37,805 nucleotides of DNA. Source: Bacteroidota bacterium (GTDB taxonomy: Bacteria > Bacteroidota > Bacteroidia > Flavobacteriales > Flavobacteriaceae). Below the pieces are notes generated by a model, which saw only the letters and a list, made by a program, of their open reading frames with translations, was not told where the DNA came from and ran no database searches. The stretch is taken from positions 1-37,805 of the forward strand of contig JAJRQR010000149.1 of NCBI GenBank assembly GCA_024280145.1. Reading direction: 5' to 3'. Below are positions 1 through 37,805 of this stretch, one piece after another (positions within the stretch are counted from its first letter, which is position 1; each line of letters starts with the position of its first letter). Position numbers and translations under genes: made by a program.

Positions 1-1
1 A

Positions 2-136
2 AAGATAAAAAAATCATCAGAACCTATAAAAGAGTTCGCAAAAATCATGGTGACAAACATTAAAGCAATTTATCAATACAGGAGTATTGAAACAGAATAT
101 GAGAAATTAAATATTCCACATTATTTAAGAACATAA
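2..136 (+). CDS. 3' end of an unidentified gene (partial)
   Basis: Frame 2 is open from the window edge to a TAA at 134-136 and gives about 44 residues ending in ...KLNIPHYLRT. The composition (charged and aromatic residues, no low-complexity runs) looks protein-like. I do not recognise the family. Frame 1 is also open, but only to a stop at 61-63, so the frame assignment is not certain. The gene converges on metG. The 142 bases between them (137-278) hold only a weak inverted pair, CCAAAAAGAA at 137-146 and TTCTTTTTGG at 203-212, which could be part of a bidirectional terminator. Confidence 0.35.
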   Translation, partial: KIKKSSEPIKEFAKIMVTNIKAIYQYRSIETEYEKLNIPHYLRT

Positions 137-278
137 CCAAAAAGAATAAGAATTTTTATTTTTAAATGATGGTGAAAAATCTGTGTTTTTTATTTTAAAA
201 ACTTCTTTTTGGGCAATGCTAAAAGTTGTAATCGAAACAAAAAATAAGGCGGATAAGATATATTTCATTTTAAAGCTA

Positions 279-2461
279 TTAATTTATAGAAGTCCCATTC
301 TTAACATCCTCTGAATCCGGATTCAAAAACACCAATTTTCCATCAGGAGTTTCGGTCATTAAAATCATTCCTTCGCTTTCCACACCTCGCAATGCTCTTG
401 GTGCTAAATTAACTAGAACGGTTACTTTTTTTCCAATCACTTCTTCTGGCGAGAAACTTTCTGCAATTCCAGAAACAATGGTACGGACATCAATACCTGT
501 ATCTACTTTTAAAACCAATAGTTTTTTAGTTTTTGGCATTTTTTCGGCTTCTAAAATAGTTCCTACTCGCATATCGAGTTTGGTGAAATCATCAAATTGA
601 ATGGTATCTTTTTGAGGTTCAGGAGTTGCATTCATCACTTCGTTGGCTTTTTTTGTAGCTTGTAATTTATCTAATTGCTGTTGAACTTGTTCGTCTTCAA
701 TTTTACTGAATAATAATTCTGCTTTTCCTATTTGGTGTCCTGTTGGGATTAGGGTTTGTTTGGAGGTTACTCCGTTCCATTCTTCGGCTCCGCTCAGAGT
801 ACGGTTTCCTCGGTCACTGAGCGGAGTCGAAGTGACATTGTCTTTGCGAGCCTCGTTTTTTAGAGGCGTGGCAATCTCATGAGTTGAAGAGGTAACTTCG
901 TCGCTACTCTCCTCGTTAAGACATAAAATTGATTTCAACTTTAAAGAAGTAAAAGGTAAAAATGGCTCACATAAAGTGGACAATGCTGTTGCGATTTGAA
1001 GCGAAACAAACATGACTGTTTTGGTTCTCTCTTCGTCTGTTTTTATTGTTTTCCAAGGTTCTTCGTCTGCTAAATATTTGTTTCCTAAACGAGCTACATT
1101 CATTAATTCTGCTTGTGCTTCACGGAAACGATACCTTTCAATAGAACTTGCAATTACAATTGGATAGGCACGTAATTCGTTTAAGGTTGCCAAATCTACT
1201 TCCGAAAAAGAAGCAGGTTCTGGTACAATTCCGTCGTAATATTTATTGGTTAAAACCACTACACGATTGATGAAATTTCCAAAGATGGCCACTAATTCAT
1301 TATTATTTCTAGCTTGAAAATCTGCCCAAGTAAAATCGTTGTCTTTTGTTTCAGGTGCGTTGGCAGTTAAGGCATAACGCAACACGTCTTGCTGATTTGG
1401 AAACTCTTCTAAATATTCGTGTAACCAAACCGCCCAATTTTTAGAAGTAGAGATTTTATTTCCTTCTAAATTTAAAAATTCGTTGGCAGGAACATTGTTT
1501 GGTAAAATGTAACTTCCGTCTGCTTTTAACATACTCGGAAAAATAATACAGTGAAAAACAATATTGTCCTTTCCTATAAAATGAAGCAATTTGGTGTCTT
1601 CGTCTTTCCAATACGGTTCCCAATCTTTTCCTTCTTTTTCTGCCCATTCTTTAGTAGCAGAAATGTAACCAATTGGAGCATCAAACCAAACATATAACAC
1701 TTTTCCTTCGGCTCCTTCTACAGGTACTGGGATTCCCCAATCCAAATCACGAGTTACTGCTCTAGGACGTAATCCATCATCAATCCACGATTTGCATTGT
1801 CCGTAAACATTGGCTTTCCAGTCTTTTTTATGTCCGTCAACAATCCATTCTTTTAACCAAGGTTCGTATTGGTCCAATGGCAAAAACCAGTGTTTTGTTT
1901 CTTTTAAAGAAGGGGTATTTCCGGTAATAGATGACTTCGGATTAATTAAATCGGTAGCATTATGCGAAGTTCCACAGCTTTCACATTGATCACCGTAACT
2001 TTCTTCAAAATTACATTTAGGACAAGTACCTACAATAAAACGATCTGCTAAAAACTGATTGGCTTCGGTATCGTAAAACTGCTCGGTGGTTTGTTCTATA
2101 AATTTTCCCTCTTCATATAATTTCTTAAAAAAATCGGAAGCGGTATCGTGATGAATTTTCGCTGAAGTACGAGAGTAATTATCGAAAGAGATTCCAAAAT
2201 CCTGAAACGATTGCTTGATAATTGCATGGTATTTATCGACCACTTGCTGCGGTGTAATGCCTTCCTTTTTAGCTTTAATCGTAATAGGAACACCGTGTTC
2301 GTCACTTCCACAAACAAAAGCAACATCCTTGCCTTGCATACGCTGAAAACGCGAATAAATATCGGCAGGAACATACACTCCTGCTAAATGCCCAATATGT
2401 ACGGGTCCGTTGGTATATGGCAAGCTGCCGTGATGGTATATCGTTTTGGTGAATTTTGCAT
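279..2461 (-). CDS. metG: Methionyl-tRNA synthetase, frameshifted near its start
   Basis: Charges tRNA(Met) with methionine in the cytoplasm. Visible parts are the class I HIGH motif in [10 protein letters not shown], a zinc-knuckle region with CPKC and CESC pairs, the KMSKS equivalent KISTS, an alpha-helical anticodon domain, and a C-terminal EMAP-II/Trbp111-type tRNA-binding domain starting near [12 protein letters not shown]. The ORF track starts at a TTG at 2423, which truncates the protein. The true start is the ATG at 2461-2459, which reads [13 protein letters not shown]. The next residues, LPYTNGP, are one frame over, so one base is missing in GCTTTGCC, seen here as GCTTGCC (bases 2422-2423). 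Restored length is 727 aa. A linker of about 44 residues just before the conserved [11 protein letters not shown] is encoded by dispersed repeats (see separate entry). The gene is normally essential, so a sequencing error is the likeliest cause of the break. Confidence 0.95.
781..912. repeat. Dispersed repeat sequence inserted in frame inside metG
   Basis: This stretch encodes roughly [18 protein letters not shown]...TLSGA, which is not part of the normal MetG fold. It contains TCACTGAGCGGAGTCGAAGT (from 814), sharing the core CTGAGCG(G/C)AGTCGAAGTGA with the intergenic copy at 19616-19639. It also has an inverted pair, TCCGCTCAG at 789-797 and CTGAGCGGA at 817-825. Next to it (about 838-882) is a second hairpin-like unit with GCGAGCCTCG, TTTTTTAG and AGGCGTGGCAATCTC, of the GCGAG...CAATCTC type common between genes in Flavobacteria. 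The reading frame stays open through both. The edges are approximate. Confidence 0.7.
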
Positions 2462-2478
2462 AATCTATTTTGAATAAG

Positions 2479-2486
2479 CAAAAATA
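2479..2486 (-). promoter_or_regulatory. Putative -7 promoter box of metG
   Basis: The minus strand reads TATTTTTG, a perfect match to the Bacteroidota -7 consensus TAnnTTTG, 17 bases upstream of the restored metG ATG. No well-spaced -33 TTTG is clear. Its position supports the 2461 start over the 2423 TTG. Confidence 0.4.
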
Positions 2487-2504
2487 AGGATTTTTAAAGC
2501 AAAA

Positions 2505-2537
2505 AGACCTGCTAGGTTTTGGAAACCTAGCAGGTCT
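2505..2537. terminator. 15-bp perfect hairpin, TGG loop (dispersed palindrome/terminator)
   Basis: AGACCTGCTAGGTTT, loop TGG, then the exact reverse complement. On the minus strand the stem is followed by a TTTTT run, so it can work as an intrinsic terminator for the LRR gene upstream. It lies just before the metG promoter. The architecture matches the hairpin at 30012-30044 (same stem length and loop, different arms). Confidence 0.7.
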
Positions 2538-2654
2538 GTAAACTTAGAATAATCACTACTTAAAACATTGTTTTTTGGAAACATAAAAGAATAGAAATTA
2601 TTAAGTAAACTGAAAGATTTTATTTCTTATTATGTAATGGAAATATAAAGTAAA

Positions 2655-2687
2655 AGACCTGAAAGGTTTTAAAAACCTTTCAGGTCT
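2655..2687. terminator. 16-bp perfect palindrome (dispersed repeat/terminator)
   Basis: AGACCTGAAAGGTTTT, one A, then the exact reverse complement. It shares the outer AGACCTG/CAGGTCT with the hairpin at 2505-2537, 117 bases away. On the minus strand it is followed by TTTTACTTT, so it is probably the first terminator after the LRR gene. A degenerate half arm (ATCTAGTAGGTCT, about 2735-2747) lies between it and the gene. Confidence 0.7.
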
Positions 2688-2766
2688 AATTAATTTGAAG
2701 TATTTCTCCATCTAAAGGAATAAATCCTTTAAAATCTAGTAGGTCTATCAATGTTGAAGAAGGAAC

Positions 2767-3738
2767 TTACTGTTTAATAACTTTTTTAATAACAATACCT
2801 TTATCAGTTACGATGTTCACAAATAATAAACCATTAGCAAGTGTTGAAATATCTAGTTGGTTAACACTGTTTGTTTCCAATATTTTTTTGCCCAAAACAT
2901 CACATATCTGTATACTTTCTAAAGTAATACCATTTTGTAAATTAATATATAAAGTGTTTTCTACAGGATTTGGAAATATTTTAATTTGATTATTTATAAA
3001 ATCAAGAACTCCTAAGGAGCAATCATCTGTGATAATAGGATTAACGTCAATATTCCAATTATCATAAGGGGGTAAAATTCCTTCAATCACAGATTGGGGA
3101 TCATCTACTTGTAAACATGATAAACTGGTGTTAAACTCATTAATTTGTATACCTACAATATTAGTGTTATTACCGTTTTTAATGTTTAGGGTAGTAAGTT
3201 CGTTCATTCTAAATATAGAAAACCCTTGTAAATTAACGTTATTTGAAAAATCCAATTCTGTAATTAATGTTCCATCAATAACAAAAGATAAAAGCTGGGT
3301 ATTAAAACTAAAATCAACACTAGTAATTGTACTAAAATAAAAATGTGTACTTTCATTTAAAGAGAGACTTAAATAGGTTAAGTTAATATTATTAGTAATG
3401 TCTAAATTTTCTAAGCTAACATCTGTAATAGTTAAATTATCAAGTGCTGTAAGTGTGCTTAGGTTTACTTCAGTAATGTCAATTTCAATAAGCTGTAAAT
3501 TAGTTAAATTAACAAAATCTTCTAATCCTGTTAAATCTGTTAATTGATATACAGAATAAACTAAAAGTTCTGTTATGCTGTCTACATCACTAGTTAAAAC
3601 CTGCCCATTAACTACTCCATCGCTATCTATATTAATATCGATTAAAAATTGTTCAAAATATGGATCTGGTATTAATGTTACTTGGGAATATGCAAAACTC
3701 CCAAGCAACATTAATGAAATTAAAATGTATTTCTTCAT
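2767..3738 (-). CDS. Secreted leucine-rich-repeat protein with T9SS sorting domain
   Basis: 323 aa. It has an N-terminal Sec signal peptide (MKKYILISLMLLGSFAYSQ). Irregular leucine-rich repeats follow over about residues 50-230, in the pattern LTxLxxxxNLTNLxL with several NLTYL and LDFSNNVNL variants. A type A T9SS C-terminal sorting domain starts at about residue 252 (IFPNPVENTLYI...) and ends KKVIKQ. It is therefore exported and probably attached to the cell surface or released. Its ligand cannot be told from sequence. It lies 10 bases after the metalloprotease gene on the same strand, probably in one transcript, and is followed by two strong hairpins. Confidence 0.85.
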   Translation of the reverse strand: MKKYILISLMLLGSFAYSQVTLIPDPYFEQFLIDINIDSDGVVNGQVLTSDVDSITELLVYSVYQLTDLTGLEDFVNLTNLQLIEIDITEVNLSTLTALDNLTITDVSLENLDITNNINLTYLSLSLNESTHFYFSTITSVDFSFNTQLLSFVIDGTLITELDFSNNVNLQGFSIFRMNELTTLNIKNGNNTNIVGIQINEFNTSLSCLQVDDPQSVIEGILPPYDNWNIDVNPIITDDCSLGVLDFINNQIKIFPNPVENTLYINLQNGITLESIQICDVLGKKILETNSVNQLDISTLANGLLFVNIVTDKGIVIKKVIKQ

Positions 3739-3748
3739 AGCTAATAAA

Positions 3749-5199
3749 TTAATTATTTTCTTTAAAAATCATGGTTTCTTGACTACTACCATCATCGTAA
3801 TTTTCAATGATATTATATAAGCCAGCGTCTAAGTTGTTAATTAAGTTCGGGTTGTTAATACTAGTAGAGTCTTGAGCTGTTATAGTAACATTTGTATTTA
3901 GAACATTATCTAAAAATTTTATTATAGTACCGCCACTAGGAGCTTTATTAAAATTATTATAACACATTCTTGGATTATTAGCATCTATTTGCAAGATTTT
4001 AAAAGCGGTATGGTTAGGGTGTGTTATTGGGGTTGCGTAATTAACATCATAACTATTTGTTATCCCACCATACCAAAAATTTGTTATATCCCAACTTGAT
4101 GGTTGATTATAAACTCCCGCTTGGCTTGTGTCATAAAAAACATAATCAAATCCATATTGAAATAGAGGAGGATTTAAATGACCATTTTCATCTACAGGTA
4201 AAGGGCCTGCTAAAAAATATTCTCCTTTATAAGGTTGATATAATATGTCGACATCATTATTAATGATAGCTGTAACGCCTTCAAGACCATCAACCAAAGT
4301 TATATAAGCTCTCATTACAGATACTTGTCCAGGAGTAAATTCTTCTTGACAGCCATGTGCATAACTCATATAGTTTTTTGCTTGCGGAGGATAATCAGAA
4401 TAGTATCTCCCCACTGGATCCTGTAAGCTGTCTGTATAAGCGCAATTTGTCCTAGAATAACTTAATGGTGTTGCATAAGTATCTATAATTTTGTCGCCAT
4501 GAGTATCTGCATTAAAATTATCTTCTCCAACTCGGGCAACATTTTCAATCTTAGTGCCAGGATCGTTTTCGGGACCGTCGTAAAAAGTATGTTTTAGGCT
4601 AAACATATGCCCTGTTTCATGAGTTAAAACATATGGATAATCAATGTTGTCTATTAAATCATATTTACAACCAATTAAACTGAAAACACCACCTCCATAA
4701 CCGCCAAATGCTTGATAGGAGCTAGAAAAATTAATATCAGTTACCGAATACACATTTGAAGCACCTGCAATATATAGATCGTTATCGTACAAATAATTAG
4801 TAAACGCTGTTCTGTTTTGGATAGTAATTATTTCGTAGAATTCATCATTTTCAAAATAGTCTAACCCATCGTATTTAAAAAAGATATTAAACGCATTATA
4901 GTTTTTATTGAGTTCTGCAATTGCGTTTAAACATTCTGTTTCGGTTAAAAAAGGATGGTTTTGAGGTAATTGATCAGGTCTTGCATCATAAAAATGCACC
5001 TTTAATATTAAGGGAGGTAGGGCTTGAAAAGATTCCATGGTTACATTTTGATTTACTGATAAAGTTGCATTACTAATTAAAGCTTCTGCTTCGCTTGAAT
5101 TGGTGCCACACCAATCATTTTGTGCTGAGGCATTAAAAAATGTAAAAATAAATAGTATTAAGGCATAATACTTGTAGGGGGGGTAAATTTAAAATTCAT
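3749..5199 (-). CDS. Secreted M43-like zinc metalloprotease, frameshifted in a poly-C tract
   Basis: The tracked ORF (429 aa, from ATG 5038) carries HETGHMFSLKH at residues 140-150, an HExxHxxxxxH zinc site, and a Met-turn NYMSY (Met224) followed by C...FTPGQ, as in pappalysin-like (M43) metzincins. Asp-rich and Cys-containing loops lie between. Reading upstream in the same frame gives a clear signal peptide and mature start (YYALILFIFTFFNASAQNDW) with no ATG in frame. A good ATG at 5199-5197 (MNFKF) lies one frame away, separated by a run of seven C (G on the + strand, 5177-5183). With eight C the protein would be 483 aa with a complete signal peptide. The tail (NLDAGLYNI...ETMIFKEN) resembles a short sorting or adhesion domain but is not convincing. 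Either a sequencing error or a slipped-strand switch. Confidence 0.8.
5177..5183. repeat. Poly-G/poly-C homopolymer (7) at the start of the metalloprotease gene
   Basis: Seven consecutive G on the + strand, an unusually long G run for DNA this AT-rich. It falls about 16 bases after the likely start codon, exactly where the reading frame changes. A one-base gain joins the start codon to the signal peptide. Confidence 0.75.
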
Positions 5200-5371
5200 A
5201 ATTTAAAGGTTTTAATACTATATTAAATATAGTAGGTTAATTAATAAAATACCTAAACTATGCGGGGGAGAAATATAATAATTATTTCACAATGTTTGGT
5301 TTGTTTTGTAAATGTAGTGTTTTTTAATGATTTACAACTTCTAAATGATGAGGTTTCAGGATTTATAATTC
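5200..5371. other. Intergenic region with no recognisable gene
   Basis: AT-rich sequence between the stop of the DUF1501 gene and the start of the metalloprotease. I see no ORF, hairpin with U-tract, or perfect -7 box on the minus strand. It probably holds the leader and promoter of the metalloprotease/LRR pair. Confidence 0.4.
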
Positions 5372-7000
5372 CTATTTACTTATAATTGATTTACTGTAAT
5401 ACTGTCCTCCTGTTGAGATTCGATAAATATACTGTCCATAACTTAAACGACCTTTAATAGTATCTTTCACATTAAAAGTGTGTCTTCCTGCGTTTAAATA
5501 TTCATTGGTAATAGTACCTATTTCCCTTGCTAACATATCGTATAATTTGATAGAAACGTGAGCAGAATTAGGCATATTAATCTCAATAAATGTTTGATTA
5601 TTTTGGTAAATTGGAACGTGAGCAAATCTACTTGTGTTGCTAAAATCTGAAGTAGATAGTGTTTCACAAGCAAGTCCGAGGTCTAAATTTTCGTAGGTTT
5701 CATTTAATAAAATAGTACTTACAATAGAAGGGTCTAAACAAAACCAATCTGTTAAAACGGTATGGTAAATATCCCTAAAATCAGTGGTGGGAATTAAATT
5801 ATCGTTATCATCCCAAGTAGATAAGTCTGGGTGAGTACCTACAAAATCACTTCCGTTTAAAGCTGGGCCAAATAGCATTACAGGTGATGCTGCTCCATGA
5901 TCGGTACCATTAGATCCGTTTTCGTAAGGACGTCTTCCAAATTCTGAAATGGTCATAGATAAAACCTTATCATTCATTCCAGTTGAAGCTAAATCATCAT
6001 AGAAGTTTTTTATGGTCGAAGAAAGATCCATTAATAACTCTTGTTGTCGTGCTTGTTGATCTGCGTGTGTATCAAAACTTCCTAAAGAAACCATATACAC
6101 TTTGCTTCCTAGTCCGCCTTTTATTAACCGTGCAACAATGGCTAATTGAGAAGCTAATTCTCCGTCACCATATTCCACACTATTATTGGCTGCTAAATAG
6201 GCATCGTTTATCACTCCAGAATATATACAAGTAGTGTTTGCTGTGGCTCTCATAAAAAGTAACTTGTCGCCATAAACACAATCTGGAATATCCAGCACAT
6301 CGTGTAAAGTTCCGTTTTCGGCAACATTTTGAAGCTGATCTGGATTTACCACCGAAAAAGCGTAGTTACTATTGTTTCCTTTAAAAATCAGGTTTCCGAT
6401 ACTTCCTATTTGTACTGCTGGTGGAATTTCGGGAGGAGTTGTTATATAATCTGGGTATAAATCTTCAAAATAACGACCCCACCAGCCAGTTGGCTCAATC
6501 TCTATATCATCTGTAGAAGCCCAAATATCGGTAGATCTAAAATGCGATAAATTCTGATTTTGATAGCCAACACCGTGTACTACTTTCATGCTGCCATCTC
6601 CCCATACAGCTTCTAATTCACTCATATAATTTGGAATGGCAAAATCGGCATTTAAATTAATCAAATCACTTTCTAAATGTTTGATTGTTGGTCGAAGATT
6701 TGCATAAGTTGCATAATCGTAGATTGGAACAATGGTGTTTAACCCATCATTACCTCCTTCAAGTCGAATAATAACTAATATATTGTTGTTTTCGTTTTCA
6801 GCAAGCGCTACTGCTAAAGGAGATGGAGCAGTTGCAGAAATAGCAGATCCACCAAGAAGCATACTTCCTCCACCAGCTAAACCTAAGGCCTGAATAAAAG
6901 AGCGCCTATTCCATTGTGTATGTTCCTGGTCGTGTATCCTTTTTTCTTCTTTTGATTTTTTGGAATCAATTTTATTTTGAAATGTTCGATCTTTAAACAT
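5372..7000 (-). CDS. DUF1501 family exported protein with T9SS tail
   Basis: 542 aa. The N-terminus has a hydrophilic stretch, then a twin-arginine-like signal (NRRSFIQALGLAGGGSMLLGG, about residues 31-51), common in DUF1501 proteins. The body has family hallmarks: VIIRLEGGNDGLNTIVP near residue 76, SLGSFDTHADQQ, SEFGRRPYENGSNGTDHG and GTHPDLS, a sulfatase/phosphatase-like fold of unknown reaction. The last 80 or so residues form a sorting domain (SIKLYDMLAREIG...GQYIYRIS...YYSKSIISK). It starts 6 bases after the stop of the DUF1800 gene; these two families are often encoded side by side. Function unknown; the pairing suggests they act together outside the inner membrane. Confidence 0.88.
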   Translation of the reverse strand: MFKDRTFQNKIDSKKSKEEKRIHDQEHTQWNRRSFIQALGLAGGGSMLLGGSAISATAPSPLAVALAENENNNILVIIRLEGGNDGLNTIVPIYDYATYANLRPTIKHLESDLINLNADFAIPNYMSELEAVWGDGSMKVVHGVGYQNQNLSHFRSTDIWASTDDIEIEPTGWWGRYFEDLYPDYITTPPEIPPAVQIGSIGNLIFKGNNSNYAFSVVNPDQLQNVAENGTLHDVLDIPDCVYGDKLLFMRATANTTCIYSGVINDAYLAANNSVEYGDGELASQLAIVARLIKGGLGSKVYMVSLGSFDTHADQQARQQELLMDLSSTIKNFYDDLASTGMNDKVLSMTISEFGRRPYENGSNGTDHGAASPVMLFGPALNGSDFVGTHPDLSTWDDNDNLIPTTDFRDIYHTVLTDWFCLDPSIVSTILLNETYENLDLGLACETLSTSDFSNTSRFAHVPIYQNNQTFIEINMPNSAHVSIKLYDMLAREIGTITNEYLNAGRHTFNVKDTIKGRLSYGQYIYRISTGGQYYSKSIISK

Positions 7001-7006
7001 AATTTA

Positions 7007-8476
7007 TTATTTAAGTTGAAATTCGGGGATGGTTGCTAAATGAGAAAGTAAAAGGTATACCTGATAATCAACATCAGGCCAATCTAAATTCCAAGAGCCA
7101 TCATCGTAGTAATTTTGTGGTACTTCCCATTTAAAAACGTCGGTTGCGATGTCATAATCTGCAGGAGAATATAATTCTTTCGACATAAAATGATCAATTA
7201 AAACCTGAGTAATAAAATATGGGTCATTGCTATCATTTGTAAGTGCTTTTGCAAAATCTACAAAAGTAAATGAGAGCCCATTATCATATAAAATACCTAG
7301 ATAGAGCTCTGTAAATTGCCAACGTCCAGTTAATGAAGAAGTACTAATCCAATCTTCATCTCGTTGCCAACCTGATACGTCTGGTGGATCAAAAATTTCT
7401 TGGCCAAATACTCCTGCAAAATATAGAAAAGCTTCCATTAATTCATCATTGTAAAAGAAATTGGTTTCGTTTACAAATTGAAACATTATATCAAAAGGGC
7501 TTTTTATTATTACTCCTAAGGCTCTTTCATCAAAAAAATGCTCGCTTTTAAAGAGCAATTTTAACATGGGTGCTAGTTCAAAATTATTATCAATTAAAGA
7601 TTGTGCTAGTGGTTGAATGATATCTTGTTCAACTAAAGCATCTATTGCAGGACTTACAAAAAAACTATACAACTTAGTGCAAATATAGTTTGCAATCTCG
7701 GAGGATCTTTCTTGAAAAAGTATGTTGATAACATCGTCATATTTCCAATTACCTGTTTGTCCAAAAATGGTTTTATCACCATCTACCCATGTACTTTCAT
7801 CAAAGTAAAAAGGAGCACCTTCTTCTGTCCAATGATTATACCCCGTTAATGCTTTTGCTGTTTCAGTAATATCGTCTTGAGTGTAATTATTCCCTTCTCC
7901 TAAAGTAAATAATTCAAATAATTCTCTTGCAAAATTTTCGTTGGGCTCTAAATTGGTGTTTTCGTATCCATTCAGGTATACTAACATAGCAGGAGTTATT
8001 CCAATTGCTTTTACAAAATCTTTTAAATTTCCTACTGCATGGGTTTGCGTAACATTATAATACTGAAATAAATACGGAGCATAAAAATAAGTTTCTAAAC
8101 CCGTCACAAAATGATTTAACCAAAAAGACGTTATTCTTCCTCTTAGATCTTCTGTAATTAAATCGTTTCCTGTTTGGGTTCTCCAATCTTGAATGTATTG
8201 ATCGTTATCCACTTCAAAATCTGTAAAATCACTTACCGCATAATTTCCCCAGAAAGGGGTGGTAGTTGGAGGTAAATTAAACGCTCCATCAACTAAGCTA
8301 TCAACAAATTCACTTGGCGTTAAGCTCAAGGCTGCATCAATTTTATCTTGGGAAGCACCAAAACCAAGACGGCGATATACATGATTTATTTTATTAGTAC
8401 TCCAAGGGTTTCCTCCCGAAGGAGCATAAGGAGCTAAAGTAGATTCATTACATGAAGGAGTAATTATTGTTTCCAT
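7007..8476 (-). CDS. DUF1800 family protein
   Basis: 489 aa from the ATG at 8476-8474 (METIITPSC). The ORF track starts seven codons earlier at a TTG, which I think is less likely. Family features are HVYRRLGFGAS near the N-terminus, LRGRITSFWLNHFVTG, NENFARELFELFTLGEGNNYTQ, ALTGYNHW and FDPPDVSGWQRDEDWIS. No reaction is established for the family. Unlike its DUF1501 partner it shows neither a signal peptide nor a sorting domain, so if exported it must travel by another route or with its partner. It is the first gene of a likely operon with the DUF1501 gene and is divergent from the LD-carboxypeptidase gene. Confidence 0.87.
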   Translation of the reverse strand: METIITPSCNESTLAPYAPSGGNPWSTNKINHVYRRLGFGASQDKIDAALSLTPSEFVDSLVDGAFNLPPTTTPFWGNYAVSDFTDFEVDNDQYIQDWRTQTGNDLITEDLRGRITSFWLNHFVTGLETYFYAPYLFQYYNVTQTHAVGNLKDFVKAIGITPAMLVYLNGYENTNLEPNENFARELFELFTLGEGNNYTQDDITETAKALTGYNHWTEEGAPFYFDESTWVDGDKTIFGQTGNWKYDDVINILFQERSSEIANYICTKLYSFFVSPAIDALVEQDIIQPLAQSLIDNNFELAPMLKLLFKSEHFFDERALGVIIKSPFDIMFQFVNETNFFYNDELMEAFLYFAGVFGQEIFDPPDVSGWQRDEDWISTSSLTGRWQFTELYLGILYDNGLSFTFVDFAKALTNDSNDPYFITQVLIDHFMSKELYSPADYDIATDVFKWEVPQNYYDDGSWNLDWPDVDYQVYLLLSHLATIPEFQLK

Positions 8477-8552
8477 AATTGGGGAATTAAATGACAAAAG
8501 ATACTAAAAATTAACTAATTGATATTTATATGACCTTATAGTAACGAGAAAG

Positions 8553-8569
8553 TGTAATTTTTTATTACA
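8553..8569. promoter_or_regulatory. Inverted repeat in a divergent promoter region
   Basis: TGTAAT, five T, then ATTACA, 22 bases before the start of the LD-carboxypeptidase gene and within the region shared with the divergent DUF1800 gene. Six-base arms in AT-rich DNA may be chance; an operator is possible. Confidence 0.25.
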
Positions 8570-8590
8570 TTGAACTAACAAAATAAACCT

Positions 8591-9490
8591 ATGATTCAGC
8601 CCAATTTTCTAAAAAAAGGAGACATTATCGCCATCGTTTCCACCGCAAGAAAAGTTTCTTTAACAGAATTAAAACCTGCATTAGAAATCTTAAAAAAATG
8701 GAAATTAAAAGTGGTCCTAGGAAAAACTATTGAAGCCGAAGAAAACCAATTTGCTGGAAGTGATGAGCTTCGAGCACCCGATTTTCAAGAACAATTAGAC
8801 AATCCAAACATCAAAGCGATTTGGTGCGCTCGTGGTGGCTACGGAACAGTTCGTATTATTGATCAATTAGATTTTTCGGAGTTTAAAAAACATCCAAAAT
8901 GGATTATAGGTTATAGTGATGTAACGGTATTACATTCTCATATTCATAATTTAGAAATTGAAACCTTACATGCTCAAATGCCTGTGGCTATAGGAACTAA
9001 ATCGGAAGCAGCCGTAAATTCCATTTATAAAACGTTGTTTGGGAAAGAATATTCAATTTCAATTCCTTCCGAAAAAAATAATAGAATAGGAACAACTTCC
9101 GGGCAATTAGTAGGCGGAAATTTATCGATGTTGTATTCGCTTTGTGGAAGTCCTTCAGCAATCAATACCGACGGAAAAATCTTGTTTATTGAAGATTTAG
9201 ATGAATATTTATATCATATAGATCGGATGCTTCAAAATTTAAAACGTAATGGAATGTTTACAAATCTGAAAGGATTGATCGTTGGTGGAATGACCCAAAT
9301 GCATGATAATGATATTCCGTTTGGAAAAACTGCTGAGGAGATTATTTTGGATGTTTGTAAAGACTACAATTTTCCTATTGCATTTAACTTTCCTGCAGGA
9401 CATTTAAAGGATAATCGTGCTTTGGTTTTGGGTAACAAAGTGAAGTTGGATATAGATAATAATAACGTAAATTTGGAATTTAGTATTTAA
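8591..9490 (+). CDS. ldcA: Muramoyltetrapeptide LD-carboxypeptidase (S66 family)
   Basis: 299 aa. Removes the terminal D-alanine from muropeptide tetrapeptides in cell-wall recycling; normally cytoplasmic, and no signal peptide is seen here. The S66 Ser-Glu-His triad is visible: Ser109 in IIGYSDVT, Glu201 in LFIEDLDE, His271 in FPAGHLKDN. Also present are CARGGYGTVRI and GGNLSMLYSLCGSP. The ATG is clear. YraN follows after 17 bases, a common arrangement in Flavobacteria, so the two are probably co-transcribed. The peptidase assignment is firm; the exact substrate is by family. Confidence 0.92.
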   Translation: MIQPNFLKKGDIIAIVSTARKVSLTELKPALEILKKWKLKVVLGKTIEAEENQFAGSDELRAPDFQEQLDNPNIKAIWCARGGYGTVRIIDQLDFSEFKKHPKWIIGYSDVTVLHSHIHNLEIETLHAQMPVAIGTKSEAAVNSIYKTLFGKEYSISIPSEKNNRIGTTSGQLVGGNLSMLYSLCGSPSAINTDGKILFIEDLDEYLYHIDRMLQNLKRNGMFTNLKGLIVGGMTQMHDNDIPFGKTAEEIILDVCKDYNFPIAFNFPAGHLKDNRALVLGNKVKLDIDNNNVNLEFSI

Positions 9491-9507
9491 TTTTTGGAAT
9501 TTCAACC

Positions 9508-9870
9508 TTGGCAGAACACAACGAATTAGGAAAATTAGGAGAACAAATAGCAGCAGATTACCTGTTGCGAAACGGTTATACTATTTTAAAAAGAAATTAT
9601 TATTTAGATAAGGCTGAAATAGACATCATCGCCCAAAAAGAACGTAAAACTTTAGTAATTGTAGAAGTAAAAACCAGAAATAGTGATTTTTTTGGTGATC
9701 CTCAAGATTTTGTAACGCCTTCTAAAATTAAATTATTGGTGAAAGCTGCCAATGAATATGTGATTTCAAACGATTTAGATTTGGATGTTCGGTTTGATAT
9801 TATTGCTATTATCAAAAACAAAACTCTTGAAAAAATTGAACATTTTGAAGATGCTTTTTATCATTTTTAA
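9508..9870 (+). CDS. YraN/UPF0102 family protein, TTG start
   Basis: 120 aa, the usual length. It has the family core GEQIAADYLLRNGYTILKRNYY, then AEIDIIAQ and VIVEVKTRNS. This restriction-endonuclease-like fold carries the D...ExK arrangement (Asp in AEIDII, Glu-Val-Lys in VEVKTR). Function is not settled; a nuclease role in DNA repair or uptake is suggested by the fold. The start is TTG at 9508: the expected N-terminus AEHNELG begins right after it, and no in-frame ATG lies upstream. Same strand as ldcA with a 17-base gap. Confidence 0.88.
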   Translation: MAEHNELGKLGEQIAADYLLRNGYTILKRNYYLDKAEIDIIAQKERKTLVIVEVKTRNSDFFGDPQDFVTPSKIKLLVKAANEYVISNDLDLDVRFDIIAIIKNKTLEKIEHFEDAFYHF

Positions 9871-9924
9871 TTTAAAATTTGGTACGCGTAGATACAAACG
9901 TACTTTTTTAATCATCTACTCTTT

Positions 9925-9932
9925 TATATTTG
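9925..9932 (+). promoter_or_regulatory. -7 box TATATTTG directly before the AraC-type gene
   Basis: A perfect TAnnTTTG only seven bases before the ATG at 9940, so the transcript would be leaderless or nearly so. About 20 bases upstream, GTACG (9882-9886) and CGTAC (9899-9903) form a small inverted repeat that could be an operator. Confidence 0.4.
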
Positions 9933-9939
9933 TAACGTT

Positions 9940-11067
9940 ATGGAAGGAAATTTTCAACTTATAGATATTATTGTTTTTATTGGTATTTGTCAAGGGATAT
10001 TCTTGTCAATTACCCTTCAAAGAATTTCAAATAATAATCAACAAGCTAATACTGTTTTATCGAAGCTTATTCTAATAGCTACTTTTATGTTAATAGGGAG
10101 GTTTTTATTTATAAGGTATCTTAGTTATTGGGTATTTCAATGGAGTTTGTTATTTGATACCATTGTCTTTCTATTTGGTCCTTGGCTTTATACCTACGTT
10201 CGGAAGTTATTATTTAAAGGAAATTCTAACTTTAAACTTCCTTTTTATCACTGGCTTCCTTTTTTAACTTTATTTTTATTGTCAGTAAGTTTTCTTATTT
10301 TTTATACGCCAAAAGAATATTATCAATTATTTGAAGAAGGGTTTTTACCTACATTATTTACCGTTATTTCTGCATTAATGATTTCATTTAATATTTTCTA
10401 TTTAATAAAATCGATATTTTTAGTTAAGAAATTTAAAAAAGAAGAAAAACAAACATTTTCTTTTAATCAAAGTCCATTAGCGTACTTGAAAGCCTTTTTA
10501 TTTTCAATTTCATTGTGTTTATTTGCTTGGATTTTAGGTTTTTCAAATGAGGTGTTTTTTAATAATTCAATTGAATTATTAGGGTATAATGTAATATGGA
10601 TTGCAATACCAATTTTTATTTATGTGATAGGTTATTTCAGTTTAAAACAACCCGAACTTTTCCGAATTCCTTTAGAGGAAATAAATCCTCCAAAAAAAAA
10701 AGCGCGCCTATCTAAATTAGAATGTAATATTTTACAAAACAAATTAGACAGCTTGATGTTAAATGAGAAAGTATTTCTTCAAAGCAATTTAACTCTTCGT
10801 GAAGTTTCTGAAATACTAAACACCTCTACCAATAATATTTCTTGGCTTCTTAATAATGTCTATAAATCTACATTTTACGATTATATTAATGGTTATCGTA
10901 TTCAAGAATTTGTTAAAAATATTGAAGCAAATAAACATCTTACTCAAACCATATTAGCGCTTTCAATGGATGTGGGATTTAATTCAAAATCTACTTTTAA
11001 TAAAGCCTTTAAGTTAGTAATGAAGGACACTCCAAGTAATTTTATTAAAAAACAAAAAGCAGCTTAA
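9940..11067 (+). CDS. Membrane-anchored AraC-type transcriptional regulator
   Basis: 375 aa. The N-terminal 240 or so residues hold several hydrophobic segments (for example IIVFIGICQGIFLSITL, LFDTIVFLFGPWLY, WLPFLTLFLLSVSFLIF, YNVIWIAIPIFIYVIGYF), probably 6-7 membrane helices. The C-terminal 100 residues are an AraC/XylS helix-turn-helix pair (LTLREVSEILNTSTNNISWLL...TILALSMDVGFNSKSTFNKAFK). This layout is common in Flavobacteriia and suggests direct coupling of a membrane or envelope signal to transcription. The signal is unknown. The next gene, a secreted NHL-repeat protein on the same strand after 124 bases with its own putative -7 box, is a plausible target. Confidence 0.88.
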   Translation: MEGNFQLIDIIVFIGICQGIFLSITLQRISNNNQQANTVLSKLILIATFMLIGRFLFIRYLSYWVFQWSLLFDTIVFLFGPWLYTYVRKLLFKGNSNFKLPFYHWLPFLTLFLLSVSFLIFYTPKEYYQLFEEGFLPTLFTVISALMISFNIFYLIKSIFLVKKFKKEEKQTFSFNQSPLAYLKAFLFSISLCLFAWILGFSNEVFFNNSIELLGYNVIWIAIPIFIYVIGYFSLKQPELFRIPLEEINPPKKKARLSKLECNILQNKLDSLMLNEKVFLQSNLTLREVSEILNTSTNNISWLLNNVYKSTFYDYINGYRIQEFVKNIEANKHLTQTILALSMDVGFNSKSTFNKAFKLVMKDTPSNFIKKQKAA

Positions 11068-11161
11068 TTCTGACAACCCTTAATTTATAAATTAAGACTA
11101 CAAGTTGAACAATTTCTAGTTCACCTGTACCCAAACGGTCGATTTAATTAGTTTCTGAACC

Positions 11162-11169
11162 TAAGTTTG
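11162..11169 (+). promoter_or_regulatory. -7 box TAAGTTTG before the NHL-repeat gene
   Basis: A perfect TAnnTTTG 22 bases before the ATG at 11192, predicting a leader of roughly 16 bases. No clear -33 TTTG at normal spacing, which would fit a promoter that needs an activator such as the adjacent AraC-type protein (inference). Confidence 0.4.
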
Positions 11170-11191
11170 AAGAAAATTTAAACTAAGAATT

Positions 11192-12307
11192 ATGAAAAAA
11201 ATTACAACATTTATTTTAACAGCCTTATTGTTATCTAACGTTATTTATAGTCAAACAGTAAGTACTTACACAGACGGCACACCTGATGATGCTATGGCAA
11301 TTGACAGTAACGGAAATTTATATGCTTCAAACTTTACAGGAGATACTGTTTTTAAATATAATATGGACGGAAATGGGACCTCTTTTATTACAGGATTAAA
11401 CACACCAAACGGACTTGCTTTCGATTCGAATGATAATTTATTGATTTGTGATTTTAGTGGGCAATCCATTTATAAATATGATAGTAATGGAATTCTTTTA
11501 GAAACGATTCCTGGAATTGTAAACCCATCTGGAATGATTAAATCTTTTAATAGTGATGCTATGATTTTTACAAATTATACAACCAATTCAATTCATAAAC
11601 TTGCTATAGATGGAGTAATTACAATAGTTTCAGCTGATCCACAATTAAATGGTCCTGTTGGACTTGCTTATGATGAAAATGGAACGTTGTTTGTTGGAAA
11701 TTATAATGACCGAAAAATATATAAAATTCTTAATGATGGAACAGCAATATATATAGCCCAACTTCCTACCGATGGAGGTGCTCTTCCAAATCTTGGGTTT
11801 ATTACGTTTGCTCAAGGAAGAATTTGGGGAACCACAATGGGATCTGATAAAATATTTAGTGTAAACCCAAACGAAATAGACGATTATAGTTTATTTGCAG
11901 GAGGAATAGCAGGCAGTTTAGATGGTGATATAAGTATTGCAACTTTTACAACACCCAATGGAATAATTTTTAATGATAGTGAGGATATAATGTATATAAC
12001 CGACTTTGGAACAAAAAATATTAGAAAAATTTCAGGAGTTATTTTATCCGTAAATGACCAAAATTTAAAAGATAAAAAATTTATTATGTTTCCTAACCCC
12101 GCAAGAGATATGTTGACAATAAAACCTATTAATTTTCAAGGAAATGAGTACAGTTTACAAATTTATGATAATAATGGAAGGTCAATTTATTTTTCCGAAC
12201 ATGAAAGAAAAAATACAGTAATATCAACTCAAAATTGGTCTAAAGGAGTTTATATAGTTAAAATTATATCAAAAAATTTCACTTCAACAAAAAGTATAAT
12301 AAAATAA
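11192..12307 (+). CDS. Secreted NHL/SMP-30-like beta-propeller protein with T9SS tail
   Basis: 371 aa. Signal peptide MKKITTFILTALLLSNVIYSQ. Repeats of the NHL/SMP-30 type follow (AIDSNGNLYASNFTGDTVFKYNMDG, AFDSNDNLLICDFSGQSIYKYDSNG, YDENGTLFVGNYNDRKIYKI), about six blades over residues 25-280. A type A T9SS sorting domain ends it (MFPNPARDMLTIKP...KGVYIVKIISKNFTSTKSIIK). Such propellers bind ligands or hydrolyse lactones; no catalytic set can be assigned here. It lies downstream of the membrane AraC-type regulator and ends at a hairpin shared with the convergent TlpA-like gene. Confidence 0.85.
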   Translation: MKKITTFILTALLLSNVIYSQTVSTYTDGTPDDAMAIDSNGNLYASNFTGDTVFKYNMDGNGTSFITGLNTPNGLAFDSNDNLLICDFSGQSIYKYDSNGILLETIPGIVNPSGMIKSFNSDAMIFTNYTTNSIHKLAIDGVITIVSADPQLNGPVGLAYDENGTLFVGNYNDRKIYKILNDGTAIYIAQLPTDGGALPNLGFITFAQGRIWGTTMGSDKIFSVNPNEIDDYSLFAGGIAGSLDGDISIATFTTPNGIIFNDSEDIMYITDFGTKNIRKISGVILSVNDQNLKDKKFIMFPNPARDMLTIKPINFQGNEYSLQIYDNNGRSIYFSEHERKNTVISTQNWSKGVYIVKIISKNFTSTKSIIK

Positions 12308-12347
12308 CGGGGTGGGAAAAAGTAACAATTAACCTTTATTTGTTTCC

Positions 12348-12404
12348 TTGAGTGCAGTCGAAAGTTCTTGTTTATATCAAGATATAATTTTCGACTGCAC
12401 TCAA
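12348..12404. terminator. Perfect 16-bp inverted repeat between convergent genes
   Basis: TTGAGTGCAGTCGAAA and its exact reverse complement are separated by 25 bases. It sits between two converging genes, so it can act as a bidirectional terminator, though neither side has a T-tract. The arm core (GAGTGCAGTCGAA) is a variant of the GAGCGCAGTCGAA repeat found at 19616-19639 and inside metG. Confidence 0.65.
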
Positions 12405-12434
12405 ACAAACATAATACCTGATTTTAAGACAGTA

Positions 12435-13769
12435 TCATTTGTTTTCTTCTATGAATGAAATTAATTCTTCTAAATTTTCTGGTTTGGCAATAAATTTTTT
12501 ATCAACATCTAAAACAAAATAGCTTGGTGTACTGGTTAAGGCATAATCTTTAACTACACTACTCTCCCATTTTTTTAGTTGTATTGCGTGAATAAATTCT
12601 GGGTATTTTTTAATTTCTCTTTGCCAATTGGTAGGTTCGTCTTCTAAACCAACCGCTACTACTTTATACTTTGTGCTATTAAGTTGTTTTACAAATTGTT
12701 GTAATTGTGGAATTTGTTTAAGGCAATGTGAACAAGTGCTACTCCGAAATACCAAAATATAGTTTTCTGCGACACCAAGTTCTCTTAATTTATAAGTTTT
12801 TGAGGCTCCATTTTCGATAGTGTCCCATGAAAAATCAGGAGCAACATTCCCAATAGAAAGATTTTGATATTGTATTAATTTTGTAACTAAAGCCGTGTCA
12901 TTAAGTTGTTTTGCAAGCGGGATTAAATACCATTCAGATAAATAATTTGCCGTATCGATTAAATTATAAATAATCAATTTAAACCTAATATGTTCCAAGA
13001 ACTTTTTTTGAAAAGTAGGATCTGTTCCTTTTGAAATAGTTGAAATTTTATCAATATTTTGATTATAAGCACTTAATTTATCTATTCCATCGGGGGTTAT
13101 TCCTACAATATAGGTAAATGATTTTTCGATTAAAAAATTGGAACTTTGCAATACAGTGTCGTTAAAATCTATATTTGAAAAATAATTATCAATAAGGTTT
13201 TCTATATAAATTTCAGGTGTCTTATAATTTTGAGGAATATAAGGTTTGTTCGCTTTAATAAAATGAAAAACAAGCTTGCCTTTAGTTTGTTCCTCATGCA
13301 TTCTTTGTAATGCCTCTTGTCTTTTGTATATTTCGGTTACTGCTGTAGAATCAATAGTTTGTTGGGTATATGCCTTTTCTAAGTCCTTCCCAAGTAAAAT
13401 AAAATCGTTTAAGTAAGCACTTAACATTTTATTTTCAGAAGATTTTTGAAAAACTGCTCCATCAGTCACATTAAAATTGACTTCAATATCTTCTTCACCA
13501 TTATAAATCACATCAAAGTTATTTTCTAATTGAGGCACAGCATATACAATTTTGTAAATTCCTTTGGTTGCTTTTTCATCAAGTTTAAATAAAAGCGTAC
13601 CGTTTTCAATTGTTCCTTGCGCGATGTATTTGTTGCTCGTTGGAGTGCTTTTATATATTATTCCCCAAGTAAAATCTTTTGCTGGCGAAAAATTCACTTT
13701 AATAGTATGTTGTGCAAAAAATATTGCTGGTAACATAAGAAGCAGAAATGTGGTATTTTTTAATTTCAT
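12435..13769 (-). CDS. TlpA/ResA-like thiol-disulfide protein, exported
   Basis: 444 aa. Signal peptide MKLKNTTFLLLMLPAIFFAQ. The N-terminal half has a DUF4369-like beta domain, then a helical middle. The C-terminal 130 residues or so are a thioredoxin fold with the redox pair C346-S-H-C349 in SSTCSHCLKQIPQL, cis-Pro loop TSTPSYFVLD, and a start APDFSW typical of TlpA-type proteins. It probably acts in the periplasm as a thiol reductant; the substrate is unknown. It begins 27 bases after the mfd stop on the same strand, so it may be transcribed together with mfd, though I see no functional reason. Confidence 0.83.
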   Translation of the reverse strand: MKLKNTTFLLLMLPAIFFAQHTIKVNFSPAKDFTWGIIYKSTPTSNKYIAQGTIENGTLLFKLDEKATKGIYKIVYAVPQLENNFDVIYNGEEDIEVNFNVTDGAVFQKSSENKMLSAYLNDFILLGKDLEKAYTQQTIDSTAVTEIYKRQEALQRMHEEQTKGKLVFHFIKANKPYIPQNYKTPEIYIENLIDNYFSNIDFNDTVLQSSNFLIEKSFTYIVGITPDGIDKLSAYNQNIDKISTISKGTDPTFQKKFLEHIRFKLIIYNLIDTANYLSEWYLIPLAKQLNDTALVTKLIQYQNLSIGNVAPDFSWDTIENGASKTYKLRELGVAENYILVFRSSTCSHCLKQIPQLQQFVKQLNSTKYKVVAVGLEDEPTNWQREIKKYPEFIHAIQLKKWESSVVKDYALTSTPSYFVLDVDKKFIAKPENLEELISFIEENK

Positions 13770-13796
13770 AAGTAATTTTATTATTGAATATCATTA

Positions 13797-16700
13797 TCAA
13801 ACTGAAAACAGAGATAATGAGTGTAAGGCTAATTTAATACTGGTGATTTTTTCAAAGGTAATAATTAATCGCAATCCGTTTCGGGTATTTTTTTCTTTCA
13901 TTTTTGCAATTTCTGAATGATTTTGAACAAACTGAATCACTCTCCCAAAAAGAGGACTTTGATAAAAAGCACTTTCTTGATCGGCAACAAAATAGCCGAT
14001 CATTCGGTTCTTCTTCATTATTACACGTTCTAAACCTAATGAAATTGCCAACCATTTTATTCGAACACTGTCTAATAAATCTATCGCTTCAATGGGTAAT
14101 TCACCAAAACGATCTATTAAATTGGCTTCGTATTTTTGAAGATCTTCTTCGGTTTTAAGTTCGCCCAATTTATTATAAAGATTTAATCGCTCGGTGATAT
14201 TATTTACATAATCGTCTGGAAATAATAATTCAAAATCAGTATCAATTACGGTTTCTTTTACAAAATCTTTTAATTCGTGTTCAGTGCCAGCATAGAGGTC
14301 TTTAAATTCTTTTTCTTTTAATTCATCAATCGCTTCTGCAAGAATTTTTTGATAAGTTTCAACACCAATTTCATTGATAAATCCACTTTGTTCTCCTCCT
14401 AATAAATCTCCAGCACCACGGATTTCTAAATCTTTCATAGCAATATTAAGACCACTTCCCAATTCACTAAACTGTTCTAAAGCTTGTATTCGCTTGCGAG
14501 CATCATCGGTCATTGCGGAAAAAGGTGGAGTTATAAAATAACAAAATGCTTTTTTGTTGCTACGTCCTACTCGTCCACGCATTTGATGAAGATCTGATAG
14601 TCCAAAATTATTGGCATTATTTATAAACATCGTATTGGCATTGGGAACATCCAACCCACTTTCGATGATAGTAGTTGAAACCAATACATCAAACTCATTA
14701 TTCATAAACGACAACATTAATGATTCAAGTTTTCTGCCTTCCATTTGTCCGTGTCCAATTCCAATTTTTGCATCGGGGACCAAACGCTGAATCATTCCCG
14801 CCACTTCCTTAATGTTTTCAATGCGATTATGAACAAAAAATACTTGACCATTTCTTGAAATCTCATAACGAATCGCATCCCGAATAATCTCTTCAGAAAA
14901 ACGAACCACTTGCGTATCTACAGGATAACGATTAGGCGGTGGCGTACTAATAATCGACAAATCACGAGCCGCCATCAAGCTACACTGAAGTGTTCTCGGA
15001 ATAGGTGTTGCCGTTACAGTTAGTGTATCTACATTTTGCTTAATGGTCTTAAGTTTATCTTTTACTGCAACTCCAAATTTTTGTTCTTCATCGATAATCA
15101 GCAGCCCTAAATCTTTAAATTCTACTGCTTTATTTACTAGTTGATGAGTTCCTATTACGATATCGAGTCTTCCGTTTTTTAGCCTCTCCAAAACTGAGTT
15201 TCGTTGCTTGGTCGTTCTAAAACGATTGAGGTAATCTACGTTTACGGGCATTTCTGTCAAACGTTCCGTAAATGTTTTAAAATGTTGAAAAGCCAATATG
15301 GTTGTTGGTACTAAAATCGCTACTTGTTTGCCGTTATCTACCGCTTTAAAAGCAGCTCTAATAGCCACTTCAGTTTTTCCGAAACCTACATCACCACAGA
15401 CCAAACGATCCATTGGACGTTCGTTTTCCATATCTTGTTTTACGTCAGCTGTGGAGGTAACTTGGTCGGGAGTGTCTTCGTAAATAAAGGAAGATTCTAA
15501 TTCGTGTTGTAAGTACGAATCTGGGTCAAAAGCAAAGCCTTTTTGGGTTCGGCGTTTGGCGTAAAGTTCGATTAAATTAAAGGCGATTTCTTTAACTCGT
15601 TTCTTGGTTTTTTGCTTTAATTTTTTCCAAGCTCCAGAGCCTAATTTGTATATTTTTGGCGTAGTGCCATCTTTACCGTTATACTTGGATATTTTATGAA
15701 GTGAATGAATGCTGAGATACAAAATATCACGCTCTCCATAAATTAATTTGATAGCTTCTTGTATTTTTCCTTCTACATCTATTTTTTGAAGTCCACCAAA
15801 TCGCCCGATTCCGTGATCGATGTGTGTTACATAATCGCCCACTTCCAAATTGGTCAATTCTTTTAAAGTAATGGCTTGTTTTTTAGCATACCCATTCTTT
15901 AACTGAAACTTATGGTAACGTTCAAAAATCTGATGATCGGTATAACAAACGTTTTTTTGAGTAATGTCTATAAAGCCTTGGTATAAAGGAAAAACAACCG
16001 CTTCAAACTGATCTACGTGTTGCTCATTATCTTCAAAAATATCGTGAAAACGTTTAGCTTGTTGCTCACTACTGCAAAAAATATAGTTTTTAAAACCCTC
16101 TTTGGAGTTTTTATTAAGATTATCGATTAGTAAATCGAATTTTTTATTAAAAGAAGGCTGTGGTTTTGTTTCAAAATTGATGAGCTCAGCATCATTTTCC
16201 GAGCTGTTATTTAGTAATTGAACCCGAGTAAAATCGCCCAATTCTTTTTTTAATAACTCTGATGAACAAAATATTTCGGAAGGTTTACTTCTTTTTACTT
16301 CGGTTTCTAAAACTTCAAAAGCTTGTGTTGCTTGTTGAAATAATTTATCAATTCCAGCAAATAATATCGATTCATTTTTATAGAAAATTACCGTTTTTGA
16401 AGCGATGTATTTTAAGAAAGAAGTTCTTTTTTCTTCCATCATTTTGTTTTCCATATTTGGAATGATGGAAATTTTTTTGATAGGCTCGGTGGAGAGTTGT
16501 GTTTCTACATCGAAACTACGAATGCTTTCCACTTCATCCCCAAAAAACTCAATACGATACGGCTCGTCATTACTAAACGAAAATACATCTAAAATCCCAC
16601 CACGTACAGAAAATTCTCCAGGTTCGGTAACAAAATCTACTCGTTTAAAATTGTATTCAAAAAGGACTTCGTTGACAAAATCGATGGATAAATCATCGTT

Positions 16701-17141
16701 AACACTAATTTTTAAAGTATGTTTTTCTAGTTCTTTTCGAGTGACTACTTTTTCGAATAATGCTTCTGGGTAGCTAACAATAATTGCTGGTTTTTTACGA
16801 GAATTTATTCGATTTAAAACCTCTGCACGAAGTAGTACATTGGCATTGTCGGTTTCTTCAATTTGATAAGGACGACGATAACTTCCAGGATAAAAAAGCA
16901 CGTTTTTTTCACCTATTAAATTCTCCAAATCATTAAGATGATATGCAGCTTCTTCTTTATTGTTTAAAACAATTAAAAAAGGTTTGTCTGCTTGTTTAAA
17001 AACTTCAGAAATAACGATTGGAAAAGAGGAGCCAATTAAGCCAGAAACGATGGTTTTATTTTCAAAAACAGCAATAGAATTTCCTAGTTTTCTAGTATTA
17101 GAAGACTTTGCAAAAAGGGATGAAACAATGGTTTTACTCAT
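13797..17141 (-). CDS. mfd: Transcription-repair coupling factor Mfd
   Basis: 1114 aa, usual length for Bacteroidota. Removes RNA polymerase stalled at DNA lesions and recruits UvrA. Domain order: UvrB-like N-terminal region (about 1-340), CarD-like RNA polymerase interaction domain near 435-500 (LEVGDYVTHIDHGIGRF), superfamily 2 translocase with Walker A GDVGFGKT (about 585), DEEQ box IIDEEQKFG (about 684), TATPIPRTL, ESGLDVPNANT and QMRGRVGRS, then the TRCF C-terminal domain with LNLYNKLGEL. All key motifs are intact. The ATG at 17141 is only five bases from a perfect -7 box, suggesting a leaderless transcript. Confidence 0.97.
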   Translation of the reverse strand: MSKTIVSSLFAKSSNTRKLGNSIAVFENKTIVSGLIGSSFPIVISEVFKQADKPFLIVLNNKEEAAYHLNDLENLIGEKNVLFYPGSYRRPYQIEETDNANVLLRAEVLNRINSRKKPAIIVSYPEALFEKVVTRKELEKHTLKISVNDDLSIDFVNEVLFEYNFKRVDFVTEPGEFSVRGGILDVFSFSNDEPYRIEFFGDEVESIRSFDVETQLSTEPIKKISIIPNMENKMMEEKRTSFLKYIASKTVIFYKNESILFAGIDKLFQQATQAFEVLETEVKRSKPSEIFCSSELLKKELGDFTRVQLLNNSSENDAELINFETKPQPSFNKKFDLLIDNLNKNSKEGFKNYIFCSSEQQAKRFHDIFEDNEQHVDQFEAVVFPLYQGFIDITQKNVCYTDHQIFERYHKFQLKNGYAKKQAITLKELTNLEVGDYVTHIDHGIGRFGGLQKIDVEGKIQEAIKLIYGERDILYLSIHSLHKISKYNGKDGTTPKIYKLGSGAWKKLKQKTKKRVKEIAFNLIELYAKRRTQKGFAFDPDSYLQHELESSFIYEDTPDQVTSTADVKQDMENERPMDRLVCGDVGFGKTEVAIRAAFKAVDNGKQVAILVPTTILAFQHFKTFTERLTEMPVNVDYLNRFRTTKQRNSVLERLKNGRLDIVIGTHQLVNKAVEFKDLGLLIIDEEQKFGVAVKDKLKTIKQNVDTLTVTATPIPRTLQCSLMAARDLSIISTPPPNRYPVDTQVVRFSEEIIRDAIRYEISRNGQVFFVHNRIENIKEVAGMIQRLVPDAKIGIGHGQMEGRKLESLMLSFMNNEFDVLVSTTIIESGLDVPNANTMFINNANNFGLSDLHQMRGRVGRSNKKAFCYFITPPFSAMTDDARKRIQALEQFSELGSGLNIAMKDLEIRGAGDLLGGEQSGFINEIGVETYQKILAEAIDELKEKEFKDLYAGTEHELKDFVKETVIDTDFELLFPDDYVNNITERLNLYNKLGELKTEEDLQKYEANLIDRFGELPIEAIDLLDSVRIKWLAISLGLERVIMKKNRMIGYFVADQESAFYQSPLFGRVIQFVQNHSEIAKMKEKNTRNGLRLIITFEKITSIKLALHSLSLFSV

Positions 17142-17146
17142 CTTGG

Positions 17147-17154
17147 CAAAGGTA
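17147..17154 (-). promoter_or_regulatory. -7 box TACCTTTG of mfd
   Basis: The minus strand reads TACCTTTG, a perfect TAnnTTTG, ending five bases before the mfd ATG. If used, transcription would begin at or next to the start codon. Confidence 0.4.
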
Positions 17155-17224
17155 GTATTTTCAGAAATTTATATGAACCTAGAAACGTAATAAAATTAAC
17201 GTATTACTTAATCAAGATAATAAA

Positions 17225-17761
17225 TTATTCTCCAATAAATCTAGAATCTGTTTCCATTACAGTTCCACAGTTATCACAAGTTCGCAATACTTCGGAGGCG
17301 TAAAAAGTTTTAAAGTGTGGTTGGAAATCTTTTTCTACATCTTGAAGTTCAAAATAGACTTCATATAGTTTATGATTGCAATCATCACAAAACCACATCA
17401 ATCCATCTTTTAGGTTTTTTCCTTTCCGAACTCTTTCAACAACCAAACCAATAGAACCTTCACTTCTTCCAGGAGAATGAGGAGTGTTTGCGGGAAGTAA
17501 AAACATGTCGCCAGGACCGAGTTTCATTTCTAGTTTCTCGCCATTTTCCTGAATGTTAACTTGAATATTCCCTTCTAATTGGTAGAATAATTCTTCAGTT
17601 TCATTAAAGTGATAGTCCTTGCGAGCATTGGGTCCTGCAACAATCATTACAATATAGTCTTCAGACTTAACATATAAATTTTTATTCGCAACAGGAGGTT
17701 TTAATAAGTCTCTATTTTCTTCAATCCACTTATTTAAATTAAAAGGTTTTGCAATAGCCAT
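17225..17761 (-). CDS. 3-hydroxyanthranilate 3,4-dioxygenase
   Basis: 178 aa cupin. Opens the ring of 3-hydroxyanthranilate in the kynurenine route to quinolinate and NAD. The catalytic iron ligands are His51, Glu57 (DYHFNETEE) and His95 (NTPHSPGRS). The bacterial-type second, rubredoxin-like metal site is also present: Cys125, Cys128, Cys162 and Cys165 (CDDC and CDNC). This residue set agrees with the characterised bacterial enzyme. No other kynurenine gene is in the window. It lies 83 bases upstream of mfd on the same strand and 66 bases after the CAP lipoprotein gene. Confidence 0.95.
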   Translation of the reverse strand: MAIAKPFNLNKWIEENRDLLKPPVANKNLYVKSEDYIVMIVAGPNARKDYHFNETEELFYQLEGNIQVNIQENGEKLEMKLGPGDMFLLPANTPHSPGRSEGSIGLVVERVRKGKNLKDGLMWFCDDCNHKLYEVYFELQDVEKDFQPHFKTFYASEVLRTCDNCGTVMETDSRFIGE

Positions 17762-17827
17762 AGCCGTATTTTTATCTTAGTTTAGGTATAAAAATACGGC
17801 AAATTAGCTTTAATCTAAAAAGTAATT

Positions 17828-18331
17828 TTATTTACTATAAAAAAGTTGAGTAAAAAAGTAGGTTCCGTTATCGTTTGGAACTACTCCAAAACCTGAATGA
17901 GTATAGTTTCCTTCGATTATTTTTCTATGAGCAGAGCTGTTTAACCAAGCATTTACTACCGCTTCGGCTGAAGTGTATCCGTTTGCAACATTCTCACCAA
18001 CACGAATTGCGCCTCTATCTTTTAAACCTTCAGAGCGAACATTAAAATAATCATGATTAATTCCGTTTACGTCAATCATATATTTGGTGTGATCTACAGC
18101 GTAAGCTGATGCGTATTGTTGGTCTTTTTTAATTTCTGAAAGACCGATAGAAGTACGATGTTCATTAATTAACACAAGTATTTGATCGGCGATTTCCCAA
18201 TCCGTTTCTTGAGCTAAATTTAAATCGATTGAATAATTTGCTTCTTCTGTGGTTTCGATTTCATCTTTTGAACAAGATGTAAAAAGAAACATAAATGCCA
18301 TAGCAAGTAGGCTAAGTTTATAAGTTTTCAT
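17828..18331 (-). CDS. CAP-domain (SCP-like) lipoprotein
   Basis: 167 aa. The lipobox LFTSC after MKTYKLSLLAMAFMF predicts a lipidated Cys at about residue 20. The rest is a CAP superfamily domain: INEHRTSIGL, a HTKYM helix, INHDYF, GENVANGYTSAEAVVNAWLNSSAHRKIIEGNYTHSGFGV, and the closing YFFTQLFY. The conserved His and Glu of the CAP cavity (NHDYF, GENV, SAHR) are present. Bacterial members are of unknown function, often proposed as envelope hydrolases or binding proteins. It has its own promoter with both boxes at good spacing. Confidence 0.87.
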   Translation of the reverse strand: MKTYKLSLLAMAFMFLFTSCSKDEIETTEEANYSIDLNLAQETDWEIADQILVLINEHRTSIGLSEIKKDQQYASAYAVDHTKYMIDVNGINHDYFNVRSEGLKDRGAIRVGENVANGYTSAEAVVNAWLNSSAHRKIIEGNYTHSGFGVVPNDNGTYFFTQLFYSK

Positions 18332-18369
18332 TTTTGCGGGGACATCAAATTTGGGGCTTGATGTTGGAT

Positions 18370-18399
18370 CAAATGTAAGAAAATAATTTCAAAAAACAA
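18370..18399 (-). promoter_or_regulatory. Promoter of the CAP lipoprotein gene
   Basis: The minus strand carries TTG (18399-18397), 19 bases, then TACATTTG (18377-18370), matching the Bacteroidota TTG/TAnnTTTG pair. It lies 38 bases before the ATG, giving a leader of roughly 30 bases. Confidence 0.5.
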
Positions 18400-18536
18400 C
18401 ACTTTAACCCATTATAAGTGTATTTAATCGATGTTTTATTGAAATAATCGGATTATTTCCTACATTTTATTCTTTCTGAAGTGTCGGAATTAAAGGGATT
18501 TTAGCATATCTTAGCTAATTAGAAAAATATTTAGTC

Positions 18537-19589
18537 ATGAAACAAATTTTAACACTTTTAATCGGATTTTTTGTGCTTTTTAGCTGTAAAAACGATAATT
18601 TATCAATTTCAAAAGAGGAAATTTCTTCTAAAAAAGAAGAAAAAGCAGTTCAAAATTTTGGAATTGTCATTCATGGAGGAGCTGGTACAATTCTTAAAAA
18701 GAATATGAGTGATTCATTAGAAACTGCTTATAAAGAAAAATTAAAAGAAGCAATTACTACTGGACATACCATTTTAAAAAACGGAGGGACTTCCATAGAA
18801 GCGATAACTGCAACTATTAATATAATGGAAGATTCTCCATTATTTAATTCGGGTAAAGGTGCTGTTTTTACACACGAAGAAACCAATGAGTTGGACGCTT
18901 CCATTATGGATGGAGCTACATTAAATGCAGGTGCTGTTGCGGGAGTAAAACATATAAAAAATCCAATTAACCTTGCTTTGGAGGTGATGAATAATTCGCC
19001 TCACGTATTATTAGCAGGTACTGGTGCAGAGCAATTTGCAAGAGAACAAGGTTTTGAGATGATGGATCCTTCCTATTTTTATACGGAAAAACGTTTCCAA
19101 TCCCTTCAGAAAGTAAAAGCAAAAGAGAAACAAAACAAATCTGTTTCTTTTGATGATCCTTTTATAAAAAATTCAAAATTTGGCACAGTGGGTTGCGTTG
19201 CATTAGACCAACACGGAAATTTGGCCGCCGGAACCTCAACAGGAGGAATGACCAATAAACGCTGGAATCGTATTGGAGATTCACCAATTATTGGAGCAGG
19301 AACTTATGCCAACAATGCAACTTGTGCGGGTTCTTCAACAGGTTGGGGAGAATATTTTATTCGTGCAATGGTAGCTCACGATATTTCGGCAATGATGGAA
19401 TATAAAGGAATAAGTTTACAGGAAGCTGCTCAGGAAGTAATCCAAAATAAAGTCCCTGCTTTGGGCGGTGATGGTGGTATTGTGGCAATCGATAAAGACG
19501 GAAACATAGCCATGGAGTTTAATACGGCTGGAATGTACCGAGCACATATGAATGCAGAAGGCGAGCTGATTATTAAGATTTACAAGTAA
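18537..19589 (+). CDS. Isoaspartyl peptidase/L-asparaginase, lipoprotein form
   Basis: 350 aa Ntn-hydrolase. The N-terminus MKQILTLLIGFFVLFSC is a lipoprotein signal, so the enzyme is likely periplasmic or outer-membrane bound. Family features: GIVIHGGAGTI, FNSGKGAVFTHEETNELDASIMDG, and the self-cleavage site NSKFGTVGCVALD with Thr217 as the nucleophile exposed after autocleavage. The small subunit continues with GNLAAGTSTGGMTNKRWNRIGDSPIIGAGTYAN and CAGSSTGWGEYFIR. It splits isoaspartyl dipeptides and asparagine. The upstream region is shared with the divergent CAP gene; no perfect -7 box on this strand (closest TATCTTAG). Confidence 0.93.
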   Translation: MKQILTLLIGFFVLFSCKNDNLSISKEEISSKKEEKAVQNFGIVIHGGAGTILKKNMSDSLETAYKEKLKEAITTGHTILKNGGTSIEAITATINIMEDSPLFNSGKGAVFTHEETNELDASIMDGATLNAGAVAGVKHIKNPINLALEVMNNSPHVLLAGTGAEQFAREQGFEMMDPSYFYTEKRFQSLQKVKAKEKQNKSVSFDDPFIKNSKFGTVGCVALDQHGNLAAGTSTGGMTNKRWNRIGDSPIIGAGTYANNATCAGSSTGWGEYFIRAMVAHDISAMMEYKGISLQEAAQEVIQNKVPALGGDGGIVAIDKDGNIAMEFNTAGMYRAHMNAEGELIIKIYK

Positions 19590-19615
19590 TAATCATATTA
19601 CTAGTAAACGGATTG

Positions 19616-19639
19616 TCACACTGAGCGCAGTCGAAGTGA
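19616..19639 (+). repeat. Dispersed repeat unit CTGAGCGCAGTCGAAGTGA
   Basis: TCACACTGAGCGCAGTCGAAGTGA lies in the short gap between the peptidase and monooxygenase genes. It shares its core with the copy inside metG (814-835), one base differing in GCG(G/C)AG. Short inverted ends TCAC and GTGA. Confidence 0.65.
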
Positions 19640-19661
19640 TGAAACAAAATTATTGAAAATT

Positions 19662-19970
19662 ATGAAACCATACTACGCAGTAATATTTACCTCACTCCTT
19701 TCTGAAAACACTAAAGGCTATCATCAAATGGCAGAACAAATGGAAAACCTTGCCAAACAACAACAAGGTTTTTTAGGAATAGAATCTGCCCGAGATAATT
19801 TAGGAATTACAGTTAGTTATTGGAAAACCTTAGAAGACATAAAAAAATGGCAAGCCAATAGCGAGCATCTATTAGCTCAAAAATTAGGAAAAGAGCAATG
19901 GTACCAATGGTATAAAGTGAGAATTTGTAAAGTGGAACGGGAATATGAAATTGATAACCAGCCTTTATAA
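19662..19970 (+). CDS. Antibiotic biosynthesis monooxygenase (ABM) family protein
   Basis: 102 aa from the ATG at 19662 (MKPYYAVIFTSLL); the track start three codons earlier is a TTG and less likely. It has the small ferredoxin-like ABM fold pattern: a first strand YAVIFTS, the helix MAEQMENLAKQQQGFLGIESARD, then ITVSYWKTLEDIKKWQ and HLLAQKLGKEQWYQWYKVRICKVEREY. Members are usually dimers acting as cofactor-free monooxygenases or heme-degrading enzymes, but many are of unknown role. No neighbour points to a substrate. Confidence 0.82.
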   Translation: MKPYYAVIFTSLLSENTKGYHQMAEQMENLAKQQQGFLGIESARDNLGITVSYWKTLEDIKKWQANSEHLLAQKLGKEQWYQWYKVRICKVEREYEIDNQPL

Positions 19971-20146
19971 AAACACCTTTAACCTAATACTGAAGAATAA
20001 ATTTATTTTTGTTTAGTAAACGCAACCTTTTCTTTTTTTTCTATCTGTTAAGTAGAACAATTTCTGTTTCTATTTATAACTCATTCATTTTATAACTCTG
20101 CAATTATTCGATTACAAAATTACTTTTCTAACCAAAACAATAAAAC

Positions 20147-21655
20147 ATGAAAGGAAGAAAAGAATTAATCGTTGTGATTTTTTGCGCATTATTATTTACA
20201 AGTCTATTTTACAAACAATCTTTAGGTTTAAATTTATTTATTTTTGAAAGCATTTTGTTTTCGGTCTTCTTTTATAAGAAACAATTAGTTTTTAAAAGCA
20301 AAATACAGATAGTAAGTATTTCTAGCACATTACTAACCTTACTATTTACCTTAATCACTCATTCTACTTTTTCTTATTTTATTCATTTTGTTTCGTTTTT
20401 TATTTTTATTGGCACTCTTAATTTTCCAGAAGTAAAATCATTAGTTTCCACATTTAAAATTTCGTTTGTTTCGCTATTTAAAAATCAAAGTCTGTTTTAT
20501 AGAAAAGCTATTAATTCAAAAATTAAAGGCAAAAAACTAGGTGGTTTTATCTGGAAATCAAGAATATTTTTTATCCCCTTATTAATCATTGGTTTTTTTA
20601 CTAGTATTTATTCAGCTTCAAATCCAATATTTAATGGAGTCGTTTCAGAAGCAATTAATTTTGCTCAAAAAGCTATAACTTTTCTATTTAAAGATTTAGA
20701 ATTATTACTGTTTTTTACTTTCTTTTTAGGGATTTTAATTAGTAATTTTATAGTTATAAGATCTTCAAATAAAAAAATAGTTGAGGAAGATTTGAATGCT
20801 ACCGACAACTTAATAAGAAGCAGAAAAAAAGGTTATAATCCCTTTGGTGTTATGGCTTTAAAAAACGAATACAAGGCTGCAATTTTCCTGTTTATTGTTT
20901 TAAATTTAATTCTTTTCACCTTAAATGCCATAGATATTTATTGGGTTTGGTTTAATTTTGAATGGTCTGGTCAATTATTAAAACAGTTTGTTCACGAAGG
21001 TACTTATTTGCTAATTTTTTCGATACTAATTTCAATAGCAATTGTCCTATTTTACTTCAGAAAAAATTTAAATTTTTACAAAAAAAATAAATTATTAAAA
21101 AATCTAGGCTATGTTTGGATTATCCAAAATGCAGTACTTGTTATTTCTGTAGGGATTAGAAATTATTGGTACATCAATTATTACTCTTTAGCTTACAAAA
21201 GGATTGGAGTATTTATTTTTTTAGCACTAACATTATACGGGTTATATACAGTAATAATAAAAATAAAAGACACAAAATCTTCTTATTACTTATATAAAAT
21301 GAACACGTTAGCTATCTTTATAATTTTAGTTTTAAGTTCATTAATAAACTGGGATTCTTTAATAGTAAAGTATAATTTTAAGCATTCATATAAATCATAT
21401 TTGCATCTTAGTTATCTTTCAGTAATGTCTGACAAATCACTTATGTATTTAGACAAACCTTTAACTGAATTGATTGAAATCAATAAACATCAGAAAGAAA
21501 ATTTTAAAGTAACTAAGTACGATATAAGCCCCAAAAATTATTTTAATATTATCGAAAAAAGGAAAAGACAGTTCAAAAAAAAATGGGAATCTAAGAGTAT
21601 TTTAGAATGGAGTTTGGCTGAATATTTAACTTATAAAAATTTATTTTCTAAATAA
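20147..21655 (+). CDS. DUF4173/DUF4153-type multi-pass membrane protein
   Basis: 502 aa. Repeated hydrophobic segments (about 10-12), for example LIVVIFCALLFTSLFY, IFFIPLLIIGFFTSIYS, LLLFFTFFLGILISNF, LFIVLNLILFTLNAIDIYWVWF and MNTLAIFIILVLSSLINW. The pattern DIYWVWFNFEW, LKQFVHEGTYLLIFSILISI and IRNYWYINYYSLAYKRIGVFIFLAL matches the DUF4173 family. It ends in a soluble basic tail of about 110 residues. Function unknown. It stands alone, with 176 bases before it and 274 after it without genes. Confidence 0.8.
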   Translation: MKGRKELIVVIFCALLFTSLFYKQSLGLNLFIFESILFSVFFYKKQLVFKSKIQIVSISSTLLTLLFTLITHSTFSYFIHFVSFFIFIGTLNFPEVKSLVSTFKISFVSLFKNQSLFYRKAINSKIKGKKLGGFIWKSRIFFIPLLIIGFFTSIYSASNPIFNGVVSEAINFAQKAITFLFKDLELLLFFTFFLGILISNFIVIRSSNKKIVEEDLNATDNLIRSRKKGYNPFGVMALKNEYKAAIFLFIVLNLILFTLNAIDIYWVWFNFEWSGQLLKQFVHEGTYLLIFSILISIAIVLFYFRKNLNFYKKNKLLKNLGYVWIIQNAVLVISVGIRNYWYINYYSLAYKRIGVFIFLALTLYGLYTVIIKIKDTKSSYYLYKMNTLAIFIILVLSSLINWDSLIVKYNFKHSYKSYLHLSYLSVMSDKSLMYLDKPLTELIEINKHQKENFKVTKYDISPKNYFNIIEKRKRQFKKKWESKSILEWSLAEYLTYKNLFSK

Positions 21656-21929
21656 TATTATTGTTAAAACCATCACAATTATACAAACAACAATAACAAA
21701 CGGAACAACTATTGCGTTAGCCTTAAAAACCACCCTTCCAAAATTTGCTAAAACTATTGTTTTTTGGCTTATTTTAATCAAAAAAGATGTTATTTACCTA
21801 TTTTATGATTAAAAATATACGAAAAAACACTTAAGTGCTATTTTTTTATTTTCTATAATATACTTCTTTTTTAGCAATCACTTTAAGCTTTTTTAATACC
21901 TTTAAACCACTTTTAAAACCATCATTTCA
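21656..21929. other. Intergenic region upstream of the A2M gene
   Basis: 274 bases of AT-rich sequence. I see no ORF or RNA gene. The best promoter-like string before the A2M gene is TACCTTTA at 21896-21903, one mismatch from TAnnTTTG. Confidence 0.4.
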
Positions 21930-24900
21930 ATGAAATCTATTCTTCGTTTTCTGCTCGTATTTTCAGCCCTATTAATCGTTTCTTGTAACAACAATGATCC
22001 TAAAGGAGTCGACAACCTTTTTAAGTTTAAAGATTATATTTCGTACAATACTTACGGAAATAATTCAATTGCAAATTCTATAAAAATAGAACTTGTAAAA
22101 CCTCTTGAACAATACGAACTTACTCAGGAAATCCCTTCAGAGTTTATTAAAATTTCACCAAAAATCGAGGGAACTCTTCTTATCCAAAACGGAAGAACTT
22201 TAGTGTTTCAACCTTCAACAAAACTACTCCCAGATACCGAATATACGATAACTGTTTTGCTAAACAAACTCTATGATGATGTTGAAAAAGGTTTCGAATC
22301 CTATACCTTTTCATTTAAAACCATCACGGCAAATTTTAAATTGAATTTAGGGGAATTGCATTCCATTTCAAAAGAATGGCAATACTTAACAGGTGTACTA
22401 GAGGTTTCTGATTTTATTTCTTCTGAAAAAGCATTTCAACTCATTAATATAGCACAAAATGAAAATGAAAAAATTTATATAAATTGGAATACTGAAACTA
22501 AAGATGCCAAGTTTTTTGAATTTAAAATAGATAGTATTCATCGCTCAATTGAAGATTCAGAAATTAAAATTAGTTGGGACGGAAAAGCAATTGATTCTGA
22601 AACAAAAGGAGAAGAAACCCTCTTAATTCCAGGTCAAAATAACTTTATGGTAGTCGATGTAAAAAGTATTATTACTCCACAGGCTTCCCTTTCCATTAAT
22701 TTTTCAGATCCTATAAAAGAAAATCAAAATTTTGAAGGTTTGGTAGTTATCGAAAACACTTCGAATCTGCGTTATGAAGTTGACGGAAACGTACTTCACG
22801 TATATCCTCAAAGCAGGGTAATTGGCGATGTTAGAATTACTATTTTCAATGGTATTAAAAATACTTCTGACTTTTCTTTGAAAAAAGAATTTTCTGAACT
22901 CATCTCTTTCGAACAAATAAAACCGGGTGTTAGACTACTTTCAAAAGGAGTTATTTTACCTAATTCCAGTTCCAATCCTTTCTATTTTGAAGCCGTAAAT
23001 TTAAAATCTGTAGATGTTCGAGTGGTTAAGATATTCGAAAATAATATGCTTCAGTTTTTACAAGAATCTAATTTTAATGCTCGTCATATTTACGATATTA
23101 AAAGAGTGGGAAGAAGAGTGGTTAAAAAAACAATTCTGCTTGACGAAACAACTACAAACAATGGAGCTTGGAAAGCTCATGCTTTAAACCTTTCCAAACT
23201 TTTTAAAGCAGAACCTGGTGCTTTATACCGAGTTGAAATCAGTTTTAAGAAAGAATATATTTCTTATGATTGTTCTCTTAATTCAGATACGATTTCTTCC
23301 GAAAATGAAAACTTTGAGAATGATTATTACTACGAGGATGAAATTGAAGGGGATGATTTTGATGAAGAAGAACGCGAACAACGTTATTGGGATAATGAGC
23401 TGTATAGCTGGAGAAAATACTCCTATAATTGGGAACAACAAGATAATCCTTGTCACAATGCTTATTACAGTGAGGATCGATTTGCAGTTGCAAATATATT
23501 GGGCTCTGATTTAGGTTTAATAGTGAAGAAAAGTGAAAACAAATCCTATCATTTTATTACAACCAACTTGCTTAGTGCTTCTCCTGAAAGTGAAGTACTT
23601 ATAAATTTATATAATTTTCAACAACAATTAATAGGCACAACTACTACCGATTTTAAAGGGTTCTCTTTATATGACAGCAATAAATCTGTTGCATTTGCCA
23701 TCGCCCAAAAGGGAAATAATTATGCTTATGTAAAATTAGAAGACGGTAATGCATTATCCTTAAGTAAGTTTGATGTCTCTGGGAAAAAACTTCAAAAAGG
23801 ACTTAAAGGTTACGTTTATACAGAGCGTGGAGTGTATCGTCCTGGCGATCCAATTCACCTAACATTTGTGTTAAATGATGGAGCAAATAAGTTGCCAAAA
23901 AATCACCCTGTTAAGTTAGAAGTAACCGATTCTCGTGGAAAATTAGTTGAACGAACCGTTAAAAACGAAGGTGTTAATGGCTTTTATTACTTCCCAATTA
24001 AAACGGAAGCAGATGCACCCACAGGAAATTGGCAAGCGACCATTTCTGTTGGTGGAGTGAAATTTACAAAAAATCTAAAAGTGGCTACTATTAAGCCCAA
24101 CCGACTTAAATTAAAACTCGATTTTAACGATGAGGTTCTCGATGCAAGTAAACCTATTAAAGGTACTGCATCTGCACTTTGGTTGCATGGTGCCATTGCG
24201 AGAAATCTTAAAATCACGATGGATGTAACACTTCGTTCTACCAATACGGCTTTTAAAAAATATTCTAACTATAATTTTAATGACCCTATTCGAAATTTCA
24301 ATAAAGTTGCAATTCCAATTATGGGAGGCGAGGACTCAAGTGATAACTATCTTTCTGCTGAAGGAATTAAAAACTTTTCAAAAAAAATAGACCTCAGCCG
24401 AAATGCTCCCGGGATGTTAAAAGCAACATTCCTAACGAAAGTTTATGAAGGAGGTGGCGATTTTTCGATGGATGTATTTTCAAAAAACCTTGCCCCATAC
24501 ACTCATTTTGTTGGACTACAATCTCCCAAAACAAAACGATACGGATCTTATGATACCGATAAAAATATAGAATTTAATGTTGCTTCAGTGGATGCTCAAG
24601 GAAAAGCTTCAGGAAATAGAAAACTACAAGTAAAAGTTTTTAAAATTGAATGGCGTTGGTGGTGGAGTCGTGGTTATGACAACCTTTCAAGTTATGAAAA
24701 TTCAACGGTTCATCGTCCAATAAATGAGTTTTCAGTAACCACAGAAAACAACGGAAAAGCAACCTTTAAAGTAAATGTTCCAGATGAAGAAGGTGGACGT
24801 TACCTAATAAGAGTCATCGATAAAAAATCGGGACACGCAACAGGACGAGTAGCTTATTTTTACAAAAATTGGTGGAAAAGCCCAACCAATGGCGATGCCG

Positions 24901-27503
24901 AAAGTGCTAAAATGTTGGTGTTTTCAGCAGACAAAGAAAAGTACAATGTGGGCGATAAAGCTGTAATTACCTTTCCTTCTTCAAGTGAAGGACGTGCTTT
25001 AATTAGTGTTGAAAACGGCACCGAAGTCCTTTCTACACAATGGGAAGTAACTAATATCGGCGAATCCAAAGTAACTATTCCTATTACGGAAGAAATGGCG
25101 CCAAATGTGTATGTTAACATTTCTCTTTTACAGCCTCATGAACAAACCAAAAACGATTTACCAATTCGTTTGTACGGTGTAATTCCTTTGTTAGTTGAAA
25201 ATCCTTCAACCATTTTAGAACCAGAAATTAAAATGCCAGATGTGCTTAAACCTGAAGAAAATTTCACGGTAAAAGTTTCCGAAAAAAATAACACAGCAAT
25301 GACCTACACCATAGCTGTGGTAGATGAAGGCTTGTTGGATTTAACCAGATTTGCAACTCCAAAAATACACGAGGCTTTTTATGCTCGGGAAGCTTTGGGC
25401 GTAAAAACATTTGATATTTTCGATTTGGTAATTGGTGCCTATTCTGGAAGTGTGGATAATATTTATGCCATTGGTGGCGGTGACGAAGCGGCGGGTGCAA
25501 AAAACCGGAAAGCGGATCGTTTTAAACCTGTGGTGACTTTCTTAGGTCCTTTTCATTTAAAGAAAGGAAAAACTGACAGTCATAAAATAATGATGTCCAA
25601 TTATATTGGTTCGGTTAGAACGATGGTGATTGCTGGTGAAAACAAGAAAAATGCCTACGGAAAAACAGATAAAACAACTCCCGTTAGAAAACCATTAATG
25701 GTATTAGCTTCGCTTCCTCGGAAACTTTCTCCAGGTGAAAAAGTGACGTTACCCGTAACCGTTTTCGCAATGGAAAATAAGATTAAAAAAGCAACCGTTT
25801 CTGTTAAAGTAGGTGAAGGATTGAAACCAATTAATGGGACTTCAAAAGCAATTAATTTTACTGAAATAGGAGAAAAGATTGTCAATTTTGAATTTGAAGT
25901 ATTGCCAACAAACAAATTTGAAACCATTGAAGTTTCCGTTTCTGGTCACGGTGAAAAGGCAAGTTATAAAGTTGAAATTGATGTCGTAAATCCAAATCCG
26001 ATTTCGCAAAAAGCAACCTCTTATACCTTATCTAAAAACGCTTCAAAAACCATCAATTTTGAAACTTTTGGCGTAGCAGGAACTAATGGTGCCATGTTGG
26101 AATTTTCAACTTTACCTCCAATGAATTTCGAAAAAAGAATGAATTATTTAATTCAATATCCCCACGGATGTGTGGAGCAAACTACTTCGTCTGTATTTCC
26201 GCAGTTATTCTTAGATGATATTTTCGATATCACTTTCGATAAGAAAAAAGAAATGGAGAAAAACATAAAAGCCGGAATCCTTAAATTAAGTAATTTTCAG
26301 ACTACCAACGGCGGACTTTCCTACTGGCAAGGAGAAACCGAAGCCGACGAATGGGGAAGCAATTACGCAGGACATTTTATGTTGGAAGCCAAGAAAAAAG
26401 GCTATGCTTTACCTATTTCATTTTTAAGTAATTGGTTGCGTTATCAGCAAGTAACAGCTCGTCAATGGAGGAATAGTAACACGGAATATAATTCTAGTTT
26501 AGTACAAGCATATCGTTTATATACATTGGCTTTAGCAGTACAACCGGAATTAGCTGCAATGAATCGTTTGCGAGAATCCAAACACCTTAGTAACGATGCT
26601 AAATGGCGATTGGCTGCGGCCTATGCTTTGGCTGGGAAAAAGCAAGTTGCCATTGAAATAACTCAAACCGCAAACATCCATTTCATTACAAACAACTACG
26701 ATTATTATACCTATGGTTCTCCTTTCAGAAACAAGGCAATGGCTTTGGAAACTATGGTGGCTTTGGGTGATGAAAAACAAAAAGAAATAGCGATTACAGT
26801 AGCAAACGATTTATCTTCTCAAAGTTGGTTTAGCACTCAAGAAACAGCTTATGCTTTGTTGGCGATGTCGAAAATGGTGACTAAAAATGGAGGAAAAGCA
26901 ATCGCAATTTCTTTTAAACAAAACGGAAAAACAAGCACTATTAAAACAGAAAAAGCAGTTTCGCAACGAGACGTATCTTTTGTAATGGGAACTAACTCCC
27001 TTGAAATCATTAATAATAAAGACAATGTAGTCTATGTAAGTCTTTCTCAAAAAGGAAAACTTCCGCTGGGAAAAGAACTTTCTGAACAACGAAATCTTAC
27101 CGTTAGAACTTCATTTAAAAACAAATCTGGAAAAGCAATTGATATTTCAAACCTAAGACAAGGAACCGAAATTACAGCACAAATTACCGTGAGCAACAAT
27201 TCTAATAATTGGGTTGGAAATGTGGCACTTTCACAGATATTTCCAAGTGGTTGGGAAATTGTAAACACAAGCTTTACCGACTTAAAAGGCGGTGCAACTG
27301 GCAACGCTCGTTATACCGATATTCGTGATGATCGTGTGAATTTCTATTTTGATATTTCAGCAAAAAAATCGAAAACCTTCACCGTAAAACTAAACGCTTC
27401 CTATTTAGGAACCTACTATTTACCTGGTACTCAAACCGAAGCGATGTATGATAACAATTATTATGCTCGAGGAAAAGGGCGTTGGGTTGTTGTTAAGAAA
27501 TAA
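21930..27503 (+). CDS. Alpha-2-macroglobulin family lipoprotein with thioester
   Basis: 1857 aa. Lipoprotein signal ending LLIVSC, then a bacterial Ig-like domain (about 45-135), macroglobulin domains including MG2 (YVYTERGVYRPGDPIHLTF, about 630), a bait-like region, the A2M core (FLGPFHLKKGKTDSH...SVRTMVIAGE), and the alpha/alpha toroid with the thioester motif HGCVEQ (Cys1414, Gln1417). The C-terminal domain begins near FKNKSGKAIDISNL. It is thought to trap attacking proteases by covalent linkage in the periplasm. A very acidic insert near residues 455-490 (YYYEDEIEGDDFDEEE) is unusual. The next gene is pbpC, the same pairing as E. coli yfhM-pbpC, supporting a role in guarding the cell wall after envelope damage. 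Confidence 0.93.
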   Translation: MKSILRFLLVFSALLIVSCNNNDPKGVDNLFKFKDYISYNTYGNNSIANSIKIELVKPLEQYELTQEIPSEFIKISPKIEGTLLIQNGRTLVFQPSTKLLPDTEYTITVLLNKLYDDVEKGFESYTFSFKTITANFKLNLGELHSISKEWQYLTGVLEVSDFISSEKAFQLINIAQNENEKIYINWNTETKDAKFFEFKIDSIHRSIEDSEIKISWDGKAIDSETKGEETLLIPGQNNFMVVDVKSIITPQASLSINFSDPIKENQNFEGLVVIENTSNLRYEVDGNVLHVYPQSRVIGDVRITIFNGIKNTSDFSLKKEFSELISFEQIKPGVRLLSKGVILPNSSSNPFYFEAVNLKSVDVRVVKIFENNMLQFLQESNFNARHIYDIKRVGRRVVKKTILLDETTTNNGAWKAHALNLSKLFKAEPGALYRVEISFKKEYISYDCSLNSDTISSENENFENDYYYEDEIEGDDFDEEEREQRYWDNELYSWRKYSYNWEQQDNPCHNAYYSEDRFAVANILGSDLGLIVKKSENKSYHFITTNLLSASPESEVLINLYNFQQQLIGTTTTDFKGFSLYDSNKSVAFAIAQKGNNYAYVKLEDGNALSLSKFDVSGKKLQKGLKGYVYTERGVYRPGDPIHLTFVLNDGANKLPKNHPVKLEVTDSRGKLVERTVKNEGVNGFYYFPIKTEADAPTGNWQATISVGGVKFTKNLKVATIKPNRLKLKLDFNDEVLDASKPIKGTASALWLHGAIARNLKITMDVTLRSTNTAFKKYSNYNFNDPIRNFNKVAIPIMGGEDSSDNYLSAEGIKNFSKKIDLSRNAPGMLKATFLTKVYEGGGDFSMDVFSKNLAPYTHFVGLQSPKTKRYGSYDTDKNIEFNVASVDAQGKASGNRKLQVKVFKIEWRWWWSRGYDNLSSYENSTVHRPINEFSVTTENNGKATFKVNVPDEEGGRYLIRVIDKKSGHATGRVAYFYKNWWKSPTNGDAESAKMLVFSADKEKYNVGDKAVITFPSSSEGRALISVENGTEVLSTQWEVTNIGESKVTIPITEEMAPNVYVNISLLQPHEQTKNDLPIRLYGVIPLLVENPSTILEPEIKMPDVLKPEENFTVKVSEKNNTAMTYTIAVVDEGLLDLTRFATPKIHEAFYAREALGVKTFDIFDLVIGAYSGSVDNIYAIGGGDEAAGAKNRKADRFKPVVTFLGPFHLKKGKTDSHKIMMSNYIGSVRTMVIAGENKKNAYGKTDKTTPVRKPLMVLASLPRKLSPGEKVTLPVTVFAMENKIKKATVSVKVGEGLKPINGTSKAINFTEIGEKIVNFEFEVLPTNKFETIEVSVSGHGEKASYKVEIDVVNPNPISQKATSYTLSKNASKTINFETFGVAGTNGAMLEFSTLPPMNFEKRMNYLIQYPHGCVEQTTSSVFPQLFLDDIFDITFDKKKEMEKNIKAGILKLSNFQTTNGGLSYWQGETEADEWGSNYAGHFMLEAKKKGYALPISFLSNWLRYQQVTARQWRNSNTEYNSSLVQAYRLYTLALAVQPELAAMNRLRESKHLSNDAKWRLAAAYALAGKKQVAIEITQTANIHFITNNYDYYTYGSPFRNKAMALETMVALGDEKQKEIAITVANDLSSQSWFSTQETAYALLAMSKMVTKNGGKAIAISFKQNGKTSTIKTEKAVSQRDVSFVMGTNSLEIINNKDNVVYVSLSQKGKLPLGKELSEQRNLTVRTSFKNKSGKAIDISNLRQGTEITAQITVSNNSNNWVGNVALSQIFPSGWEIVNTSFTDLKGGATGNARYTDIRDDRVNFYFDISAKKSKTFTVKLNASYLGTYYLPGTQTEAMYDNNYYARGKGRWVVVKK

Positions 27504-27518
27504 TAAAACGATAATAAG

Positions 27519-27640
27519 TTAACCGCAAAGAACGCTATAGAATCGCAAGGGTCGCTAAGTAATATTAAGAACCATTTAGCTTAAATAATCTTTTTATTCT
27601 TTGTGTTCTTTGCGTAAACCTTTGCGCTCTTTGTGGTTAA
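27519..27640. repeat. Imperfect 122-bp inverted repeat rich in GCAAAGA units
   Basis: TTAACCGCAAAGAACGC at 27519-27535 faces GCGCTCTTTGTGGTTAA at 27624-27640, 15 of 17 positions matching. Inside the right half, further TTCTTTGCG and CTTTGCGC units repeat the theme. A fragment of the same sequence (CGCAAAGACCGCAAAGAAAA, about 31727-31746) lies after dinB. It looks like a dispersed non-coding element in the A2M-pbpC gap and might also fold in the transcript. Confidence 0.6.
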
Positions 27641-27673
27641 AAAATATGCTACCTTAAAATACTTAATGCCTTA

Positions 27674-30003
27674 ATGGTAAAAAGACACAAATACAAACTA
27701 AGCTTCCTCTTTATCATTTTCGTTATATGGCTATTCTGCCTGCCTTCAGAATTATTTAAAGTTCCCACCGCAACGATAATTGATAGTAGAGAAGGAATCA
27801 TGTTAGGAGCTAGAATTGCTGATGATGGACAATGGAGATTTCCAAAAATGGACTCCGTTCCCAATCGTTTTGAACAAAGCATTTTACTGTTTGAAGACGA
27901 ATATTTTTACCAACATCCAGGTTTTAATCCTGTGGCAATTAGCAAAGCATTGTGGCAAAATATAACCACCGATAAACGACGTGGAGGAAGCACACTCACA
28001 CAACAAGTCATTCGCCTTTCTCGAAAAAACAAAGGCCGAAACTATGCAGAAAAACTCGTAGAGATTTTTCAAGCCACTCGATTAGAATTCCGTTTCAGTA
28101 AAAAAGAAATCTTGAATCTTTATGCTTCTTACGCTCCTTTTGGTGGAAATGTAGTAGGTTTAGAAACTGCTTCTTGGCGGTATTTTGGAATTCCTTCAGA
28201 AGAATTAAGTTGGGGGCAAGCAGCTGCTTTAGCCGTTTTACCCAATGCACCTTCCTTAATATTTCCAGGGAAAAATGAAGTAATTTTAAAAAATAAAAGA
28301 GATCGTTTGTTATTAAAATTATTTCAGAAAGAAATCATAGACCAAACCACTTACGAATTAGCAATATTAGAACGCTTGCCAGGAAAACCGTTACCATTAC
28401 CCGAATTTGCACCTCATCTCACCGAAAAATCAAGAAGAGAACACAAAGGAGAAAGAGTACAAACCACTATTGATTTCCATCTTCAAAAAAATGCCAACCG
28501 AATTGCAAAAGAGCATTATTATAATTTACATCAAAATCAAATAAACAACCTCGCCATTTTGATTTTAGATGTAGAAACCCGAGAAATTTTAGCTTATGTT
28601 GGCAATGCTCCAACCACAAAAGAAAACAATAATTATGTAGACATCATCGATAAATCCCGAAGTACCGGAAGTGTTTAAAACCTTTTTTATATGCTTCTTT
28701 GTTAGATACAGGCGAACTACTTCCTAACAGTTTGGTGGCGGATATTCCAACGGTGATTAATGGCTATCGCCCAAAGAATTTCGATAAGAAATATCACGGA
28801 GCAGTTCCGGCAAGTGAGGCTCTTTCAAGATCCTTAAACATTCCCGCAGTACGAATGCTACGCGAATTTGGACTGCAACGTTTTTATAATAAATTGAAGA
28901 AATTGGAACTTAATTCCATTAATAAAACTCCCGATTATTACGGACTCGCATTAATTCTTGGTGGAGCAGAAAGCTCACTTTGGGAGGTTACGAATGCCTA
29001 TGCAGGAATGGCTTCTACCTTAACTTTTTTTAATACATCTTCCAGTGAATATCGAACCCAAGAGTTTTTAAAACCCAATTATATTTTAAAAAATAAACGA
29101 GATTTTGGTAAGGTAACTTTTTACCCTTCGGTTTTTAATGCAGGTGCAATTTATCATACCTTAAATTCACTTCAAAAAGTAAATCGTCCACAAGGAGAAG
29201 AAAACTGGAGTTTTTTTAGTAATTCTCAACCTATTGCTTGGAAAACAGGCACCAGTTTTGGCTTTAAAGATGCTTGGGCGGTGGGAGTTACTCCCAAATA
29301 TGCTATAGGTGTTTGGGTAGGAAATGCAGATGGTGAAGGTCGCCCCGGACTTACTGGAATTCAGGCGGCAGCTCCCATTCTTTTTGATGTTTTAAATAAA
29401 TTACCATCGCAAGGTGAATGGTTTGATATGCCTTATGATGAATTAATTAAGACAGATATTTGTACAAAAAGCGGACATTTAGCGAATGAATATTGTAATG
29501 AAACTTCAAAGGAATGGATCCCAAAAAACGGAAATAAAACAAGTTCTTGTCCTTATCATCATCAAGTTTTTTTAGATGTTACTGAAACTTATAGAGTAAA
29601 TTCTTCGTGTTATTCTTTAGCTAAAATGAAACAAAAAAACTGGTTTGCATTGCCACCAATTTTAGAATATTATTATGCTCCCTTACATCCAGAATACAAT
29701 CCTTTGCCTATTTTTAAGGAAAGTTGTTTACAAGTTGGAGAGCAGAAAATGGAGTTTATTTATCCCAAAAAAAATGAAGAAATCCTACTTCCAAAAGATT
29801 TTGATGAAACTATAAATAATGTGATTTTTAAATTAGCACATCGATCACCTGAAACAACCATTTATTGGTACTTGGATTCTGAATTTATAGGAACGACTGA
29901 AACATTTCACGAAATAGCTATTTCACCAAAACCGGGAGAATATATGTTATCTGTAATGGATCAAGATGGGAATGAGTTGCGACAGAAAGTGATTATTAAA
30001 TAG
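27674..30003 (+). CDS. pbpC: Penicillin-binding protein 1C, split by a one-base frameshift
   Basis: Bifunctional peptidoglycan glycosyltransferase/transpeptidase. The first ORF (27674-28678) has an N-terminal membrane anchor (LSFLFIIFVIWLFCLP) and the GT51 domain with EDEYFYQHPG and RRGGSTLTQQ. The second (28699-30003) has the SLN motif in LSRSLNIPA, KTGTSFGFKDAW, and a C-terminal BiPBP_C-type domain. The break falls in GSV|LKP, exactly at the catalytic SxxK (Ser333). The sequence reads GTGTTTAAAACC where GTGTTTTAAAACC is expected (T run at 28674-28676). One added T gives a 776-aa protein. As read, neither half would be a working transpeptidase. A sequencing error is likely, given similar breaks elsewhere in the window. 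Confidence 0.93.
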
Positions 30004-30011
30004 TTTGTTTG

Positions 30012-30044
30012 AGCTTTGCCAAAGTTTGGAACTTTGGCAAAGCT
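30012..30044. terminator. 15-bp perfect hairpin, TGG loop, between convergent genes
   Basis: AGCTTTGCCAAAGTT, loop TGG, then the exact reverse complement. It fills the 52-base gap between pbpC and the convergent CYTH gene, so it probably ends both transcripts, although no T-tract follows on either strand. Stem length and loop equal those of the hairpin at 2505-2537. Confidence 0.65.
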
Positions 30045-30055
30045 GATACTTATAC

Positions 30056-30529
30056 TCAAATTCTCCAATTCCGAAAAGGAGTTTTACTTAATAACGAATT
30101 ATAATACCGTACATCGCCAGTAACTTCTTTTCCAATCCAAAGAGGTTTTTCAAAATCTTCGTTTTCTGAATTAAGCTCAATTTCAGCAACCACCAAACCC
30201 TTATTTTCTCCGTAGAACTCATCTACTTCAAAAATATGTTTTCCAGATTTTACTTCGTAGCGCGTTTTTTCAATTAAGCTGGGTTCACAAATTTTTAAAA
30301 GCATTTCGGCTTCTAAAACTGGTATTTCTTTTTCCCACTCCAAACGAGTAGTTCCTTCCAAATTAGAGATTCCTTTTATAGTTATAAAAGCTTTTTCTCC
30401 TTTAATTCTTATTCTTACCGTTCTTTCTTTATGAGTATTTAAAAACCCTTGAATTATCTTAGTTTTTTTATATGCTTCCGATTTATATTCTTCAGAAAGG
30501 ACTAAAAATTTACGTTCTATTTCGAGCAT
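30056..30529 (-). CDS. CYTH domain protein
   Basis: 157 aa, a single CYTH (triphosphate tunnel) domain. The signature EIERKFL is at residues 3-9, followed by alternating charged strands: RTVRIRIKGEKAFITIKG, RLEWEKEIP, IEKTRYEV, FEVDEFYGENKGLVVAEIEL. The Glu and Arg/Lys residues that line the tunnel are present. Relatives hydrolyse inorganic triphosphate or thiamine triphosphate; the substrate here is not known. The protein lacks the CHAD domain often fused to it. Divergent from dinB across a 92-base region with a symmetric promoter palindrome. Confidence 0.88.
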   Translation of the reverse strand: MLEIERKFLVLSEEYKSEAYKKTKIIQGFLNTHKERTVRIRIKGEKAFITIKGISNLEGTTRLEWEKEIPVLEAEMLLKICEPSLIEKTRYEVKSGKHIFEVDEFYGENKGLVVAEIELNSENEDFEKPLWIGKEVTGDVRYYNSLLSKTPFRNWRI

Positions 30530-30562
30530 GTTTATTTCCTGTGAAAACAGGAATCTTTTAAA

Positions 30563-30581
30563 TTATCTTTGTCAAAGATAA
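30563..30581. promoter_or_regulatory. Symmetric divergent promoter palindrome between CYTH gene and dinB
   Basis: TTATCTTTG, one T, CAAAGATAA is a perfect 9-bp-arm palindrome. Each arm contains a perfect -7 box (TATCTTTG): 30564-30571 on the + strand toward dinB and 30580-30573 on the - strand toward the CYTH gene. CTTTGTCAAAG recurs at 30585-30595, and TTGTCAAAG at 30606-30614, giving three copies spaced 18-19 bases. Confidence 0.5.
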
Positions 30582-30621
30582 AGACTTTGTCAAAGTATTA
30601 GCATATTGTCAAAGCAAAATA

Positions 30622-31719
30622 ATGACAGATAAAAATTGCCATAGAAAAATTATCCACGTAGATATGGATGCCTTTTACGCTTCGGTAGAGCAATTGGACA
30701 ATCCCGAATTACGCGGAAAACCAGTTGCTGTAGGAGGAAGCTCAAAACGTGGTGTGGTAAGTGCTGCCAGTTATGAGGCTAGAAAATTTGGTGTTCGTTC
30801 TGCAATGAGCAGCGTCATTGCTTTGCAAAATTGTCCCGATTTGATTTTTGTAAAATCTAATTTTAAACGCTATCACGAGGTTTCAGATCAAATTAAAAAA
30901 ATATTTCATGAATATACCGATTTGGTGGAACCTTTGTCTTTAGATGAAGCTTATTTAGATGTAACCGAAAACAAAAAAGGGAATCCGAGTGCAACATTAA
31001 TAGCCGAAGAAATCCGAAAAAAAATAAAAGAAAAAACGGGATTGAATGCTTCGGCAGGAATTTCCATCAATAAATTTGTAGCTAAAATTGCTAGTGATAT
31101 TAACAAGCCTAATGGTCAAAAAACTGTTTCACCAGATGAGGTTTTGGATTTTTTAGAAAATTTAGAAATTAAAAAATTCTATGGTGTTGGAAAAGTTACT
31201 GTCAAAAAAATGTACCGCTTAGGAATTTTTACAGGAAAGGACTTAAAGCAGAAATCAAAAGAGTTTTTAGAAGAACATTTTAGTAAAAGTGGACGCTATT
31301 ATTATCACATAGTTCGAGGGGAACATCGCAGTGAAGTAAAATCTTCAAGAACTCGAAAATCACTCGCTGCAGAACGGACTTTTAGCGAGAACATTACTTC
31401 AGAAATATTTATGTTGAAGCGATTAGAAAACATCGCTGAAGAAGTAGAACGCCGTCTTAAAAAAAGTAAAGTCGCTGGAAAAACAATTACTTTAAAAATA
31501 AAGTATAGCGATTTTACGCTTCAAACACGCAGTAAAACCTTGCCTTTGTACATTTCGAGCAAAGAATTAATTCTTGAAAATGTTAAAGAATTGTTATTTC
31601 AGGAATCTATGAAAAACTCGGTACGGTTGTTGGGTATTTCCTTATCGAACCTCAACAACGAAAAAGGAAAAGTTCCTAAAAAGAAATCTGTTTCGGTTCA
31701 ATTACAATTTGATTTTTAA
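30622..31719 (+). CDS. dinB: DNA polymerase IV (Y-family translesion polymerase)
   Basis: 365 aa. Copies past damaged bases. Palm motifs: HVDMDAFYASVEQ with the first catalytic Asp, and SLDEAYLDVTE with the second Asp-Glu pair. Also present are SAGISINKFVAKIASDINKPNGQ, the thumb helix-hairpin-helix (LEIKKFYGVGKVTVKKMYRLGI), and a little-finger domain. The last residues, QLQFDF, resemble the beta-clamp binding motif found at Pol IV C-termini. Start ATG is clear (MTDKNCHRKIIHVDMDA). No LexA-type box was recognised; the upstream triple TTGTCAAAG repeat is the only regulatory-looking element. Confidence 0.96.
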   Translation: MTDKNCHRKIIHVDMDAFYASVEQLDNPELRGKPVAVGGSSKRGVVSAASYEARKFGVRSAMSSVIALQNCPDLIFVKSNFKRYHEVSDQIKKIFHEYTDLVEPLSLDEAYLDVTENKKGNPSATLIAEEIRKKIKEKTGLNASAGISINKFVAKIASDINKPNGQKTVSPDEVLDFLENLEIKKFYGVGKVTVKKMYRLGIFTGKDLKQKSKEFLEEHFSKSGRYYYHIVRGEHRSEVKSSRTRKSLAAERTFSENITSEIFMLKRLENIAEEVERRLKKSKVAGKTITLKIKYSDFTLQTRSKTLPLYISSKELILENVKELLFQESMKNSVRLLGISLSNLNNEKGKVPKKKSVSVQLQFDF

Positions 31720-31808
31720 TTTGGTCTCGCAAAGACCGCAAAGAAAAAACAGCAATCATATATGTGAGAAAACTACTTAATCTTTTTTTTAACCCTAATA
31801 CTCACATT

Positions 31809-32594
31809 ATGAAAACTGTAAAATTTTTAAGTCTCGCTTTAATTAGCTCCATCGTTTTATTTTCTTGTAAAGATTCTGAAACAAAATCACCAGAAACAAC
31901 TGTTAGTTCGGAAACAAAATTAGCAATGGCTAACACTTCTTTAACGGAAACAAAACCCACCGAAACCTATTTATACGTCACTGCTTCCACAGGATTAAGT
32001 TTACGAGAATACGCCAATCTACAAAGCGAAAAGCTAGCGGTAATGCCTTATGGAACTCGTGTAAAAGTGATTACTTCAGAAAAAAACAACACCATGAAAG
32101 TGGGTGAAATTAAAGGAGGAATGAATGAAATTGAATATAATCAGAAAAAAGGATTTGCTTTTAATGGTTTTCTTTCCAAATACTTCCCACCAGAAAATGG
32201 GATTTCTACAAAACGGTATGCAGAAGAATTAAAAGAAAATTTCCCAAAGGTAATTTACACAGAAACGGTTGGTGGCACAGCAAGCAAGCCAACAAATACG
32301 GAAACATTAATCCTTCCAGAAGCAGTGTGGAACGAAGCTTTTAATATCGCCCAACAACTTTATAAATTACCGAAAGAGTTTGTTTTTCCTTCTTCAAAAG
32401 GAAAAGAATTTCAAATTGTTAAAGAAAAAAGGCTTCAAAAAAATTCTTGGATAAGCGAATTACAGATTTCTAGAAAAGAGAATGTAATTACAAAAATTGA
32501 ATATGTGTATAAAAACAAAGGCTTTTCAAAAACTGTGACAATTGCAAGGGAAAATACAAAAATGAAACTTTCTAAGACCGAAATTGTAGACTAA
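31809..32594 (+). CDS. SH3-like domain lipoprotein
   Basis: 261 aa from the ATG at 31809. The track start at 31764 adds 15 residues ahead of a clear lipoprotein signal, MKTVKFLSLALISSIVLFSC, so the later start is preferred. A Thr/Glu-rich linker follows, then a bacterial SH3-like domain (YLYVTASTGLSLREYANLQSEKLAVMPYGTRVKVI...KKGFAFNGFLSKYF). The C-terminal half is a strand-rich region of unknown type. It may bind cell wall or other envelope partners. It follows dinB by 89 bases, which include a fragment of the GCAAAGA dispersed repeat. Confidence 0.8.
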   Translation: MKTVKFLSLALISSIVLFSCKDSETKSPETTVSSETKLAMANTSLTETKPTETYLYVTASTGLSLREYANLQSEKLAVMPYGTRVKVITSEKNNTMKVGEIKGGMNEIEYNQKKGFAFNGFLSKYFPPENGISTKRYAEELKENFPKVIYTETVGGTASKPTNTETLILPEAVWNEAFNIAQQLYKLPKEFVFPSSKGKEFQIVKEKRLQKNSWISELQISRKENVITKIEYVYKNKGFSKTVTIARENTKMKLSKTEIVD

Positions 32595-32654
32595 TCTAAA
32601 TTCTTCGGTAAATGAATTTTATTAATCTTATAAAGATTTATAATTGTAAATAGA

Positions 32655-32662
32655 TATATTTG
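32655..32662 (+). promoter_or_regulatory. -7 box TATATTTG before the S8 protease gene
   Basis: A perfect TAnnTTTG 40 bases before the ATG at 32703. No clear -33 TTTG at normal distance. Confidence 0.35.
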
Positions 32663-32702
32663 ATGCTTTATAAGCATTAAGCTATAACTTAAAACTGCAA
32701 TT

Positions 32703-35700
32703 ATGAAACGAATTATCACAAAATTAAAATGGTTATTTTCAATCTTAACGATTTTATTTTTTTCAAATTCTTTTGGTCAAACTGAATACGGTATTCAGTT
32801 ACAAGATGAAACAATTGAAATACCTGAAAATATAGAAACATTTCAATGGGGTCAAATGCCAGAATCATCTCGTATAAATAACGGATATATAGGATGGGTT
32901 CAGTTTTTTGAAACTCCTGTTCAAGATATTCAAAATAGTTTTAGGGCTAATGAGCTTGAACTTATTGAGTACATTCCAAATAAAACTTATTTATTTTACT
33001 TCCCAAATTCAACTTCAATTGAATTTTTGAAAAATAGTGGTGTACGTTCTATAGTACCTGTAGACGGGCAATATAAATTGAGCCCTAATCTAAAAAATGG
33101 AATTATTGGTGACTGGGCTTCTGAAGGAGATAATATTTTGGTAACACTTCAGTTTCATAAATATGTATCGGTAGATTATGTAATAAATGATTTAGCTAGA
33201 AAACAAATTTCAGTTAAACAACAATATAAAGGGTCTAATAATATTGACCTTTCTATACCTAATAATTGTTTAGAAGATTTATCTAATTTACCTTATGTAA
33301 AATGGGTTGAAGTTCTTGTTGCTCCTTCAATAAAGGATGATACTCGTGGAAGAAGTTTACATAGATCAAGTAATTTAGATACACAAACGGGAGCTGGAAG
33401 AAATTATACAGGAGCTGGTATTGGTGTAATGGTGAGAGATGATGGTATTGTTGGTCCTCATATTGATTTTCAAGGAAGGATAGATAATTCTATGGCTTCT
33501 GGAACAGGGCAAACTCACGGTGATGGTGTTGGAGGTATTATGGCGGGAGCAGGAAATTTAGATCCTTCAATGAGAGGTATGGCAGCAGGTTCTAATGTGT
33601 TTGTCGTAAATTATGCTTCAAATTTTTTAGATTCAGCAACACAAACTTATATCAATAATGGAGATGTTCAAATTACAAACTCTTCATATAGTAACGGTTG
33701 TAATGATGGTTATACTACAATAACACAAACCGTAGACACCCAAACAAGAGATATCCCAACTCTTTTACATGTATTTTCAGCAGGAAATTCTAATAATAAT
33801 AACTGTGGTTATGGAGCAGGTGATCAATGGGGAAATATTACTGGAGGTCATAAACAAGGGAAAATGTAATTGCAACAGCAAATGTTTTCTTTGACGGAAG
33901 TTTGGTAAATTCAAGTAGTAGAGGTCCAGCACATGATGGTAGAATAAAACCAGACATTGCTGCAAATGGACAAAATCAAAATTCAACTACAGAAAACAAC
34001 CAATATCAAAGTTTTGGAGGAACTTCTGGAGCTGCTCCGGGTATCGCTGGAATTTCAGCACAATTATATGAAGTTTATGGCGATGCAAATGGTGGCACAT
34101 TACCACAGTCAGCATTAATTAAAGCTGCATTACTTAACACAGCTAATGAAGCTGGAAATATTGGCCCGGACTACAAATTTGGGTGGGGAATTGTAAATGC
34201 ATTAAGAGCAGGAACCTTACTAGAAGACGGTAGATATCTTTCAGATAATATATCACAAGGAAACACAAACAATCACACAATTAATATTCCTTCTGGAACT
34301 ACTCAAGTGCGATTTATGGTATATTGGAGCGACCCTGCTGCTGCACCAGGAGCAAGTCCTGCACTTGTTAATGATTTGGATTTAATTGTTACTGATCCTT
34401 CATCTGGAACTCACGAACCATGGATTTTAGATCCAACTCCTAATGCAACAACATTAAATTTACCCGCAACATTAGGACCTGACCATTTAAATAATATGGA
34501 ACAAGTATTACTTAATAACCCTATTTCTGGAGATTATGATATTGATATTACCGGGTTTAATGTTCCTTCGGGGCCACAAGAATATTTTGTGGTTTATGAA
34601 ATTATCTCGAATGAATTAACTATGACATATCCAAACGCAGGTGAATCTTTTGCTCCTGGTGAAACAGAATCCTTACATTGGGATGCTATAAATACAACTG
34701 ATGATTTTATACTAGAATATTCAACTGATAATGGTGGTTCTTGGAACACAATTACAACTGTAAGTTCTACAACTTATAACTATGCTTGGTCAATTCCAAA
34801 TTCAGTTACTGGAGAAGCACTTGTTAGAGTTACAAGTGGTGCTTTTTCAGACGAAAGTGATGGTGTATTTTCTATCGCTAGTTTAGCAACGAATGTGGAG
34901 GCTTCACAAATCTGTCCAAATGAAGCTACTTTTTCTTGGAGTCCCGTACAAGATGCGGAATCTTATGATTTTTATATTTTAGGAAGCACTTACATGGATT
35001 TAATTGGAAATTCTGCTACTCCTTCATTCACATATTCTATTACAAATCCTAATGATGAAATTTGGGCAGCGGTTATAGCTAAAAACAATACTGAGGGTTG
35101 GGAAAGTAGAAGAACAATAGCTATTTATCATCCTGGAGGTCTTGTAAATTGTTCTTTAGCTGATGATTTATCTTTAGTAAATATTAATAATGATTCAAAT
35201 GATTTTAATTTTGTTTGTGATGCAACACCAGCGATTATTTCAGCAACAATTAGAAACTCAGGAATAAATAGTCAAAGTAATTTTATTATTTCCTACCAAA
35301 TAGATAGTGAGCCTATTGTTGAAGAAATATATACTGGCACATTAAATTCTGGACAACAAGATGTTTTTGACTTTGCAACAGAAGTGGATATTACTACAGA
35401 AGGAGAATATACACTGGTTGTTAGAGTTGAACTTTCAGGAGATTTAAACCCTTCTAACGATGAATCAACTTTAGATTTTTATGCTGTTACGCAAGCAACT
35501 GCATTAAATTTTGAGGAAGATTTTGAAACAAATGGAATGCCTCCTTTGGGATGGGTTATAGGAAACTTAGATGGCAACACAACTTGGGTTGAAAGAACAG
35601 GTATTACTGGTATTGATGGTAATGCAAGTGTGACGGCTTTTATTGATAATTTTTCTTATAATGCTCCAGGACAAGAAGATAGTATCCAAACAGAAATATT

Positions 35701-36301
35701 TGATTTAAGTAATACAACTGTCCCTTCATTATCTTTTGATTTAGCAAAAGCACAATATTCAGTCTCCTTTTCAGATGCTTTTAGAGTAGATATTTCAATA
35801 AATTGTGGAGATACATTTACAACAATTTATGAAAAAGATGGATTAGATTTATCAACTGTAGGGGGTTATATTACTTCAAACTGGACACCAAATTCAGCTA
35901 ATGATTGGCGAACAGAAATAATAGATTTAACTCCTTTTGAAGGTGAAAATGTGCTTTTCAAATTTGTAAATATTAACGGTTATGGCAACAGTACATTAAT
36001 AGATAATATTAATGTTTTTGCTGAAACTTTAGGAGTAATAGACAATGATTTATCGGGTATTTCACTTTATCCTAATCCAAGTGCAGAAAAAGTTTTTATA
36101 AAATTTGATTCTAATATTGGGAGTTATTTTGAAATTAATATTGTTAATAGTCTAGGGCAAATTGTTGGAGAAATTGAAAAATCTCCAATCAACGGAAATG
36201 AAGAACTTTCTATTAATGTATCAAATTATAGTAGTGGACTATATTTTATTAGAATAAAAATTGATAATAATATTACAACTAAAAAATTATTAATTGAATA
36301 A
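32703..36301 (+). CDS. Secreted subtilisin-like (S8) protease with T9SS tail, frameshifted
   Basis: Restored length 1199 aa. Signal peptide FSILTILFFSNSFGQ, then a prodomain of about 210 residues. The first ORF (32703-33869) holds catalytic Asp246 (VMVRDDGIVGPHIDF) and His272 (THGDGVGGIMAG). The second (33902-36301) holds the Ser in FGGTSGAAPGIAG. After the protease come a beta-sandwich (about residues 470-550), a Ser-Thr-Kinase-like Ig region (TYPNAGESFAPGETESLHWD), an Fn3-like part, a CARDB-like part, a MAM/choice-of-anchor-like jelly roll, and a type A T9SS sorting domain (LYPNPSAEKVFIKF...). One A is missing in the run at 33861-33864: GGGAAAATGTAATT should read GGGAAAAATGTAATT (KNVIATANVFF). 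As read, Asp/His and Ser lie in different ORFs. Confidence 0.92.
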
Positions 36302-36323
36302 TAAAAATTCTAAAAAAATATTT

Positions 36324-36360
36324 AACAAGAGTTGACTTAATTGTCAACTCTTGTTTTTTT
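36324..36360 (+). terminator. Intrinsic terminator of the S8 protease gene
   Basis: A 13-bp perfect stem (AACAAGAGTTGAC and its reverse complement) with a 6-base loop TTAATT, followed directly by a run of T on the + strand, 22 bases after the stop codon. It insulates the following DUF983-crp unit. Confidence 0.85.
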
Positions 36361-36361
36361 A

Positions 36362-36375
36362 GTAACCATTGTTAC
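36362..36375. promoter_or_regulatory. Putative Crp/Fnr operator upstream of DUF983-crp
   Basis: Perfect dyad GTAAC-CATT-GTTAC. Its centre is 29.5 bases before the -7 box at 36398, so about -41.5 from the expected start of transcription, the classic class II activator position for Crp/Fnr proteins. The same dyad with the same spacing precedes yeeE. Binding by the adjacent regulator is inferred. Confidence 0.6.
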
Positions 36376-36397
36376 AAGAAATAACTACCGCTAAATA

Positions 36398-36405
36398 TAT
36401 ATTTG
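36398..36405 (+). promoter_or_regulatory. -7 box TATATTTG of the DUF983-crp unit
   Basis: A perfect TAnnTTTG 16 bases before the DUF983 ATG at 36422. No good -33 element is evident, as expected for an activator-dependent promoter. Confidence 0.5.
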
Positions 36406-36421
36406 CTGAAATTTCAACCAA

Positions 36422-36811
36422 ATGTTAGGTAAAGGAAATAAACTCTATAGTATTTTCAGAATGAAATGCCCAAGGTGTCATGAAGGTGATTTCTATAAAG
36501 GACATCCTTATAAATTCTCAACTATGGGAAGAGTTAAAGAGGAATGTTCAGAGTGTAAATTAAAATACAATATAGAACCTAGTTTTTATCACGGATCCTA
36601 TTATGTTACTTATGCTTTGGGTGTTGCTTTATTTGTAGTTGTTGGTGTTCTTACTTATTTATTGATTCCAAATGCTGGCCCAAAAACTATATTAATTGCA
36701 ATCTTTGCTTCTCTAGCCATATTATCTCCTTGGTTTTATGCCTTGTCAAAAATTATTTGGATCAACTTCTTTGTAAAATACGATAAAGGAATTTTAAAGA
36801 AAAGGTTGTAG
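36422..36811 (+). CDS. DUF983 family small membrane protein
   Basis: 129 aa. The N-terminus is a zinc-ribbon-like segment (MKCPRCHEGDF...EECSECKLKY, two CxxC pairs), followed by the family pattern IEPSFYHGSYYVTYALG. Two membrane helices follow (VALFVVVGVLTYLLI and TILIAIFASLAILSPWFYAL) and a short basic tail. Function unknown. The Crp/Fnr gene begins 9 bases after its stop, so the two form an operon under the GTAAC-N4-GTTAC promoter. Confidence 0.87.
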   Translation: MLGKGNKLYSIFRMKCPRCHEGDFYKGHPYKFSTMGRVKEECSECKLKYNIEPSFYHGSYYVTYALGVALFVVVGVLTYLLIPNAGPKTILIAIFASLAILSPWFYALSKIIWINFFVKYDKGILKKRL

Positions 36812-36820
36812 ATTTACAAT

Positions 36821-37453
36821 ATGATTCAGGATTTAAAAAACAGCTACGGAAATCTTTTTGAAGATGCCCTACTCGATGAAATAAATCAATTTGGAACTTA
36901 TAAAGATGTTCCAGAAGGGTATCGTCTTATCGAAATTGGTAATTATATAAAATCAATGCCTTTATTAATAAGTGGCGCTATTAAAATTATGCGCGATGAC
37001 GATGATGGTGATGAATTACTTTTGTATTTTCTTGAAAGTGGTGACACTTGTGCAATGACGCTTACTTGTTGCCTCGGAAACACAAAAAGTGAAATTAGAG
37101 CCATCGCAGAATTACCCACAAAACTTATTATGATTCCTATTGAAAAAATGGAAGAATGGACTGGAAAATATAAATCTTGGCGCAATTTTGTTTTTGAAAG
37201 CTATCACAATCGTTTGATGGAAATGTTAGAAACCATCGATAGTATCGCCTTTCTAAAAATGGATGAACGATTGTTAAAGTACCTTCGCGATAAGTCAAAA
37301 ATTAATAATTACGATACTATTTATAGTACACATCAAGAAATTGCTTACGAACTCCATACTTCACGAGTTGTAATTTCTAGACTTTTAAAGAAACTTGAAA
37401 ACCAAGGGAAAATTAAATTGAACCGAAATAATATTAAAATAATTTCACTTTAA
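36821..37453 (+). CDS. Crp/Fnr family transcriptional regulator
   Basis: 210 aa. Residues 1-110 form a cyclic-nucleotide-binding-like beta barrel (IEIGNYIKSMPLLISGAIKI...ELLLYFLESGDTCAMTLTCC). A dimer helix follows (about 115-145), then a winged helix-turn-helix with recognition helix HTSRVVISRLLKKLENQGKI. The usual cAMP-contacting Arg-Ser pair is not evident. Instead there is a cysteine cluster, Cys77, Cys83 and Cys84, in the loop where the ligand would bind, so a redox or metal signal is possible. It follows the DUF983 gene by 9 bases and precedes yeeE. GTAAC-N4-GTTAC dyads in both promoters suggest it controls itself and the transporter. Confidence 0.9.
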   Translation: MIQDLKNSYGNLFEDALLDEINQFGTYKDVPEGYRLIEIGNYIKSMPLLISGAIKIMRDDDDGDELLLYFLESGDTCAMTLTCCLGNTKSEIRAIAELPTKLIMIPIEKMEEWTGKYKSWRNFVFESYHNRLMEMLETIDSIAFLKMDERLLKYLRDKSKINNYDTIYSTHQEIAYELHTSRVVISRLLKKLENQGKIKLNRNNIKIISL

Positions 37454-37565
37454 TATTTTATGTTCAACTTACCATTCATTCCAATAACTGCCTAATAATC
37501 AGAATGTTTTTTGAGTTTTAAACAAAAAATACATTTTTATCTTTTTTTAAAATCATATTTGCTAT

Positions 37566-37579
37566 GTAACAAATGTTAC
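37566..37579. promoter_or_regulatory. Putative Crp/Fnr operator 1 upstream of yeeE
   Basis: Perfect dyad GTAAC-AAAT-GTTAC. The centre is 29.5 bases before the -7-like box at 37602, exactly the spacing seen before the DUF983-crp unit. Confidence 0.6.
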
Positions 37580-37582
37580 TAT

Positions 37583-37596
37583 GCAACCTATGTTAC
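37583..37596. promoter_or_regulatory. Putative Crp/Fnr operator 2 upstream of yeeE (imperfect)
   Basis: GCAAC-CTAT-GTTAC, one mismatch from the dyad, centred 17 bases downstream of operator 1. It overlaps a second palindrome, CCTATG-TTA-CATAGG (37587-37601), which abuts the -7-like box, so occupancy here could block rather than help transcription. Confidence 0.4.
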
Positions 37597-37601
37597 ATAG
37601 G

Positions 37602-37609
37602 TATATTTA
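37602..37609 (+). promoter_or_regulatory. -7-like box TATATTTA of yeeE
   Basis: One mismatch from TAnnTTTG, 21 bases before the ATG at 37631. Paired with operator 1 at class II spacing. Confidence 0.4.
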
Positions 37610-37630
37610 AGCACTAATTAATAAGCACTT

Positions 37631-37805
37631 ATGGAATTTATACTAGAACCTTGGCCTTGGTATATTGCCGGTCCGTTAATTACTTTGGTGATGTTTCTTC
37701 TTTTTTTCTTCGGAAAGAAATTTGGAGTTTCTTCCAACTTAGAAACTATTTGCGCCATAGGTGGTGCTGGAAATTTAGTCGATTTTTTTAAATTCGATTG
37801 GAAAA
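37631..37805 (+). CDS. YeeE/YedE family sulfur transporter, N-terminal part
   Basis: 58 codons reach the window end without a stop: MEFILEPWPWYIAGPLITLVMFLLFFFGKKFGVSSN, then NLETICAIGGAGNLVDFFKF. The first membrane helix, the GKKFGVSSN turn and the Cys after it fit the YeeE/YedE (Sulf_transp) family, which moves thiosulfate or related sulfur compounds across the inner membrane. In Bacteroidota it is often encoded as two short adjacent halves, which cannot be checked here. Too short for the supplied ORF track. Confidence 0.78.
   Translation, partial: MEFILEPWPWYIAGPLITLVMFLLFFFGKKFGVSSNLETICAIGGAGNLVDFFKFDWK

Follow-up and report, generated by a model that had tools for sequence, protein, structure and literature searches.

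In Acinetobacter baumannii, the response to persulfide is governed by FisR and BigR and includes persulfide dioxygenase, TauE, YeeE/YedE and CydAB (PMC7315123). Of the two regulators, BigR is a repressor of the ArsR family and FisR a sigma-54 activator; both have conserved cysteines. For the Crp/Fnr family, Rodionov et al. reported a correlation between the half-site bases and residues R180 and E181, and noted that the predicted motif of the family member HcpR2, GTAACnnnnGTTAC, accompanies the loss of E181 (PMC1274295). HcpR2, which controls hcp, has a proline at CRP position 181 and occurs in other Bacteroidota. The cyanobacterial regulator NtcA controls nitrogen genes, binds 2-oxoglutarate, recognizes the consensus GTA-N8-TAC and acts by class II activation at about −41.5. 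In E. coli numbering, the −10 hexamer starts at −12, so that a site centred 29.5 bp upstream of it lies at −41.5, the class II position.

Here we describe a Crp/Fnr-family regulator, Crp1, encoded in a window of 37,805 nucleotides (the whole stretch of DNA analysed) from a member of the Flavobacteriaceae. The comparative data make it quite probable that Crp1 is a class II activator which, via GTAAC-N4-GTTAC, runs an autoregulated regulon for sulfide/persulfide detoxification in marine Flavobacteriaceae. Its predicted regulon matches the FisR/BigR set (persulfide dioxygenase, SQR, TauE/SafE, YeeE/YedE and raised cytochrome bd) apart from DUF983. Like FisR and BigR, Crp1 has conserved cysteines and, like FisR, it would be an activator; unlike them, it has a Crp/Fnr fold and would act from −41.5 at a Bacteroidota-type promoter. 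In the open-access literature, neither an earlier Crp-type persulfide regulator nor any described regulator of sulfide/persulfide handling was found for Bacteroidota, and Crp1 is a candidate for this role.

Operators and Promoters in the Window

The original prediction held that perfect dyads precede the DUF983-crp unit and yeeE, that both lie at an identical distance of 29.5 bases from the −7 box, and that neither promoter has a clear −33 box. All of this was borne out (Table 1). The two dyads are the only exact GTAAC-N4-GTTAC sequences in the whole window. TATATTT starts at 36398 and 37602, each time 29.5 bp from the centre of its dyad, and the start codon follows the start of the −7 box after 24 nt in the case of DUF983 (ATG at 36422) and after 29 nt in the case of yeeE (ATG at 37631). 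The yeeE frame is cut by the end of the contig; a full-length relative (locus L042:5809-6366) matches PF04143, Sulf_transp.

Table 1. Positions of the operators, promoter elements and genes discussed in the text
Feature	Position in the window	Strand	Remarks
Operator GTAACCATTGTTAC ahead of the DUF983-crp unit	36362..36375	+	exact dyad, centre 36368.5
−7 box TATATTTG of the DUF983-crp promoter	36398..36405	+	29.5 bp from dyad centre; spacing enriched in relatives
DUF983 protein, 129 aa	36422..36811	+	Pfam PF06170, 25.1 bits vs. cut-off 22.6
Crp1, Crp/Fnr-family regulator, 210 aa	36821..37453	+	Pfam cNMP_binding and HTH_Crp_2; PDB profile matches CRP, NtcA
Operator GTAACAAATGTTAC ahead of yeeE	37566..37579	+	exact dyad, centre 37572.5
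Second yeeE dyad GCAACCTATGTTAC	37583..37596	+	one mismatch; displaced 17 bp downstream relative to the first dyad; about 12.5 bp between its centre and the −7 box
−7 box TATATTTA of the yeeE promoter	37602..37609	+	29.5 bp from centre of first dyad
yeeE, 5' part, 58 codons	37631..37805	+	open frame MEFILEPWPWYIAGP...; contig end = window end

The tandem dyads of the yeeE promoter, the second of which overlies the promoter core, recur 17 bp apart in seven related loci (L040-L043, L057, L094 and L115). The −7 box of these loci is unusually constant, being TATATTTA in all of them. The downstream dyad may serve as a brake at high levels of the regulator.

Conservation of the Operator and Its Spacing

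In the A+T-rich source genome (2.78 Mb), the exact dyad alone turned out to be too near to background, with 9 occurrences vs. 6 for a reversed control; therefore, the composite of dyad and −7 box was used as the genome-wide marker. The genome-wide scan that had been proposed with the original prediction is thus specific when the spacing is included (three dyads with a −7 box at 29.5 bp vs. none in reversed controls) and weak for the dyad by itself. The third spaced site, C46:7704, lies upstream of a persulfide dioxygenase gene. A fourth dyad, C46:9300, has the same spacing to a −7 box with one mismatch (TAGTTTA) and stands ahead of a second persulfide dioxygenase gene. The two enzymes are paralogues encoded in tandem on the minus strand (L150, 6228-7643 and 7813-9234), each with its own operator. 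The remaining five exact dyads (C46:241, C61, C137, C147 and C176) lack a −7 box at this spacing of 29.5 bp; they probably arose by chance.

The 80 closest crp loci taken from other genomes contain 170 exact dyads, while none of three control palindromes with matching composition and geometry occurs in them even once. TAnnTTT is found exactly 29.5 bp downstream of 137 of the 170 dyads, and TAnnTTTG downstream of 87. When both orientations were counted and duplicate contexts removed, a gap of 22 bp between dyad and TAnnTTT appeared 139 times; over the rest of the gap range (0 to 60), the counts averaged 2.3 and did not exceed 9. A TTG at the −33 spacing is present in only 10 of 134 distinct promoters, which suggests that they are probably activator-dependent; TG occurs right behind the dyad in 69 of the 134. 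Read from the sequence, this scarcity of TTG and the position of about 139 of the 170 dyads at 29.5 bp from the start of TAnnTTT point to class II promoters. In a profile of 136 distinct sites, T precedes the dyad in 89% and occupies the last spacer position in 84%; behind the dyad, T (73%) and G (58%) are preferred, and nothing more is conserved until the −7 box.

Since the spacing counts used dyads picked by their sequence, a gene-first footprint was run as a non-circular check, in which an exact dyad was sought no more than 150 bp upstream of the start of each orthologue. Such a dyad precedes 51 of 58 genes for persulfide dioxygenase, 43 of 48 for TauE/SafE and 5 of 7 for SulP. Phylogenetic footprinting had been proposed for both promoters of the window, and at both the dyads are kept: in 16 of 18 DUF983 orthologues, 15 of which also show the −7 box at a distance of 29.5 bp, and in 19 of 33 yeeE orthologues, more than one third of which have none inside 150 bp. 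The operon-internal second yeeE-type gene gave 0 of 28, other genes gave 17 of 466, and shuffled upstream regions gave 0.

Among 150 genomes of the family, the composite GTAAC-N4-GTTAC-N22-TAnnTTT occurs at 319 sites in 103 genomes, vs. 9 sites for a reversed control. Its presence falls with the similarity of the crp orthologue, from 52/52 genomes (about 64% identity or more) over 27/31, 20/36 (43-56% identity) and 1/8 to 2/22 (no crp match); these counts ignore shared ancestry, and genomes without crp tend to be small. The group at 43-56% identity usually has the gene order crp-yeeE-yedE-tauE-persulfide dioxygenase, and its recognition helix is the same. In this more distant group (about 50% identity, L156-L171) the operators are nevertheless often relaxed to GTGAC-N4-GTCAC or GTAAT, with the spacing of 29.5 bp unchanged. 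Of 30 genomes that belong to the class and not to the family, 8 have the site; beyond the class it was found in only 4 of about 150, which is near the control level.

Predicted Target Genes

The first genes downstream of 170 spaced sites, annotated by Pfam, code most often for persulfide dioxygenase with MBL and rhodanese domains (54) and TauE/SafE (47), followed by DUF983 (15), YeeE (10), Crp (7), SulP (7), an outer-membrane efflux protein (6), an HMA-type protein (5), an SQR-like flavoprotein (3) and, once each, cytochrome bd subunit I and a YgaP-like membrane protein. The name SQR is our own reading of a 90-residue fragment whose Pyr_redox_2 match is just under the cut-off. Behind 22 sites lies crp or DUF983-crp; crp itself thus appears to be a target, directly or via DUF983-crp, which supports autoregulation. 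Comparison of the genomes establishes the operator, its spacing, the predicted target genes and their linkage to crp1.

Control of sulfur uptake and of a DUF983 protein had been forecast. YeeE and DUF983 are indeed among the predicted targets, and the target set is wider than that. It points to a regulon for sulfide/persulfide (reactive sulfur) detoxification, of which sulfur uptake via YeeE is one part, and we count the rhodaneses, the SQR-like protein and cytochrome bd within the putative detoxification set. The composite operator is predictive in that it names candidate regulon targets in about a hundred genera.

L042 (6854-8470) and L095 encode a fusion protein of 538 aa that joins a 4Fe-4S ferredoxin domain to an NrfD domain (PF13247 and PF03916). 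In near relatives it follows the yeeE pair or stands behind the operator itself. The fusion is likely to be part of a molybdoenzyme for sulfur compounds.

The Regulator Crp1

Crp1 belongs to the Crp/Fnr superfamily, whose members combine a beta-roll of the cNMP-binding type at the N-terminus with a Crp-type winged helix at the C-terminus: PF00027 and PF13545 both score above the cut-off, and the top Foldseek matches of its predicted model (mean pLDDT 86.8) are CRP/FNR structures. The closest solved structure, 3dv8, a Crp/Fnr protein of Eubacterium rectale, carries cysteines where Crp1 has C77 and C83. In 76 sequences down to 48% identity, C77 and C83 of Crp1 are invariant and C84 is at least 90% conserved. 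In a profile alignment, these residues fall beside the cyclic-nucleotide site of CRP, of which Glu72 has no counterpart in Crp1. We infer from their conservation and position that Crp1 senses sulfur via C77/C83/C84 in the effector domain; the cysteine region is the least confident part of the model (block means of 67-69 for residues 71-90), so that this role is stated with reserve.

The recognition helix of Crp1 is TSRVVISRLL. The DNA contacts R180-E181-R185 of CRP correspond to R182-V183-R187, which resembles the R-V-...-R of NtcA. R182 is kept in the relatives of Crp1, and Val183, at the position of CRP Glu181, is at least 90% conserved. With the arginine retained and the glutamate replaced by valine, Crp1 and its operator fit the published rule that links helix and operator (PMC1274295). 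The operator had been described as unlike the E. coli CRP and FNR half-sites. It does differ from them, and it is not unprecedented, being identical to the HcpR2 motif published earlier (PMC1274295); as a sequence, therefore, it is not new.

Several known members of the family were considered as possible identities of Crp1. HcpR2 shares the operator consensus and the Crp/Fnr family; however, it has Pro where Crp1 has Val183, and no hcp gene was found in the source genome or 15 related genomes, in a search that was positive for the control genomes. This argues that the Crp1 regulon is not an HcpR regulon, and the identity with HcpR2 was rejected. HcpR of P. gingivalis (9day) is a distant match to Crp1 with an E-value of 0.15. 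NtcA has a similar helix (TRVTVTRLL vs. SRVVISRLL), and the operator fits its consensus GTA-N8-TAC, yet the NtcA equivalog score of 35.2 bits vs. a cut-off of 244.95 excludes orthology. E. coli CRP, as a class II activator, has the same fold, the same homodimer symmetry of the operator and the same 29.5 bp from the site centre to the start of the −10/−7 element. It differs in its half-site (TGTGA vs. GTAAC), in Glu72 and in the promoter, which is here of the Bacteroidota −7 type. A cAMP-dependent CRP was rejected on an equivalog score of 53.7 bits vs. 266 and on the unmatched Glu72; the position of Arg82 lies outside the conserved columns. Crp1 is not a 4Fe-4S FNR either: such proteins have an N-terminal cysteine cluster plus a central Cys, and in Crp1 cysteine conservation is confined to C77, C83 and C84, all of which lie within the effector domain.

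Proposed Mechanism and Alternatives

In the mechanism that we propose, a Crp1 homodimer would bind GTAAC-N4-GTTAC centred near −41.5, next to and upstream of a −7 box of the Bacteroidota type (TAnnTTTG) with no good −33 box. Bound Crp1 would then bring RNA polymerase to the DUF983-crp operon from which it is itself expressed, to yeeE-yedE and, at other loci of the genome, to the persulfide dioxygenase operons. The signal would be persulfide or polysulfide, read via C77/C83/C84 in the effector domain. In persulfide-sensing regulators as a functional class, DNA binding is controlled by di/polysulfides that form reversibly on conserved cysteines; of these features, Crp1 shows the conserved cysteines. 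The autoregulated class II Crp/Fnr activator of the original prediction is consistent with the family-wide site, its spacing, the targets and the co-occurrence with crp; binding of Crp1 to the operator, activation rather than repression, sulfur as the signal and the chemistry of the cysteines are what we infer beyond that. If so, this would be an unusually clean Crp/Fnr class II case at a non-canonical Bacteroidota promoter, with a spacing fixed to the base.

As a further hypothesis, a cyclic-nucleotide-type fold may have been turned into a sulfur sensor. A lineage-specific Crp/Fnr class would sense persulfide/polysulfide directly, by means of three cysteines located in what was once the cyclic-nucleotide pocket. 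It would replace regulators of the FisR/SqrR/CstR type in Flavobacteriaceae and would induce persulfide dioxygenase, the exporters and a sulfide-resistant respiration. We regard this broader proposal as tentative and give it slightly less than an even chance.

Crp1 might instead activate the same regulon as an FNR/CRP-like protein in response to another signal, such as redox state, NO or a nucleotide, its cysteines having no part in sulfur sensing. Cysteine conservation by itself is no proof of sensing, proteins of the CRP fold bind many effectors, and 3dv8, the top PDB relative, which has no known effector, also carries cysteines in the C77/C83 region. Nevertheless, the predicted targets of Crp1 are nearly all persulfide/sulfide genes, hcp, the nitrosative-stress gene that regulators of the HcpR group usually control, was not found in any of the 16 genomes tested, and the ribose-binding Glu72 of CRP is unmatched, so we consider a different signal possible and rather unlikely. 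Crp1 might also repress these promoters, or both repress and activate them; this is suggested by the second dyad at yeeE and its counterparts in the seven related loci, since a dimer bound over the promoter core would block the polymerase. Nearly all other promoters show a single site at the activating position −41.5 and no −33 box, which is the class II pattern and makes repression improbable. A coincidence of dyads and spacing, for which the near-background count of exact dyads in the source genome might speak, is refuted by the conservation of the composite site; together with the spacing enrichment and the gene-first footprint, it reduces the probability of chance to practically nil.

The dyads could also be bound by a second Crp-family protein, Crp2, instead of Crp1. 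Crp2 belongs to the same family and the same functional cluster, being encoded on C46 inside the persulfide dioxygenase operon, in frame after a TPMT-like methyltransferase, and it is found next to crp1 in 8 of the 80 loci. On the other hand, its helix, SREVISR, retains the CRP-type glutamate, for which a GTGA-like half-site is predicted. No close Crp2 orthologue (E ≤ 1e-65) was found in the 149 other sampled genomes of the family, in a search that recovered the known Crp2 positives, and yet about 100 of these genomes carry the operator. Furthermore, operators directly precede crp1, and the presence of the site tracks crp1. With its patchy distribution and different recognition helix, Crp2 is an unlikely binder, marginally less probable even than a repressing Crp1.

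Additional Observations

In the source genome (L150 on C46, 2941-4170, minus strand), the TPMT-like methyltransferase and Crp2 form a single frame of 409 codons. In relatives such as L046, the TPMT-like methyltransferase and the Crp-family regulator are two genes. Upstream of the DUF983-crp operator, at 32703-36301 of the window, a secreted subtilisin-like protein is encoded in two frames of 388 and 799 aa, possibly as a result of a frameshift or an assembly error; in L042 it occupies a single frame of 1196 aa.
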